Of a DNA stretch of 64,000 bases, positions 1 to 64,000 are shown piece after piece. Below the pieces are notes generated by a model. The model was not told the origin of the DNA. It searched no databases and saw nothing but the letters and a program-made list of their open reading frames with translations. How positions within the stretch are numbered: the stretch's first letter is position 1; the number at the start of each line of letters is the position of its first letter. The stretch lies in NCBI GenBank assembly GCA_012729555.1, contig JAAYCX010000019.1:1-64000 (forward strand), given 5' to 3'. The DNA comes from Acidobacteriota bacterium (lineage in GTDB: Bacteria; Acidobacteriota; UBA6911). Position numbers and translations under genes: made by a program.

Positions 1-111
1 ATCCTGAGCGTTGCCCTTTTCGAGAAAACCCCAATTTTACAGGCATTATCGAGGGAAGAAGACATAGAACAAATAGATGAAAGCTGCATACAATTGAATC
101 TATTCAACTAA
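1..111 (+). CDS. IS4-type transposase, C-terminal end (gene begins before the window)
   Basis: An open frame from base 1 to the TAA at 109-111 encodes 36 residues. It contains LFEKTPI and ends QLNLFN. A FEKTPI-type stretch followed by an NQLNLF-like terminus is typical of the C-terminus of a group of IS4-family DDE transposases. Only the tail is visible, so whether the element is intact cannot be judged. Base composition is clearly more AT-rich than the genes to the right, in keeping with a transferred element. The call rests on recognising a short terminal motif. Confidence 0.6.
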   Translation: MLSVALFEKTPILQALSREEDIEQIDESCIQLNLFN

Positions 112-135
112 CGTTGGGACAGTAGTGTCTGTTTA
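112..135. mobile_element. Probable right end of the IS4-type element
   Basis: Directly after the transposase stop comes TTGGGACAGTAGTG, the kind of sequence found at insertion-element ends. The AT-rich tract ends soon after, and high-GC chromosomal sequence takes over by about 240. The left end is outside the window, so the inverted repeat and target duplication cannot be checked. Confidence 0.35.
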
Positions 136-239
136 TATTTCCATAATTAACGGGACCGATGGCTCACGCTCTCCCCTTTGCCGTGGCATATAAATTGCAT
201 CCCCTCCCCATGCCTGGGTATACATATGAGAGCGCGTTC

Positions 240-3038
240 ATGAACCCTTTTCCCGTGCCATCGAGGATCGCCGCCGCCGTGCTCCTCTCCTGCGCCCTGA
301 TGGCCGTCGGAGTCCTGAATCTCCGGGACCGCCTCAACTGGGCCGACCCCTCCGACGGGGTCCTCTGGGTGGAATCGGAAGGCGCTCTCCGGTCCGCCGG
401 GCTGAAGCCCGGAGCCGGGCCGAATCCGCCCGCGATCCACCCGGGCGACCGGCTCCTGTCGATCGACGGCGCGGAGGTCCCCGACCTGGGACGGTACGCG
501 GAGCTGCTCTACCGCTTCGCCCCCGGTTCGTGGCACACCTACGAGGTGGCGGGGGAGGCGGGGGTGCGCAGCGTGCGCCTCCGGCTCGGGGCGCGCCCCC
601 TCTTTTCGGCCCGGGACGGACTGAAGACCCTCCTGGCCTTTCTCCACCTCGGCATCGGGTTCTACGTGCTGTGGCGCACGCGCGCCTCCGGCGCGGGCAG
701 GCACTTCTTCCTGGTCTGCCTGGCCGCCTTCGTCCTCTGGCTCTACAGCTACACCCCGCGCCTGGGCCTCCTCGACTGGACCGTCTACACCCTGTCGGCC
801 GTTGCCTTCCTCCTCCTCCCCGCGCTCTTCCTCCACTTCTGCCATCGCTTTCCCGTCGCCTCCGGCCCGAGGCCCGCGCTCCTCGTTTACGCCCCGGCCC
901 TCGCCCTCGTCGCGTTTCATTTCCTCTGGATAACGGGGCACCTGGCCCCGCTCGGTCTCGCGCTGACGGCCGGCGGAAGCCTGGTCGTCGACCGGGTGGA
1001 GCTGCTCTTTTTCTGCGCCGCCTTCCTGGCCGGGGGCCTCCGGCTCCTCCGGCTGAGGCGCGGCAACCGGGACCTCGTCGCGGGCCAGCAGTTGAAATGG
1101 ATCGGCTACGGCACGATGGCCGGCATCGTCCCCTTCGGCCTGGCCTACGGGCTTCCCGTTTTGCTCGGGGCACGCCCCAACCTCGCCATGGAGGCGTCGA
1201 TCCTTTCGCTCGCCCTGATCCCGCTGGCGGTCGGGTACGCCCTCACCGATTTCCGCCTGATGGACGTGGAGAAGATCGCGCGCGGCGCCGCGGCCCGTCT
1301 CGCGGCCGCGGGGCTGCTCGTAGCCCTTTATCTCTTCCTCGTCCTGGTGCCGGGGAAGGGGCTCGAAAGGGTCGCGCCCCACTCCCTGCTGCCGTCCATG
1401 GGCCTGGCGGCGCTGGCGCTGGCGCTCCTCTTCCGGCCGCTGGGCCGGGTGATCGAGCGGGGGCTCGAGCGCCGCTTCTACCGGGACCGCTTCGAGGACC
1501 GGGCCACCCTCCTCGATTTCGCCCGCACCCTCGGCTCCGACATCGGCCTTCGCCCCCTCTCGCGCCGGATCCTCGAGCGGATCTCGGGCGCCTTCCGCAT
1601 CGAGACGGCCGCCCTCCTGGTCGACGACCCGGCGCACCCCGGCCGCCTGCGCCCCGCCGACGCGATCGGCCGGCCCCCGGCCGCCCTGCGGCCTCTTTTC
1701 CGCGCGGAGGCGCTGGGCGCGGCCGAGGCCCTTCCCGGCCTGCCGGGCGGTCCCGGGCGCCTCTACCCGGCCGGGGCGGAGCTGGAGGCGGAAGGGTTCG
1801 CCTACGTGCAGGAGCTCGAACACCGGGGGCGGCGCGTGGGGGCGATCGCCCTGGGCCCCCTCCCGGGCGGGAGCCACTTCTCGACCGAAGACCTGGACCT
1901 GCTTACCGCCCTGGCGAAATTCGGCGCCATCGCCGTCGACAACGCCCGGCTGCTCGAGTCGGCCGAGAGCCGGGCGGGCGAACTGGAGCGGATGAAGCGC
2001 GCCACGGAGAACATCCTCGAAAGCATCGATGTGGCGGTGCTCGCGCTGGAGGAGGACGGGAGGATCCGTTTCTGCAACCGCGCCTTCGAAACCCTCTACG
2101 CCGTCTCCCGGCGGGATATCGCGGGCACCCCGGTGGACAACCTCTTCTCCCCCGATTTCATCGCCTCGCTGCGCGGGGGAGACAGCGGGGAGGGGTGGAG
2201 GATCGACTCCCCCGTGAACCTCTTCAAGCTCCGCCTGGACAACCTGGAGGGGGAGCGGCGGATAGTGAACCTCGGCCTGATCCCCCTGTGCGACCCCTCC
2301 GAGAGGGGGGTCCTCCTCGTCCTGGACGACATCACGGAAAAGATCGCGCTGGAGGACCAGCTGCTGCAGGCCGAGAAGCTCTCCTCCATCGGGCTGCTCG
2401 CCGCCGGCATCGCCCACGAGATCAACACCCCGATCACGGGCATCTCCAGCTACGCCCAGATGCTGCTCGAGCAGGCGGGGGAATCGGACCGGCAGCGGCC
2501 CATCCTTGAAAAGATCGAGAAACAGTCCTTCCGGGCTTCCGAGATCGTGAACAGCCTCCTCAATTTCTCCCGCCTGAGCGGGAGCACGTTCAACCCCGTC
2601 GACCTCAACCGCCTGATCGCCGACAGCCTCGCGCTCCTCCAGCACCAGTTCGAACGCTCCGGGATCCGGGTGGAATCGGACCTCGAGGATTCCCTCCCCC
2701 CCGTCTACGGGAACACGGGCAAACTGCAGCAGGTGCTGGTCAATCTCTTCCTGAACGCGCGTGACGCCATGCCGTCGGGGGGGGAGCTGGCCATCCGCAC
2801 CGGCATGCGCGAATCGATGGTCGTCGTCGAAATCTCCGACACCGGCGAGGGCATCCCGAGGGAAAACCTGAACCGGATCTTCGACCCCTTCTTCACGACC
2901 AAGGCGATGGGGAAAGGAACCGGCCTGGGCCTGGCGGTGAGCTACGGCATCGTCCAGGAGCACGGGGGACGGATCCTGGTGGACACCCCCGGCAAGGGGA
3001 CCCGTTTCATGCTGAAATTTCCGGCCAGGCTCCAATGA
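240..3038 (+). CDS. Membrane sensor histidine kinase with PDZ-like, GAF and PAS domains (NtrB-like)
   Basis: A 932-residue kinase that autophosphorylates and passes phosphate to the regulator encoded next to it. From this start the order is: a membrane segment (about 10-27), an extracytoplasmic PDZ-like domain ([14 protein letters not shown], about 55-120), several hydrophobic segments (about 125-370), GAF (about 420-570), PAS (about 590-700), HisKA with the phospho-accepting His726 in IAHEINTP, and a HATPase domain with DTGEGIP and [11 protein letters not shown]. An in-frame ATG at 159 would add 27 residues. I prefer 240 because the 159-239 stretch is AT-rich and unlike the rest of the gene. 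The stop overlaps the next start (ATGA). A PDZ fold in the sensory region suggests it senses a peptide or envelope protein state, which is inference. Confidence 0.85.
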
Positions 3039-4423
3039 TGCTTTTCAACCGGCGCGTATTGGTGGTCGACGACGAAGAGATCCTGCGCGACGTCCTGTCG
3101 GACCTGCTGGCGACGGCGTCCTATGAAGTCGACCTGGCCGAGGACGGCGCCCGGGCGCTCGAGCGCCTCCGCGAGACCGACTACGCGGTCGCGCTCGTCG
3201 ACCTGATGATGCCGGGCATCGACGGGCTCGAGCTGCTCGGGGAGATGAAGAAGCTCGAGAACGCCCCCGCGGCCATCATCCTCACCGCCTACGGCTCGAT
3301 CGACAAGGCGGTGCAGGCGACGAAGCTGGGGGCCTTCGACTTCCTGACCAAGCCGTTCAAGAACGACGAGCTCCTCCTGGCGGTCAAGAACGCGGCGGAA
3401 CACCGGCACCTCGTCGAGGAGAATTCGCGCCTGAGGCGCACCCTCTTCGAGCGGTACGGGTTCGGGAACCTGATCGGCAAGAGCCCGGCCATGCAGCAGG
3501 TGTTCGACCTGGTCCGGCGGGTCGCGCCGCGCCGGAGCACCGTCCTGGTCCAGGGGGAGAGCGGCACGGGGAAGGAGCTGGTGGCGAAGGCGATCCACGC
3601 CTCGAGCGGCAGGGCGGAGGCCCCGTTCGTCGCCATCAACTGCGGCAACATCCCGTCGGAGCTGCTGGAGAGCGAGCTGTTCGGGCATGTCCGCGGCGCC
3701 TTCACCGGCGCCAGCGTCTCCCGCAAGGGGCTGTTCGAAGCGGCCTCGGGCGGCACCCTTTTCCTGGACGAGGTGGCCACCATCTCGCTCGAGATGCAGG
3801 CCAAGCTCCTGCGCGTCATCCAGGAGCGGGAGTTCCGCCGGCTGGGAAGCCTGGAGAACGTCCGGGTGGACGTGCGCATCGTCGCGGCCACGAACACCGA
3901 CCTGGAGACCGGCGTCCGGGCGGGGACCTTCCGGGACGACCTCTACTACCGCCTCAACGTCATCGCCATCAAGGTCCCCCCGCTGCGCGAGCGGACCGGG
4001 GACGTGCAGCTGCTGGCGGAGTTTTTCCTCCGCAAGTACGCGGAGGAGAACGGCCGCGACCCCCTGACGCTGGAGCCGGACGCCCTGCGGGTGCTCCTGG
4101 ACTACCCCTGGCCCGGAAATGTCCGGGAGCTGGAAAACGTCATGGAACGGGCCGTGGTACTGGCGCCGGGGGACCGCGTCGGCCCCGGCCTCTTCCCCGC
4201 CTCCCTGACGGCGCCCCCCCTCGCGCCCCCCCCCGGCTTCGTGCCCGACGGCGTCTCCCTGAAGGAACGGGTGAGCGGCTACGAAAGGTCCCTCATCCTC
4301 GCCGCCCTGGAGCGGACCGACTGGAACCAGAAGAAGGCGGCCGAGCTCCTCTCGGTCAACACCACCACCCTGAGCGAGAAGCTCAAGCGTTTCAGGATCC
4401 GGCGGGACAGGACCCAAAGTTGA
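3035..4423 (+). CDS. Sigma54-dependent NtrC-family response regulator
   Basis: A 462-residue activator of sigma54 promoters and the evident partner of the upstream kinase, with which it shares an ATGA overlap. An N-terminal receiver domain has the acidic pair at 12-13 and phospho-acceptor Asp56 (VDLMMPG). The central AAA+ domain (about 145-390) has Walker A GESGTGKE, the sigma54-contact loop GAFTGA and the GNVRELEN motif. The C-terminus carries a Fis-type helix-turn-helix (KKAAELLSVNTTTLSEKL). All key residues are present, so it should be functional. The targets are unknown; the exported TPR gene next door is a natural candidate, although the promoter I see for it is sigma70-like. Confidence 0.93.
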   Translation: MMLFNRRVLVVDDEEILRDVLSDLLATASYEVDLAEDGARALERLRETDYAVALVDLMMPGIDGLELLGEMKKLENAPAAIILTAYGSIDKAVQATKLGAFDFLTKPFKNDELLLAVKNAAEHRHLVEENSRLRRTLFERYGFGNLIGKSPAMQQVFDLVRRVAPRRSTVLVQGESGTGKELVAKAIHASSGRAEAPFVAINCGNIPSELLESELFGHVRGAFTGASVSRKGLFEAASGGTLFLDEVATISLEMQAKLLRVIQEREFRRLGSLENVRVDVRIVAATNTDLETGVRAGTFRDDLYYRLNVIAIKVPPLRERTGDVQLLAEFFLRKYAEENGRDPLTLEPDALRVLLDYPWPGNVRELENVMERAVVLAPGDRVGPGLFPASLTAPPLAPPPGFVPDGVSLKERVSGYERSLILAALERTDWNQKKAAELLSVNTTTLSEKLKRFRIRRDRTQS

Positions 4424-4448
4424 CACCCCTCCCGGGGGCGGCTACCCT
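4420..4448 (+). promoter_or_regulatory. Sigma70-like promoter for the TPR gene
   Basis: TTGACA at 4420-4425, a 17-base spacer and TACCCT at 4443-4448. The -35 is perfect and the -10 is weak. It overlaps the stop codon of the response regulator and lies just upstream of the TPR gene start. Confidence 0.4.
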
Positions 4449-4475
4449 AATAGAAGACGTTTCGACGGGGGCCCG

Positions 4476-5441
4476 ATGAAGACCACTCCATTTTTCCGCG
4501 TTCTGACGCTCTCATGCCTGCTGGCCGCGGTCCCGGCCGCACGGGCCGACTACAAGCAGGCGGTCGCCTTTTACAACCAGGGGCAGTTCACCAAGGCGAT
4601 CCAGGAGCTGAAGCCCGACCTCGACCGGTCGCCCGAATGGGAATTCGGCCACCGGTTGCTGGGGCTCTGCTACCTCGGCCTCGGTAACAACGCCCTGGCG
4701 GTCTCCTCCTTTTCCCGCGCGGCGGAGCTCCAGTCGACCTCCTTCGCGACCTACTACGGACTGGGGCAGGCCTACTTCAACATGCGGAAATACGGCGACA
4801 GCGTCACCGCGCTGGGCCGGGCGGAAACCCTGGCGGCGCGGGAGAAGAACCCGGAGGGGGAGAAAACCAAGGTCTACAGGCTCCGGGGGGCCGCCCACTA
4901 CCGCCTGAAGCGGTTCGACGCCGCCGCCGCGGACCTCGAGCGGGCGCTCCGCGCCGGGAGCGGCGACTGGGCCGACCGATCCATGCTCGGCGTGTCCTAC
5001 CTCAACACGAACCGGGCCGACGAGGCGATCGCGGAGCTCGAGCGGGCGCTCGCGCTGAAGCCGGGGGAGCCGACCGTCCGGGAAGCGCTGGGAAAGGCCC
5101 ATTTCCAGAAAGGGGTCGCCTCGCTCCGGCGCAAGGAGTACGCCGCCGCGGCGCAGGCGCTCGGCAAGGCCCGGGAGTACGACCCCCGCAACGGCTACCT
5201 CCACTACAACCTGGCCGAGGCCTACCTGTTCCAGAACCGCTACGCCGAAGCGGAGCGGGCGCTCGGGGAGGCCGCCGCGCTCCTTCCCGACAACGCGGGG
5301 GTCCACGCCCGGCTGGGACTCGTCTACGAGAAGCAGAAGAAGTGGGATCCGGCCCTCAAGGCCTACCGGAAGGCGGACTCGCTCGCCGCGTCCGAGGAAC
5401 TCAAGGAGGCGATCGCGCGGGTCACCGAAAATAAAAAGTAG
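4476..5441 (+). CDS. Exported tetratricopeptide-repeat protein
   Basis: A 321-residue protein with an N-terminal signal peptide (hydrophobic LTLSCLLAAVPAARA, cleavage likely near residue 24). The rest consists of successive TPR units of about 34 residues, such as the ones around GLCYLGLGNNALAVSSFSRA, LGVSYLNTNRADEAIAELERAL and LGLVYEKQKKWDPALKAYRKA. TPR arrays are protein-interaction scaffolds and no catalytic domain is visible. Its place after a kinase/regulator pair suggests an envelope role, but no partner can be named. It is convergent with the next gene, with a hairpin between them. Confidence 0.8.
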   Translation: MKTTPFFRVLTLSCLLAAVPAARADYKQAVAFYNQGQFTKAIQELKPDLDRSPEWEFGHRLLGLCYLGLGNNALAVSSFSRAAELQSTSFATYYGLGQAYFNMRKYGDSVTALGRAETLAAREKNPEGEKTKVYRLRGAAHYRLKRFDAAAADLERALRAGSGDWADRSMLGVSYLNTNRADEAIAELERALALKPGEPTVREALGKAHFQKGVASLRRKEYAAAAQALGKAREYDPRNGYLHYNLAEAYLFQNRYAEAERALGEAAALLPDNAGVHARLGLVYEKQKKWDPALKAYRKADSLAASEELKEAIARVTENKK

Positions 5442-5466
5442 CCTGGAAAAAGGAGATTGCAGGCTA
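5430..5466 (-). terminator. Terminator of the leftward peptidase-like gene
   Basis: Inverted repeat TAGCCTG (5439-5445) and CAGGCTA (5460-5466) with a 14-base loop. Read leftwards it is followed by a T-rich run (complement of aaataaaaag). The stem includes the stop codon of the minus-strand gene. Confidence 0.45.
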
Positions 5467-6525
5467 GCGGGACGGAGCTTCGTTCCAGCTCCGCAGGTTC
5501 CCCGCCTCGTCCACGGCCACGATCGTGACCGCTCCCGCGGCGGCGCCCGCCGGGAGGCTCACCGTAAAGAACGGGACGCCGTTTTCGGTTTCCGCGCGCG
5601 CCTGGGACACCGCGCCGCTCCCCTCGTCCCGGACGAAGACGGCGGAAAGGTCGCCGTCGGCATCCTCGATAACCATGCGCACTCTCCCCTCCGCCGGCTC
5701 GATCCGGACCAGGCGGGGGGCCCGCGCCTCGTCGACCAGGATCGCCTCCGGGATCCGGTACTCCCGCACCCGCTCGAGCCACACCCGCTCCAGCTCGTCC
5801 CCGGGGGCCTTGAAGGTCATCTCCAGCGCTTTCAGCAGGCTGCGCTTTTTGAGCGCCTCGAAAAATTTGACCGGGCGCTCGCGCCCCTGCAGGTCGCGGA
5901 AGGTCTTCAAAAAGGTGACCCCCGGCGCGGCGCTCCGGTGACTGCGGACCCCGCCGGAGAATTCGGACCAGGCGCGCTGCCGGGCCAGCCCGAGCCGGTC
6001 CGTCTCGAGCAGGAGCTTCGAGATCGCCCAGGCGGACTCCAGGCTCCGGGAGGAGTGGTCGAACTCGTGGACCAGGATCTCGATCATCCCCTCGAAGAGG
6101 AACTCCGTGTCCTCCCGCGCGGCCCCCTCGGAGAGGTTGAGAAGCCCCAGGCGCGCCATCTCCCGGGCGATGGCGTGGAAGAGAAATTCCCTGTCGCCGG
6201 AAGCTTCCGGCCGGCCCATCCCGATGGTGATGTGGCCCGCCCGGCGGTTGCAGACCGTTTCCGCCCGGGCCCAGTCGAGGGTGACGGCCACCCGGCGCGG
6301 GAGCGCGCCGCCGATGGAGCGGTTCATGTAGGCGTAGCAGCGCTCGAGGTCGCCGATGAGCTGCCGGCCCAGCAGCTCCCTTTCAGCCGGCATCTGGACG
6401 ATCACATGGTCGGAGCTGACGCGCCCCAGCTGCTGGGCCCGCGGCAGACCCTCCCCCAGGATGCCCGCGGCCAGGCACAGGGCGGCTATGAACAGGCTTC
6501 GTCGGGATCGGACCATAATACCCAT
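5464..6525 (-). CDS. Exported protein with a degenerate zinc-peptidase-like (peptidase MA/gluzincin) fold
   Basis: About 353 residues, starting either at the ATG at 6525 or at 6516. The N-terminus MVRSRRSLFIAALCLAAGIL is a signal peptide. The middle carries HAIAREMAR and, about 25 residues on, FLFEGMIEILVHEFDH. The arrangement resembles gluzincin-type peptidases, but the expected HEXXH is altered to HxxxR, so activity is doubtful. The C-terminal third is beta-rich, like an Ig-type domain (GAVTIVAVDEAGN). It begins 6 bases after the STAS gene stop, so the two are probably cotranscribed. Family assignment is tentative. Confidence 0.55.
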   Translation of the reverse strand: MGIMVRSRRSLFIAALCLAAGILGEGLPRAQQLGRVSSDHVIVQMPAERELLGRQLIGDLERCYAYMNRSIGGALPRRVAVTLDWARAETVCNRRAGHITIGMGRPEASGDREFLFHAIAREMARLGLLNLSEGAAREDTEFLFEGMIEILVHEFDHSSRSLESAWAISKLLLETDRLGLARQRAWSEFSGGVRSHRSAAPGVTFLKTFRDLQGRERPVKFFEALKKRSLLKALEMTFKAPGDELERVWLERVREYRIPEAILVDEARAPRLVRIEPAEGRVRMVIEDADGDLSAVFVRDEGSGAVSQARAETENGVPFFTVSLPAGAAAGAVTIVAVDEAGNLRSWNEAPSR

Positions 6526-6530
6526 CGGGG

Positions 6531-6869
6531 TTACGAGAAGCTCGCGAGCGCGGTCTCCTCGTCGTCGTAACTGTCGAACACCGTCAGGAGCTTGGTGATG
6601 TTCAGCAGGTCGAGGACGCGCGCGTTGGGCGACAGCAGTTTGAAGTACCCCCCGCTCTTGCGCAGCGCGGTGAAGCAGCGGATGATCTCCCCCAGCCCGG
6701 CGCTGTCCATGTAGGGGACCTTCGCGAGGTTCAGGAGGATCTTCTTCCGCCCCTGCTTGACCAGTTCGTCCACCGCCTGCTTGATCTCCACGTCCCCCTC
6801 GCCGAGGATGATCTTCCCCTCGGCGTCGATCACCACCACGTCCCCTTCCACCCTGGTCGTAAACTTCAT
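6531..6869 (-). CDS. STAS-domain anti-sigma factor antagonist (SpoIIAA-like)
   Basis: A 112-residue single STAS domain. In this family a serine in the loop after the third strand is phosphorylated by a partner kinase to control binding of an anti-sigma factor. Here that is Ser56 in YMDSAGLGEI. The start at 6869 was chosen because GGGAGG (complement of 6874-6879) sits at the right distance; an in-frame ATG at 6887 lacks one. No anti-sigma factor or PP2C phosphatase gene is nearby, so the partner must be elsewhere. Confidence 0.87.
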   Translation of the reverse strand: MKFTTRVEGDVVVIDAEGKIILGEGDVEIKQAVDELVKQGRKKILLNLAKVPYMDSAGLGEIIRCFTALRKSGGYFKLLSPNARVLDLLNITKLLTVFDSYDDEETALASFS

Positions 6870-6893
6870 GCGGCCTCCCGATCTCAATAGGAG

Positions 6894-6923
6894 AAACTAG
6901 CACAGCGGGCCGAAGCCTGTCAA
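6894..6923 (-). promoter_or_regulatory. Sigma70-like promoter for the STAS gene
   Basis: On the minus strand, a perfect TTGACA (complement of 6918-6923), an 18-base spacer and TAGTTT (complement of 6894-6899). It lies 25 bases above the chosen start. Confidence 0.45.
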
Positions 6924-6968
6924 TTTGACGCGGGCTTTGCCGATCCCGCATTCAAACCGGCCCATCCT

Positions 6969-6987
6969 TTGATATAATGGATATCAA
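6969..6987 (+). promoter_or_regulatory. Palindromic operator over the toxin-antitoxin promoter
   Basis: A perfect inverted repeat, TTGATAT - 5 bases - ATATCAA, contains a consensus -10 TATAAT (6973-6978). It lies about 20 bases upstream of the antitoxin start, so a dimeric protein bound here would block RNA polymerase. This is the expected arrangement for autorepression by the antitoxin or the complex. Confidence 0.6.
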
Positions 6988-7007
6988 TTTCACGCCAGGA
7001 GAACAGT

Positions 7008-7232
7008 ATGCCCCGTCTGATCGACAGAATCACCATTGACCCCGAACAATGCGGCGGCCGACCCTGCATTCGTGGCATGCGGATCCGTGTCGTTGATATT
7101 CTCGATCTCCTCGCCGCCGGTCTTAACGCAAAGCAGGTCCTGGAAGAGCTTCCCGATCTCGAGATGGAAGATATCAGGGCCGCCCTGAAATATGCCGCCC
7201 GCCGCCTGGACCACCCGGTAATGGTCGCATGA
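7008..7232 (+). CDS. DUF433-family antitoxin
   Basis: A 74-residue DUF433 protein with the family hallmark GGRPCIRGMRIRVVDIL near residues 21-37 and a helical C-terminus (LEMEDIRAALKYAARR). DUF433 proteins are short DNA-binding antitoxins usually paired with a DUF5615 PIN-like toxin, which is exactly the next gene, overlapping it by four bases (ATGA). AGGAG lies before the ATG. Base composition is less GC-rich than the neighbouring genes, consistent with acquisition as a mobile module. Confidence 0.88.
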   Translation: MPRLIDRITIDPEQCGGRPCIRGMRIRVVDILDLLAAGLNAKQVLEELPDLEMEDIRAALKYAARRLDHPVMVA

Positions 7233-7567
7233 TCATCTGGCTCGACGCGCATGTATCCCCCGCGATAGCGTCCTGGATGAGCCTCGAATTTTCAGTTTCG
7301 GCAATGGCCGTACGGGACCTTGGCTTGCGCGCTGCCAAAGACCAGGAAATCTTCCTCGCGGCCAGAAAGGCCAACGCCATCATCATGACCAAGGATGTGG
7401 ATTTCGTCCACCTGGTCCAAAAATCGGGAATCCCCCCGCAAATCATCCTGCTTACCTGCGGCAACACCTCAAACGCTCAACTCAAGCGGCTGCTCAAGCG
7501 GTCTTTTGCTCGCACCGCCGATTGGCTCCGAAAAGGAGAGGGGGTGGTTGAGATTACAGGCCCGTAG
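7229..7567 (+). CDS. DUF5615 PIN-like toxin
   Basis: A 112-residue protein matching the DUF5615/Mut7-C-like PIN fold: MIIWLDAHVSPAIASWM at the N-terminus supplies the first acidic residue, KDQEIF the second and TKDVDFVHL the third. PIN-fold toxins are usually metal-dependent ribonucleases. It is translationally coupled to the DUF433 antitoxin. Its last 14 bases overlap the stop of the convergent oxidoreductase gene. Confidence 0.85.
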   Translation: MIIWLDAHVSPAIASWMSLEFSVSAMAVRDLGLRAAKDQEIFLAARKANAIIMTKDVDFVHLVQKSGIPPQIILLTCGNTSNAQLKRLLKRSFARTADWLRKGEGVVEITGP

Positions 7568-8876
7568 CCCTTTTGCCACCTGACCCCTGCCACGGAAGCG
7601 CGTCCTGCTCGCGCCGCAGGCGCGTCACCAGGTTGTCCTCGAGTTCCACCATATCGGAAGTCAGCGGCTGGTCCGCCGCCGCATCCGCCGTCAGGGTGGC
7701 GAATCCGGCCAGGCCCGCGGGGAGCAGGCGAGCGTCCCGGGCGGCCTCGGCCGAGTCGAGCACCCCGTAGACGTCGAACCCCCCCAGCCCGTCCAGCCGC
7801 CGCCCCGCCCGCAGGCCGCGCTTGGCCACGGCGCACACCTCGCACTCCCAGCCGGCCGGCCTGAGGGTCGCCACCCCGAAGCAGGCGGCCTCGACCAGGC
7901 TCGAGAGCGCCTCCATGTGGCAGAGATGATGATCGCGGAAGAAGAGGTAATTCGGGCCCGCCCCCTTCTTCAGGTACTGCATGTCCTGGCTGAAGCCGGG
8001 GGAGTCGCGCCGGGCGATGACGAACACCCCCGCCCCCTGGTCCACGCCGTCGATGCCGAGCACGTAATCCACGATCCCGCCCGAGAGGGTGTCGAGCCCG
8101 ACCAGGCGGTCGAAGGTCGCGACCAGCTCCGGCTTGCTCGTGCGCGGGCCGTGCATGCCGCGCACCGCCGGCCGCAGGCCGAAGGCGTTGCCGACCACGG
8201 CGAGCTCCATCGCCTGCTTGGTGCCGTCGGCGAAGGCGCACACCTTGTTGAGATCGTGGCCGGGGAGGACAAAGGGCCGTACCCCGACCGGGTCCTGGTG
8301 CGGGTCGATGAACCCCTTGCAGTTGCCGGCCACCCGCGGCTCGAAGCCGAAGGCCACCGCTTCCCTCATCATGCGAGCCAGGCAGCCGGGCTGGTCCCCG
8401 TCCGAATTGGTGTAAACCGTCCCCCGCTCCGCCGCCCGCTCCGCCAGGACCCGGCCGAGGGTCGAATCGAGCTCCGAATTGACGGTGACAAAGGGCAGCC
8501 CCAGATCGGCCGCGAGCACGGCCGCCTCGGCCCCCCCCTCGAGGTCGCCGGTACATTCATAGATCGCGTCGAGCGTGCGCAGCTCCCCCAGCATGCCGAT
8601 CTCTTCCAGGCAGATTCTCCGCCCGCGCGCTTCGGCCGCGGCCAGCGCGCTCCCCGTCGCGGCCCGCTCGATCTCCCCGGCCGCGCAGCCGGCGGCGAGA
8701 AACGACCGGACCGCCCGCTCCGGCAGGAGGTCGACCGCGGCGACCGGCCGCACCCCGGCCGCTCGCTCCAGTTCGCCGACGAGGCGGCTCCCGAACCAGC
8801 CCGTGCCCACCACCGCGACCCGCAGGTCGCTCCCCCGCTCCCGCAACGCTTTTTCGATCAGGCCGTACATATCCAA
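7554..8876 (-). CDS. COG4091-type homoserine-dehydrogenase-like NAD(P) oxidoreductase
   Basis: 440 residues. An N-terminal Rossmann fold (VAVVGTGWFGSRLV, about 20-33) is followed by a catalytic domain with GNCKGFIDPHQDP and FADGTKQAMELAVVGNAFGL, and a C-terminal SAF-like region. This matches the predicted homoserine-dehydrogenase-like family COG4091. Members often sit in sugar or polysaccharide gene groups, and here a glycosyltransferase lies immediately upstream on the same strand, 19 bases away. The true substrate is not known; ordinary homoserine dehydrogenase activity is unlikely from this context. Confidence 0.7.
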   Translation of the reverse strand: MDMYGLIEKALRERGSDLRVAVVGTGWFGSRLVGELERAAGVRPVAAVDLLPERAVRSFLAAGCAAGEIERAATGSALAAAEARGRRICLEEIGMLGELRTLDAIYECTGDLEGGAEAAVLAADLGLPFVTVNSELDSTLGRVLAERAAERGTVYTNSDGDQPGCLARMMREAVAFGFEPRVAGNCKGFIDPHQDPVGVRPFVLPGHDLNKVCAFADGTKQAMELAVVGNAFGLRPAVRGMHGPRTSKPELVATFDRLVGLDTLSGGIVDYVLGIDGVDQGAGVFVIARRDSPGFSQDMQYLKKGAGPNYLFFRDHHLCHMEALSSLVEAACFGVATLRPAGWECEVCAVAKRGLRAGRRLDGLGGFDVYGVLDSAEAARDARLLPAGLAGFATLTADAAADQPLTSDMVELEDNLVTRLRREQDALPWQGSGGKRATGL

Positions 8877-8895
8877 GCCCGCAACAGATAGAAGT

Positions 8896-9828
8896 TCAGA
8901 AAAAGGCCCCCTGGCCGCGGCGCGACCGCCGGCGGTGGCGCACCACGCGGGGCAACAAAGCGAGCGAGCGCGCCCCGGCCAGAAGCCCGATGCTCACCCC
9001 GGCCGCGTCCCCCGCGACAAGCGCCCGCGCCGTTTCCTGGGCCAGCCGGATAAACGTCACCGCGACGTTGCGCGCCAGGGGGTGGTCCATCCGCTTGAGC
9101 CGGAAGAGGCTCAGCCACGTCATCCGGTCGAGCCGCTGGGCCGGGGTGAGCACCCGCCCCTCCATCCGGTGGTCGATGTAGGAATGGAGCACCACCGCTT
9201 CGGGCACCAGTCCCGACTGCCAGCCGTGCCGTTCGGCCCGCAGGTGGTAGTCGTACTCCACCCCGTAGAGGAAAAAGAGCGGGTCGTAGCCCCCCACCCG
9301 TTCGACCGTCGCTTTCCGCACCAGCTTGACCGCCCCGGGGAGAATGCCCGCGGGGTAGGCGTCCCGCAGCCGGCCGGCCGCCCGGTCGGCCCGGTAGGGG
9401 CCGAGGCGCGGGTCGCCGAGCGCGGCCTCGAACCCGGGGTCGATCCGGTCCCCCTCGAAAGTCAGGTTGGTCGGGATCAGGATCCCCATTTCGGGGTGGG
9501 CGTCGGCCGCCGCCTCGAGCCGGTCTAGCGCGTCGGGCCGCAATCGCGCGTCCTGATTGACCAGGAGAAAGTATTCCCCCGGCCGCGCCATCAGCCGCCT
9601 CAGCCCGTAGTTGCACCCCTGGCCGTACCCCAGGTTCGCACCGCTCCCGAGCACTTCGACCTGGGGGAATTCGCGGCGCACGTACTCGGCCGTGCCGTCG
9701 GTGGACGAGTTATCTACAATCATGACAGGAAGATGCGGCCTCCCCGCCAGCAGGTCCCGCAGGCAGTTCCCAACGAGCTCCCGCCCGTTCCAGGTCACGA
9801 TCAGGGCGGTGGTCTTGGAGTCGGCCAT
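8896..9828 (-). CDS. Family 2 glycosyltransferase
   Basis: 310 residues with a GT-A fold. It has ALIVTWNGRELV at the start, VDNSSTDGTAEYV for nucleotide binding and NQDARLRPDAL around residue 91, which supplies the DXD-like acidic site. FFLYGVEYDYHLRAERHGW further on resembles the catalytic ED motif. The overall look is that of rhamnosyltransferase/WcaA-type GT2 enzymes acting in polysaccharide or O-antigen assembly. The last ~60 residues are basic and may associate with the membrane. Donor and acceptor are unknown. It is likely transcribed with the COG4091 gene. Confidence 0.85.
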   Translation of the reverse strand: MADSKTTALIVTWNGRELVGNCLRDLLAGRPHLPVMIVDNSSTDGTAEYVRREFPQVEVLGSGANLGYGQGCNYGLRRLMARPGEYFLLVNQDARLRPDALDRLEAAADAHPEMGILIPTNLTFEGDRIDPGFEAALGDPRLGPYRADRAAGRLRDAYPAGILPGAVKLVRKATVERVGGYDPLFFLYGVEYDYHLRAERHGWQSGLVPEAVVLHSYIDHRMEGRVLTPAQRLDRMTWLSLFRLKRMDHPLARNVAVTFIRLAQETARALVAGDAAGVSIGLLAGARSLALLPRVVRHRRRSRRGQGAFF

Positions 9829-10078
9829 AGCGGAACAAAACCTCGAGTCGAAACCTCGCGCGCCACATGTTCACGGCTATCCAAAAGCCGCGAGATTCTA
9901 TCCCGACCCCCGCCAAAAGTCGATGGCCATTATGGCGCCCGCATACCCCGGCAATGATGATATTCGACATCTCCTCCGCTGTTTATCATGATCATTGACG
10001 GCAGACCCCACAGCCGTCACCACCCTCTGGAACGCCGGACGGCAATCGAGCTCAAAGGCCTCGCAGAATGGGACCCCC
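9829..10078. other. Gene-free spacer upstream of the glycosyltransferase
   Basis: About 320 bases between the glycosyltransferase and the ABC-F gene contain no convincing gene. Composition shifts here from high GC to more moderate GC. I see only the terminator of the ABC-F gene at its right edge (10079-10108) and small imperfect palindromes such as GGCCATTATGGCGCC, with no recognisable coding remnant. Confidence 0.5.
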
Positions 10079-10108
10079 AAAAATGCTCAAGGGCCTCCAG
10101 GCGTTGAG
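10079..10108 (-). terminator. Terminator of the ABC-F gene
   Basis: Read leftwards: CTCAA c GCCT gg AGGC cc TTGAG, a nested hairpin, followed by CATTTTT. It lies about 40 bases beyond the ABC-F stop codon. Confidence 0.5.
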
Positions 10109-10149
10109 GGAGCATTCGGGTAAGATCCTTTTCCGGATCCGCAGCCGAT

Positions 10150-11808
10150 CTATGCGATCATGGATCGCACCTGGCCCGAGGGTTCCGACTGGGACAGGTA
10201 TTGGGAATAGGGTCCCCTGAAATCTTCGATCCGCCCGTTCCCGAAGTGCCATATGCGCGTCGCCACCTCGTCGATGACCTCGTGGTCATGCGTCACCAGG
10301 AGCAGCGTGCCTGCATATCGCTGCAGGGCGATGTTCAGAGCATTGATCGATTCCAGGTCGAGGTGATTGGTGGGCTCATCCAGCACGAGGATATTGGGTT
10401 TTTGCAGCATGAGACGGCACAGGATGATGCGGGCGGCTTCGCCCCCGGAAAGGGTGTCGGTGCGTTTCAGGGCATCGTCGCCGCTGAACAGCATCTGTCC
10501 GAGCAGCCCGCGCAACTCCTGCTGGGAGGCGGCGGGATCGCATTCGCGCAGCCATTCGATCACGCTCATGCCGGGCGGGATGGAGTCCCCGTGGTCCTGC
10601 GCAAAGTATCCGACGGCCGCTTCATGACCCCAGGTCACCGTCCCGCCGTCGACGGGGAACTCCCGGTCTGCGGCATCGATATTGCCGGAGGCGCAGCAAA
10701 TCAGCGCTTTCAGCAGCGTGGTCTTTCCCGCGCCGTTGCGCCCGATCAGGGCGATCTTTTCCCCGCGGCTGACCTTGGCGCTGAAGTCGCGGATGACCGG
10801 GACCTGCCCGTCTGCGCCCGCGTACGACTTGGCGAGCCGATCCACCTCGAGCGGATGTTTCCCCGAGGGACGCGCAACGTCGAACCGGATAAACGGGCGC
10901 TGGATATTCGATTTTGCCAGCTCCGAGGTCTGAAGCCTTTCGACCTCCTTCTTCCTGGAGGTCACCTGGGAAGAGCGCGTGCCCGCCGCGAAGCGGGCGA
11001 TGAATTCGTTCAACTGCGCGATCTTCTTCTCTCTCTGGGCATTGCCGGCTTCGATGCGCGACCGGACCTGCGTCTTGGCCAGCACCATATCGTCGTAACC
11101 GCCGGTGTAGGTGAGGACCGTCTGGTAGTCGATGTCCGCCGTATGGGTACAGACCTCGTTGAGAAAATGACGGTCATGCGAAATGACGATGAGGCAGCCC
11201 GAATACGCGCAGAGATATTCCTGGAGCCAGTGGACCGAATCGAGATCGAGGTTGTTGGTGGGCTCGTCGAGCAACAGCACCTCCGGGTTGCCGAACAGGG
11301 CCTGGGCCAGCAGAACCCTCACCTTCTGCCCCCCCTGCAGCTCACCCATCTTGCGTTCGTGCAGGGATTCCGGGATATCCAGGCCCTCGAGCAGGATGGC
11401 GGCATCCGTTTCCGCCGTATAGCCGCCTTCGTCGCCCATGATCCCTTCGAGCTCTCCCAGACGCATGCCATCACGATCCGTGAGGGTATCGGGATCCTTG
11501 GCATACAGCGCCTCGCGCTCCTGCATGGCGTTCCACAAAGCGGTATTCCCGAGGATCACCGCATCGAGCACGCGGTACGATTCAAAGGCAAACTGATCCT
11601 GCCGCAGGACGCCCATCTTTCCGGGCCGTGTCACCGAACCCCCTTCGGGCTCCATTTCCCCGGTCAGGATCTTCATGAGCGTCGACTTTCCGGCGCCGTT
11701 CGGCCCCGTGATCGCATAGCGTCGTCCGGCAATAAAGGTTGTGGAGACGTTTTCAAACAGGACGAGAGCGCCAAACCGCATGGAAATGTTGTTGAGAGAC
11801 AGCTGCAT
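10150..11808 (-). CDS. ABC-F family ATPase, YbiT-like
   Basis: 552 residues starting MQLSLNNISMRFG. There are two ATP-binding domains and no membrane segments: Walker A GPNGAGKST and GRNGAGKTT, with LSGGEAARI in the second. Between them lies the basic ABC-F linker. Sequence marks such as RQDQFAFE, YFAQDH and the C-terminal DF-x-Y-x-x-YL stretch match the YbiT/EttA group, which binds the ribosome and modulates translation. The open frame extends to 11955, but the extra N-terminus would run into a repeated element and is not family-like. Codon use is less GC-rich than neighbours, suggesting transfer. Gene symbol withheld because orthology is unproven. Confidence 0.88.
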   Translation of the reverse strand: MQLSLNNISMRFGALVLFENVSTTFIAGRRYAITGPNGAGKSTLMKILTGEMEPEGGSVTRPGKMGVLRQDQFAFESYRVLDAVILGNTALWNAMQEREALYAKDPDTLTDRDGMRLGELEGIMGDEGGYTAETDAAILLEGLDIPESLHERKMGELQGGQKVRVLLAQALFGNPEVLLLDEPTNNLDLDSVHWLQEYLCAYSGCLIVISHDRHFLNEVCTHTADIDYQTVLTYTGGYDDMVLAKTQVRSRIEAGNAQREKKIAQLNEFIARFAAGTRSSQVTSRKKEVERLQTSELAKSNIQRPFIRFDVARPSGKHPLEVDRLAKSYAGADGQVPVIRDFSAKVSRGEKIALIGRNGAGKTTLLKALICCASGNIDAADREFPVDGGTVTWGHEAAVGYFAQDHGDSIPPGMSVIEWLRECDPAASQQELRGLLGQMLFSGDDALKRTDTLSGGEAARIILCRLMLQKPNILVLDEPTNHLDLESINALNIALQRYAGTLLLVTHDHEVIDEVATRIWHFGNGRIEDFRGPYSQYLSQSEPSGQVRSMIA

Positions 11809-11932
11809 GGGAAAAAAGGCTCCGGGAGTGAGGGGACACGGCGACCTGACCGCAGAAAACCGCTGGGCCCAGTCGCAGAAAAAACCCGAAGTATACCCGG
11901 AAAGGCAGCTATCGCCAAATAAATGAAAAACC

Positions 11933-12125
11933 GGGACGTCCCACCCGTTACCCATTTATCAAAGCCCACCCGCAGCCCCGGCTCTGTCATCTGTCATGCT
12001 GCCGACAAAACCAAAATCTAAAACGATAAACCCGGTTCTCTTTGCGGGTCTTCAGTCGTTTGGGTACGGGCAGGCTTTTCGCCAGATCGGCTCTGTGATT
12101 GGGGACAATGGTGACTGTCCCCTCC
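11933..12125. repeat. ~195-bp direct repeat, copy A
   Basis: Starts with GGGACGTCCCACCCGTTACC and ends with a palindrome (arms GGGGACAAT and ACTGTCCCC around GGTG, 12101-12122) plus CTCC. The last ~65 bases (12061-12125) match 13010-13074 almost throughout, including TGGGTACGG, CAGGCTTTTC and TCGGCTCTG. The two copies bracket the higBA module. It fills most of the gene-free 11809-12131 stretch. Confidence 0.75.
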
Positions 12126-12131
12126 TACTCC

Positions 12132-12423
12132 TTATGCAGCGGCTTTCCGTACCCGCAATTCAACTTTGTATCCTGTGGCAGAAAGTACCCGAATCAAAAG
12201 ATCCGTCGACATCCCATGTGTGTTCCCATTAGCGATAGCCGTCACGCGTGTGCGAGAAGTTCCTGCCTTTTTGGCGATCTCTGCGTGTGTATATCGTCCA
12301 TTCTGGATGATTTTTGTCAAAGCGCAGGTGAGATCGGAACGAAACTCCATTTCTCCCGTTTCCGCCGCAGATAAACCCATAGCTCTTCCCAAGTCTTCGG
12401 CAGTCCTGGTGCGGATGGGCTTT

Positions 12424-12443
<20 letters not shown>
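12132..12443 (-). CDS. higA: HigA-type antitoxin with Xre-family helix-turn-helix
   Basis: 103 residues. A helix-turn-helix around residues 53-75 (HAEIAKKAGTSRTRVTAIANG) is followed by a short beta tail (GYKVELRVR). In HigBA modules the toxin gene comes first and the antitoxin also represses the promoter; here the antitoxin start overlaps the toxin stop by 20 bases, in that order. The gene is less GC-rich than the chromosome and lies inside a repeat-bracketed segment. Confidence 0.85.
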
Positions 12444-14444
<2,001 letters not shown>

Positions 14445-14464
14445 CCGCCCCCGGACCGGCGGCG

Positions 14465-14502
14465 GAAACGAAAACGGGCGGCCTCCGGGCCGCCCGTTTT
14501 TT
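14465..14502. terminator. Bidirectional terminator between enolase and the ABC ATPase
   Basis: Hairpin with arms AAAACGGGCGGCC and GGCCGCCCGTTTT and a four-base loop, followed by TT on the right. The A-rich left flank supplies a T-run for leftward transcription. It lies between two convergent genes. Confidence 0.85.
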
Positions 14503-14520
14503 GTGCGTTTCGTCAGGGGA

Positions 14521-15249
14521 CTACTTCGGCACCTTCTCGTCGCTGTGGATCTGCCCGTCGAGCAGGCGGATGATGCGGTAGGCGTGTTCGGCGATGTCGT
14601 TTTCGTGGGTGACCAGCAGGATCGTGTTCCCCCGCTTGTGCAGCGTGTCGAAGATTTCCATGATTTCCCTGCTCGTCGCGCTGTCGAGGTTGCCCGTCGG
14701 CTCGTCGGCGAGGATGAGCGAGGGGTTGTTGACCAGCGCCCGGGCGATGGCCACCCTCTGGCGCTGCCCCCCGGAAAGCTCGTTGGGCCGGTGGTAGACC
14801 CGCTCCCCAAGATCCACGTTCTGGAGCGCCTTGATCGCCCGCTCCTTCCTGTCATGCGACGCGGTCCCGTTGTAGATCAGCGGGAGTTCCACGTTGTGCA
14901 GCGCCGAAGCGCGCGGCAACAGGTTGAAGGTCTGGAACACGAACCCGATCTCCTTGTTGCGGATATGGGCCAGTTCGTCGTCGTCCATCTGCGAGACCAG
15001 CCGCTCGTTGAGCATGTACGTCCCCTTCGAGGGGGTGTCCAGGCAGCCGATCAGGTTCATCAGGGTCGATTTCCCCGACCCCGAGGGCCCCATGATGGCG
15101 ACGTACGATCCCCGGACGATGGAGAAGGTGACGCCCCTCAGGGCATGGATCTGCTCCGTTCCCATCTGGTAGGTTTTCCAGAGATCCTCGATGTGAATCA
15201 GGATGTTGTTGTCCCCGCCGGCGCTGCTATCGTTGGTTCCGCTCATCAT
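14521..15249 (-). CDS. ABC transporter ATP-binding protein, MacB/LolD type
   Basis: 242 residues forming a single nucleotide-binding domain: Walker [17 protein letters not shown]-loop [11 protein letters not shown], signature [15 protein letters not shown], Walker [15 protein letters not shown]-loop [12 protein letters not shown]. This is the type that pairs with MacB/FtsX-like permeases. It lies 22 bases downstream of the efflux adaptor gene and is surely cotranscribed with it. No permease gene follows; two orphan MacB-like permeases lie at 29.2-31.7 kb and are the obvious candidates. Confidence 0.93.
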
Positions 15250-15271
15250 GCTCCTCTATGCTTCGTTCAGG

Positions 15272-16732
15272 CTATCGTTTTGCATCGGTTTTGGACGACT
15301 TGTCGACTTTGACGAAGGTGCCGTCCTTGATGGTGCGCAGGGTCTGGAAGCTGCCCGAGACGATGGTCTCCCCTTCCTGGAGGTTCTCCAGGACCTCGAT
15401 TTCGGACTCCCCGGTGATCCCGGTCTTCACGTCCCGGAAGCGGGCCATGCCGTTCTCCCCGACCACGAACACCCCTTCGAGCTCTTTTTTCTCGGGCTCG
15501 TCATCGCCGCGCCCGGAAGCCTTCGCCACCCTCCCCGATTGCGCGTTCACGTCGGGGGGGTGATACTTCCCGTCCTTGTCCACCTCGACGTCGCGCACCG
15601 TCAGCGCCTGCATGGGGATGACCAGTATGTCGTTGCGGACATCGGTGGTGATGTCGCCCGTGCACGACATGCCCGGCCGCAGCTTGGGCGAGGGGTCGAG
15701 CAGCGTCACGATCACCTTGAAGTCCTTGGCCTCCTGGGACGCGGCCGACGACTGGATGGGGCTGTTGCCGATTTCGGTGACTTCCCCCTCGAAAACCACG
15801 TCGGGGAGGGCGTCCACCTTGACCTCGGTGATGTCGCCCAGGGAAAGGTTCACCACGTCGGTCTCGTCCACCTTCAGCTCGGCCTGGATGACGCTCAGGT
15901 TGGCGATCGTCATCAGGGTCGCCTCGGGGTTGCTCATGATCCCCGGCTGGGCGCGCTCCCCCTTTTCCACGTTGAGCTGGGTGATCACCCCGTCGAGCGG
16001 GGAGTAGAGGGTGGTCTTCTTCAGCTGGTCCTTGGCCCGCGTGAGGCTGGCCATCGCGGCCCGCGCGTTGGCCAGCCGCGCCTCGGCCGATGCCTTGCTC
16101 TGCTCGATGTTGTTGCGGGAGACCTTGACCTGGCTCTCCGTCTGGGAGGCCTGCGCCCGGGCCACCTCGAGCCGCGACTGCGCGGCCTTGAAATCGTTCT
16201 GCGCCGCCTCGTACTCGTCGCGCGAAATCAGGCCGTCTTCGTGCAGGAGCTGCTTGCGCTTGAAACTGCTCTCCGCCCGGGTGAAGTTGTGCTCCGCCTG
16301 CGCGAGTTCCGCGCGCGCCGACCGGAGCGAGGCCTCGTCCCTCTTGAGGTTCGCCTCGGCGTTCATGATCAGGAACTCCTGCGCCCGCGTCTCCGCCAGC
16401 GCGGCGTCGTACTGCGCCCGGCTCGAGGCCTGATCCGCCTCCGTCTGGATCGGGTCGATGCGCAGCAGCACGTCCCCTTTCCTGACCGCGGCTCCCTCCC
16501 GGAGCGGCAGCTCGGTGATGATGCCCGCGATTTCGGACTGCAGATCGACGAATTCCTTGGCGCGAATCTCGCCGCTGGCCGTGACCTTGGAGCTCAGGGT
16601 ATCCTTGCGCTTCACAACCGACGTCTGAACGAGGACGGTATTTTTGCGGCTGATCTTGACGCTGGCTACCACTATGATCAGCAGGGCCAAGATGGCACCA
16701 CCGATAACCCAGACTTTTTTCCCCTTGGTCAT
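15272..16732 (-). CDS. Periplasmic adaptor (membrane fusion protein) of a MacA/HlyD type
   Basis: 486 residues. An N-terminal membrane anchor (VWVIGGAILALLIIVVASV) is followed by a split biotinyl-lipoyl-like domain (SEIAGIITELPLREGAAVRKGDVLL and YSPLDGVITQLNVEKGE), which flanks a long coiled-coil hairpin rich in Ala, Glu and Gln (about 100-240). A beta-barrel and membrane-proximal region complete it. Such adaptors bridge an inner-membrane pump to an outer-membrane channel. A charged insertion near residues 405-425 (SGRGDDEPEKKE) is unusual. The start is supported by AGGTGA upstream. Confidence 0.9.
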   Translation of the reverse strand: MTKGKKVWVIGGAILALLIIVVASVKISRKNTVLVQTSVVKRKDTLSSKVTASGEIRAKEFVDLQSEIAGIITELPLREGAAVRKGDVLLRIDPIQTEADQASSRAQYDAALAETRAQEFLIMNAEANLKRDEASLRSARAELAQAEHNFTRAESSFKRKQLLHEDGLISRDEYEAAQNDFKAAQSRLEVARAQASQTESQVKVSRNNIEQSKASAEARLANARAAMASLTRAKDQLKKTTLYSPLDGVITQLNVEKGERAQPGIMSNPEATLMTIANLSVIQAELKVDETDVVNLSLGDITEVKVDALPDVVFEGEVTEIGNSPIQSSAASQEAKDFKVIVTLLDPSPKLRPGMSCTGDITTDVRNDILVIPMQALTVRDVEVDKDGKYHPPDVNAQSGRVAKASGRGDDEPEKKELEGVFVVGENGMARFRDVKTGITGESEIEVLENLQEGETIVSGSFQTLRTIKDGTFVKVDKSSKTDAKR

Positions 16733-16896
16733 CTGCTTTTCACCTCCATTCGGGGCAATGTCGAATACTACGAGCGGCCGGGACGAAAGGTTTCATATTT
16801 CGTTGAAATCATACGCGATTCCGGCCCCCGATTGAATACCCGACATCGCCGGCGTACCATGAAGGGAGGGGGGCAACCCCGTTCGGGAGAACTCCG

Positions 16897-17169
16897 ATGC
16901 CGGAATCCGAAATCAGGAAGCTCGTCAGGCAGCTGGGTGCGTCCATCAACGAAACGCTCTCCGAGTCACCCGGGATCAACGAGAGCATCCGTGTCATCCG
17001 CGCGGCCGGGTACGAGGTGTATCTCTCCATCGAAGCCAGAATCGGCGCCCGCTCCCCGGCCGAGGGGGAGCGGACGGTTGCCGGAAGGGAACCGGTGCGG
17101 CTCACGATCACAGAAGACGACGCTAAATTCTTGAAAGCATTGAAGATATCGGTAGACGACCCCGTCTAG
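16897..17169 (+). CDS. Small protein of unknown function
   Basis: 90 residues, starting after GGGAGAA at a good distance. The N-terminal half is helical (SEIRKLVRQLGASINETLSE). The C-terminal half has a YEVYLSIEARIG strand and a TITEDDAKFLKALKI helix. I do not recognise a family. The end overlaps the bactofilin stop codon by a few bases on the opposite strand. Composition and the ribosome-binding site support a real gene. Confidence 0.6.
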   Translation: MPESEIRKLVRQLGASINETLSESPGINESIRVIRAAGYEVYLSIEARIGARSPAEGERTVAGREPVRLTITEDDAKFLKALKISVDDPV

Positions 17170-17537
17170 CCCGGCGCGGGCGCCTCCGCGGGGGGGGTGT
17201 TCATGTTACAGCGCCCCTCGAACACCGCCCCGGCTTCGATGATGAGGCACGGGGAGTAGATTTCCCCGTAAACCTTCCCTTCCTTGTGAATTTCCACCCG
17301 GTCGGAGGCGTGGATGGTGCCGCGGAATTCCCCCCGGATCGAAATCCGCCGGACGTGGGCCTCCGCGTCGATCCTGCCGCCCGGCCCGATTTCCAGGGCC
17401 GCTTCCGCCTTCAACTTCCCCTTGAGCACGCCGTCGATGCGCGCCCCGGTGGCAAACAGGAACTCCCCGTTCAGCTCAGCCCCTTCCCCCAGTTGGCTGA
17501 CAATCTCACTTGCGGATTTTCCCGTTCTGAATCCCAT
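17166..17537 (-). CDS. Bactofilin (polymer-forming cytoskeletal protein)
   Basis: 123 residues. The central domain repeats a short beta pattern with glycines (LNGEFLFATGARIDGVLKGKL, LEIGPGGRIDAEAHV, ISIRGEFRGTIHASDRVEI), which is the right-handed beta-helix of bactofilins. These assemble into filaments without nucleotide and position envelope or chromosome machinery. The start overlaps the end of parB by 32 bases, so the two are translated from one message. In myxobacteria a bactofilin scaffold works with ParABS, which fits this context. Confidence 0.87.
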   Translation of the reverse strand: MGFRTGKSASEIVSQLGEGAELNGEFLFATGARIDGVLKGKLKAEAALEIGPGGRIDAEAHVRRISIRGEFRGTIHASDRVEIHKEGKVYGEIYSPCLIIEAGAVFEGRCNMNTPPAEAPAPG

Positions 17538-18393
17538 GTTTGTGCTCCGTTGAATTCTGCTGTTCCTTGAGGAGGGCAAAGAGGCGCATGAGTTCCTCCT
17601 GGCCGTAGTAATGTATCCGTATCTCCCCTGAATCCTTGGACTTGGATACAATCTCCACCCGGGCTCCCAGGGCGAGGCGCAGTTGGTCCTCCGCCGCCGT
17701 CACGTTGGGGTCCTGGATGCGGGGGAGGGATGGGGCCTTGTTCTTCTTCTTCGCCCAGCGCTCCGTCTCCCGTACCGACCACCCCTTTTCGATGAGGATG
17801 ACCGCCGTCCGCTCCATCTCGAGCGGGGGGAGAGCGGCGGAAAGGAGGGCGCGCGCATGACCCGCGGACAATTTCCCTTCCGAAACCAGGAGCGAGACCG
17901 CGGGGGGGAGTTTCAGCAGCCGGACGGCGTTGGCGATGGTGCTCCGGTCCTTCCCCAGCCTCTGGGCCAGCTGTTCCTGGGTCTGCGCGGTCTCTTCCAT
18001 GAGGTGGGCGTACGCCTGCGCTTCCTCGATCGGGTTGAGCTGTTCGCGCTGAATGTTTTCCACCAGCGCCAGTTCGAGCAGCTGATCGTCGGGCACCTCC
18101 CGGACCACCGCCGGAATTCTCAACAGCCCCGCCCGCTGGGCGGCCGAAAGACGGCGCTCCCCGGCGATCAGCTGGTAATCCCGGCCGAAGGGGCGGACGA
18201 GCACCGGCTGCAGGACCCCGTTTTCGCGGATGGAGGCCGCCAGTTCCTCGATCCGCTCCTCGTCAAAAAGGATCCGGGGCTGATTTGGATTCGGAGAGAT
18301 CCGGTCGATATCGATCTCGTTCGGGGTGGGCTCCGCGCGCTCGACCTCGGGGATCAACGCCCCGAGCCCCCTACCCAATGCCTTTTTTTTCAT
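17506..18393 (-). CDS. parB: Chromosome partition protein ParB
   Basis: 295 residues. The N-terminal ParB/Srx CTPase domain has the GERRLSAAQRAGL box (about 78-90) and ENIQREQLNPIEEA. A helix-turn-helix follows (TQEQLAQRLGKDRSTIANAVRLLKLP, about 135-160), then a linker and a C-terminal dimerisation segment. ParB loads at parS and spreads as a CTP-dependent clamp. Two parS-like sites lie next to this operon. It overlaps parA by 23 bases. Confidence 0.95.
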   Translation of the reverse strand: MKKKALGRGLGALIPEVERAEPTPNEIDIDRISPNPNQPRILFDEERIEELAASIRENGVLQPVLVRPFGRDYQLIAGERRLSAAQRAGLLRIPAVVREVPDDQLLELALVENIQREQLNPIEEAQAYAHLMEETAQTQEQLAQRLGKDRSTIANAVRLLKLPPAVSLLVSEGKLSAGHARALLSAALPPLEMERTAVILIEKGWSVRETERWAKKKNKAPSLPRIQDPNVTAAEDQLRLALGARVEIVSKSKDSGEIRIHYYGQEELMRLFALLKEQQNSTEHKHGIQNGKIRK

Positions 18394-19147
18394 AGCTCAG
18401 AACTTCCTTGGCCAGACGCAGATAGCTTTCCGCCCCCTTGGAGCGTATGTCATAGATAAGAACGGGTTTACCAAAACTGGGAGCCTCCGCCAGGCGGACG
18501 TTGCGGGGGATGACGGTTTCGAGCACCTTGTCGGCAAAGTGGCTTTTCAGGTCTTCGCGCACCTGGGCGCTCAGGTTGGTCCGCTCGTCGTACATGGTCA
18601 GGAGGATCCCCTGGATGGAGAGGAGGGGATTGAACGCCCGCCGGACCCGGGCCAGGGTGTCGAAAAGATCGGTCAGCCCTTCCAGGGCGAAATATTCGCA
18701 CTGGATCGGGATCAGGACCGAATCGGCCGCGACCAGCCCGTTCAGCGTCAGGATACTGAGGGACGGGGGGCTGTCGATCAGGATGAAGTCGAAGTTCCCC
18801 ACCACCGGCTCGAGCAGCCGCTTGAGGAGGGACTCGCGTTCGGGCAACTCCAGCATTTCGATCACCGCCCCGGACAGATTCCGGTCGGCGGGGGCGAGTT
18901 TCAGGTTGTCGAGTTCCGTATCGCGCAGAATCTCGGCCAGGGGGACCGACCGGATCAGGGAATCGTAGAGACTCAGCTCCACGGAGCCCTTGACCACCCC
19001 CAGGCCGCTGCTGCAGTTGGCCTGGGCGTCGGTATCGATCACCAGGACCCGCATGTCGGCCATCGCCAGGCCGGCGGCCAGGTTGATGGTGGTGGTGGTC
19101 TTCCCCACCCCCCCTTTTTGATTGGTTACCGCGATTATTTTTGCCAT
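18371..19147 (-). CDS. parA: Chromosome partition ATPase ParA (Soj)
   Basis: 258 residues. It starts MAKIIAVTNQKGGVGKTTT, a deviant Walker A motif with the signature lysine. DTDAQAN and the DSPPSLSILTLNGL switch region follow. It binds DNA as an ATP dimer and is stimulated by ParB to move the origin region. The gene lies downstream of rsmG, mnmG and mnmE, the usual order in many phyla, and upstream of parB. Confidence 0.96.
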   Translation of the reverse strand: MAKIIAVTNQKGGVGKTTTTINLAAGLAMADMRVLVIDTDAQANCSSGLGVVKGSVELSLYDSLIRSVPLAEILRDTELDNLKLAPADRNLSGAVIEMLELPERESLLKRLLEPVVGNFDFILIDSPPSLSILTLNGLVAADSVLIPIQCEYFALEGLTDLFDTLARVRRAFNPLLSIQGILLTMYDERTNLSAQVREDLKSHFADKVLETVIPRNVRLAEAPSFGKPVLIYDIRSKGAESYLRLAKEVLSYEKKGIG

Positions 19148-19204
19148 GGGATACGCGGAAGCGAGAGTAGCACAGCGCCGGGGAAAAGTCGATCTTTTAG
19201 GGGG

Positions 19205-19220
19205 TGTTTCACGTGAAACA
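19205..19220. promoter_or_regulatory. parS site 1
   Basis: TGTTTCACGTGAAACA, a perfect 16-base palindrome identical to the widely conserved bacterial parS sequence. It lies between parA and rsmG, 58 bases upstream of the parA start. Confidence 0.93.
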
Positions 19221-19221
19221 G

Positions 19222-19321
19222 GGGGACAGTCACCACTGTCCCCGGTTTCACGTGAAACGGCGTCGGGGGGGGACGGTCATCACTGTCCGTTTTCGTTTTG
19301 GGGACGGTGGTGACTGTCCCC
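19222..19321. repeat. Three palindromic repeats, one separating two parS sites
   Basis: R1 at 19222-19243 has arms GGGGACAGT/ACTGTCCCC around CACC and is perfect. R2 at 19269-19288 is a variant (GGGGACGGT, CATC, ACTGTCC). R3 at 19300-19321 is GGGGACGGT, GGTG, ACTGTCCCC. The centres show R1 and R2 in the opposite orientation to R3. The same unit ends the two long repeats at 12.1 and 13.1 kb. R2 and R3 run into the end of rsmG. Confidence 0.85.
19244..19259. promoter_or_regulatory. parS-like site 2
   Basis: GGTTTCACGTGAAACG matches the conserved parS palindrome at 14 of 16 positions, differing only at the two ends. It is 39 bases from site 1, with repeat R1 in between. Confidence 0.75.
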
Positions 19322-19939
19322 ATAGATAGAGAGCCATGCTCCCTTCGTTCCGGGGACCGCGCGGCGCTGCTCGAGCCGGAAATGGTCCCGGAGCGCCTCC
19401 GGGTCCCCCGCGGGGGAGGCGCCGTGGAACATCCAGAAGCGGGCGTCCTCCCCCGCGTGGAGCCTCAGGGCCGCCAGTTCGGTGCCCGAAAGACGGATCG
19501 CCTTCCAGCTGACCAGGTCCCAGCGCTTGTCCGTCGCCGAGCGAAGCAAAAAGGGTTCCAGCCGCTCGGCGTGCACCCGGACCTCGCCGAAACCGAGCTC
19601 CCAGGCCGCCGTTTCGAGGAAGGCGGCCTTTCTCCCCCGGCTTTCGACCATTTCCAGCCTCATGCCGGGGTTGAAGATCCGAAGGATGAGGGCGGGGAAG
19701 CCGGCGCCGCTCCCGATATCGAGGTGGGAGCGCTCCCCGGGGGGGTAGAGCCCCGCGCTCCAGACCCCCTCCCGCACCAGCGGCTCGAGGGAGTCCCACT
19801 CCCCCCGCGCCGTCAGGTTGATGCGGGCGTTCCATTTCCGCAGCAGCCCGAGATACCGGCGGAGGAGATCCGCCTCGGGGCCCCCGGCCGGGACACCCGA
19901 CCGCTCCAGCAGCCGCTCCAGTCCCGCACCCTCACTCAT
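19280..19939 (-). CDS. rsmG: 16S rRNA (guanine527-N7)-methyltransferase RsmG
   Basis: 219 residues. It transfers methyl from S-adenosylmethionine to G527 of 16S r[11 protein letters not shown] and the SAM-binding [17 protein letters not shown] are canonical, as is the WDLVSWKA region. The start overlaps the mnmG stop by 8 bases. The last ~14 residues ([13 protein letters not shown]) are read from palindromes R3 and R2, so the native end was replaced or extended by repeat insertion. The methyltransferase core is intact. Confidence 0.93.
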
Positions 19940-21851
19940 CCCCCTCCTCCCCCGCCTCGCGGCGGCGCCGCCCCGCCTGGCGCAGCTCGAGCTGCACGTT
20001 GAGGATCGCGACCGCCGCCGGGGTCACCCCCGGGATCCTGCCCGCCATCGCGAGGTCGCGCGGGCGCACGCGCGCCAGCTTTTCCCTGATCTCGCGGTTC
20101 AGCCCCGCCACCCCCTCGTAATCGAAATCGGGGGGGAGGCGCCGGGCGCCCATCCGCCCCAGCTTCTCCGCGTCCCTCTTCTGCTGCCCGATATACCCCT
20201 CGTAGCGGACTTCGATCTCGACCACCCGCCGCACCTCCCCATCCTCCGGCCAGCGCTCCCGCGCCCGCAGGAGCGGCTCCAGGTCGAGGAGTTCCACCTC
20301 CGGGCGCCGGAGCAGCTCTTCGAGGGTGGCCCCCTTGACCCCCGCGCTGTCGAGCTTCCGCCCGAGGCCCGGGCAGGGGACGCGCTCGGGGTTCCAGCGC
20401 TCCCTGCGCAGGAAGTCGCGTAAAGAGTCTACTTCCAGGTATTTGCGCTCGAACGCGGCGTAATCGGAGGCCGATACCAGCCCCAGCCGGCGCCCCAGCG
20501 GCCGCAGCCGGCGGTCGGCGTTGTCGATTCGCAGCAGGAGCCGGAATTCGGAGCGGGAGGTGAACATGCGGTAGGGCTCGTCGACCCCCCGGGTGATGAG
20601 ATCGTCGATCAGGATCCCGATATAGCTCTCCTCGCGCGGAAAGAGAACCGGCTCCCCCCCCTGGACCGCGAGCGCGGCGTTGATCCCCGCCACCAGCCCC
20701 TGCGCGGCGGCCTCCTCGTATCCCGTCGTCCCGTTGACCTGCCCCGCGAAATAGAGCCCCTTCACGGCCTGGGTCTCGAGCGTGCCCCCGAGCTGCCGGG
20801 GATCGGCGTAATCGTATTCGATCGCGTAGGCCGGCCGGACCATCTCGGCCCGCTCGAGCCCCGGGATGGCGCGCACCACCTCCTTCTGGATTTCGATCGG
20901 GAGGCTGGTGGAGACGCCGTTGAGGTAGACCTCCTCACTGTCGAGCCCTTCCGGCTCGAGGAAGACCTGGTGCCGCTCCCGGTCGGGGAATTTCACGATC
21001 TTGTCCTCGACGCTGGGGCAGTAGCGGGGGCCGATGCCCGTGATATGGCCTCCGTATAATGCTGATTTATTTAAGTTTGCACGGATAATGGCGTGCACCC
21101 GCTCGTTGGTGTACCCCAGGTGACAGCTCAGTTGCGGGAGCGCCGTCTTCCGGGTCCGGAAGGAGAAGAAGGTGGGGGCCTCGTCCCCCTTCTGCTCCTC
21201 GAACCGCGCATAGTCGATGCTGTCCCGGTGGAGGCGCGGGGGGGTCCCGGTCTTGAGCCGGTTTATAATAACGCCTTTGTTTTTAAGGCTTTGCGCCAAT
21301 TCCACCGAGGCCCGCTCCCCTATCCGGCCGCCGCTCCAGCTCCCGTCGCTGATCCGCAGCGTCCCGTTGAGGAAGGTCCCGGCGGTCAGGATGACGGCCC
21401 GGCAGGGGAGCGACCGTCCGTCCGCGAGCCGAACCCCGCGCACCCCTTCCTCCCCCAGGATCAGGTCGACCACCTCGGCCCCGAGGACCTCGAGCCGGGG
21501 CAGGGCCGTGCATAGATCCCTCATATAGTTGATATATCTGGCTTTATCAGACTGGCAGCGCGGGGCCTGCACGGCCGGTCCCCGGCTCGAGTTCAGGAGC
21601 CGGAACTGGATCCCGGTGGCGTCGGCCGCCTCCCCCATGACGCCGCCGAGGGCGTCGATCTCCCGGACCATGTGCCCCTTGGCGATCCCCCCGATGGAGG
21701 GGTTGCACGACATCTGCGCGAGGCGGCCGGGGTCGAGGGTGCACAGGAGGGTCCCCGCCCCCATCCGGGCGCTCGCGATCGCGGCTTCGCACCCGGCGTG
21801 TCCCCCTCCCACCACGACCACGTCGCAGCTTCCGCGCAATCGTCTCGCCAT
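19932..21851 (-). CDS. mnmG: tRNA uridine-5-carboxymethylaminomethyl synthesis enzyme MnmG (GidA)
   Basis: 639 residues, normal length. With MnmE it installs the cmnm5 group at U34 of certain tRNAs, using FAD and methylene-tetrahydrofolate. The FAD motif [13 protein letters not shown] opens the protein. [13 protein letters not shown] and the catalytic-cysteine region around [10 protein letters not shown] and GPRYCPS follow, and the helical C-terminus ends in the family's [14 protein letters not shown]. It lies 16 bases after mnmE. Confidence 0.97.
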
Positions 21852-21867
21852 GTTTCCCCCGCGCCCC

Positions 21868-23247
21868 CTATTTTCCGATGCAGAACCGGGAAAAGATCTC
21901 GCCCAGGAGGTCCTCGGTATGGACCTCCCCCGTCAGCACCCCCAGGCTCTCGAGCCCCCGGCGCAGGTCGTAGAGCGCGAACTCCTCCGACATCCCCCCG
22001 GCGAGCGACTCCGCCGCCGCCCCGAGCCGCTCCGCGGCCTCCTCGAGCTGCCGCCGCTGCCGCAACCGGGTGACGAGCACCCCCTCCCTCCCGAGAGGCA
22101 CACCCCCCGTCATCTCATCCACGATCCAGGCGCGCAGCTCCCCTATCCCGGCGCCCCGCAGGGCCGAGACTTCAAAAACCGGCCACCCGCGCGCAAACTC
22201 CACGGTATCCTCCGTTTTCCAGGCGCCCGGCAGATCGGACTTGTTAAGCGCCACCGCCCCGCGCACCCCCAGGAGCCGCTCGCGCATCCGCCTGTCCTCC
22301 TCCGAGGGGGCCCGCGCCCGGTCGGCCACCAGCACTACCGCGTCCGCGTCCCCGATCGCCTCGACGCTCCGGTCGATGCCGAGCTTCTCCACGGGGTCCT
22401 CCGAATGCCGGATCCCGGCCGTGTCCTGGAGGTGGACCGGGATCCCCCCGATGCTGCTCGACTCGGAGACCAGGTCGCGCGTCGTCCCCGGGAGCCGGGC
22501 CACGATCGAGCGGTCGCGCCCGAGCAGGGCGTTGAAAAGACTGCTTTTCCCCACGTTCGGCCGGCCCACGACGGCAAGCGTGAAACCCTCCCGCACGATC
22601 CTCCCCCTGCGGTAGGAGTCGACCGCCCGGCCCAGCCTGCGCCGGGCCTCTTCGAGCCGCCGGGCCATCCCGCGGCGCGAAACGGCCGGCACGTCCTCCT
22701 CGACGAATTCCACCGCGGTCTCGAGCTCGACGATGATGTCGACGACGGCGTCCCTGACCGGGCCGATCTCCCGCCCGAGCTCCCCCGAGCGCTGCCGCAG
22801 CGCCGTCTCCGCCTGCAGCAGGGTCTGGGCCCCGATCAGGTCGGCCACCGCTTCCGCCTCGGCCAGGTTCATCTTCCCGTTCACGAAGGCGCGCAGGGTG
22901 AATTCCCCCGGCCCGGCCAGGCGCGCTCCCCGGCTGCACAGGGCGTCGAGGAGGGCCGCGGCGATGACGGGGCTCCCGTGGGTGGAAAATTCGACCATCT
23001 CCTCCCCGGTATAGGAGTTCGGGGCGGGGAAGCGCAGGACGAGGGCCTCGTCGATTTCCGCGCCCAGGGAGTCGAGGATCCTCCCGAGCCGGGCCGTGCG
23101 GGGTGGCGCCGGGCCCTCGTGGCCGTACGGGACGAAGACCTTTCCGGCGAGCTCGAAACTCCGCTCCCCCGAAAGGCGCACCACCGCGATCCCGGAGTGT
23201 CCCGGCGGGGTGGACAAGGCGCAGATGGTATCCCTGAGATTTTCCAT
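21868..23247 (-). CDS. mnmE: tRNA modification GTPase MnmE
   Basis: 459 residues from the ATG at 23247; an alternative start at 23277 would add 10. The N-terminal folate-binding domain begins [22 protein letters not shown]. The GTPase domain has [20 protein letters not shown] and NKSD. The C-terminal helical domain ends in the catalytic-cysteine motif FCIGK. It acts with MnmG, encoded next. Confidence 0.96.
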
Positions 23248-23313
23248 GTTCGAGAGACCGGCGGTTCCCCGAGGCATTATAGTGCAGCGCCGGGGTCCCG
23301 GTCCCCGAATTCT

Positions 23314-23802
23314 TCAGGCAGGGTACAGGGTGACCGAGCGGTTGTCCCCGTCCCCCTGGCTCTCGCTCCGCACCCCCGGGGTTTCGGCGAGGGCCAGGTG
23401 CACGATCCTTCTTTCCCGGGGCGTCATCGGCTGCAGGGTGAGGGGCTTGCGGGAGGCGACCACCTTCTCGGAAGCCATCCGCGCCAGGAGCCGGAGTTCG
23501 ATCTCCCGGTGCTTGCGGTAATCGTCCGAATCGAGGATGATCCCGGGCGCCTCCGCCCCCGCACCCGGAAAGATCCGGTTGAGGAGGTATTCGGTCGAGT
23601 TCAGGAGCGCCGCGCCGCCGGCCAGGAGGTAGGTCCGGTCGGGCCCCGTCAGGTTGATGTGGATGACCCCGTCCTCTTCCCGGACGCCGGCGTCCAGGTC
23701 GAGCCCGGAATGCTCCACCAGCGTCAGGAAGAAGGATTCGATTTCCGCAAGGGACGCGCCCTTACGCCCTGGCCTTTGCGGGCTTCGCTGTCGTTCCGTC
23801 AC
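23314..23802 (-). CDS. jag: Jag/KhpB RNA-binding protein (KH and R3H domains)
   Basis: 162 residues from a GTG that overlaps the end of yidC by 41 bases. The KH-like region covers about 20-100 (GPDRTYLLAGGAALLNSTEYLLNRIF). The R3H domain has TPRERRIVHLAL, with the Arg-x3-His signature. The N-terminal Jag-N domain of Firmicute homologues is absent. The protein binds RNA and is regularly encoded after yidC. Confidence 0.88.
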   Translation of the reverse strand: MTERQRSPQRPGRKGASLAEIESFFLTLVEHSGLDLDAGVREEDGVIHINLTGPDRTYLLAGGAALLNSTEYLLNRIFPGAGAEAPGIILDSDDYRKHREIELRLLARMASEKVVASRKPLTLQPMTPRERRIVHLALAETPGVRSESQGDGDNRSVTLYPA

Positions 23803-25489
23803 CCATCCACCTCTCGGCTATTTTCTGAAATAAAACCTGGAAGATATTACTGCAGAGGAAATACAGGTTCAAGCCGCTCGAAAAATTCAGGAACATGACC
23901 GTAAAGATGACGGGCATGATCATCATCATCTTCGCCTGCATCGGGTCGGCCCCGGGCGTCATCGGCGTCAGCTTCTGCGAAATGAACGAGGTGATCCCCA
24001 TGACGATGGGGAGCACGTAGTAGGGGTCCTTGAGCGACAGGTCGTGGATCCACCAGATGAAGGGCGCCTGGCGCAGCTCGATCGAGTAGGCCAGCAGCGC
24101 GTAGAAGGCGAACAGGAGCGGGAACTGCAGCAGGAGCGGGAGGCATCCCCCCAGCGGGTTGACGTTATGCTCCTTGTAGAGCGCCATGATCTCCTGGTTC
24201 ATCTCCGCCCGCTTCGGGTCGGTCTTCTTGTACCGGCGGTATTTCTCCTGGATCGCCTTCACCTTGGGCTGGACCGCCTGCATCCTCTTCATCGACACCA
24301 TCTGCTTGAGGCGGAAGGGGAAGAGCAGCAGCGACAGCAGCAGGGTCAGGATGACGATGGCCCACCCGTAGTTGTGCACGAACTGGTGGATCCACTGGAG
24401 CGCGGCCAGCAGCGGGTAGACGAGGAAGGAGAACATCCCGTAGTTGATAACGCCGGTGATGTCGCCCGAACGGACCGCCTTGAGGTGCTCCTGGTCCTTG
24501 GGACCGATAAAGAGCTGGTAGCGCTCGCTCCCCGTCGTAGGGAGGGTGACTTCGAGCAGGTCCCGGTCGACCGTATCCCCGTCGAGGGCCTTCGTCTTGA
24601 CCGCTTGCTTGCGGAGGTTGAAATGACCGAGCGGCCCGTCGGGGATGGCGATCATGCTGAAATACTGCATGTCGAGCCCGACCCAGCGGATATCCCCCTC
24701 GATCTTCGCGACCTCGCTCTCGCTCTTGGGCGGCCCCTCGCGCCGGGCCTTGCCGTCGGAATAGTAGATGGCCTCGAGCTTGGCCATGCGGCTGCTGATG
24801 TGCTCCTGCTCCGGCCCGATATCCTTTCCGAGGAAATACCGGCCCGGCAGCGGCGCCCCCCCCTTCGTGCTCTCGATCGCAAGATCGACCAGGAAGTTTT
24901 CCCGGTCGAAGGTATAGGTCTTTGCGATGACGAGGTCCCCCCGCCGCAGGAGAAGCCGCACGGTGGCGGGGGGCGCGAGCACCCCGGCCCCGAGCTCCCC
25001 CCCCTCGACGCTGACTTCGTACAGCCCCTCGTTCGCGGCCGCCGTCAGCTCCGCGTCCCCGAACAGGAGAGCCCCGGGCCGCGGGCCCGTCTCCCCCCCG
25101 CGCGCGGGAGCGATCATCTCGAACACCTTCTGCTGCTCGGAGCGGTATTTGTTCAGCTCCCAGCTCGAGAGCACCCCGCCCCGGTTGTCGATGACGGCGG
25201 TGTAGAGGTTGCCCATCACCGTGATCTTCCGCGCCTCGGCCCGGGTGTCTTCCGCCCCGGCCGCAAGCGCGGCCGGCGCCTCCGTCTCCGCGGCGGCGGC
25301 TTCGGGGATCCCGCCCGCCCCGCCCGCCGGGGACGGGGTCCCCGCCGGAGCGGGCGTTTCCGTCCGCGTCCCCGCGCTTTCGATCCCGGCCGCCCCACCG
25401 CGCTCCGCCATCCTCTCCCGCTGAAAGTGGGAGAAGAGGACGAAGACCACGATCGATAATCCAATGGCTACGATGGCTCTTTTTTCCAT
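23762..25489 (-). CDS. yidC: Membrane protein insertase YidC
   Basis: 575 residues of the long Gram-negative form. There is an N-terminal anchor (IVAIGLSIVVFVLFSHF), an Ala/Pro/Glu-rich spacer, a large periplasmic beta domain (about 90-340) and a C-terminal five-helix insertase core (NYGWAIVILTLLLSLLLFPFRL, NPLGGCLPLLLQFPLLFAFYALL, then PMTPGADPMQAKMMMIMPVIF). It inserts proteins into the inner membrane alone or with Sec. Confidence 0.97.
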   Translation of the reverse strand: MEKRAIVAIGLSIVVFVLFSHFQRERMAERGGAAGIESAGTRTETPAPAGTPSPAGGAGGIPEAAAAETEAPAALAAGAEDTRAEARKITVMGNLYTAVIDNRGGVLSSWELNKYRSEQQKVFEMIAPARGGETGPRPGALLFGDAELTAAANEGLYEVSVEGGELGAGVLAPPATVRLLLRRGDLVIAKTYTFDRENFLVDLAIESTKGGAPLPGRYFLGKDIGPEQEHISSRMAKLEAIYYSDGKARREGPPKSESEVAKIEGDIRWVGLDMQYFSMIAIPDGPLGHFNLRKQAVKTKALDGDTVDRDLLEVTLPTTGSERYQLFIGPKDQEHLKAVRSGDITGVINYGMFSFLVYPLLAALQWIHQFVHNYGWAIVILTLLLSLLLFPFRLKQMVSMKRMQAVQPKVKAIQEKYRRYKKTDPKRAEMNQEIMALYKEHNVNPLGGCLPLLLQFPLLFAFYALLAYSIELRQAPFIWWIHDLSLKDPYYVLPIVMGITSFISQKLTPMTPGADPMQAKMMMIMPVIFTVMFLNFSSGLNLYFLCSNIFQVLFQKIAERWMGDGTTAKPAKARA

Positions 25490-25535
25490 AATTTACCGGA
25501 CGGGGGCGTACCCCGGTCCCCCTTTCTGGTCTGGC

Positions 25536-25784
25536 CTACGGAACGGGGTCCACCCCTCCCGCGCAGAACGGATGGCAACGCAGCAGTCTCCGGATCCCGA
25601 GCCAGCCCCCCCTCAGGAGCCCCCGTTTCCCGATAGCCTGCATCATGTATACGGAACAGGTCGGTTCGAAGCGACAGGCATGCGGCAGCCAGGGGGAAAC
25701 GAAGCGCTTGTACACCCCCAGCGCAAAAATCACTCCCCCCCCGATGCCGTCCCCGATCCTTCGCCCGAGGCCCGATCCCGTCAT
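25536..25784 (-). CDS. yidD: Membrane protein insertion efficiency factor YidD
   Basis: 82 residues. The core LGVYKRFVSPWLPHACRFEPTC with conserved cysteines, YMMQAI and LLRCHPFCAGGVDPVP are diagnostic. The start at 25784 overlaps the rnpA stop (ATGA). It assists YidC and lies in the standard rpmH-rnpA-yidD-yidC order. Confidence 0.95.
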   Translation of the reverse strand: MTGSGLGRRIGDGIGGGVIFALGVYKRFVSPWLPHACRFEPTCSVYMMQAIGKRGLLRGGWLGIRRLLRCHPFCAGGVDPVP

Positions 25785-26155
25785 GGCGTCTCCTGCCCGC
25801 CCTGGCGGCAGACTTTCCTCACCGCGGCCAGAAACTCCGTGCGCAGGGTGTCGTAATCCACCCCGACACACCCCGATTTGGCATTGACGACAATATCTAA
25901 CTGGCTTGGGATTTGGTGGAAAGATCTTCGAAAGATCTCTCTGAACAAGCGCTTTATGCGATTCCGGACAACGGCGCCTCCGACCTTCCCCGACGCGGTG
26001 ATTCCGAGTCGCGGGTGCCCGAGGGTGTTTTCGCGGCAGAAAAGCACAAACCTTCCGCTATGCAGCTTCCTGCCCGTCCTGTAGATCGCCCGGTAGTCCG
26101 AGGTCCGAACGATTCGGACATGATGCGGGAATGCCTCACGCGTCGCCTTATCCAC
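25781..26155 (-). CDS. rnpA: Ribonuclease P protein component
   Basis: 124 residues from a GTG overlapping the rpmH stop region by 8 bases. [24 protein letters not shown] carries the conserved RNR basic motif that binds the RNase P RNA. It matures the 5' end of tRNAs. The first ~10 residues are poorly constrained, so the exact start is less certain. Confidence 0.94.
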
Positions 26156-26288
26156 TCACTGTAAGCCTTTTACGCCCCTTGGCGCGCCTGCGCTTCAGCA
26201 CCAGCCTTCCCCCCTTGGTCGACATGCGTTCCCTGAAACCGTGGGTCTTCTTGCGCTTGCTGTTATTGGGTTGGTACGTCCTTTTCAT
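26148..26288 (-). CDS. rpmH: Ribosomal protein bL34
   Basis: A 46-residue basic protein, [20 protein letters not shown] followed by [20 protein letters not shown], the typical bL34 sequence. It starts at the ATG at 26288 and stops with TAA at 26148-26150, overlapping rnpA. It heads the leftward operon that continues through yidC and probably beyond. dnaA, often found just upstream, is not here. Confidence 0.97.
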
Positions 26289-26337
26289 GGTGCCACTTTC
26301 TCCAGATTACGGCCTTAGCCTCGAATCAAAAGCTTAA

Positions 26338-26366
26338 ATCATAGAAACTGCGGAGGAAAAAAGCAA
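26338..26366 (-). promoter_or_regulatory. Sigma70-like promoter of rpmH-rnpA-yidD-yidC
   Basis: On the minus strand: TTGCTT (complement of 26361-26366), a 17-base spacer, and TATGAT (complement of 26338-26343). It lies 50 bases above rpmH in a gene-free stretch of about 118 bases. Confidence 0.55.
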
Positions 26367-26406
26367 GGGCAACCATGCTCCCCGCCCCCTCCCGCGCCCG
26401 CTTTTC

Positions 26407-27066
26407 TCACTTTTTCCCGATGCCCGCCCACCAGCCGTCCCCCCGGAGGCGCAGTTCGTCGAGCGCCTCCTGGATCCTGGCCCGGCAGGCGTCGAGTTCC
26501 CCGGCAGCCCCCCGCTCGACCGGGATCGGGTCCCCGACGAGGAGCACCGCGCGCGAAAAGGGCTTCGGGATCTCGAACCGGTCCCAGCTCCGGAGCGTCC
26601 ACTTCCTCTCGACCGAAATCCCGAAAGGGATGACGGGGTTCCCGCTCTTCCACGCCAGGTAGGCGGCCCCCGCCTTGGCCACGTGGCGGGGACCGCGCGG
26701 GCCGTCGATGGCGAACCCCACGTCCCCCCCCTGCCGCAGAATGCGCAGCATCTCCCGGGCGGCCCCGTGCCCCCCCGCGGAACTCGACCCGCGCGCCGGC
26801 CTGTAGCCGAGCCGGCGGATCACGTGCGCGATATATTCCCCGTCCCGGTTGCGGCTCGTCATCACCGCGATGCCGCGGCCCCGGAAATACCAGGAAGCCA
26901 GGAACAACCGCCCGTGCCAGAAGGCGAGGATCCACCTCTTCCCGGCGCCGTGCACCGCCTCGAGCTTTTCCCAGCCGGCGACGTCCCACCGCAGCGTGCG
27001 GCCGATGAGGCCGATGACGCACCGCCCGAGCCAGGCGACGGCGCCCACCCTGATCCAGTCCGTCAT
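26407..27066 (-). CDS. DUF374-family lysophospholipid/lipid A acyltransferase
   Basis: 219 residues. DUF374 proteins are LPLAT-fold acyltransferases linked to lipid or Kdo-lipid A acylation. FWHGRLFLASWYF carries the probable catalytic His, with TSRNRDGEYIA, GGHGAAREMLRIL, AIDGPRGPRHVAK and IPFGISVERKWTLRSWDRF as further family blocks. It is cytoplasmic or peripheral to the inner membrane. The start overlaps the stop of the 54-residue remnant upstream (ATGA). Confidence 0.85.
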   Translation of the reverse strand: MTDWIRVGAVAWLGRCVIGLIGRTLRWDVAGWEKLEAVHGAGKRWILAFWHGRLFLASWYFRGRGIAVMTSRNRDGEYIAHVIRRLGYRPARGSSSAGGHGAAREMLRILRQGGDVGFAIDGPRGPRHVAKAGAAYLAWKSGNPVIPFGISVERKWTLRSWDRFEIPKPFSRAVLLVGDPIPVERGAAGELDACRARIQEALDELRLRGDGWWAGIGKK

Positions 27067-27227
27067 GCGAGCGCCGCGCGCACCCTTTCGGGCGTGAGCG
27101 GGAGCCGGCGGATCCGGACCCCGGCGGCGTCGGACAGGGCGGCGGCGGAGGCGAGGATGTACAGCCCGGGCCCCAGGAGCTTGAGAAAGTCCCTGCGGGG
27201 GAGAGGGCGGGAGAGAGCTTCCTGCAT
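27063..27227 (-). pseudogene. Internally deleted remnant of a molybdopterin-binding xanthine dehydrogenase-family subunit
   Basis: A 54-residue frame too short for most gene callers. Residues 1-29 carry a twin-arginine-type signal (PRRDFLKLLGPGLYILA), like the start of exported isoquinoline-oxidoreductase-type large subunits. Residues 30-54 (LSDAAGVRIRRLPLTPERV) look like the extreme C-terminus of the same family. All ~700 residues between are missing while the frame is kept, so the gene probably collapsed by an internal deletion. It overlaps the acyltransferase start by ATGA, which may explain why the short frame persists. The family call rests on two short segments. Confidence 0.55.
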
Positions 27228-27316
27228 GGGTTTTCCCTTTCCGGCCCCGAAGGGCCGCTCGTTGGCTACCAGCTTAAGCCAATCCAGCGGGGAATTTAAC
27301 CCTTTTTCGGACGGAA

Positions 27317-29026
27317 TCAGGCGATCCTGGCCTCGCGCCGCTCCGGCCGCAGCGCCGCGGCCTCCCGCTCGGGGTAGACCACGCGGCGGGTCGGCGGCTG
27401 GCGCATGACCCCGCCCTCCTTGCGGATCCGGCGGCTTTCACGCAGGGCGCACACCCGCACCGCCACCGCCTTGAGCCGGTCGGTGAGCGACATGGGACCG
27501 AACGCCTCCCGGTACAGGCCCATCACCCTGCGGCACTTGGTCTCTGCCTGCTCGTTGGGGGAGTACCGCATCATGGTACCCAGCGCGGGGCGGAAAAGGA
27601 GCGCCGTCTTCTTCACGCACTCCAGCCGGAGGCGCATGAAGGGGTCGCGCGCCGGCGCCTGCCCCTCGACGTAGCGCAGGGTGCCGGGGTCCCAGACGAG
27701 TCCCTTCTTCTCCCGCTCCTCGATCTCGGCCCGCAGGCTGAGGTATCCTTTCACCGCCGTGTGCGCCATGGCGAGCACTCCCGGCCCCTGCTCCTCGTAT
27801 TTGCGGACGAAGGCGTCCTTGAGGTAGCGGGCCGATTCGGGAAGGGTGAATTCCGGGTGGCGGAACCAGATCTCGTCCTGGCCGTGCTTCTTGGGCCAGG
27901 GGATATCCGCCAGCAGCTTCCCCGCCTCCTCGTAGTCGCGGTACAGCTGCGTCCCCGGGGTGGGGCCGAGTTCCATGAACTGCGAGAAGTCCGACCGGAG
28001 GCTGAGGGCCCAGTCGATGTCCTCGTGGATCGTCTTCTTGTCATGATGCTCGAGAAAGAGGATCGAGGAAGCCAGCACGCTGATCCCGTGGTCCTGCAGC
28101 TCGGCGATCAGCCGGTGCAGGTCGATCCCCCGCGTCTTTTCGAACAGGTTGGCCTTGCTCTCGACCCCGATCCAGATGAAATTGACCCCGAGCCGGACCA
28201 GAAAGTCGATCCCGAGAGCCGCAAGGGTCTCGGCGGAGGAAAAAATGCTGAAACTGTACGCTTTCCCGTTCCTCTCCATTTCCGCCAGAAGCTCGCGCGC
28301 GCGCACCGGGTCCTTGCAGAAATTCTCGTCCATCACGCCGAAGTCGTCCACCCCCAGCTCCTGTTCCGCTTTCCGGCAGGCCTCGAACACCTCCTCGCCC
28401 GTGGCGAGGAAGGGGGTGTATTTGCGGTCGAATTTGTGCGAGGTGGAGCAGAAGCGGCAGGAATTCTCGCACCCCACTCCCGGAATGAGGATCCCGGCCT
28501 TCCCGTGGAGCGGGGCGCCGTAGACGTAGCTGTTGACGGCCGACTGGACCACGGGGTGCACGATGGGGCGGTCGGTCTCCTCCCCGAAATATTGCCGCAG
28601 CCAGACCACCCCTTCCCCGTGGCAGATCTCGTCGCAGTCGATCAGTTCCTCGATGTGAGGCACGGCCGTGCCGTGCCCGCCGATGAGGATCTTCGCCCGC
28701 GGGGCGGCAGTGCGGATATATTCGGCCATGCGCCGCGCCTTCAGCACGTTCGGGACGATGAAGGAGATCCCCACGTGGGTGTAGCCGCCCGTGTCGATTT
28801 CGCGCGTGAACTCTTCCCAGGAGGGGAAGTCGAGCACCGTCACCGGAAGGTTCAGGTTTTCGGCCAGCAGGTAGAGGCCGAAGCTGGGATTGGAGGAGCG
28901 GGGGGAATGGATCCCCTGTTCCCGCGTCACCTGGTTGTTGAGCAGTTCCATGGTGCAGAGGGCCTCGCCGGTGTCATCCTGCACCCCGTAAGGCTTGTAA
29001 ACTCCACATAACAAAAGTCGCGTCAT
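27317..29026 (-). CDS. B12-binding-domain radical SAM protein
   Basis: 569 residues. The N-terminal ~150 residues look like a cobalamin-binding Rossmann domain (YTHVGISFIVPNVLKARRMAEYI, ILIGGHGTAV). The radical SAM core follows with GVGCENSCRFC, the Cys-x3-Cys-x2-Cys cluster motif, and the barrel strands FGVMDENF, IWIGVESK and ELGPTPGTQLYRDYEE. The C-terminal ~150 residues are basic and helical. Relatives methylate unactivated carbons in lipids, cofactors or antibiotics. A lipid substrate is plausible beside an acyltransferase, but nothing proves it. The ATG at 29026 follows GGAAGG. Confidence 0.85.
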   Translation of the reverse strand: MTRLLLCGVYKPYGVQDDTGEALCTMELLNNQVTREQGIHSPRSSNPSFGLYLLAENLNLPVTVLDFPSWEEFTREIDTGGYTHVGISFIVPNVLKARRMAEYIRTAAPRAKILIGGHGTAVPHIEELIDCDEICHGEGVVWLRQYFGEETDRPIVHPVVQSAVNSYVYGAPLHGKAGILIPGVGCENSCRFCSTSHKFDRKYTPFLATGEEVFEACRKAEQELGVDDFGVMDENFCKDPVRARELLAEMERNGKAYSFSIFSSAETLAALGIDFLVRLGVNFIWIGVESKANLFEKTRGIDLHRLIAELQDHGISVLASSILFLEHHDKKTIHEDIDWALSLRSDFSQFMELGPTPGTQLYRDYEEAGKLLADIPWPKKHGQDEIWFRHPEFTLPESARYLKDAFVRKYEEQGPGVLAMAHTAVKGYLSLRAEIEEREKKGLVWDPGTLRYVEGQAPARDPFMRLRLECVKKTALLFRPALGTMMRYSPNEQAETKCRRVMGLYREAFGPMSLTDRLKAVAVRVCALRESRRIRKEGGVMRQPPTRRVVYPEREAAALRPERREARIA

Positions 29027-29161
29027 CAAATATTCCCTTCCGTACTCGTTTGGGTGACTTTTTCAAACAGGCGAGGAAAACCGCGGAAAGAGTAGACTAT
29101 TCCCTGACTGCGAATCCAGTCGACCTGAAAGCGTACTGGAATCCGCCCCCGATGTAAACGC

Positions 29162-30397
29162 CTATTCGTAGCGGAGCGCCTCGATGGGATCGAGTTGCGC
29201 CGCCTTGCGCGCGGGCCAGACGCCGAAGACCAGCCCGATCCCGATGGAGACCACCAGGCCCGCAACGACGGCCCAGAGGGGGATGACGGCCGGGAGCGCC
29301 GGGACGAGGAGGACGATGAGGTAGCTGACGGCCACGGCCAGGAGGATGCCGAAGACCCCCCCGATCCCGGTCAGTGTCATCGCTTCGAACAGGAACTGGA
29401 GGACGATGTCGCGCCGGGTCGCCCCGATCGCCTTGCGCACCCCGATCTCGCGCGTGCGCTCGGTCACCGAGACCAGCATGATGTTCATCACGCCGATGCC
29501 GCCGACGAGGAGGCCGACGCTGGAAATGGCGATGGCGACCAGCCCGATCACCCCGGTGATCGAATCGAGCTGGGTGATGACCCGGTCCGCGGTGGTGAGG
29601 TCGAAATCGTTCTCCTCCCGCGGCCCGACCCCCCGCCGGCGCCTCAGGAGGCTTTCCACCTCGTCCAGGGCTTCCGACCGCCGCCCCGACTCGGCCTGGA
29701 TGAAGAGGATGTGCTTGTCCTCCCACGGCATCATCTTCCGCATCGACCCGTAGGGGAGGATGACGATGTTGTCGGAGCCTTCGCTCAGAAAGCTCGACTT
29801 GCTCTTCTCGGTGACCCCGATGACCGTGTGCGGGTGCCCCATCACCAGGATCTGCTTCCCGACCGGGTCGGAGTAGCTGAACATCGCCTCGGCCGCGTCG
29901 GGCCCCAGGACGGCCACGGGCACGCGGTGCCGCTCCTCGGAATCGGAGAAGAAGCGGCCGTTTTCCACCTTGACGTTGGCCACCGCGCCGTAGTTGGCCG
30001 AAACCCCGAGGAATTCGGCGTTGCGCAGCGTGCTCCCCTGGTACTGGGCCTGGATGCGGGTCCCGAAGGGGACCAGGCGCCAGCTCACATCGTGGACCGA
30101 CGGGCACTGCTCCCGGACCGCCGCCGCGTCGGCCAGGCTGAGGGGCTTGCGCAGCATCTCCTCCCGGGAGCGGCGCCCCACCTGGACCCCCGTATTCATG
30201 TGAAAGGCGAAGATGTTGTTGGTCCCCAGGTCCTCGATCTGCGAGACCACGCTCTGGCGCATCCCCGTGAGGATGGAGGCGATGACGATGACGGTGAGCA
30301 CCCCCACGACGATCCCGAGCACCGTGAGGAAAGAGCGGAATTTGTGGGCCAGCAGCGTGTCGAAGGCCATGGCCAGGTTTTCGCGATATTCGATCAT
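29162..30397 (-). CDS. MacB-like ABC transporter permease (second of a pair)
   Basis: 411 residues with the MacB/FtsX layout. One N-terminal helix (FRSFLTVLGIVVGVLTVIVIASIL) precedes a large periplasmic domain (about 60-280), then three C-terminal helices (GLVAIAISSVGLLVGGIGVMNIMLVSVTERTREIGVRKAIGAT and two more). The end, ARKAAQLDPIEALRYE, is the family signature. It has no nucleotide-binding domain of its own. The gene lies 18 bases after a paralogous permease, and neither has an ATPase gene alongside. Confidence 0.92.
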   Translation of the reverse strand: MIEYRENLAMAFDTLLAHKFRSFLTVLGIVVGVLTVIVIASILTGMRQSVVSQIEDLGTNNIFAFHMNTGVQVGRRSREEMLRKPLSLADAAAVREQCPSVHDVSWRLVPFGTRIQAQYQGSTLRNAEFLGVSANYGAVANVKVENGRFFSDSEERHRVPVAVLGPDAAEAMFSYSDPVGKQILVMGHPHTVIGVTEKSKSSFLSEGSDNIVILPYGSMRKMMPWEDKHILFIQAESGRRSEALDEVESLLRRRRGVGPREENDFDLTTADRVITQLDSITGVIGLVAIAISSVGLLVGGIGVMNIMLVSVTERTREIGVRKAIGATRRDIVLQFLFEAMTLTGIGGVFGILLAVAVSYLIVLLVPALPAVIPLWAVVAGLVVSIGIGLVFGVWPARKAAQLDPIEALRYE

Positions 30398-30415
30398 TGC
30401 CGTATGCCCGCAGTC

Positions 30416-31675
30416 CTAACTTTTCGTAAGCGCCACGATCGGGTCGAGCTTGGAGGCCTTGTAGGCGGGATACAGGCCCGAAATCACTCCCACCCCGCCC
30501 GAGGTGAAGATGGCGATGAGGATGTATCCCAAGGTGATGTGCATGGGGATCGGGCTGGCCGCCTCCACGATGACGCCTAGCCCGTAGGAGAGGAGGATGC
30601 CGATGACGCCCCCGATGGAGGCGAGCAGGGCGGACTCGACCAGGAACTGCAGCAGGATATCGCTCTGCCGGGCGCCCACGGCCTTGCGCGTCCCGATCTC
30701 GACCGTCCGCTCGGTGACGGTGACCAGCATGATGTTCATGACCACGATCCCCCCCACCACGAGCGAGATCAGGGTTATGGGCGTCACCACCATGGCGATG
30801 GCGCCCGTCAGCTGCCCGACCATGTCCTGAACGGCGCCGCTGGCGAGGATGTCGAAGTCGTCCTCGCGGCTGGGCCGGAGCTTGTGCCGGGCCCTCAGGA
30901 TCTGGCGGACCCCGTCCTGCGTCGATTCCATGGCGGCTTCCGACGGGGCCCGGACGCGGAACTGGATGGAGCGGTGCAGGCCGTATTTTTTCAGGAAGGC
31001 GGTGTAGGGGACGTAGACGTTGTTGTCGAGCGACTGCCCCATCATGTTGCCGTTTTCGACTTCCACCCCGATGACGGTGAAATTGTCCCCCCCCAGCTTG
31101 AACTCCTTCCCCACCGCCTCGGCGGCGCCGAAGAGCTCCTCCCGGACCGCCGACCCGATCACGGCATAGGGACGGGCGTGGGCCACGTCGAAACTGGAGA
31201 TGAAGCGCCCCTCCTCGAGGTCCAGGGTCTGGATCCGGGGCATGTCGGCGTTGACGCCCGAAACGCTCGCCTCGTAAAAGATCCTGGCCCCCCTCCTGGC
31301 GTCGTCGCTCCCGCGGATCACGGGGGAGATCGCCTCGCACTCCTCGCACCGCTCCTCGACCGCCCGCATGTCTTCGGGGTAGATGTTCTTGTTCCGCTTG
31401 ATGAGCTTCTCGAACTCCTCCGCGGAGACGTTCACCCGGGCGAAGCGCGAAACGATGAAGGTGTTGCTGGCGAAGGAGGCGGAGAGGCGTTCGGAAATGT
31501 ACGCCCCCAGCCCGCCGATGGCGCCCCCCACGGTCACCACGCTGGCGACGCCGATGATGATCCCGAGCAGCGTCAGCACCGACCGGAGCTTGTGGTTCCA
31601 GATCGAGTCGAGCGCGATGCGGAACGCCTCCCAGGTCATGGCGGACACGCGCCTTTTCATCCCTCCGTCCGGCAA
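30416..31675 (-). CDS. MacB-like ABC transporter permease (first of a pair)
   Basis: 419 residues, a paralogue of the following gene with the same topology: an N-terminal helix (LRSVLTLLGIIIGVASVVTVGGAI), a periplasmic domain and a three-helix C-terminus with MNIMLVTVTERTVEIGTRKAVGA and YKASKLDPIVAL. The periplasmic domain contains a CEECEAIS pair of cysteines absent from its partner. The two permeases could form a heterodimer driven by the ATPase encoded at 14.5 kb. Confidence 0.92.
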   Translation of the reverse strand: MPDGGMKRRVSAMTWEAFRIALDSIWNHKLRSVLTLLGIIIGVASVVTVGGAIGGLGAYISERLSASFASNTFIVSRFARVNVSAEEFEKLIKRNKNIYPEDMRAVEERCEECEAISPVIRGSDDARRGARIFYEASVSGVNADMPRIQTLDLEEGRFISSFDVAHARPYAVIGSAVREELFGAAEAVGKEFKLGGDNFTVIGVEVENGNMMGQSLDNNVYVPYTAFLKKYGLHRSIQFRVRAPSEAAMESTQDGVRQILRARHKLRPSREDDFDILASGAVQDMVGQLTGAIAMVVTPITLISLVVGGIVVMNIMLVTVTERTVEIGTRKAVGARQSDILLQFLVESALLASIGGVIGILLSYGLGVIVEAASPIPMHITLGYILIAIFTSGGVGVISGLYPAYKASKLDPIVALTKS

Positions 31676-31778
31676 ATCGATAACCTCCGTTTCCCTCCCC
31701 GCCCGGGACGCGGCGGGGCACTCTCCTTAATACGCCGGCGGGCGAGGAAATGTTCTCCGATATCCTTAATAGGGGGGA

Positions 31779-33353
31779 TTATCCGCGGGAGCGCCGGGCG
31801 GGGGGCACCCGGAGCCAGGCCCCGGCCCGGATCATGCTCCGGGAGGAGAGGTTGTTGGCCTGCATCAGGGCCTGGACCGTGGTGCCGTAGCGCACCGCGA
31901 TCCCCGAGAGGGTCTCGCCCCGGCGCACCCGGTGGCGGCGTTCCCCGCCGGAAGCGGCCGACGCCTCCTCCCCTCCCCCGGACCCGTCCGACGGGACCCG
32001 GAGCATCTGCCCCTCCCTGATCCGGTTGGCGGAGCGGAGGTTGTTGGCCTGCATCAACTCATGGACCGTCGTCTTGTACCGCCGGGCGATGGCCGACAGG
32101 GTCTCCCCCCGGCGCACCCGGTGCCCCTGGTCGACCCTGGCCCTGGGGAGGGCGGCGATCCTCGTCCCCGCGTCCGCGACCGTCTCCTCCGGCACCCGGA
32201 GCTCGAAGCCGGGATAGTCGGGAGGGGTGGTCACCCCCTTCAGGGAGGGGTTCAGCCGCCGGAGCTCGTCGAAGGTGACCTCGAGCGCCCTCGCCGCCGC
32301 CCGCAGGTCGATCGGCTTGGAAACGCCCACCTTCTGATAGCGCAGCGGGGGGGAGAGCTCGACCGGGAGCCCGTATTTTTCGGCGTTGCGCGCCAGGATG
32401 ACGCTGGCGTGGATCAGGGGGATGTGGTTGCGGGTCTCCTTCGGGAGTTTTCGGTCGAGCTTCGCGAGCTCCCAGAAGTCCCGGATCCCGGTGCTCTCGA
32501 TCAGGCGCTTGACCTTCCCCTCCCCCCAGTTGTAGCCGGCCAGCGCGAGGTTCCAGTCCCCGAACATGGCGTAGAGGTCCTTCAGGTACCGGGCCGCCGC
32601 CCGGGTCGCCTTTTCCGGGTCGGAGCGTTCGTCGACGTAGCGGTTGACCTTCAGGCCGTACCGGACGGCCGTCCCCTCCATGAACTGCCAGATCCCCCTG
32701 GCCCGCGTCCTGGAGAGGGCATGCGCCTTGAAATGGCTCTCGACCTGCGCCAGGTTGATCAGATCGAGGGGGATCCCCTCCTCGCCGAAGATCGTTTCGA
32801 TCATCTCCCGGTACTGCCCGCTCCGGACCAGCCCCTCCTCGAACGGCTTCCGCCCCCGCTGGAGCCAGTGCTGGATCGAGTGGATCACCAGCTCGTTGAC
32901 CGCGATCGGGATGTCGTACCTGTGCTCGGCGATGCTGGCCGTCAGGGCCTCCCGCAGAACCGGGTCGTCCGTCATCGCCCCCAGGTCCAGGTCGCCGTAC
33001 TCCTCGACGCTTTCCGCCTCTTCGTCGAATTCCACGGAAACGTAGAGGTAGCGCGATTCCGCCTCCTTGATCTCCCCGATGAGGTCCTGGAAGTAGGCGG
33101 CAATCTCCGGGTGGGCCGTGAGGTCCCACTCCGAATCGAGCAGCATGTCGACCGCCCGGTCGAAATGCTCCCGGGCACCCTCGGGGTCGCCGGCGCGGAT
33201 GAGGGTTTCCCCTTCGAGCAGAAGCTCCCTGGAGGCCTGGATCAGCGCGCCTGCCCCCGTGTCGGCCGCGGACGGGGGTCCGGCCGCCCCCCAGGCGGGG
33301 AGGAGGAGGCAACAGAGGGTGACTATGCCGAATCCGGGCGAGAACCTTTTCAT
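31779..33353 (-). CDS. Membrane-bound lytic transglycosylase D-like protein with two LysM domains
   Basis: 524 residues with a signal peptide (GIVTLCCLLLPAWGAA). A helical N-terminal region precedes the SLT domain, with catalytic Glu205 in LAQVESHFKAHALS and the GIWQFM motif. Two LysM repeats close the protein (HRVRRGETLSAIARRY and HRVRRGETLSGIAVRY). It cleaves peptidoglycan glycan strands. The gene lies 13 bases after the S41 protease gene; such proteases often control murein hydrolase levels. Confidence 0.93.
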   Translation of the reverse strand: MKRFSPGFGIVTLCCLLLPAWGAAGPPSAADTGAGALIQASRELLLEGETLIRAGDPEGAREHFDRAVDMLLDSEWDLTAHPEIAAYFQDLIGEIKEAESRYLYVSVEFDEEAESVEEYGDLDLGAMTDDPVLREALTASIAEHRYDIPIAVNELVIHSIQHWLQRGRKPFEEGLVRSGQYREMIETIFGEEGIPLDLINLAQVESHFKAHALSRTRARGIWQFMEGTAVRYGLKVNRYVDERSDPEKATRAAARYLKDLYAMFGDWNLALAGYNWGEGKVKRLIESTGIRDFWELAKLDRKLPKETRNHIPLIHASVILARNAEKYGLPVELSPPLRYQKVGVSKPIDLRAAARALEVTFDELRRLNPSLKGVTTPPDYPGFELRVPEETVADAGTRIAALPRARVDQGHRVRRGETLSAIARRYKTTVHELMQANNLRSANRIREGQMLRVPSDGSGGGEEASAASGGERRHRVRRGETLSGIAVRYGTTVQALMQANNLSSRSMIRAGAWLRVPPARRSRG

Positions 33354-33366
33354 GATCCCAATACTG

Positions 33367-35016
33367 TCAGCGAGGGAGCACGGGCGGATCGATCCGCCCC
33401 GAAGTCATGAGCGATTTCGCTTCCGGCATCACGTCGAGCGCCTTCAGCACCTGGTTGTCCCCCTGGACCCCGATCTTGTAGCCCTCCTGGATCCCGAGAG
33501 CGGAGGTGAAGACTTCCTGCCGGATGCGCCTCTTTATGAAATCGACATTTCCGGTGATATCTTCATCCGAAAATTCGACGCTCCGGTCCTGCAGGAACTG
33601 CCGGAAATCGGCGAGGACGTCCCCCGTGACCTGGAAATCGGGCAGCCCCTTCCCCTGCGAAGCCGCCGGACTCCCGTTGCGCGCCAGGCGCTGGAACTCG
33701 CCGGCGAAGGGGACCTCGCCCGAGGTCAGGCGCCGGGCGTACTGGAAGAAGACGTCCTTGCTCGCCAGCAGCATCTCGAACCGGTTGAGCTCGCGCGCCG
33801 CCTCCGTGATATCGGGGGTGATCCCCCCCCCGCCGTAGACCTTGCGTTTGCCGTCGGTGGAGTAGACCTCGCTCTCCCGGTCGGGCGCGGGGGGTTCCAG
33901 TTCCCCCTCGATATAGTAGTATTCGAGGCTGGACCCGGAATAATCGCGCTGGATCAGCCTGCCGCTCGGGGTGTAGTACTTCGCCGTGGTCAGCGCCATC
34001 CCGGTGTCGTTGTCGAGGGTGAACACCGACTGGACCAGCCCCTTGCCGAAGCTGGTCTCCCCGACGATGAGGGCGCGGTCGTGGTCCTGCAGGGCGCCCG
34101 ACACGATTTCGGAGGCGCTGGCGCTGTGGCGGTTGATCAGCACCACCAGGGGCACCCGGACCTTCTCCTCGCCGGGGGCGGCGTAGGACTTGGTGGAGCC
34201 GCCCGCACGCCCCCTGGTGGAGACGATCAGCTCCCCGCGGGGGAGGAAGTAGTCCGACACGGCGATCGCCTGGTTGAGCAGCCCGCCCGGGTTGTCGCGC
34301 AGGTCCAGGACGAGGCCCGACAGGTCCCCGAACAGCTCCAGTTTTTCCCCCAGCTCCTCGGCGGTGGACTCCGAAAAGCGGTCGATCTTGATGTAGCCGA
34401 TCCCCGGTTTCAGCTCGAAGGCGTACGGGACCGTCACCATCGGGATCTCGTCCCGCTCGATCGTCACTTCGATCGGTTCCCGGACCCCCGGGCGCTCGAT
34501 CGTGATGTCCACGGTGGTGCCGCGGGGCCCCTTCAGGTGGCCGACGACCTCGTCCGAGGTCCAGTCGTCGATCGGCTCCCCCCCGATGCGGGTGATGACG
34601 TCCCCGGCCCTGAGCCCCTTCTTCTCCGCTGGGGTGCCGATGGCGGGCGGCTCCACGATGACGTGCCGCCCCTGGTCCCGAAGCAGGGGCCGGACCCGGA
34701 TCCCGAGGCCGTAGTAGCGGCTGTGCTGGTCCTCGCGCAACCGCGCGAACTCCTTGGGATCGAGGAAACTGGAGTGGGGGTCGAGCCTCCGGAGCATCCC
34801 CTTGATGGAACTGTAGACCAGCTTGTCGGAACCGACCGGGTCCACGTAGTTCTGCTCGATGACCTCCAGCGCCTCGGTGAAATTCGCGAGAAATTCGTTA
34901 GGGGGGGTGGAGGCGTCGGCCGCCGATCGGCTGAACATAGGGTCTCCCAGCAGGCCGCCCATGAGCGAAAACACCGCCACTACCGATATCAGGAGGATGG
35001 CAAATCCATGTTTCAT
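33367..35016 (-). CDS. S41-family C-terminal processing protease (CtpA/Prc-like)
   Basis: 549 residues from the ATG at 35016; a 21-residue upstream extension is not signal-like. The protein has an N-terminal anchor (FAILLISVVAVFSLMGGLL), a PDZ domain (IGTPAEKKGLRAGDVITRIGGEPI) and an S41 catalytic domain. That domain has the Ser in HSASASEIVSGAL and the Lys in GETSFGKGLVQ, the Ser-Lys dyad. A ~170-residue C-terminal extension follows, longer than in minimal CtpA. It trims periplasmic or lipoprotein substrates at the C-terminus. Confidence 0.93.
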   Translation of the reverse strand: MKHGFAILLISVVAVFSLMGGLLGDPMFSRSAADASTPPNEFLANFTEALEVIEQNYVDPVGSDKLVYSSIKGMLRRLDPHSSFLDPKEFARLREDQHSRYYGLGIRVRPLLRDQGRHVIVEPPAIGTPAEKKGLRAGDVITRIGGEPIDDWTSDEVVGHLKGPRGTTVDITIERPGVREPIEVTIERDEIPMVTVPYAFELKPGIGYIKIDRFSESTAEELGEKLELFGDLSGLVLDLRDNPGGLLNQAIAVSDYFLPRGELIVSTRGRAGGSTKSYAAPGEEKVRVPLVVLINRHSASASEIVSGALQDHDRALIVGETSFGKGLVQSVFTLDNDTGMALTTAKYYTPSGRLIQRDYSGSSLEYYYIEGELEPPAPDRESEVYSTDGKRKVYGGGGITPDITEAARELNRFEMLLASKDVFFQYARRLTSGEVPFAGEFQRLARNGSPAASQGKGLPDFQVTGDVLADFRQFLQDRSVEFSDEDITGNVDFIKRRIRQEVFTSALGIQEGYKIGVQGDNQVLKALDVMPEAKSLMTSGRIDPPVLPR

Positions 35017-35123
35017 AAAGGGTTGGCTCCCATGCGGAACATTCGCTGACGAGTATAGCACGCGCCCGCCGGCCGGCACAAGCGCTAGAGCTCCGGCTCC
35101 GGCGGCGGCCCGGCCGCCCCATC

Positions 35124-35152
35124 TTGACTTCGAACAAGCCCTAATCTAGACT
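35124..35152 (+). promoter_or_regulatory. Sigma70-like promoter of tatA-tatC
   Basis: TTGACT (35124-35129), a 17-base spacer and TAGACT (35147-35152), 35 bases before the tatA start, which has GAGGGTG as ribosome-binding site. Confidence 0.55.
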
Positions 35153-35186
35153 CCCTACATCAATGTGCGGGGAAAGAGGGTGACTT

Positions 35187-35516
35187 ATGGGTTCTCTCGG
35201 AATGCAGGAAATAGTCATCATTTTCATTCTTGCACTCATCGTGTTCGGCCCCAGAAAGCTTCCCGAGCTGGGCAAGACGATCGGGAAGGGCCTGGCGGAG
35301 TTCAAGCGCGCCTCCAACGAGCTCAGGCAGACGTGGGAGGACGAGGTCAATCTCGACAAGGAAAAGGAAGAGATGGCCAAGGTGATCCGGGAAAGCACCA
35401 TCAACCCGGGCGAGGTCATCGAAGACCTCAACAAATCCCTCGAACCCGATCCCCAAAACACCGGCTCCCAAGACACCGGCTCCCAAGACACCGAACCCAA
35501 GAAAACCGATGAGTGA
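35187..35516 (+). CDS. tatA: Twin-arginine translocase subunit TatA/TatB
   Basis: 109 residues: an N-terminal membrane helix (GMQEIVIIFILALIVFGPRKLPELGKTIGKG) with the conserved FGP hinge, an amphipathic helix, and a long charged tail. The tail contains a tandem repeat, GSQDT twice. The Glu near position 8 is TatB-like, so a single protein may serve both A and B roles. It overlaps tatC by 8 bases. Confidence 0.92.
   Translation: MGSLGMQEIVIIFILALIVFGPRKLPELGKTIGKGLAEFKRASNELRQTWEDEVNLDKEKEEMAKVIRESTINPGEVIEDLNKSLEPDPQNTGSQDTGSQDTEPKKTDE
35452..35496 (+). repeat. 15-bp tandem repeat in tatA
   Basis: Three head-to-tail copies of CCCAAGACACCGGCT with few changes, at 35452, 35467 and 35482. They encode successive NTGSQ/DTGSQ-type pentapeptides in the tail of TatA and keep the frame, so copy number can vary without loss of the protein. 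Confidence 0.8.
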
Positions 35517-36300
35517 CCCCACCGCGGAGCGGAAGCCCGAAGCCGAAGACCCCGAATCGGAGCAGGAGTCGGGGAAGATGTCTTTCCTGGACCACCTCGA
35601 CGAGCTGCGCAAGCGGCTGGTCCATATCGCCATCTATCTCGGCGTCGGCTTCATCGTCAGCTGGTTTTTCGCCAGGCGGATCTACGATTTCCTCGCGGTC
35701 CCCATCACCCAGTCGCTTCCCGAGGGGACCAAGCTGGCCTACACCAACCCCACGGACCCCTTCACCCTGTACATGAAGGTGGCCCTCCTGGCCGGCATCT
35801 TCCTGACCCTGCCGCTGACGCTCTACGAGGTATGGAAGTTCATCGCGCCCGGACTCTACCGGAAGGAGAAAAGCTACGTCCTCCCCTTCCTCTTCTTCTC
35901 GATCCTCCTCTTTCTTTCGGGCGCCACCTTCTGCTATCTCGTGGTCCTCCCCACCGCGTTCGATTTCCTGGTGAACCTGGGGGCCTCCTTCACCCCGATG
36001 ATCCGGATCAACGAGTACCTCGATTTCACCAACATGATGCTCCTGGGGTTCGGCCTCATCTTCGAGATGCCGGTGCTGGCCGCCTTCCTGTCGATGTTCG
36101 GCCTCGTCTCGGCCCGGTTCCTCTGGAAGAAATTCAACTACGCCATGGTGGCGATCGTGGCGCTGGCGGCCGTCATCTCCCCCACCGGGGACGCGCTGAA
36201 CCTATTCTGGTGGTCGGCCCCGATGGTCGTCCTCTACCTCATCAGCATCGGGGTGGCCGCCCTGTTCGGCTGGCGCCGGAGGCGTAAAGGGCTGGTCTAG
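35509..36300 (+). CDS. tatC: Twin-arginine translocase subunit TatC
   Basis: 263 residues with six membrane helices. SFLDHLDELRKRL is the conserved cytoplasmic N-terminus that binds the twin-arginine signal. FIAPGLYRKEKSYVLPF and the P-rich loops are canonical. It exports folded proteins together with TatA. Its final ~99 bases overlap the convergent dihydrouridine synthase gene. Confidence 0.97.
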   Translation: MSDPTAERKPEAEDPESEQESGKMSFLDHLDELRKRLVHIAIYLGVGFIVSWFFARRIYDFLAVPITQSLPEGTKLAYTNPTDPFTLYMKVALLAGIFLTLPLTLYEVWKFIAPGLYRKEKSYVLPFLFFSILLFLSGATFCYLVVLPTAFDFLVNLGASFTPMIRINEYLDFTNMMLLGFGLIFEMPVLAAFLSMFGLVSARFLWKKFNYAMVAIVALAAVISPTGDALNLFWWSAPMVVLYLISIGVAALFGWRRRRKGLV

Positions 36301-37278
36301 GCCCCCCGCGGCCTCCAGTGCGGCAAAATGGCCCTCCAGGGCCGCGAAGAACTCCGCCGTGGTGCGCGCCGCGTGCATCTCCCCCCTGAGCCGGGAGCCC
36401 CCGGGCAACCCCTTGGAAAGGTACCCCCCCGCTTTCTTGATCCTGCCCAGGGCCACGGGGGGGGGGACCTCCGCGCACACGCGCCCCAGGAAGGCGGACA
36501 TGAACTCCATCCGCTCCCTGAGACTCACCGTTTTCGCCTCACCCGAGGTCATGTGGTCCCGGCACTGCCGGATCAGCCAGGGGTTCGACAGGACCCCGCG
36601 CCCTATCATGACGCCGTCGACCCCGGTCTCCCGCAGCATGCGCGCGGCGTCCCCGGGAGTGAACACGTCCCCGTTCCCCATGACGGGGATGCGGGCCCGG
36701 GCCTTGACCTCGGCGATCACCCCCCAGTCGGCCCTCCCCGAAAAGAAATCGGAGCGGGTGCGCCCGTGGATGGCCAGGGCGTCCACCCCGCAATCCTCCG
36801 CGAGCCGCAGCACCTCCAGCGCGTTGATGGAGTCGTGGTCCCACCCCGAGCGGATCTTCACCGTCAGCGGGATCCGGATGTCGTCCCTCACCGCCCGGAA
36901 GATCCTCTCCAGGAGCGGGAGGTCCCGGAGCAGCCGGCTCCCCCCCCCCTGGCGCACCACCTTTTTGACCGGGCACCCGCAGTTGATATCGACGATGTCG
37001 GCCCCCATCGCCTCGACCATGGCGGCCGACTCGGCCATCCGCGCGGGGTCCGCGCCGAAGATCTGGATGGCGACCGGGCGTTCCTCCTCGCCGAAACGGG
37101 TGATGTGGTCCGTCCGCCCCTGCCCGCGCGTCATCCCCTCGGTGCTGGCCAGTTCCGAAACCACCAGCCCGCACCCCCCCAGGCCCTTGACCGCCCGCCG
37201 GAAGACGGAATCGGTGTGGCCGGCCACGGGCGCCAGGACGAAGGGGGGGTCGACGATGACATCCTTGATCTTGAACAT
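36202..37278 (-). CDS. dus: tRNA-dihydrouridine synthase
   Basis: 358 residues, an FMN-dependent TIM-barrel enzyme that reduces uridines in tRNA. Family blocks include VLAPVAGHTDSVFRR, DINCGCPVKKVVRQGGGSRL with the catalytic Cys, VKIRSGWD, IHGRTRSDFFSG, PVMGNGDVF and DGVMIGRG. It is DusB-like in these features. The last ~32 residues are acidic and lie antisense to the end of tatC. The start at 37278 sits only nine bases from a consensus -10. Confidence 0.93.
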   Translation of the reverse strand: MFKIKDVIVDPPFVLAPVAGHTDSVFRRAVKGLGGCGLVVSELASTEGMTRGQGRTDHITRFGEEERPVAIQIFGADPARMAESAAMVEAMGADIVDINCGCPVKKVVRQGGGSRLLRDLPLLERIFRAVRDDIRIPLTVKIRSGWDHDSINALEVLRLAEDCGVDALAIHGRTRSDFFSGRADWGVIAEVKARARIPVMGNGDVFTPGDAARMLRETGVDGVMIGRGVLSNPWLIRQCRDHMTSGEAKTVSLRERMEFMSAFLGRVCAEVPPPVALGRIKKAGGYLSKGLPGGSRLRGEMHAARTTAEFFAALEGHFAALEAAGGLDQPFTPPAPAEQGGHPDADEVEDDHRGRPPE

Positions 37279-37287
37279 GGGAGAATC

Positions 37288-37306
37288 ATTATATCAGTGC
37301 TACAAT
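37288..37306. promoter_or_regulatory. Overlapping divergent -10 elements for dus and the unknown gene
   Basis: Leftwards, TATAAT (complement of 37288-37293) lies nine bases from the dus ATG, implying a leaderless or nearly leaderless message. Rightwards, TGC-TACAAT (37298-37306) is an extended -10 for the gene starting at 37343. No good -35 is seen for either. Confidence 0.45.
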
Positions 37307-37342
37307 CGACCCTTGCCCGCGAACTGCGGCCCGGACCGGAAT

Positions 37343-38098
37343 ATGACCCACCCTCCCGCACAACACGACCCGAGTCTCCCGCTGATGGAAATCTGGCGCC
37401 GTTACCTCGAGCAGTACGCGGACCACGAGGGGGACGCCGCGGCACAGGCCCTCGTCGCCGCCCACCACGCGTTCGAGATCCTCACCGCCCTGGCCCGCAT
37501 CCTCGACCCCCGGGAGCGCTACCGCGCGCTGATCGACCGGCGTGCGGCCATTTTCGCGCAGGGGCGCCTCGAGGCCCGCACGCACCCCGACCGCATGCTG
37601 AACGCGGCCTTTTCCCTCTACAACGCCCTCAACACCCTGGGCCACCAGCTGACGGGGGAGGACCCCGAAGCCAGGGGGCTGATCGCCGCGGTGGACGCCC
37701 GGGTGCGGGCGGAAGTGGAATCGGCGGGGCCCGACGGGCGCGTGGCCGCCGCGCTCGGCGCCTGTTTCCCCCTGCTCGGGCTCGTCACCATCGCCGCCGA
37801 CGGCGCCGGGGAGCTGACGGACCCGATCCGGCAAGTGGAGCGGCGCTTCGCCGAGGGGATGCGGGCGGCCCGTTCGGACCGGGAACGGCTGCTCGGCGCC
37901 CTCTACCGCATGGTGGAGATGACCCAGCTCCTCGCCCTGGCCACCGACCCGGGGCTCAGGGACCGGATCGACCAGGTCGCCACCCGCTTCCGGGAGGAGG
38001 ACCGGGCCGCGGACCCGGCGCTGAAGGAGCGCAACGGCTTCTGCCGCTTTTTCGAGCTCTGCCACATCCTGACGGTGCAGGTCGGCGCCCTGCTCTGA
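37343..38098 (+). CDS. Protein of unknown function, mostly helical
   Basis: 251 residues from the ATG at 37343; the open frame continues upstream but only antisense to dus. No signal peptide or membrane segment is seen, apart from a mildly hydrophobic stretch (AAALGACFPLLGLVTIAADGAG). It is rich in Arg, Ala and Leu and predicted helical throughout. I do not recognise any domain. A divergent extended -10 element supports transcription. Codon use matches the neighbours. Confidence 0.6.
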   Translation: MTHPPAQHDPSLPLMEIWRRYLEQYADHEGDAAAQALVAAHHAFEILTALARILDPRERYRALIDRRAAIFAQGRLEARTHPDRMLNAAFSLYNALNTLGHQLTGEDPEARGLIAAVDARVRAEVESAGPDGRVAAALGACFPLLGLVTIAADGAGELTDPIRQVERRFAEGMRAARSDRERLLGALYRMVEMTQLLALATDPGLRDRIDQVATRFREEDRAADPALKERNGFCRFFELCHILTVQVGALL

Positions 38099-38182
38099 AC
38101 CCCCTCCTTTCTTTACGGCTTGAACCTCGCCGCGGAAAGGATTAGTCTTTAGGGTTTTACTTGCATTTCAGGGCGTGGGGGT

Positions 38183-39421
38183 ATGGAAAAAGCAGTGACC
38201 GAGGCTCCAACTACATCGATCCCGATATCCAACCGGGCCCGGCTGACGCCGCCGTCTCCGATCCGGAAACTGGCCCACCTGGCCAACCGGGCCAAGGCGG
38301 CGGGGACCCGGGTGTACCACCTGAACATCGGGCAGCCGGACATCGAATCCCCCGGGGAATTCCTGGAGGGGCTCAGGGCGTACGACCAGAAGGTCGTCTC
38401 CTACGAGCAGTCGCAGGGGAACGAGGCGCTGCGGGCCGCCTGGTCCGCCTACGCCAACCGGACCCTGGACCTCCGGACCGCCCCCGAGCAGTTCCTGATC
38501 ACCGTGGGCGCGAGCGAAGCGCTGGTCTTTCTGTTCATGACCTGCTGCGACCCCGGGGACGAGATCCTCATCTTCGACCCCACCTACGCCAACTACCTCG
38601 GTTTCGCCTCGATCGCGGGCGTCACCCTGGTCCCCGTTCTGAGCGACATGGAGCACGATTTCGCGCTCCCCGACCGGGACCGGATCGAACGCTCGATCAC
38701 GCCGCGGACGCGCGCGATCCTCCTCTGCAACCCGAACAACCCCACCGGGACCGTCTACGACCGGCAGAATCTCGAATTCCTGTTCGGCCTGTGCGAGGAG
38801 CACAATCTCTTTTTCGTGGTCGACGAAACGTACCGCGAGTTCGTCTACGACGATCTCCAGCCCCTGAGCATGCTCCACCTGGCGCCGCGAAGCGACCGCG
38901 TCATCGTCGTCGACAGCCTGTCGAAGCGCTTCAGCCTCTGCGGGGCGCGCGTGGGCTGCCTGATCACGGCCAACGAATCGATCCTGGCGGCGGTCCTGAA
39001 GATCCTCCAGGCGCGGCTGGCGGCTCCCACCATAGAGCAGTTCGCCGCGGCCTACATGTTGGAGCGGATCGGGGACGACTACCTGGAAAACATGCGGCTC
39101 GAGTTCCTTTCCCGCCGCGACACCCTTTACCGGGAGGTGAAGCGGATACCGGGCGTGGCGATCCACAAGCCCCGGGGGGCCTTTTACACCCTGGTCCAGC
39201 TTCCGGTGCGCGACGCCGACCATTTCGCCGCCTTTCTGCTGGACGGCTTTTCCCACCGCGGGGCCACCACCTTCATCGCGCCGGCGGCCGGGTTTTACAT
39301 GCAGAACGACCGCGGGAGGGACAAGGCCCGCATCGCCTACGTTCTCCGGAGCGCCGAGATCGAGGAGGCGGTCGCCGCGCTGGCCGCCGGGCTCGCGCGG
39401 TATCAGCAGCAGTACCCTTAA
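38183..39421 (+). CDS. Pyridoxal-phosphate aminotransferase, class I/II
   Basis: 412 residues. Fold type I aminotransferase marks: LNIGQPDIESP, SYEQSQGNEALR, the cofactor-binding NPNNPTGTVYD and VDETYREFVYD, the Schiff-base Lys in DSLSKRFSLCGARVG, and the substrate-carboxylate Arg near the end (KARIAYV). It is closest in look to aspartate/alanine-type aminotransferases. The amino donor cannot be told from sequence. It stands alone, before the succinate dehydrogenase operon. Confidence 0.9.
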   Translation: MEKAVTEAPTTSIPISNRARLTPPSPIRKLAHLANRAKAAGTRVYHLNIGQPDIESPGEFLEGLRAYDQKVVSYEQSQGNEALRAAWSAYANRTLDLRTAPEQFLITVGASEALVFLFMTCCDPGDEILIFDPTYANYLGFASIAGVTLVPVLSDMEHDFALPDRDRIERSITPRTRAILLCNPNNPTGTVYDRQNLEFLFGLCEEHNLFFVVDETYREFVYDDLQPLSMLHLAPRSDRVIVVDSLSKRFSLCGARVGCLITANESILAAVLKILQARLAAPTIEQFAAAYMLERIGDDYLENMRLEFLSRRDTLYREVKRIPGVAIHKPRGAFYTLVQLPVRDADHFAAFLLDGFSHRGATTFIAPAAGFYMQNDRGRDKARIAYVLRSAEIEEAVAALAAGLARYQQQYP

Positions 39422-39574
39422 ACCGGAAACCCGGCGCTCCCCGCTTCCTTGCCGCACGATTTTGCAGCAGAATCCCGGGCGCGGTCTTTCCGGAACCCGA
39501 TTGCGGCACGAAGTACGCAATCCCAGGAAGCGTTAGACCTTAACATTTATCGAATGGATAGGAGGGGCCGTCGT

Positions 39575-41293
39575 ATGGCCGATGTTCAGACTCATGACCT
39601 CATCATTCTCGGGGCGGGATTAGCCGGCCTGCGCGCAGCCATCGAGGCGTCGCGCGTGACACAGGGCAATATCGATATCGCGCTCATTTCCAAAAACCAG
39701 CTGATGCGGGCGCATTCCGTGGCCGCGGAAGGGGGCACCGCCGCGGTCCTCCGTCCCGAGGACGGCGACAGCCTCCAGCTGCACGCCTGGGATACGGTCC
39801 TGGGAAGCGATTTCCTGGCCGACCAGGACGTCGTGGACCTGTTCGTGCGCTCCATACCGGGCGAGATCCTCCAGCTGGACCATTGGGGAATCCCCTGGAC
39901 CCGCCGTTCGGACGGCCGCATCGCCCAGCGCCCCTTCGGGGGGCACAGCTACCCCCGCGCCGTGCTCGCGCAGGACAAGACCGGCTTCTTCGAAATGCAG
40001 ACGCTGTACGACACGGTCAACCGGTTTCCGCGCGTGAAGCACTACAACGAACACTTCATCACCTCGATCCTGATCGAGGACAACGCTTTCGCGGGACTCA
40101 CGGCCATCGACATGACCACGGGGAAGTTCAAGGTCATGCGCGGCAAGGCCCTCATCGTGGCCAGCGGCGGCGGCGGCACCCTTTTCGGTTTCACCACCTA
40201 CTCGCAGACGGTCACGGGCGACGGCATGGCGCTGGCCTACCGCGCCGGCATACCCCTCGAAGACATGGAGTTCCTCCAGTTCCACCCCACCGGCCTGGTC
40301 CCCTCGGGCATCCTCATCACCGAGGCCTGCCGCGGGGAAGGGGGCTACCTGGTCAACAACAAGGGGGAGCGCTTCATGCACAAGTACGCGCCCGCCAAGG
40401 TGGAGCTGGGACCGCGCGACCTGATCTCCCGCTCCGAGATGATCGAGATCGAGGAGGGGCACGGGTTCGAGGGGCCGGACGGGCTCGACTACATCCACCT
40501 CGACCTGCGGCACCTGGGGGCGAAGCGGATCAACGAACAGCTCCCCCTCATCCGCGAGGTCTGCATCGAGTTCAACGACCTCGACCCGATCGAGGAACCG
40601 ATCCCCTGCCGCCCGGTCGCCCACTATTCCATGGGGGGGATCGAGACCGACATCAAGGGAGCCACCCGGGTCAAGGGGATCTGGGCCGCGGGCGAAGCCG
40701 CCTGCGTCAGCCTGCACGGCGCCAACCGCCTGGGCTCCAACTCCACGGCCGAATGCCTGGTCTGGGGCAGGATCGCTGGCGCGGAAACCGGCCGCTACTG
40801 CGCGGAAGTGAGCGCGGCGGCCCCCGTTCCCGAAGCCAGGGTGCAGGCCGAATACAAGCGCATCTACGAGGAACTGATGTCGCAAAGCGGCAAGGAGAAC
40901 CTGTACGAAATCCGCCGGGAGCTGCGCACCTGCATGGACGCCCACGCCGGGGTCTTCCGCACCGAGGCCCTGATGAGCAAGGGGCTGGAAAAGATCCGGT
41001 CGCTGCGCGGCCGGTACCGGAACATCAGCATCCAGGACAAGAACTCCGTCTACAACACCAACCTGTACCACGCGCTGGAGCTCGCCAACCTGCTCGATCT
41101 GGCCGAGGTGACGCTGCTGGGGGCCCTCACGCGCACGGAATCGCGCGGCGCCCACGCCCGCCGCGACTTCCCGCAGCGCGACGACGCCAACTGGCTCAAG
41201 CACACGCTGGCGTTTCATACCGACCAGGGCCCGAGGCTCGATTACAAGCCGGTGACGATCAACACCTGGAAGCCCGTCGAACGGAAATATTAA
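39575..41293 (+). CDS. sdhA: Succinate dehydrogenase/fumarate reductase flavoprotein subunit
   Basis: 572 residues, with GGAGG correctly placed before the ATG at 39575. The FAD-binding IILGAGLAGLRAAIEAS is followed by AHSVAAEGGTAAV, whose His binds FAD covalently. Substrate and active-site blocks include QFHPTGLVPSGILITEACRGEGG and PVAHYSMGGIETD, with ANRLGSNSTAECLVWG near the cofactor. It interconverts succinate and fumarate. Gene order A-C-D-B follows. Confidence 0.94.
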   Translation: MADVQTHDLIILGAGLAGLRAAIEASRVTQGNIDIALISKNQLMRAHSVAAEGGTAAVLRPEDGDSLQLHAWDTVLGSDFLADQDVVDLFVRSIPGEILQLDHWGIPWTRRSDGRIAQRPFGGHSYPRAVLAQDKTGFFEMQTLYDTVNRFPRVKHYNEHFITSILIEDNAFAGLTAIDMTTGKFKVMRGKALIVASGGGGTLFGFTTYSQTVTGDGMALAYRAGIPLEDMEFLQFHPTGLVPSGILITEACRGEGGYLVNNKGERFMHKYAPAKVELGPRDLISRSEMIEIEEGHGFEGPDGLDYIHLDLRHLGAKRINEQLPLIREVCIEFNDLDPIEEPIPCRPVAHYSMGGIETDIKGATRVKGIWAAGEAACVSLHGANRLGSNSTAECLVWGRIAGAETGRYCAEVSAAAPVPEARVQAEYKRIYEELMSQSGKENLYEIRRELRTCMDAHAGVFRTEALMSKGLEKIRSLRGRYRNISIQDKNSVYNTNLYHALELANLLDLAEVTLLGALTRTESRGAHARRDFPQRDDANWLKHTLAFHTDQGPRLDYKPVTINTWKPVERKY

Positions 41294-41317
41294 TATTTCA
41301 AGGACAGAGGAGCACCT

Positions 41318-41752
41318 ATGCAACACCGATACAAGAACAACCTTGGATTATGGGGCTGGCTCGGCGGAGGCCGTTACGGCGCCGACCGTTACGCCTACGC
41401 GCTTCACCGCCTGACCGGCCTGGGCATCCTGGCCTATTTCCTGATGCACATCTTCGTCACCGGCACCCGCGTCGACGGCCCCGAGGCCTGGGAAAGCGCC
41501 ATGCGCTTCTTCGAGAACCCGCTCTTCAGGCTCGGCGAGTTCCTGGTCTTCCTGGCCTTTCTCTACCACGCGGTCAACGGCATCCGGCTGGTGCTGGTCG
41601 AACTCGGCCTGCTGGTCGGAAAGCCGGGGCTCCCGTCGTACCCTTACAGCCACTCGGTCATCCGGCAGAGGCCCGTCCTGGTCGTCGCCATGGTGATCAC
41701 CGCGGTCCTGGTCCTGTTCGCCGGCGCGGATTTCTTATTCTTGACGAAATAG
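41318..41752 (+). CDS. sdhC: Succinate dehydrogenase/fumarate reductase membrane anchor, cytochrome b subunit C
   Basis: 144 residues with three membrane helices. HRLTGLGILAYFLMHIF and YHAVNGIRLVLVELG contain the heme-ligand-type histidines with the conserved H-x3-G-x-R pattern of SdhC proteins. It binds heme and quinone in the inner membrane together with the next subunit. Confidence 0.88.
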   Translation: MQHRYKNNLGLWGWLGGGRYGADRYAYALHRLTGLGILAYFLMHIFVTGTRVDGPEAWESAMRFFENPLFRLGEFLVFLAFLYHAVNGIRLVLVELGLLVGKPGLPSYPYSHSVIRQRPVLVVAMVITAVLVLFAGADFLFLTK

Positions 41753-41761
41753 GAGGGAACC

Positions 41762-42133
41762 ATGCGTGAATCCAGACTATGGTTCTGGCACATTCTGACT
41801 GCCGTGGTGATACTGTTCCTGCTCGGCCTGCACATGGGCATCATGCACATGGGCACCCTCATGGAGGCTCTCGGGCTCGGCTCCACGCACCCCACCGCCT
41901 CGGCCGAGGTCTTCGAGCGCAGCCGGCAGTTCTTCTTCATGATCACCTACATCGCCCTGCTGGGAACCGCGCTCTTTCACGGTCTGTACGGTTTCCGCAG
42001 CATTCTGTGTGAACTTTCCCTCTCGAAGACGCTCCAGAAAGCGATCGGGAGGCTCTGCACCGCCGCCGGTTTTGCCCTGTTCCTGTACGGAACCTATGTC
42101 GCCGTGCGGGTGTTTCAGATGAAGGGAGTCTAA
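41762..42133 (+). CDS. sdhD: Succinate dehydrogenase/fumarate reductase membrane anchor, subunit D
   Basis: 123 residues with three membrane helices. WHILTAVVILFLLGLHMGIMH and LFHGLYGFRSILCELS repeat the His...G-x-R pattern. It starts 9 bases after sdhC and pairs with it as the quinone-reactive anchor. Two anchor subunits suggest a C/D-type complex. Confidence 0.85.
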   Translation: MRESRLWFWHILTAVVILFLLGLHMGIMHMGTLMEALGLGSTHPTASAEVFERSRQFFFMITYIALLGTALFHGLYGFRSILCELSLSKTLQKAIGRLCTAAGFALFLYGTYVAVRVFQMKGV

Positions 42134-42135
42134 CC

Positions 42136-42987
42136 ATGAGCACATCCACTGAATCGGGCAAAATCAAGACCATCATCTTCGAAGTGCTGCGCTACGACCC
42201 TGAAAAGGGGGGAACCCCCCATCTTCAGGAATTCACCGTCCCGCTCCACAAGGGGATGACGGTGCTGGACGGGCTGCACTGGATCAAGGAGCACGAGGAC
42301 CCCACGCTCACCTGGCGCTCCTCGTGCCGCATGGGGATCTGCGGTTCCTGCGGCATGTTCATCAACGGGCTGCCGCGCCTGGCCTGCACCAACCAGATCA
42401 CGCACCTGCACTCGGACCGGGTCGTCATCAAGCCGCTCCCCAATTTCGACATCATCCGCGACCTGGTCCCCGACCTGGAGAGCCTGTTCGACCGGCACCG
42501 GTCGGTCAAGCCCTACCTCATCCGCCGGGACCGGATCGAGCAGAACAGCCCGACCCGGGAGTACTTCCAGTCCTCGGAGGAGCTGGTGAACTACATCCAG
42601 TTCGCCTACTGCATCAAGTGCGGCCTCTGCCTGTCCGCCTGCCCCACGGTGGCGACCTCGGAAGACTACACCGGGCCCCAGGCCCTGACCCAGGGATGGC
42701 GCTACCTCGCCGACACCCGGGACGAGGGGACCGAGGAGCATTCCGAGGAGGTCTATTCCAAGCACGGCGTCTACCGCTGCCACTTCGCCGGCGCCTGTTC
42801 CCAGGTCTGCCCCAAGGGGGTCGACCCGGCGATGGCCATCCAGCTCGCCAAGCAGGCGGCCTTCCTGAAATCGATGGGGTTGTGCAAGGACAAGCCGGGC
42901 GCGCCGGTGACGGCGCCGGTCGAAAACTGGGTCTCCGAAAAGGAGATCCCCAAGCCCCCCGAGCCCACCGTGGCCCGGGAATCGTAG
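42136..42987 (+). CDS. sdhB: Succinate dehydrogenase/fumarate reductase iron-sulfur subunit
   Basis: 283 residues. The [2Fe-2S] domain has [22 protein letters not shown]. The C-terminal domain has [12 protein letters not shown] for [4Fe-4S], and [17 protein letters not shown], which completes the remaining clusters. It passes electrons between flavin and quinone. It is last in the operon, followed by a strong terminator. Confidence 0.94.
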
Positions 42988-43030
42988 CGGCCGCGCGGGC
43001 CCCCCGGGGCCCGCGTTCCCTTTTCGCACG

Positions 43031-43058
43031 CGGCCGACCCGCCGGTCGGCCGTTTTTC
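43031..43058 (+). terminator. Terminator of the sdh operon
   Basis: CGGCCGACC - CGCC - GGTCGGCCG, a perfect nine-pair stem, followed by TTTTTCTTT. It lies 43 bases after the sdhB stop and just before rnhA. Confidence 0.85.
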
Positions 43059-43073
43059 TTTGGGAGGCGACGG

Positions 43074-43550
43074 GTGACCAGACAGGTGGAGATCTTTACC
43101 GACGGGGCCTGCCGCCGCAATCCCGGCCCGGGGGGCTACGGCGTGGTGCTCCTCTACGAGTCCCGCCGCCGGGAGCTTTCGGGCGGCTTCCGGCTGACGA
43201 CCAACAACCGGATGGAAATCCTGGCCGCCATCGCGGGCCTGGAGGCCCTGAAGGAACCGTGCCGCGTCCGCCTCTACAGCGACAGCCAGTACCTCGTCAA
43301 CGCGATCGAGAAGGGGTGGGCCGCCCGCTGGCGCGCCGCCGGCTGGAAGCGCAACAGCCGGGAGAAGGCGGTCAACCCCGACCTCTGGGAGCGCCTGCTG
43401 GAGCTCTGCCGCGTCCACCGGGTCGAGTTCCTCTGGGTGCGCGGGCACGCGGGCCATCCCGAGAACGAGCGCTGCGACCGGCTGGCGACCGCCGCGGCCG
43501 ACGCGCCCGACCTCGGCGTGGACGAGGGGTACGAGCGCTCCCCGTCCTAG
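43074..43550 (+). CDS. rnhA: Ribonuclease HI
   Basis: 158 residues from a GTG with GGGAGG six bases before it. It degrades RNA in RNA-DNA hybrids. The four catalytic acids are present in [32 protein letters not shown] and [27 protein letters not shown] forms the basic handle. Confidence 0.94.
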
Positions 43551-43564
43551 GGAGGTCCCGGACC

Positions 43565-44566
43565 ATGGAGACGACCTATCGCTGGATCCTCGATTCCGGG
43601 GGGGCCGGGCGCGGCGCCTGGCAGGGGGGGGTCCTCTACGAGTTCATGCGCTGGTGCCGCCTCCACGGCCGCTACCCCCGCGCCGCCATGGGAGCCTCCG
43701 TCGGCGGCTACGCCGCGGCCGACGTGGCCACCGGGACCGAGGAGACGGTGATGAAGGGGTGGCGTCACTGGGGCACCCCGGCGCGGCGCGGGCCGAAGTA
43801 CGGCCGCTTCCGCGCCCTCCTGGCCGCGTCGACGCGGTACGTGATGGCCGAGCGGGAGCTCGAGGGAGTCTTCGACGCCGACCCCCCGCTCCGGCTCCTG
43901 ATCTTCACCACCAGGGTCCGCCGCCTCGACGGCCGCCCCTTCGGGCGCGCCGACCGGCTCCGCTTCTTCCTGAAGGCCGCCATGCGCAAGCTTCCCGCGG
44001 GGTGGAAGTACCTCCCCTCCGGGTACGCGGAAGACCCCGTCATCTTCGCCCACCCCCTCCCCCCGGAGCTCCGGTCGGAAGGGGTCCGCCCTCTCGCGCG
44101 GGGGAACTACCACCGCGTCATCGAGGCCTCCTGCCTGATCCCGGTGGCCATGGGCCTCCCGCTCGCGCCCGGGGACCTCGGCCAGGGGGACTGCCCGGGG
44201 GACCGCGGCGCCGTCTTCATCGACGGCGGGTACACGCTCAAGATGCCGCTCGCCCGCTTCGAATCGGACCCGGCCCTGGCCCCCCTCGCCCGCTGGGCGG
44301 CGGCCGACCGGACCCTCGTCTTCTGCTGCGACCCGGGGGGGGCGCTGTGGGAGACCAGCTCCCGGCTGCGCCGGCTGGACGGGGAGCCCGCCGTGCGCCG
44401 CGCGGTGCGGGAAAACCGCCTGCTCGTCATCCGCCCGGACCACAGGGTCGAGGCGGGCTTCCTCTGCATGGACAACGAGACGGCGTTCCGCACCTTCGAG
44501 CGGGGGCGCGAGCAGGCCCGGCGCCTGCTCCGGTCCGCGGAGGTCCTCCGCTTCCTGGAGGGGTGA
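43565..44566 (+). CDS. Patatin-like phospholipase
   Basis: 333 residues. An oxyanion-hole-like glycine-rich stretch (LDSGGAGRGAWQGGVLYEF) opens the protein. The nucleophile Ser lies in GASVGGYAAA (G-x-S-x-G), and the partner Asp in VFIDGGYTLKMPL. This is the Ser-Asp dyad of patatin lipases. No signal peptide is seen. It starts 14 bases after rnhA with GGGAGG. The lipid substrate is unknown. Confidence 0.8.
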   Translation: METTYRWILDSGGAGRGAWQGGVLYEFMRWCRLHGRYPRAAMGASVGGYAAADVATGTEETVMKGWRHWGTPARRGPKYGRFRALLAASTRYVMAERELEGVFDADPPLRLLIFTTRVRRLDGRPFGRADRLRFFLKAAMRKLPAGWKYLPSGYAEDPVIFAHPLPPELRSEGVRPLARGNYHRVIEASCLIPVAMGLPLAPGDLGQGDCPGDRGAVFIDGGYTLKMPLARFESDPALAPLARWAAADRTLVFCCDPGGALWETSSRLRRLDGEPAVRRAVRENRLLVIRPDHRVEAGFLCMDNETAFRTFERGREQARRLLRSAEVLRFLEG

Positions 44567-44572
44567 GCTCCC

Positions 44573-46837
44573 CTACCTGGGCCGGTTGAACCGCGCCATC
44601 AGGTCCCCGACCGAGGCGTTCCGGCGCCCGCCGGCCGCGGCCCGCTTCTCCCCGGCCCCCTTCCCCTCCCGCCGCCCTCCCGCCCGTCCGGGCGACTTCA
44701 TCGAGAGCGCGATCCGCTTGAGCGCCTCGTTCACCTCGAGCACCCGCACCTTGACGATCTGCCCCACCTTCACCACCTTCTTCGGGTCGTCCACGAACCG
44801 GTCGGCGAGCTGCGACACGTGCACCAGCCCGTCCTGGTGCACCCCGATGTCGACGAAGGCCCCGAAATTGGCCACGTTGGTGACCACCCCCTCGAGCTCC
44901 ATCCCCGGGACGAGGTCCTTGAGCTCCCGGACCCCCTCGTCGAAACGCGCGTAGCGGAATTCCGCCCGCGGGTCGCGTCCCGGTTTTTCCAGCTCCGCGA
45001 CGATGTCCCGCAGCGTCGGCTCCCCGATCTCCGCGGTGACGTACTTCCCGAGGTCGAGGCGGGCGAGCCCGGCGGGGTCTTCCGTGACCTTTTCCAGGGG
45101 GACGCCGAGGTCCGCGGCGATCCGCTCTACGATGACGTAGCTCTCCGGGTGCACCGCGGTGCCGTCGAGCGGGTTGGCGCCGTCGCGGATCCGGAGGAAC
45201 CCGGCCGCCTGCTCGAAGGTCTTGGGGCCGAACTGCGGCACCTCGAGCAGCTCCTGCCGGCTGCGGTAGGGCCCGCGGGCGTTCCGGCAGGCGACGATGT
45301 TGCGCGCCACGGCCCCCGATATCCCGGCGACGTAGCCGAGGAGTTCCCGGGAGGCCAGGTTCAGGTCGACGCCGACGTAGTTGACGCAGCTCTCCACCGT
45401 GTCGTTGAGCTTTTCCCGGAGCAGGCGCTGGTCCACGTCGTGTTGGTACTGCCCGACGCCGATCGATTTGGGGTCGATCTTCACCAGCTCCGCCAGCGGG
45501 TCCTGGAGCCGGCGCGCGATGCTGACGGCCCCCCGGACGGTCAGGTCGAGATCGGGAAACTCCTCGATCGCCGCCTCGCTCGCGGAGTAGACGCTCGCGC
45601 CCGCCTCGCTCACCATGACCTTGAGCGGCTTTTTTTCGAGCCCCCCGAGGACCTCCCCGACGAAGCCCTCCGTCTCGCGCCCGGCGGTCCCGTTGCCGAT
45701 GGCGACGAGCTCGATGGCGTGGGTGCGGATCAGCCCGGCGAGGACGCGGGCCGCCTCCGCCCGTTCCCGGTCCGATTTGTGGGGCTGGATCGTGACATGT
45801 TCGAGGAGCTTGCCGGTGCCGTCCACGGCCGCGACCTTGCACCCGGTCCGGAACCCGGGGTCGATCCCGAGGGTCGGCTTCATCCCCGCCGGGCTCGCCA
45901 GGAGGAGTTCGCGCAGGTTGGTCTCGAAGGTCCGGATCGACTCCCGGTCCGCGGCCACCTTCTTCTCGTAGCGCACCTCCCCGACGAGGGTGGCGCGCAT
46001 CAGCCGCTCGAAGGCGTCCGCCAGCATCGCGCGCAGGAACTCCCGCACCCCCGGCGCCGCCGTCCGGATCTCCCTCTCCTCGAGGTACGCGGCGACGGCC
46101 GCCGCGTCGAACTCGATGGTGAAGGAGAGCACCCCCTCGGCCTCCCCGCGCCGCAGCGCGAGCATGTTGTGCGGGGCGATCTCCCCGACGCGCGCCCGGT
46201 AGTCGCGGTACATCTCGAACTTGGTGGTGCCCGCGGGGCGGTCCTCGCCGATCTTCGAGACGAACTCCCCTTTCGAGACGAGGAAGTCGCGCAGGTGCCG
46301 GCGCAGCTCGGCCTTCTCGGAGACCTCCTCGGCCAGGATGTCGGACGCCCCCCGGAGCGCGTCCGCCGCGGAGGCGACCCCCGTCTCCCCGTTCACGTAG
46401 CCGGCCGCCTCCGTTTCGAGGTCGGCGTCCGGGGCGCCCGCAGCGTTGAGCTCCCGGATCCGGGCGGCCAGCGGCTCGAGCCCCTTCTCCCTGGCGATGG
46501 TGGCCCGCGTCCGCCTTTTGGGCTTGTAGGGGAGGTAGAGGTCCTCGAGCTCCGTTTTCTGCATGCAGGCTTCGATTTTGGCCTTCAGCCCTTCGGTGAG
46601 CTTCCCCTGCTCCTCGATCGACTTGAGGATCGTTCCCCTGCGCTCCCCGAGCTCGGTGAGGTAGGTGTGCCGCTCCAGGAGCGCGCGCAGCTGCACCTCG
46701 TTCATTTCCCCGGTGCGTTCCTTGCGGTACCGGGCGATGAAGGGGACGGTCCCCCCCTCGGCGAAGAGCGCGAGCGCGCTTTGCACCTGGCCGATTCCCA
46801 GCGAGAGTTCCCCTGCTACGATCTGTTCGATATTCAT
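44573..46837 (-). CDS. tex: Tex-family RNA-binding transcription accessory protein
   Basis: 754 residues. The order is an N-terminal helical domain, a YqgF-like domain (TLGIDPGFRTGCKVAAVDGTGKLLEH), two helix-hairpin-helix motifs (YVGVDLNLASRELL, ARNIVACRNARGPYRSRQELL) and a C-terminal S1 RNA-binding domain (LEGVVTNVANFGAFVDIGV, DGLVHVSQLAD). The tail is basic. It starts at MNIEQIVAGEL (46837); the upstream frame is not family-like. Tex influences transcription and RNA turnover. Confidence 0.95.
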   Translation of the reverse strand: MNIEQIVAGELSLGIGQVQSALALFAEGGTVPFIARYRKERTGEMNEVQLRALLERHTYLTELGERRGTILKSIEEQGKLTEGLKAKIEACMQKTELEDLYLPYKPKRRTRATIAREKGLEPLAARIRELNAAGAPDADLETEAAGYVNGETGVASAADALRGASDILAEEVSEKAELRRHLRDFLVSKGEFVSKIGEDRPAGTTKFEMYRDYRARVGEIAPHNMLALRRGEAEGVLSFTIEFDAAAVAAYLEEREIRTAAPGVREFLRAMLADAFERLMRATLVGEVRYEKKVAADRESIRTFETNLRELLLASPAGMKPTLGIDPGFRTGCKVAAVDGTGKLLEHVTIQPHKSDRERAEAARVLAGLIRTHAIELVAIGNGTAGRETEGFVGEVLGGLEKKPLKVMVSEAGASVYSASEAAIEEFPDLDLTVRGAVSIARRLQDPLAELVKIDPKSIGVGQYQHDVDQRLLREKLNDTVESCVNYVGVDLNLASRELLGYVAGISGAVARNIVACRNARGPYRSRQELLEVPQFGPKTFEQAAGFLRIRDGANPLDGTAVHPESYVIVERIAADLGVPLEKVTEDPAGLARLDLGKYVTAEIGEPTLRDIVAELEKPGRDPRAEFRYARFDEGVRELKDLVPGMELEGVVTNVANFGAFVDIGVHQDGLVHVSQLADRFVDDPKKVVKVGQIVKVRVLEVNEALKRIALSMKSPGRAGGRREGKGAGEKRAAAGGRRNASVGDLMARFNRPR

Positions 46838-46975
46838 GATTTCCGTGGATTCACCGTTTTGAATGGATGGACATGGCAGACCCCTGAAGATTACCCTCCG
46901 GGGGCCTCCGCGCCAAGGCACACGGGCAAGAAATCATTCCCCCCGGGCCCCTTTCTGTGGTTCAATGCCGCCGTC

Positions 46976-48061
46976 ATGATCCGATCGCCCAACCTCGAGC
47001 GCCTGCTGCGGGACGTGTCCCGCTCCTTTTACCTGACGCTCGCCATCCTCCCGCGCGCCATCAAACCCCAGCTGCGGCTGGCCTACCTGCTGGCGCGGGC
47101 GACCGATACGGTCGCCGACACCGAGGGGGTCCCCGCCGGCCGCCGCCGCGAGATCCTCGCCGCCATGGGCGCCGCCATCCGTGACTGCGGCGCGGGACGC
47201 CGGGCGGCGGCCCCCGATCTCGCGGAGCTCCTCGCCCGCCCGGGCCCGACGGAGGGGGAGCGGCGGCTGCTGCGCCATTTCGGGGAGGTGCTCGGGAGGC
47301 TGCGGGATTTCGACGCCGAGGACCGGGCCGAGATCGCCGGGGTGCTCGAAACAATCACGGCCGGCCAGGACGCGGACCTGCTGCGCTTCGGCGGTTGCGG
47401 ACCGGACCGGATCGGGGCGCTCGATTCGGACGAGGAGCTGCAGCTGTACACCTACCGGGTCGCCGGCTGCGTGGGGGAGTTCTGGACCAGCCTCTGCCTC
47501 CGCCGTCTCTTCCCCGGCGCGGTCGCGGACCGCGAGCGGTTGCTCGAGGACGCCGTCCGCTTCGGCAGGGGGCTGCAGCTGGTCAACATCCTGCGCGACC
47601 TGCCGAAGGACCTGGCCGCGGGGCGCTGCTACATCCCCTCCCGGCGCATGGCGAAATACGGGCTGCGGCCCGCGGATATCCTCGACGCGCGCTACTGGCG
47701 CCTCTTCCGCCCCCTTTACGCCCGCTACCTCGGGGAGGCGGAGGAGCACCTCGCCGCCGGCTGGCGCTACACCACCGCGCTCCCCTTCCGGAGCGTCCGG
47801 GTCCGGCTGGCCTCGGCCTGGCCGCTCCTGATCGGAGTCCGGACCCTCGGCCTCCTCCGCTCGGCCGAGGTGACGGGCGGAGCCGCCCGGGTGAAGGTCG
47901 GCCGCGGCGCCGTCCGGGGCCTCCTCCTCCGCTCCCTCCTCCTCTACCCTTTCCGCGCGAAATGGGACCGCCTTTTCGACGAGGCCCGCGCCCTCACTTC
48001 CGCCCCTCCGCCAGGAGGGTCTGAAAATGGGGCGCCTCCTCCTCCCGCGCGACCACGCTGA
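46976..48061 (+). CDS. Squalene/phytoene synthase family protein
   Basis: 361 residues. It condenses prenyl diphosphates head to head. The two Asp-rich motifs are present: ATDTVADTE (first) and NILRDLPKDLAAGRCYIP (second). SRSFYLTLAILPRAIKPQL is the conserved N-terminal block. The C-terminus has hydrophobic segments (WPLLIGVRTLGLLRS, VRGLLLRSLLLYPF), as in membrane-bound squalene synthases, which favours squalene over phytoene. No cyclase gene is nearby. Its last 68 bases overlap the convergent methyltransferase gene. Confidence 0.85.
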   Translation: MIRSPNLERLLRDVSRSFYLTLAILPRAIKPQLRLAYLLARATDTVADTEGVPAGRRREILAAMGAAIRDCGAGRRAAAPDLAELLARPGPTEGERRLLRHFGEVLGRLRDFDAEDRAEIAGVLETITAGQDADLLRFGGCGPDRIGALDSDEELQLYTYRVAGCVGEFWTSLCLRRLFPGAVADRERLLEDAVRFGRGLQLVNILRDLPKDLAAGRCYIPSRRMAKYGLRPADILDARYWRLFRPLYARYLGEAEEHLAAGWRYTTALPFRSVRVRLASAWPLLIGVRTLGLLRSAEVTGGAARVKVGRGAVRGLLLRSLLLYPFRAKWDRLFDEARALTSAPPPGGSENGAPPPPARPR

Positions 48062-48923
48062 TGTCGATGTCGCGGAACCCGGCCCCCTCCAGCCACTGCT
48101 CGAGGTCGCTCTCGGCGAAACCGAGCCAGGCGTCGCCGTAGGACTCGCGCGCCTGTTCGAAGCCGTGGCGCAGCAGGTCGAGGATGAGGATCCGCCCGGG
48201 CCGGCGCAGCAGCCGGTAGGCGGCGGCCACCGCCGCGGCGGGGTCCGCCGCGTGATGGAGCGCCTGGCTCAGGATCACGAGATCCACGCTCCCCGGCGCG
48301 ATCGGCGGGTCCTGGAGGTCGCCGAGCCGGAACTCCAGGTTCAGGATCCCGTTCTTCCTTGCCTTGGCGGCGCCGAACTTCACGATCTTCTCGGAGTTGT
48401 CGACGGCGATCACCCTCCGGCACCGCCGCGCGAGCAGTTCGGCCAGCAGCCCCTCCCCCGAACCGAGATCGGCCACCTCGAGCGGGGGGAGGATGCGCAG
48501 CAGCAGGTGCCCGAACCCCTGCCAGGAGCGCCCCGGGCCGTAGACCCGGTCGAAGCGCCCCGCCACCTGGTTGAAGTAGACCTCCGCCCGCTCCCGCCGC
48601 CGCCTCAGGACCCGCCTGAGGTTGACCCGGTCGGCCGCGCGCTCCTCGAGCTCCGCGGCCCCGGCCACGGCCGCGCGCACGATGTCGGCCGTGGGGGGCT
48701 CCAGTTCCCCGGCCACCCGGTAGAACGCCCGCTTCCCCTCGCGGCGGCAGCGGACCAGGCCCGATTCCTGCAGCAGCCCGAGATGGGTCGAAATCCTCGA
48801 CTGGCCCAGCCGGGTGATTTCCTGCAGTTCCTGCACCGACAGTTCCTCCCCCTCGAGGAGGGCCACCATCCTCAGGCGCGTGGGATCCGCGAGCGCGCGC
48901 AACGATTTCAGGACCGGCACCAT
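47994..48923 (-). CDS. ArsR-type regulator fused to a SAM-dependent methyltransferase
   Basis: 309 residues. An N-terminal winged helix (LADPTRLRMVALL, QSRISTHLGLLQESGLVRCRREGK, about 8-72) is joined to a class I methyltransferase (VADLGSGEGLLAELLARR, VDNSEKIVKFG, LILSQALHHAADP). Proteins of this architecture often sit near methionine-cycle genes. Here adenosylhomocysteinase is divergent, 107 bases away, so it may sense S-adenosylhomocysteine or S-adenosylmethionine and control that gene. No metal-binding CxC of arsenic sensors is seen. Confidence 0.85.
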   Translation of the reverse strand: MVPVLKSLRALADPTRLRMVALLEGEELSVQELQEITRLGQSRISTHLGLLQESGLVRCRREGKRAFYRVAGELEPPTADIVRAAVAGAAELEERAADRVNLRRVLRRRRERAEVYFNQVAGRFDRVYGPGRSWQGFGHLLLRILPPLEVADLGSGEGLLAELLARRCRRVIAVDNSEKIVKFGAAKARKNGILNLEFRLGDLQDPPIAPGSVDLVILSQALHHAADPAAAVAAAYRLLRRPGRILILDLLRHGFEQARESYGDAWLGFAESDLEQWLEGAGFRDIDISVVAREEEAPHFQTLLAEGRK

Positions 48924-48952
48924 GTTCCGTTCTCCTCCCGGGCAAATAGCTG

Positions 48953-49003
48953 TTGACAGCGGTTGCCCGATCTTTATATCATCTTATCCTGATTTGTCGA
49001 TAT
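48953..49003 (+). promoter_or_regulatory. ahcY promoter with a possible operator
   Basis: A perfect TTGACA (48953-48958), an 18-base spacer and TATCAT (48977-48982). An inverted pair ATATC (48976-48980) and GATAT (48999-49003) starts over the -10 and covers the likely start site. That would suit repression by the divergent ArsR-methyltransferase. The leader of about 40 bases is too short for an SAH riboswitch. Confidence 0.5.
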
Positions 49004-49030
49004 ATAATTTTTGGAAAGGACCTCTCAGCT

Positions 49031-50470
<1,440 letters not shown>

Positions 50471-50483
50471 GGGCGGGTCGGAC

Positions 50484-51485
50484 ATGGCGGCCGCGCGAGT
50501 GCTTCTCCTGCTGATTTTCGGGCTGGCCTCCGTGGCCTGCCCGCACAGGGCCCGGCCCGTCGGGGCCGGCGCCCTGGCCGTCCGGGCCGAACCGATCTCC
50601 TGTTTCGACGAGGGCGACCCCTCCCGCTCCCGCTTCGGCGCCCTTTCCTTCATCGGCGGCCTGGAGCTCTCCTCCGACGACGGCGCCTTCGGGGGCCTGT
50701 CCGCCCTGCGCCTCGAGCCGGGCGGGGAGCGCTTCGTCGCCCTCTCCGACCGCGCCTACTGGCTGCGGGGGCGCATCGTCGCCCGCGACGGCGTCCCCCT
50801 CGGGATCGCCGGGGCCGAAATGGGCCCCGTCCTCGCCCCCGACGGCCGCCCCGCCGAGCGCTGGGACACGGAATCGCTCGCCCTCGACGGCGGCGACGCC
50901 TGGGTGGGGATCGAACGCCTCGACGCCGTCGCCCGTTTCGCTTTCGGCCGCTCCGGCCTCCTCGCCCCCGCCCGCCTGATCGATCTCCCTCCCGGGGCCG
51001 CGGCGCTCCCCCCCAACCAGGGGCTGGAGGCGCTGGTGTTCGTGCCCCGGGAGCTCCCCCTGGGCGGCTCCCTGATCGGGATCTCCGAACGCGCCCTCGA
51101 CGGGGAGGGGAATATCGCCGCCTTCATCATCGGGGGGCCGCGGCCGGGAATGTTCCATGTCCGGCGCTCGGACGGCTTCGACGTGAGCGACGCCGCGCTC
51201 CTCCCCGGCGGCGACCTCCTCCTGCTCGAGCGGCGCTTCACCCTGACCGGAGGGTTCGCGGCCCGCATCCGCCGCCTCCCCGAAGCGCTGCTCCGGCCCG
51301 GGCCGCCGGCGGACGGGCCCGTCCTCTTCCTCGCCGACCGCCGCCACCGGATCGACAACCTGGAAGCGCTCGACGTGCACCGCTGCGCCTCGGGCAGGCT
51401 CCTGCTCACCCTGCTGTCGGACGACAACTACGCCCCCATCCAGAAAACCCTTCTTCTCCGCTTTGAGCTGGCGGAGACGCCCTGA
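50484..51485 (+). CDS. Lipoprotein with a phytase-like esterase domain
   Basis: 333 residues. LLLLIFGLASVAC is a lipoprotein signal with lipobox Cys near residue 19. The rest is beta-propeller-like and matches the 'esterase-like activity of phytase' domain: FGGLSALRLEPGGERFVALSDRA, DTESLALDGGDAWVGIER, NQGLEALVFVP, DAALLPGGDLLLLERRF and DNLEALDV recur at even spacing. Activity is not established for the family. It lies 13 bases after ahcY and may be cotranscribed. Confidence 0.82.
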   Translation: MAAARVLLLLIFGLASVACPHRARPVGAGALAVRAEPISCFDEGDPSRSRFGALSFIGGLELSSDDGAFGGLSALRLEPGGERFVALSDRAYWLRGRIVARDGVPLGIAGAEMGPVLAPDGRPAERWDTESLALDGGDAWVGIERLDAVARFAFGRSGLLAPARLIDLPPGAAALPPNQGLEALVFVPRELPLGGSLIGISERALDGEGNIAAFIIGGPRPGMFHVRRSDGFDVSDAALLPGGDLLLLERRFTLTGGFAARIRRLPEALLRPGPPADGPVLFLADRRHRIDNLEALDVHRCASGRLLLTLLSDDNYAPIQKTLLLRFELAETP

Positions 51486-51500
51486 GGCCTCCCGGGACGC

Positions 51501-51550
51501 AAAAAAAAAGGGACGGCGCGCCCCGCCCTGACGGGCGGAGGACCGTCCCC
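51501..51550 (-). terminator. Terminator of the acyl-CoA synthetase operon
   Basis: Read leftwards: GGGGACGGTC ... GCCGTCCC outer stem with an inner CCGCCC/GGGCGG stem, then nine T residues (complement of 51501-51509). It lies 36 bases beyond the stop of the synthetase gene. Confidence 0.8.
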
Positions 51551-51585
51551 CCGGCGCGTGCGGCCCGGCGGCCGCCGCGAGCCGG

Positions 51586-53640
51586 TTACTTCTTCCGGAT
51601 CCTCACGTCCACCACCTTCACCCCCTCCCCCTCGGGGTAGACCATGACGGGGTTCAGGTCCATCTCCTCGATTTCGGGGAGGTCGACCGCCAGCTGCGAC
51701 ACCGCCAGCAGCAACCGCTGGACCGCGCCCAGGTCCGCGGCCGGCACCCCCCGGGAGCCGGTCAACAGCGGCAGGGAGCGGATTTCGCGCACCATCCGGG
51801 CCGCCCCGGCCTCCGACAGCGGGGCGAGGCGGAAGGACACGTCCCCGAGCGCCTCCACGTGGACCCCGCCCAGGCCGAACATCAACACCGGTCCGACCCC
51901 CTCTTCCCGCTTGAGGCCGACGATGATCTCCGTCCCCCGGGGGCACTGCTCCTGGACGACGAACCCGGCGCCGGGGAAGGCGCCCGACATCCGCTCCCAG
52001 GCTTTTTGGAGCCCCCCGTCATCCGCGATACCCAGCTCGACCCCGCCGGCGTCGCTCTTGTGCACGACGTCCGGGCTGTCCACCTTGAGGACCGCGGGGT
52101 ACAGGGTCCCCTCCGGCGCCCGGCCCCCCGTCATCGGCGCGGTCCGCGCCGCCGGGATCCCGTAGGCGCCGAGCACCCCGTAGGCGTCCGCCTGGGGGAT
52201 GTAGCCCCCCGGGGCCGCTCCCAGGATCGCCTCGGCCGCGGCCCGGTCCCCCGGCACCGTAGCCGGGGGCTCCTCGAGCCGCTTCTGGACCTCGCGGTAG
52301 CGCGCCATCGCCGCCACCACCCGGGCGCCGCTTTCGGGGAATTCGTACACCGGGATCCCCGCCCCCTTGATCTTCTCCACGGTGGAGGCCCAGTTTTCGT
52401 TCGTCATCACGACGCACACGATCGGCTTGGTCGCCCGGCCGGCGCACTCGGCGATCGCGTCGGCCACCGCCTCGCAGTCGACGAAGGGGGGAGTCACCAT
52501 GGTGACGAGGATCGAGTCGACCCCCGGGTCGGCGTCCAGGGCGGTGAGCGTCAGGCGGAAATGCTCGGCGTTGGCCGTGGCGGCGACGTCGACCGGGTTT
52601 TCCACGTAGGCCTCGGGGATCAGCCCGGCGCGCAGCGTCGCCTTCGTTTCCTCCGTGAGGGTGGCCAGGGTGAGGCCGCAGCCGACGCACTCGTCGATGG
52701 CCATGATGCCGGGGCCGCCGGCGTTGGCGACGATGGCCACGTTCGGCCCCGCGGGCACCGGCTGGTTCGCCAGGGCGTACCCGGCCGAGATCATCTCCTC
52801 GGTCGTCTGGAAGCGCAGGACGCCGGCGTGCTCGAAGATCGTGTCGGTCAGCGAGTCCTGCTGCATGAGCGACCCGGTGTGGGAGCTCACCGCCTTGGCC
52901 GCCGCCTTGCTGCGCCCGGTCCGGATGGCCAGGAGCGATTTTCCCTTCGCGATGCGGCGGCAGCTCTCGATGAATTCCCGGGTGTCCTTCATGCTCTCGA
53001 TGTGCATCATGATGGTGCGGGTCCCCGGGTCGGAGCCGAAATACTCGAGCAGCTCGTTGGTGCTCACGTCGGACGCGTTCCCCTGCGACGCGTACATCCG
53101 GAAGCCGGAACCCATCCGGCGCAGGTTCAGGTTGAGCAGCTCCGCCACCCCCCCGCTCTGGGCGAGGATGGAGGCGTTGCCCGGCCTCATCGGCGTGAAG
53201 GTGAAGTTGGCGTAGACCGAAACCTCGGGGTCCGAATTCATCACCCCCTGGCAGTTGGGGCCGTACACCCGCACCCCGTATCTCTTCGCCGCCTCGAGCA
53301 GGGCGTCCTCCAGGCGCGCCCCCTCCCCCCCCATCTCGCGGAAGCCGGCGGTGTGGATGATGACGAACTTCACCCCCTTCTTCCCGCAATCCTCCACCAT
53401 CTGCGGGACCAGGGTGCTCTTGACGGCGATGGTGACGACATCGACCGGCCCCGGTACGTCCAGGATGCTCGGGTAGGCCTTCAGGCCCAGGATCTCGGCC
53501 TCCTTCGGGTGGATGGGGTAGATCGGCCCCTTGAAGTTGTGGGTGATCAGGTTCTTCACCACCCGGTTGCCGATGGAAAAGGTGTTGTTGGACGCTCCCA
53601 GCACGGCGACGGCGCGGGGGCGGAACAGGGTATCGAGCAT
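51586..53640 (-). CDS. Acyl-CoA synthetase (ADP-forming), fused alpha and beta subunits
   Basis: 684 residues. The N-terminal CoA-binding domain (FRPRAVAVLGASNNTFSIGNRVV) is followed by the succinyl-CoA-ligase-like domain with the phospho-His254 in SSHTGSL. A C-terminal ATP-grasp domain follows (AVLKVDSPDVVHKSDAGGVELGI, EIIVGLKREEGVGPVLMFGLGGV, LNPVMVYPEG). It converts acyl-CoA, ADP and phosphate to acid, ATP and CoA, or the reverse. It is last in the 58-51 kb gene group, 59 bases after the dehydratase activator, so it may conserve energy from that pathway. Confidence 0.92.
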   Translation of the reverse strand: MLDTLFRPRAVAVLGASNNTFSIGNRVVKNLITHNFKGPIYPIHPKEAEILGLKAYPSILDVPGPVDVVTIAVKSTLVPQMVEDCGKKGVKFVIIHTAGFREMGGEGARLEDALLEAAKRYGVRVYGPNCQGVMNSDPEVSVYANFTFTPMRPGNASILAQSGGVAELLNLNLRRMGSGFRMYASQGNASDVSTNELLEYFGSDPGTRTIMMHIESMKDTREFIESCRRIAKGKSLLAIRTGRSKAAAKAVSSHTGSLMQQDSLTDTIFEHAGVLRFQTTEEMISAGYALANQPVPAGPNVAIVANAGGPGIMAIDECVGCGLTLATLTEETKATLRAGLIPEAYVENPVDVAATANAEHFRLTLTALDADPGVDSILVTMVTPPFVDCEAVADAIAECAGRATKPIVCVVMTNENWASTVEKIKGAGIPVYEFPESGARVVAAMARYREVQKRLEEPPATVPGDRAAAEAILGAAPGGYIPQADAYGVLGAYGIPAARTAPMTGGRAPEGTLYPAVLKVDSPDVVHKSDAGGVELGIADDGGLQKAWERMSGAFPGAGFVVQEQCPRGTEIIVGLKREEGVGPVLMFGLGGVHVEALGDVSFRLAPLSEAGAARMVREIRSLPLLTGSRGVPAADLGAVQRLLLAVSQLAVDLPEIEEMDLNPVMVYPEGEGVKVVDVRIRKK

Positions 53641-53699
53641 GGCTGCACTCCTTGGTCAGATGATGATTGCCTGACGGCCGGGCAAAGGCTCCGGACCGT

Positions 53700-54479
53700 T
53701 TATTCCGTCTCGGCCGCCAGGAGGGCGGCCCCGAAGGCTCCCGCGAGCTGGGCGTCCGGCAGGATATGCACGGGGCGGCGGACCATCCGCCCGAGCATTT
53801 CCGCCAGCATCGGGCTGTGGGCCACGACCCCTCCCGTGAGCACCACCTCCCCCGCGAGCGGGTCCATTTCCACGATGCGCTTGACCACCGACTCGATCAG
53901 CCCGGCCACGATTTCCGGCACTTTTTCCCCCGCCCTCATGTGGGCGAGGATCTCGGTCTTGGTGAACACGGTGCAGTAGCTCCCCATGTGCACCGTGTGC
54001 GAGGCCTGGCGCGCCAGCTCGTCGATCCGCTCGAGCGGCACGTCCATGCGCTGGGCGACCTCTTCCAGGAAGGCGCCGGTGCCGGCGGCGCATTTCCGGT
54101 TCATCTTGAAACTCTCCCGCCGCCCCTGGGCGTTGACGTGGATGATCTTGTTGTCCTGCCCCCCCACGTCCACGACCGTGATGCGGCGGGGGAAGTGGAA
54201 GTGCGCCGCCCGGGCGTGGCACGCGATCTCGGTCCGGGTGGCGTGGGCGAAGTGGACGTTGTGGCGCCCGTACCCGGTCGCCACCACGCGCCGGAGCCCC
54301 TCGAGCCGGAGGCCGGCGGAGGCCAGGGCCGCGCCCATGGCCTCCGCGGCGCTCGCCTCGAAGCTGACGCCCGTTTTCCGGACGTCGGAGGCCACGATCT
54401 TCCGGCCCCCGCCGACGAGGGCCACCTTGGTGGCGGAAGCCCCGATGTCGACCCCCCCGTAGACGGCCTCCGCTGTCAC
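53700..54479 (-). CDS. ATP-dependent activator of a 2-hydroxyacyl-CoA dehydratase (BadF/HgdC family)
   Basis: 259 residues from a GTG at 54479 that overlaps the previous stop (GTGA). The ASKHA ATPase fold is shown by GGVDIGASATKVALV, VVDVGGQDNKII and LTGGVVAHSPML. Cys130 (KCAAGTGAFLEE) and Cys169 (GSYCTVFTKTE) match the two cysteines per subunit that hold the bridging [4Fe-4S] cluster in HgdC. It drives single high-energy electrons into the partner dehydratase at the cost of ATP. Confidence 0.93.
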   Translation of the reverse strand: MTAEAVYGGVDIGASATKVALVGGGRKIVASDVRKTGVSFEASAAEAMGAALASAGLRLEGLRRVVATGYGRHNVHFAHATRTEIACHARAAHFHFPRRITVVDVGGQDNKIIHVNAQGRRESFKMNRKCAAGTGAFLEEVAQRMDVPLERIDELARQASHTVHMGSYCTVFTKTEILAHMRAGEKVPEIVAGLIESVVKRIVEMDPLAGEVVLTGGVVAHSPMLAEMLGRMVRRPVHILPDAQLAGAFGAALLAAETE

Positions 54480-55732
54480 TGTCCCCTCTTCTCCGCCAGC
54501 TGCTCGATATACGCCTCGATGTTGGTGCGGGCCTGTTCCTCCGAATAGCACCGGAGGTCGTTCAGGTCGCCGTGGATGACGAGGGTCGGCATGTCGAACC
54601 TCCTGGAGATCCGTTCGACCATCCCGTAACGGTCGTTGGAGTTGTTGGGGCACGTCTTGGCGTCGTGAAAGATCATGCCGTCAATGCCGTAATGGCGGAT
54701 CTGCCGGGCGAAGTACTCCTCCTTGTAATCCTCGTCGCGCACGATGAAGAGCTCGATGTAGGCCCGGGCCATGCTTTCGAACGGCTCGTCCGCATCGAGC
54801 GCGGGGAACACCCAGCTGCTGCAGTAGGTGGAGGCGAGGACGCAGGCCTGGAGCTCGGCGAACTGGGTGGAGAGCTCGCGCAGCTTCCCCCAGATCGGCA
54901 TCCCCTCCCAGTAGATGCGGTATTTCTCGCCGTCCACCGCCGCCACCCCCTCCTCGATCCGCTGCTTGAGCTCCGCGAGCAGGAGCTTGTAGTAGTCGAC
55001 CGCCCGCTGCTCCCCGCGCATGACGACCGCGGGCCCCATCTGCACGGTGCCGTCGAAGAAGGTCAGGGGGGAGGGCTTGTGGGCGGCGATCTCGAGGACC
55101 TCCTTCCAGAGGTCGGTGCACTGGCGCGACAGGCCCACGACGCGCTTGAACTCCTCCATGTCCAGCTTCTTCCCGCTGACCTCCTCGAGCTTGGGGACCA
55201 TGGCCTTCAGCTGGTCCGCGATCGAGTCGATGTGGGCGCGGGTGACCTCCCCCACCCCCCGGTGCGTCTGGATGCCGATGACGGGAACCTTGAATTCGCG
55301 CCCGTAGAAGTTGAACCAGTCCTGCACGTCGCGGCACTGGTTGGTGTTGAAGACCAGGACGTCGGGCCGCGGCGGCCCATCGATGCCGGGGTAGGCCTTG
55401 GAGATCGGGCTCTCCCCCTTGAGGTACGACCCGATGTCGGCCGTCAGGTAGGAACAGATGTCGGGCGAATAGCCGATCGCGTTGGCCAGCGGGATGAGGT
55501 CGGTGGCCATGCGGGTGGCGCCCAGCATGGCGCCGTGGTTTTCCGGGTAGAAGACCTGGAACCCCATCCCCTTCAGCAGCTCCGCGGGGCCCACGCTGGT
55601 GCACCAGGCGACCTTCTGCTTTTTGGTTCTGGCCGCCTCGTCCAGCTCCCGGAAATGGGCTTCCATGATCTCCTTCATCCTGCCCGAGGCGTGTATCTTC
55701 TTGAAATTCTGTTTGGGTCGATCGCTTTTCAC
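54476..55732 (-). CDS. 2-hydroxyacyl-CoA dehydratase/benzoyl-CoA reductase family protein (HgdB-like), single subunit
   Basis: 418 residues from a GTG at 55732, with AGGAG seven bases before it. Family blocks include VAWCTSVGPAELLKGMG, SPDICSYLTADIG, NTNQCRDVQDWF, RIYWEGMPIWGKLREL and MIFHDAKTCPNNS. Likely cluster ligands are Cys44, Cys93 and Cys361; further cysteines lie at 133, 205, 297, 304 and 395. Classical enzymes have two homologous subunits, but only one is encoded here. It may act as a homodimer, either as a dehydratase or as a double-cubane cluster protein of the type that also has one subunit plus its own reductase. The CoA-enzyme neighbours favour a dehydratase. Confidence 0.85.
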   Translation of the reverse strand: MKSDRPKQNFKKIHASGRMKEIMEAHFRELDEAARTKKQKVAWCTSVGPAELLKGMGFQVFYPENHGAMLGATRMATDLIPLANAIGYSPDICSYLTADIGSYLKGESPISKAYPGIDGPPRPDVLVFNTNQCRDVQDWFNFYGREFKVPVIGIQTHRGVGEVTRAHIDSIADQLKAMVPKLEEVSGKKLDMEEFKRVVGLSRQCTDLWKEVLEIAAHKPSPLTFFDGTVQMGPAVVMRGEQRAVDYYKLLLAELKQRIEEGVAAVDGEKYRIYWEGMPIWGKLRELSTQFAELQACVLASTYCSSWVFPALDADEPFESMARAYIELFIVRDEDYKEEYFARQIRHYGIDGMIFHDAKTCPNNSNDRYGMVERISRRFDMPTLVIHGDLNDLRCYSEEQARTNIEAYIEQLAEKRGQ

Positions 55733-56703
55733 TCGCTGACTCCTGTCGTGGAATGTGGTTCCCGTTGGCGCCGCCCCCGCAGCTCCAGCCCCTCGATCAC
55801 GGCCGCCAGGGTGCGGTGCAGGGGGACGGGGACCCCCTCGAGGTCCCCGTATTCGGCGATCCGCCGGACCAGGAACTCGTTCTCGGTCCTGCGGCCCTTC
55901 TCGATGTCGGCCAGCATCGACGGCCGGTGAGGCCCGATGTGGCGGTGAAACTCCCGCACCTGCTCCGCGAAGCCGGGGCCGAAGTCGAAGCCGCGGGCGG
56001 CGGCGACCGCGATCGACTCCTCGAGCAGCCCGTCCGCCAGCCGCTCCGTCGGGCCGAACCGCATGATCTCCTGCATGTCGAGCCCGGTCACGGCCGACAC
56101 CGCCATGATGCAGGTGTTGAAGACGGTCTTGCGCCAGGCGTGCCGCTGGATCTCCCCCGTCGCCTCGGTCTGGAGGCCGGAGGAGGTCAGCAGTGCCGCC
56201 GCGTCCCGGCAGGCGGCCTCGGCGGCCGGGTCGAGCCACCCCAGGTAGTTGGGGGGGTTCGAAAAGCTCTCCCTGATTTCGCCGGGCGCCGGGAGCACCC
56301 CCGCGTAATGGACGACGCCGCGCAGGACCCGCTCCCGCCCGAGGCGCTGGGCCATCACCGCTTCGGTGTCGATGCCGTTCTGGAAGGAGACGAAGACGGC
56401 GCCCGAACCGCCAAGAACGGGGCCGACGGCGTCGAGGACCTCCCCGAGGTCCGAGGCCTTGGTGCAGACGAAGACCAGTTCCGGGACCCGCTCCTCCAGC
56501 TCCCGGACCGAGGCGCACACCCGCGCCGGCCGGATCCGGTCCTCCCCCCGCCCGGTGATGCGGAGCCCCTCCGCCCGGATACGGTCGCGGTGCTCCTTCC
56601 AGACGTCCACCACGGCGACGGAGTGGCCGGCCGAGATCAAATGCGCCGCCAATATGCCGCCGATCGGTCCGGCGCCGACCACGGCAAGGTTTCTGGACAT
56701 CAT
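55729..56703 (-). CDS. Ketopantoate reductase-family 2-oxoacid/2-hydroxyacid dehydrogenase
   Basis: 324 residues. The NADP-binding GAGPIGGILAAHLISAGHSV starts near residue 9. The catalytic Lys is in HAWRKTVFNTCIMAVSAVTG, and the NGID block and a helical C-terminal domain follow. Family members reduce ketopantoate or other branched 2-oxoacids to (R)-2-hydroxyacids. Its stop overlaps the dehydratase start (GTGA), so I infer that it makes the 2-hydroxyacid for that enzyme rather than pantoate. Confidence 0.85.
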   Translation of the reverse strand: MMSRNLAVVGAGPIGGILAAHLISAGHSVAVVDVWKEHRDRIRAEGLRITGRGEDRIRPARVCASVRELEERVPELVFVCTKASDLGEVLDAVGPVLGGSGAVFVSFQNGIDTEAVMAQRLGRERVLRGVVHYAGVLPAPGEIRESFSNPPNYLGWLDPAAEAACRDAAALLTSSGLQTEATGEIQRHAWRKTVFNTCIMAVSAVTGLDMQEIMRFGPTERLADGLLEESIAVAAARGFDFGPGFAEQVREFHRHIGPHRPSMLADIEKGRRTENEFLVRRIAEYGDLEGVPVPLHRTLAAVIEGLELRGRRQREPHSTTGVSE

Positions 56704-56794
56704 GAAGTCGATCCTAGACCGATGCCGTCGGCATCGGTAGCGAAAACCATATGCAGCCGGCCGCGGGCTGTCAAGTCAAAAGCGGGATCCCGTT

Positions 56795-58003
56795 TCAGGA
56801 CAGCACCCCCGCGGTGCGCAACCGGGCGATCTCCTCCGGGCCGTAGCCCAGGTCGAGCAGGATCTCGTCGGTATGCTCCCCCAGCCCGGGCGCCTGCCGG
56901 CGCCACGAGGCCGGGGTGTCGCTGAAATCCCAGGGGAAGCCGACCTGGCGGCTCCTCCCCAGCTTCGGGTGGTCCACCTCGATGACGTACCCGTTGGCCA
57001 GCGCCTGCGGGTCGGCCGTCACCTCCGTGAGGGTCTGGACCGGGGTCGCGATGCACCCCTCCGCTCCGAGGCGCCGCATCCACTCCTCCCGCGTCCGGGA
57101 GGCGAAGCGTTCGTCCAGGACCCGGATCAGCTCCCGGGAGTTTTCGCCCCGGGCCTCCATCGTGTCGAAGCGCGGGTCGTGCTCGAGGTGGGGGATCTCC
57201 AGGGCCCTGCAGAACGCCGGCCAGTAGCGGTCGGGCTGCAGGTGGGCCACGACGATCCACCGCTCGTCCCGGCAGCGGTAGTGGTTGTACATGGGGTTGC
57301 CCGCCGCCTCCCGGCTGTCGCGCGGGTACTCCTTCCCCAGCATCGCCGGCGCGTCGATCATGAGCCCGGCGAGATTGATGATGCTGCCCATCAGGGAGGT
57401 GTCCACCACCTGCCCCTTCCCGGTCCTTTCCCGGGCCAGGAGCGCGGCGGTGACGCCCCAGGCCAGCATGAGGCCGCCCATTTCGTCCCCCATCCCCGGG
57501 AGAAACTGCCCCGGGGGGCTCCCCATCTCCCCGGCGCACATCATCAGGCCGCTGCGGGCGATGCCGGTGTAGTCGAACGACAGCTCCCGGGCGTCGGGCC
57601 CCTTGCGTCCCCAGCCCGAGGCGTGGGCGTACACGAGGCGGGGGTTGCGCGCGAGCAGCTCCTCGGGGCCGAAGCCGATCCGGGCCGGCGCGTCGATGCT
57701 CATGTTGGTCAGGAAAACGTCCGCCCGGTCGATCAGGTCGAGGAAGATCTCCTTCCCTTCCGCCGCCTTCAGGTCGATCGCGATGCTGCGCTTGTTGCGG
57801 TTGTGGCTCTCGAAGTAGAAGTTGTGCCCCTCGAGGCCGACCGTGGCGCCGATCAGGCGCATGAAGTGCCGCCCCGGGTCCCCCTCCTTCGGTTCCACCT
57901 TGACGACGTCGGCCCCCAGGTCCCCGAGCCGCGTGCCCGCGATCGGGCCCTGCTGGAACATCGTGATCTCCACCACCCGTACTCCGCTGAGCGGTCCCGC
58001 CAT
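56795..58003 (-). CDS. Family III CoA-transferase (CaiB/BaiF)
   Basis: 402 residues. The start at 58003 is preferred over 58009 because AAGGAGG is then six bases away. LSGVRVVEITMFQQGPIAGTRL and DLGADVVKVEPKEGDPGR open the protein. The catalytic Asp is probably Asp144 in SFDYTGIARSG, and GKGQVVDTSLMGS is also typical. It moves CoA between carboxylic acids. In clostridial 2-hydroxyacid pathways a family III enzyme (HadA) activates the hydroxyacid, and that role fits here. A 91-base gap separates it from the dehydrogenase gene. Confidence 0.92.
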   Translation of the reverse strand: MAGPLSGVRVVEITMFQQGPIAGTRLGDLGADVVKVEPKEGDPGRHFMRLIGATVGLEGHNFYFESHNRNKRSIAIDLKAAEGKEIFLDLIDRADVFLTNMSIDAPARIGFGPEELLARNPRLVYAHASGWGRKGPDARELSFDYTGIARSGLMMCAGEMGSPPGQFLPGMGDEMGGLMLAWGVTAALLARERTGKGQVVDTSLMGSIINLAGLMIDAPAMLGKEYPRDSREAAGNPMYNHYRCRDERWIVVAHLQPDRYWPAFCRALEIPHLEHDPRFDTMEARGENSRELIRVLDERFASRTREEWMRRLGAEGCIATPVQTLTEVTADPQALANGYVIEVDHPKLGRSRQVGFPWDFSDTPASWRRQAPGLGEHTDEILLDLGYGPEEIARLRTAGVLS

Positions 58004-58055
58004 GCGCATCCTCCTTCGGAAAAGGGCCCTATCATACGACCGGAGGGGGAAGGGG

Positions 58056-58469
58056 TCAAGCCGGCGGCCGGGACCCCGGGGCCGGTTTTTCCCCGCCCTC
58101 CGCCCCGTCGGCGGCCCCGGGCGCCCCGAAATCCTCCGTCCCCTTCGGGTATTGCCCGCTCAGCTCGTCGCTGAGGGTCCCCTTCCAGAGCGGGACGCCG
58201 GCGTGGAAGGCGGCGCGCGCCAGCACGTGGGTGGCCACCGGCGCCGAGATCAGGAGAAAGACGATGGCGGCCACCGCCTTGGTGTAGCTGATCAGGTCGC
58301 CGAAATGCGCCGCGGCCCCCAGCATGATGCAGCTCACCCCGAGCGTGGCCGACTTGGCGCTGCAGTGCATGCGAAGGAAAAGGTCGGGGAAGCGGAGCAC
58401 GCCGATCGCGGCGACCAGGGAGAAGAAGGCGCCCAGGGCCAGCAGGACCGCGCTCAGGACCTGTCCCAT
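58056..58469 (-). CDS. mrpG: Na+/H+ antiporter subunit MrpG (MnhG)
   Basis: 137 residues. Three membrane helices (LSAVLLALGAFFSLVAAIGVLRFPDLFLRMHCSAKSATLG and two more) match MrpG. RFPDLFLRMH and AKSATLG are conserved. A ~40-residue acidic, Pro/Gly-rich tail is an addition. It overlaps mrpF by 16 bases and is the last gene of the operon. Confidence 0.92.
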   Translation of the reverse strand: MGQVLSAVLLALGAFFSLVAAIGVLRFPDLFLRMHCSAKSATLGVSCIMLGAAAHFGDLISYTKAVAAIVFLLISAPVATHVLARAAFHAGVPLWKGTLSDELSGQYPKGTEDFGAPGAADGAEGGEKPAPGSRPPA

Positions 58470-58747
58470 GGCAGCCCCCCCTTGGCGATGAAGCGCGCGA
58501 AGGCGACGGTCCCGAGGAACGCGATCAGGGCCAGCACCACGGCCAGGTCGAGAAAGCGCGCCTCGCGCGTCATGACGGCGTAGACCCCGATCAGCCCGAT
58601 GACGATGGTGGCGACGAGGTCGAGCGCCACGGCCCGGTCGGGCAGGCTGGGGCCGCGCGCGAGCCGGATGAAGGCCAGGACGACGGCGACGACGAGGATG
58701 CCGGAGAGGATTTCAGTGAACACGGTCGGGGTTCCTTTCGCTTCCAT
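58454..58747 (-). CDS. mrpF: Na+/H+ antiporter subunit MrpF (MnhF)
   Basis: 97 residues from the ATG at 58747. A GTG at 58723 would remove eight residues and reduce the overlap with mrpE to 11 bases. Three helices: ILSGILVVAVVLAFIRLARGP, DRAVALDLVATIVIGLIGVYAVM and LDLAVVLALIAFLGTVAFARF. RGPSLPDRAVALD is the family signature. It is required for assembly of the multisubunit antiporter. Confidence 0.9.
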   Translation of the reverse strand: MEAKGTPTVFTEILSGILVVAVVLAFIRLARGPSLPDRAVALDLVATIVIGLIGVYAVMTREARFLDLAVVLALIAFLGTVAFARFIAKGGLPWDRS

Positions 58748-59216
58748 GCATCAGCTCCAGGATCCGGCGCTCCAGGCCGTCCTGGATCGAACGGCGGACG
58801 GCCTCCGGGTCCGAGGCGTACATGGCGTGGATGTAGAGGAAGCGGTGGTCCTCGCTGACGTCCAGGGTCAGGCTCCCCGGGGTCAGCGAAATCAGGTTCG
58901 CGAGCAGCGCGATCTCCCCCTCCTCCCGGACGGCGAGGGGGAGGGCGATCACCCGCGGGCGCATGCGGTGGGCCGGGGTGAGCACGTCGACGGCCAGCCG
59001 CCCGTTCGCCAGGATGAGCTCCCAGAGGAAATACCCGGCGAACTCGAACAGGCGCGGCACGGTGTTGTAATAGCGCGAGGGCCCCAGCACCCCCCGGATC
59101 ATCCACAGCATCAGGTAGCCCAGGACGAAGCCGATGGCCAGGTTCGGCGGGCTGAACACGCCCGTCAGGACGGCCCAGAGGAGCCCGAGCCCGATGTTGG
59201 CGAGAAAGAGCGTCAT
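58713..59216 (-). CDS. mrpE: Na+/H+ antiporter subunit MrpE (MnhE)
   Basis: 167 residues. The N-terminal helices ([31 protein letters not shown]) are followed by a cytoplasmic domain with [37 protein letters not shown], the MrpE signature. The start overlaps the mrpD stop (ATGA). Confidence 0.93.
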
Positions 59217-60727
59217 CGATTCCCTCCCCCCAGGACCGCCTCGATGTAACCGGCCGGCCGGGCCAGCTGCGCTCCCGCGCGCTCGGCGACGCCGAAGACC
59301 GGGCCCGCGGCCAGGCCGACGAGGACCGTGACGACCGCCAGGAGCGCGATGGGGACGAGGGGGGTCCGGATGCCGGCGCCCGCCGCGGCGGCCGCCCCCC
59401 CGCCGGCCTCCGGCGCCTTCTTCCAGAAGGCCTCGTTCCATATCTTGGTCATGGAATAGAGGGTCAGAAGCGACACGGCCAGGGACACGGCCACGATCAG
59501 GTAGCGGCCGTCGGCGACCCCCGCCTGGACCAGCCCCAGCTTGGCGAAGAAGCCCGACAGCGGGGGGACTCCCGCCAGGGAGAGCGCGGGCACGAGGAAC
59601 AGCCCCGCCAGCAACGGCCGCGCGGCGTACAGCCCCCCGAGCTTCCCGAGCTCGAGGGTGCCGCCCAGGCGCTGGACCACCCCGCTGATCAGGAAGAGGT
59701 TGGTCTTCACGACGATGTGGTGGGCGATGTAGAAGACCGCGGCCGCCAGCCCCAGCGGGGTGCCGAGCCCCAGCCCCATGATCATGTACCCGATCTGGCT
59801 CACGATGTGGAACGAGAGGATGCGGCGGAACTCGTTCTGGGAGATCGCCCCGAACACCCCGGTCACCATGGTGAGCCCGGCGATGACGAGGATCAGCGTG
59901 TGGGTGTAGGCCGTGTCCCCGACGAAGATCAGGCTGAAGACCCGGATCAGCGCGTAGACCCCCACCTTGGTGAGCAACCCGGCGAACAGGGCCGAAATGG
60001 CGATGGGGGGGGTGTGGTAGGAGGCGGGGAGCCAGAAGAAGAGGGGGAAGGCGGCGGCCTTGATGCCGAAGGCGATCAGGAAGAGCATCGGGAGCATCCG
60101 CAGCACCCCCACCGGCTGGGAGGCGGAGGCCTGGGCGAACTTGCCGGCGAGATCGGCCATGTTCAGCGTCCCGGCCAGCCCGTAGAGGATCCCCAGCGCC
60201 ACCAGGAAGAGGGTGGAGGAGAGGAGGTTCAGGGTCACGTACTTGACCGCCCCGTCGGTCCGCCGCCGCCCGCCCCCCAGCGCCATCAGCACGAAGGAGG
60301 AGACGAGCATGACCTCGAACCACACGTAGAGGTTGAACAGGTCTCCGGTAAGGAAGGCGCCCGAGACCCCCATGAGGAGAAAGTGGTAGAGCGGGTGGTA
60401 GCCGAAGTTCTCGAGGATCGGGTCGATGCTGGCGAGCGAGTAGAGGGCCACGGTGAACCCGACCAGCCCGGCGACCAGGACCATGACGGCGCTGAAGAGG
60501 TCCGCCACGAAGGTGATCCCGAAGGGGGCGGGCCAGCCCCCGATCTGGCTGGAGAGGATCCCCCGCCCCGACACCTCCGCGAAGAGCGCGACGCCGGCCG
60601 CGACGAGGCCGGCCGCCCCCGCGAGCGACAGGCCCCGCTGCAACCGCCGCCGCCGCCACGCCAGGAGCGTGAGGATGCCGGTCGACATCGGGATCATCAC
60701 GGGGAGCACCAGCAGGAGATCCTTCAT
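59213..60727 (-). CDS. mrpD: Na+/H+ antiporter subunit MrpD (MnhD)
   Basis: 504 residues with about 14 membrane helices of the complex I NuoN/NuoM type. Blocks include [16 protein letters not shown] with the conserved Glu, [17 protein letters not shown] with the proton-path Lys, [24 protein letters not shown], and [17 protein letters not shown] with a second Lys. It is one of the two ion-pumping subunits, and it overlaps mrpC and mrpE. Confidence 0.95.
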
Positions 60728-61074
60728 GAGCGCTCCGTCTCCCCGATCCGGTCCAGGTCGTCGGTCCCCGTCGTCCGGAGGGCCCGGTAGGCGAGCGCCA
60801 CGGCGAAAGAGGTCACCCCGAAGCTGATCACGATCGCGGTGAGGATGAAGGCCTGCGGCAGCGGGTCGGCGTAAGGCGGGATGAGGGAGTGCCCCCCCTC
60901 CGGCACGATGGGGATCCGGGCGCGGACCAGCTGGGCGGCGTCGAAGATCAGCAGGTTGACCGACTGGGTCAGCAGCGCCAGGCCGATCAGCAGCTTGACC
61001 ACGCTGCGCCGGAGCATCATGTAGATCCCCGCGGCGAACAGCCCCCCGATGACGAATGCCATGACGACGGCCAC
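60724..61074 (-). CDS. mrpC: Na+/H+ antiporter subunit MrpC (MnhC)
   Basis: 116 residues from a GTG at 61074, two bases after the mrpB stop and with GGAGG at good distance. It is NuoK-like, with three helices: [34 protein letters not shown], a [25 protein letters not shown] pair and the [14 protein letters not shown] signature. Confidence 0.92.
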
Positions 61075-61076
61075 CC

Positions 61077-61490
61077 CTACTCCTCCTCCAGGACGAAAAT
61101 GATGGTCAGCACCACCCCGATGACCGAGAGGTAGACCCCGAAATCGAACAGGAGCGGGGTGCCGACCGGCCACACGCCGTAGCCGCCCAGGTCGAGGGCG
61201 CCCCAGCGCCCGGTCAGAAACGGCCGCCCGGCAAACAGGCCGACGGCCCCGCTCACCAGGATGGTGCCGAGCCCGGCGGCGATCAGGTCCAGGGGGTCCA
61301 CCCGCAGCGCCCGCCGCGCCGCCGCGGCGCCGTAGACGATGGCGAACAGGGCCCAGGCCGAGGCCGCCACCAGCCCGCCGGAGAACCCCCCGCCCGGCAG
61401 GTTGTGCCCGCGCACCAGCAAAAAGATCGAAAACATCAGCAGCAGCGGCATCAGCACCCTGACGGCCACCCGCAGAATCAGCGACGTCAT
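61077..61490 (-). CDS. mrpB: Na+/H+ antiporter subunit MrpB (MnhB)
   Basis: 137 residues, four helices. [23 protein letters not shown] and [25 protein letters not shown] are the MrpB hallmarks. It lies 19 bases after mrpA. Confidence 0.94.
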
Positions 61491-61509
61491 CGGCCCGCAC
61501 CCCCGCTCT

Positions 61510-63777
61510 TCACGGTCCCTTCCTCTTGAGTTTGATCAGCGCCAGCACCCCGATGGCCGCGATCCCCAGCACCGTGGCCTCGCCGAGGGTGTCCAGGCCG
61601 CGGAAGTCGACCAGGATGACGTTGACGATGTTGCGGCCGTGGGCCTCGCCGACGGCCGTCTGCACGTAATAGTCCGAAATCGGGTGGTGCAGCTGCATCC
61701 CGGTGGCCACCAGCACCAGGGCCGTGACGAGCCCCCCCCCCAGGAGCGCCACGACGGCGTCCCGCCCCCGCGCGCGGCGCGAACTGAGCCTCGGGAAGTT
61801 CGGCAGCCGGTAGAACGCCAGCACGAACAGGAGCACCGTGAGCGACTCGATCAGAAACTGCGTCATGGCCAGGTCGGGGGCGCCGTAGCGCAGGTAGATG
61901 GTCGCCACCGCGTACCCCGCCGCCCCCATGGCCGCGACGGCGCCCAGGAGCGAGCGCGACCGCACCGCCAGCCCGGCGGAGAGAAGGATCACCGCCGCGA
62001 TCCCGATTTCCCCGAAGCGCAGGTCGTAGTCGATGTCGGGCCAGTGGACCCCCTGAAAGAGCAGGAGGGGGGTCGCCGCCAGCCCCACCAGGGTCAGCAC
62101 GATGATGACGAGGTAGTTGCGCAGCCGCCCGCTCTGCAGCCCGCGCGTGAGCCCCCCCGCGGCCGCGAGGGTGGCGCCGAGGAGCGCTTCGTAGGCCGCT
62201 TCCGGCCCCCGACGCCACGTCATCCGGGCGACCCACTCCCGGACGCGGGCGCGCAGGGCGTAGAGCCCGGCGCCGGCGGCCAGGGTCGCCAGGCTGAGGC
62301 CGAAGGCGGGCCCGAACCCGTGCCAGAGCTTGAGCTCCATCCCCGGCGCTCCCGCCGCGGCGGCCGCGGCCCCGAGCAGCCCCGCCGCCGCGCCCGGCCA
62401 CAGGCCCAGGAGGAGGCCGCACCCCGCCAGGGCCCAGACCCCCGCCCACATCCGGGGGGGGGCCTCGTGCGCCGCGGCCGGCGTCCCCCCCCGGAAGGGG
62501 CCGTACCCGGCCACGGCGGCCACGAAAAAGAAGCCGAGCCCCCCCGCCACGACCGCGGCGGCGACGCCGGGGCCGTGCTGGAGCCCCGCCTCGTAGGCCA
62601 TCTCCTTGCCGATGGCGCCCAGGAGGGGGAGCACCCCCGCCATCGAGAGCGCGGCCGCTCCCGCCCCGAGCGCCGTGCGCGGCATGGGAGCGCCAAGCCC
62701 GCCCAGGACCCGGACATCGCGCGTCCCCGCCCCGTGGTCGACCGACCCGGCGGACAGGAAGAGGGCCCCTTTATAGAGCGCGTGCGCCGTCACGAAAACG
62801 ACCGCGGCCCCGAGCGACGCCGGCGTCCCCAGCCCGATCAGCAGCGTCATCATCCCCAGGGCGCTCACGGTGGAGTACGCCAGGAGCCGCTTCAGGTCGG
62901 TCTGACCGAGCGCCAGGAACGCCCCGAGGAGGAGGGTGACCAGCCCCGCGCCCCCCGCCACCCAGGTCCAGACGGCGTTCCCCCCCAGGAGCGGGTGGAG
63001 GCGCAGCAGGAGGTAGATCCCGGCCTTGACCATCGCCGCCGAATGCAGGTAGGCGCTCACGGGCGCCGGGGCCGCCATGGCGCTCGGGAGCCAGAAGTGG
63101 AAGGGGAACTGCGCCGACTTGGTGAAGGCCCCGAGGAGGACCAGGACCAGGGCGGGGACGAAGACCGGTTCCGCCTGGATCGCCTCGCGCCGGGCGATGA
63201 GGGTGGAGATCTCGAAGCTCCCCCCCGCGATCCCCAGCAGCACCACCCCGCCCAGGAGGCAGAGCCCCCCCGCCACCGTCACCACCAGCGCCTGGAGGGC
63301 GGCCGCGCGCGAACGCGCCTCCTCGTGGTCGAACCCGATGAGGATGTAGGAGCTGACGCTCGTGATTTCCCAGAAGATGTACAGGAGCAGGAGGTTGTCG
63401 CTGAGCACCACCCCCAGCATGGCGGCCATGAATACCAGCAGCCACCCGTAGAAGCGCCCCAGCCGCGCGTCCCCCCCGAAATAGCCGGAGGAGTAGACCG
63501 CGACCACGGCGCCGACGCCGCTGACGATCAGGGCGAACAGGAGTCCCAGCCCGTCCGCCGTAAAGGAGAGGTTGAGCCCGAGGGAGGGGGCCCAGGGGAG
63601 GACGCGCGGCCCCGCGGGTCCGGAGCGCGCCAGGGAGAGGTAGTACAGCGCGAGCGCGGCCGGCACCAGGGCGATCCAGGCCGCCGCCCGGGGCCCGAAC
63701 CGGCGCACGAACGCGGGAGCCGCGCCCGCCGCCCCGAATCCGGCCAGTATCGACGCCGCCAGCATCAGCGCCGGCAT
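61510..63777 (-). CDS. mrpA: Na+/H+ antiporter subunit MrpA (MnhA)
   Basis: 755 residues. The N-terminal two-thirds is a NuoL-like pump module ([27 protein letters not shown] with the conserved Glu, [40 protein letters not shown] with Lys, [16 protein letters not shown]). The C-terminal third carries the MbhD/MbhE-like domain ([54 protein letters not shown]). MrpB is encoded separately, not fused. With MrpD it translocates Na+ and H+. Confidence 0.95.
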
Positions 63778-64000
63778 CAGGATTTCGTTTCCCGGGAAAA
63801 GGCGCGGATGATGTCGCTCCGCGTCAGAACGCCCCTGAACCCGCCCCCCGCGCCGTCGATCACCGGGAGGTGGGCGCAGCCGTACTCAGCCATGACCCGG
63901 ATGGCGTGTCGGATGTTGTGGTGCCGTTTCACGCTGACGGCGCAGGGGACCATGATGTCGGCGGCGACGCTTTTCGCGGCGATTTCGGCGTACACCTCCG
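63777..64000 (-). CDS. CBS-domain protein, C-terminal part (gene continues beyond the window)
   Basis: The last ~74 residues contain one CBS motif: [36 protein letters not shown], then [17 protein letters not shown] pairs bind adenine nucleotides and regulate attached domains. A GTG at 63995 exists but has no spaced ribosome-binding site, and the frame is open to the window edge, so the true start lies outside. The stop shares one base with the mrpA start (TGATG), so it is the upstream gene of the mrp operon and may regulate it. Confidence 0.8.

Follow-up and report, generated by a model that had tools for sequence, protein, structure and literature searches.

Can a 2-hydroxyacyl-CoA dehydratase operate with a single kind of subunit? 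The characterised enzymes of this class are alpha-beta heterodimers in which the cluster of the beta subunit stores an electron (PMC11574389), whereas a gene set in the window analysed here (the whole stretch of Acidobacteriota DNA, 64,000 nucleotides) holds one dehydratase gene beside one activase gene. We infer the activity, substrate, direction and quaternary structure of its product to be those of a beta-less, probably homodimeric 2-hydroxyacyl-CoA dehydratase module, most likely working on aryllactyl-CoA, and give this reading a probability of roughly 0.6. What would be new, judging from sequence, is a radical dehydratase, normally made of two different subunits, that is paired with its activator as one; the open-access literature searched yielded no account of a dehydratase with one subunit.

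Organization of the locus

Read along the minus strand, the set contains genes for a 404 residue CaiB-type family III CoA-transferase of the formyl-CoA transferase type (56795..58009; PF02515, 390 bits); a 324 residue ketopantoate-reductase-family dehydrogenase, KPR (55729..56703; PF02558/PF08546; TIGR00745, 180 bits); a 418 residue HgdB/HadB-like, alpha-type dehydratase of the HGD-D family with a GTG start (54476..55732; PF06050, 226 bits); a 259 residue HgdC/HadI-type activase, an ASKHA ATPase also with a GTG start (53700..54479; PF01869, TIGR00241); and a 684 residue ADP-forming acyl-CoA synthetase, an alpha-beta fusion (51586..53640; PF13380, PF13607, PF13549). All five products score far above their Pfam cut-offs, so that the five leftward genes of the preliminary description are all in place. 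The two GTGA overlaps it reported can be read in the sequence, at KPR stop/HgdB start and at HgdB stop/HgdC start, and the terminator that it had closing the set is an intrinsic-terminator-like stem, trailed by 9 consecutive T, after the last gene (51510..51528, minus strand; consensus scan and sequence). A consensus scan of 11 kb found 3 promoter-like sites against 0.6 expected, including sigma-70-like sites on the minus strand 5' of CaiB (TTGACC-17-TATGAT, 58031..58059) and within the 91 bp gap between CaiB and KPR (TTGACA-17-TATGGT, 56746..56774); CaiB thus has a promoter-like site of its own.

A single HGD-D gene

Searching the whole 3.83-Mb genome (G000, 98.9% complete) with PF06050 returned exactly one HGD-D gene, which bears out the single dehydratase subunit previously proposed: the homologous beta gene that accompanies alpha in 2-hydroxyacyl-CoA dehydratases is absent at the locus and genome-wide. 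The HgdB-like gene is also the sole HGD-D gene in genus mate G004, and 10 out of the 43 genomes reached via relatives have it as their only one too, making 12 such genomes with G000, two of them Acidobacteriota at 96-99% completeness; the HgdB-like protein therefore appears to work without a second subunit of the HGD-D family. For the best 80 of 493 relatives (at least 61% identity, from many phyla of bacteria and archaea), flanks of up to 10 kb per side contained no second HGD-D reading frame in 79 cases, while in two-subunit control loci the same HMM recovered the adjacent partner, beta subunits included. In 61 of these best 80, an activase gene on the same strand lies no more than 300 bp away, and the cluster recurs among them, as the earlier reading required.

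The neighbouring activase scores 208 bits against TIGR00241 (cut-off 125) and carries both cluster cysteine motifs, MNRKCAAG and GSYCTVF, aligned with those of HadI; by position, score and sequence motifs it is the likely cognate activase.

Relationship to characterised enzymes

By sequence, the closest characterised chain to the HgdB-like protein is the catalytic alpha subunit HadB rather than a beta subunit or a double-cubane protein, and HadB is likewise the closest structure (TM 0.90/0.94). Cys93, Cys133 and Cys361 align with the cluster ligands Cys84, 117 and 346 of HadB and are invariant in 81/81 sequences, as expected of an alpha subunit with three [4Fe-4S] cysteine ligands. With the activase, this fold and these ligands uphold the 2-hydroxyacyl-CoA dehydratase logic originally assigned to the gene set. 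The solitary proteins form a clade with 100/100 support inside the alpha half of the tree, at an unresolved fork about equally near the catalytic subunits of benzoyl-CoA reductases (BCR) and HadB; by sequence and fold HadB outscores the BCR subunits, whose class I models stay below cut-off (TIGR02260, 168 vs 487 bits; TIGR03191, 91 vs 449 bits). The NCBIfam HadB equivalog gives 226 bits, far below its cut-off of 750. Two additional cysteines, Cys44 and Cys304, are invariant or near-invariant in the clade, whose cofactor may therefore differ.

The HadBC/HadI/HadA system of Clostridioides difficile shares the alpha fold, the three cluster cysteines, an activase with both motifs, a family III CoA-transferase and an upstream 2-oxoacid reductase. 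The cassette differs from it in having no HadC-type beta subunit, a ketopantoate-reductase type enzyme in place of LdhA, an ADP-forming synthetase, and the two additional cysteines. The phenyllactyl-CoA dehydratase FldABC/FldI of Clostridium sporogenes resembles it in proposed substrate class and CoA-transferase logic (in the account of Dickert 2002 cited in PMC13416013), but FldBC comprises two subunits and the cassette one. The combination of one D-type gene and one activase, put forward earlier as distinctive, is so only in part: the gene is indeed single, but the same pairing is known from the double-cubane protein DCCP and DCCP-R, and DCCP is a homodimer (PMC11971306), as proposed here for the HgdB-like protein. 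DCCP differs in its cubane cysteines, model score and neighbours, as set out below.

Associated 2-hydroxyacid and CoA-activating enzymes

An ordinary pantothenate role for KPR is ruled out, since a distinct PanE lies between PanB and PanC in a panB-panE-panC operon on contig C75 of the same genome, in agreement with the earlier suggestion. We infer instead that KPR reduces a 2-oxoacid to an (R)-2-hydroxyacid. Among the best 80 of 493 relatives, KPR is near 34 and a GlcD-type 2-hydroxyacid dehydrogenase near 16, never together (Fisher p = 4e-5, ignoring kinship of loci); genus mates have LarA racemases and an Ldh_2 dehydrogenase as partners. For 9 of 42 relatives having 5 kb on both sides, no 2-oxo- or 2-hydroxyacid gene was in view. 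KPR enzymes favour reduction, and GlcD-type enzymes usually oxidise.

The catalytic Asp region of CaiB was aligned with succinate-HMG CoA-transferase. The gene is at the locus in 6 of 7 cassette-bearing genus mates (the G001 copy is cut by a contig end; G006 is without it) and in only 2 of 80 loci in a scan of genome contigs for the best 80 of 493 relatives, both of them genus mates. This rules out CaiB as a member of the conserved core, which consists of KPR, HgdB, HgdC and synthetase. Because it is missing from most relatives, CaiB appears to be an accessory, essentially genus-specific addition, and the place it was given in the set as first described is not a conserved one.

The synthetase unites CoA-binding, ligase and ATP-grasp domains on a single polypeptide, as ADP-forming enzymes do, and matches the ADP-forming 4-hydroxybutyrate-CoA ligase 8wzu at 1.6e-126. 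It is near 46-47 of the best 80 of 493 relatives and in 0/16 of the GlcD-type loci, and some CoA-activating enzyme is kept near many relatives. That an AMP-forming CoA ligase is common where the synthetase is missing suggests that the synthetase may activate the hydroxy acid; the gain of ATP earlier ascribed to it stands as one possible direction.

Aromatic-acid neighbourhoods and a candidate route

The wider family sits in aromatic-acid gene neighbourhoods of hosts that are mostly respiring anaerobes, including the sulfate reducers Desulfonema magnum and NaphS2, and the likeness to the clostridial leucine route drawn earlier is not supported in the form given. In several relatives the operon also holds genes for phenylacetate-CoA ligase, IorAB and beta-oxidation, together with dch/had/oah; locus L099 has had-dch-HgdC-HgdB-synthetase-thiolase-HBD-PaaK-IorA-IorB-KPR on one strand, and had and/or oah adjoin 15 of the best 80 of 493 relatives, some also with dch. 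This context suggests conversion of arylpyruvate through aryllactate, aryllactyl-CoA and cinnamoyl-CoA to benzoyl-CoA. In G000, IorA scores 644 bits, just under the cut-off of 651, with an IorB-like gene next to it; TIGR03201 gave no match and TIGR03200 none above cut-off, so the had/oah company of a benzoyl-CoA reductase is missing. Lacking the ring-cleavage genes searched for, G000 is a less certain user of aromatic substrates than its relatives.

In the proposed sequence, KPR would form an (R)-2-hydroxy acid by reducing its 2-oxo counterpart, most likely an arylpyruvate, and CaiB and/or the synthetase would load the hydroxy acid onto CoA. Spending ATP, the activase would then deliver one electron to the [4Fe-4S] cluster of the HgdB-like protein, which, probably as a homodimer and without beta, would remove water by ketyl-radical chemistry to give the 2-enoyl-CoA. 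Relatives with the neighbouring genes would convert aryllactyl-CoA to cinnamoyl-CoA and, by beta-oxidation, to benzoyl-CoA; in G000 the enoyl-CoA would undergo either reduction or shortening, the product would then be released, and the synthetase could regain ATP.

Alternative readings

The pathway could run oxidatively, with the enoyl-CoA hydrated at C2, the synthetase harvesting ATP from 2-hydroxyacyl-CoA, and KPR or GlcD supplying IorAB with a 2-oxo acid by oxidation of the 2-hydroxy acid. Sulfate reducers among the carriers, the usual direction of GlcD-type enzymes and ATP formation by an ADP-forming synthetase agree with this; we consider it doubtful, given that no GlcD-type locus has a synthetase, that KPR enzymes generally reduce, and that beta-oxidation and ring-cleavage neighbours fit enoyl-CoA formation better. 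A one-subunit ATP-dependent reductase of aryl-CoA (benzoyl-CoA type) or enoyl-CoA is unlikely. The class I benzoyl-CoA reductases (BzdNOPQ, MbdONPQ, BcrCBAD) do have a homologous catalytic subunit and activase, the fork in the tree leaves the clade about as near to them as to HadB, and dch/had/oah accompany several relatives, but the cassette has one subunit rather than two and a single activase gene, HadB is the closer match, and a ring reductase would have no use for the 2-hydroxyacid enzymes that recur beside it. Moreover, the module recurs without had or oah: a one-subunit benzoyl-CoA reductase fails as the best reading because searches of the cassette carriers G000, G003, G004 and G006 yielded no Had at all and nothing above cut-off for Oah, Had is also absent in G081, G084 and G098, where the HgdB-like relative is the only HGD-D gene, and G012 already has a classic two-subunit class I set directly upstream of its relative.

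A beta partner too divergent for PF06050, or encoded in a missing part of the genome, would accord with the beta subunits of characterised dehydratases (PMC11574389) and with the draft state of many of the metagenome-assembled genomes; the detection of control beta subunits by PF06050 and the 12 genomes with the solitary gene only, two Acidobacteriota of high completeness among them, make it quite improbable. A double-cubane-like small-molecule reductase whose neighbour genes are unrelated to it is very improbable. The gene pair is of the same size, and of the two extra cysteines Cys304 aligns with a distal-cubane ligand position and Cys44 lies one residue from another; the three proximal positions align as well, but the sixth cubane cysteine has no counterpart, NF040772 gives 59.8 bits against a cut-off of 350 (DCCPs in related genomes, 421-529), TM to DCCP is 0.76, clearly below the 0.90 for HadB, and the acyl-CoA pathway neighbourhood is consistent. 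On score, cysteines and fold together, the DCCP reading is rejected.

Significance

The proposed beta-less 2-hydroxyacyl-CoA dehydratase module would bear on a step left open in Desulfococcus multivorans, for which growth on phenyllactate is reported and a phenylacetate/phenylpyruvate module of TRAP transporter, CoA ligase, thiolase, Hbd, hydratase and IorAB is described, with no dehydratase named and the step to benzoyl-CoA left open (PMC5109826). Similar elements flank relatives L073, L084 and L107. As a tentative extension, possible rather than probable, a widespread beta-less (homodimeric) aryllactyl-CoA dehydratase could be the enzyme that is missing from the anaerobic breakdown of phenylacetate, phenylpyruvate and aryllactate by some archaea and by bacteria that reduce sulfate or iron: IorAB would carboxylate phenylacetyl-CoA to phenylpyruvate, and reduction by KPR, activation and dehydration would yield cinnamoyl-CoA, beta-oxidised to benzoyl-CoA, bypassing phenylglyoxylate, with a cofactor that may be intermediate between [4Fe-4S] and double cubane.

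If one subunit suffices, a simpler enzyme becomes available in which the roles accepted for alpha (catalysis) and beta (electron storage) can be tested directly. The genes around the relatives suggest a concrete answer for how phenylacetate and phenylpyruvate reach benzoyl-CoA in sulfate reducers without Pad enzymes, unclear in PMC5109826. Because bacterial and archaeal relatives are found amid aromatic-acid breakdown genes, the gene set may represent an overlooked anaerobic route for the degradation of phenylacetate, phenylpyruvate and similar compounds.

Anatomy and recurrence of the cassette

All five genes of the cassette (51586-58009) lie on the minus strand, in the leftward order CaiB, ketopantoate-reductase-family dehydrogenase (KPR), HgdB-like protein (54476-55732), HgdC-type activase and ADP-forming acyl-CoA synthetase; Pfam and NCBIfam back every family, and the sequence bears out the order and coordinates of the preliminary description. 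Its two GTGA overlaps fall at the KPR/HgdB and HgdB/HgdC junctions, and the single terminator it placed at the end of the cassette is found as a terminator-like stem followed by nine T after the last gene. CaiB is preceded by a promoter-like site of its own, and a second such site lies between CaiB and KPR. Genes of a Mrp-type antiporter operon lie upstream, and a phytase-like esterase and an S-adenosylhomocysteinase lie downstream on the other strand. For window positions 1-46900 the analysis covered base composition.

The cassette is found again in seven genus mates, and some of its partners are kept at distant loci. In one mate (G006) CaiB and the synthetase are absent from the locus, and in two (G007, G009) KPR is absent and LarA stands at its position. 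A LarA-type nickel-dependent 2-hydroxyacid racemase adjoins the cassette in five of the seven (homologues at L032:6559-7842, L033:10396-11730, L034:12351-13634 and, in G008, L037:3062-4375 and 11096-15051), one of which has LarA and CaiB twice each, plus an Ldh_2 dehydrogenase. Several genus members have a thymidylate-synthase-like gene near the cassette, with varying intervening genes (L042:15514-16398, L036:6356-7195).

A predicted dehydratase without a second subunit

Published work describes the characterised dehydratases as alpha-beta heterodimers in which the beta cluster stores the electron (PMC11574389). The module examined here is beta-less. The claim of a single subunit stands genome-wide: the window's genome (3.83 Mb, 98.9% complete) contains one gene of the dehydratase D-component family (HGD-D, PF06050), as does the genus mate G004. 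Among 43 genomes reached via relatives, the solitary gene is the sole HGD-D gene in ten (G069, G074, G075, G079, G081, G082, G084, G094, G098, G100), and the remainder have extra HGD-D genes at other sites, part of which are of different family types. When 84,980 species genomes were scanned, 493 relatives emerged, of which the best 80 (at least 61% identity) were analysed; at 79 of these 80 loci an HMM found no second HGD-D ORF in flanks of up to 10 kb, and the same HMM detects both members at two-subunit control loci. Record titles of these best 80 name Acidobacteria, Deltaproteobacteria/Desulfobacterales, Planctomycetota, Anaerolineae, Zixibacteriota, Elusimicrobia, Aminicenantes, Thermoplasmatota and others. 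We found no description of a one-subunit family member in the literature searched.

By sequence the nearest solved structure is 3o3m_A (5.8e-49; 1e-58 by profile comparison), which is HadB, the catalytic alpha chain of (R)-2-hydroxyisocaproyl-CoA dehydratase. The AlphaFold monomer is confident (pLDDT 93.4, pTM 0.91), and Foldseek ranks HadB top (TM 0.90/0.94), followed by MbdO and BzdO (~0.86), the double-cubane cluster protein (~0.76) and beta subunits (~0.70). Phylogenetic analysis groups the solitary proteins in one clade with 100/100 support within the alpha half, without resolving its branching relative to HadB-type and benzoyl-CoA-reductase-type alphas. The three HadB cluster cysteines are kept in all 81 clade members, as is Cys44, with Cys304 in 79 of 81; HadB lacks a counterpart to these two. 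Profile alignment with double-cubane proteins, using the BzdN ligand list (PMC11971306), matches Cys304 to a distal-cubane ligand, whereas Cys44 falls one residue away from another and a further distal-cubane ligand has no counterpart in the solitary protein; the cofactor may therefore differ.

Partner genes and substrate context

Among the best 80 of the 493 relatives, an activase is present at 71 loci (61 on the same strand within 300 bp), the synthetase at 46-47, KPR at 34, an AMP-forming CoA ligase at 27, thiolase at 23, a GlcD-type FAD dehydrogenase at 16 and CaiB at just 2. GlcD never occurs together with KPR (p = 4e-5) or with the synthetase (p = 4e-8), both values ignoring relatedness. 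Such a pattern is expected if 2-oxo/2-hydroxy acid interconversion and then CoA activation feed the dehydratase. A second neighbourhood type comprises malonyl-CoA decarboxylase, a GlcD-type FAD dehydrogenase with CCG domain, the solitary HgdB and activase, usually also with AMP-forming ligase and thiolase (L058, L061, L062, L118, L124, L125). Because another KPR lies between PanB and PanC in the window's genome, the cassette KPR is not the pantothenate enzyme.

The benzoyl-CoA ring-cleavage genes had and/or oah, some with dch, occur at 15 of these best 80 loci (model scores 576 bits for Had, 569 for Oah, 448 for Dch, each above cut-off), a phenylacetate-CoA ligase-like gene at 13 and IorA at 11. 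One locus (L099) carries on one strand had, dch, HgdC, HgdB, synthetase, thiolase, 3-hydroxyacyl-CoA dehydrogenase, PaaK, IorA, IorB and KPR; another (L069) adds enoyl-CoA hydratase. In G012 (L052:4510-12331 and onward, contig C1), which belongs to the family of the window's genome, a classic two-subunit class I benzoyl-CoA reductase set including two activases lies immediately upstream of the solitary gene, which is followed by KPR, activase, had, oah and a dch-like gene. Model searches of G003, G004, G006 and the window's genome gave no match to Had and none above cut-off to Oah, so the solitary enzyme also occurs independently of ring cleavage. An IorA-like gene scoring 644 bits against a cut-off of 651, followed by an IorB-like gene, is present in the window's genome.

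Desulfococcus multivorans grows on phenyllactate, and its phenylacetate/phenylpyruvate growth proteins include a TRAP system, CoA ligase, Hbd, hydratase, thiolase and IorA3B3, the authors calling the step to benzoyl-CoA unclear (PMC5109826). A 2026 study of BzS1, a sulfate reducer that degrades benzene, postulates a phenyllactyl-CoA dehydratase whose gene is not firmly assigned, and mentions a singular gene with 30% identity to FldB (PMC13416013). We infer the chemistry, substrate, direction and quaternary structure of the module; its neighbourhoods fit a route in which arylpyruvate would pass through aryllactyl-CoA and cinnamoyl-CoA to benzoyl-CoA. The beta-less dehydratase module, established here in its anatomy, genome-wide singleness, conservation and fold, is real, conserved and widely distributed.
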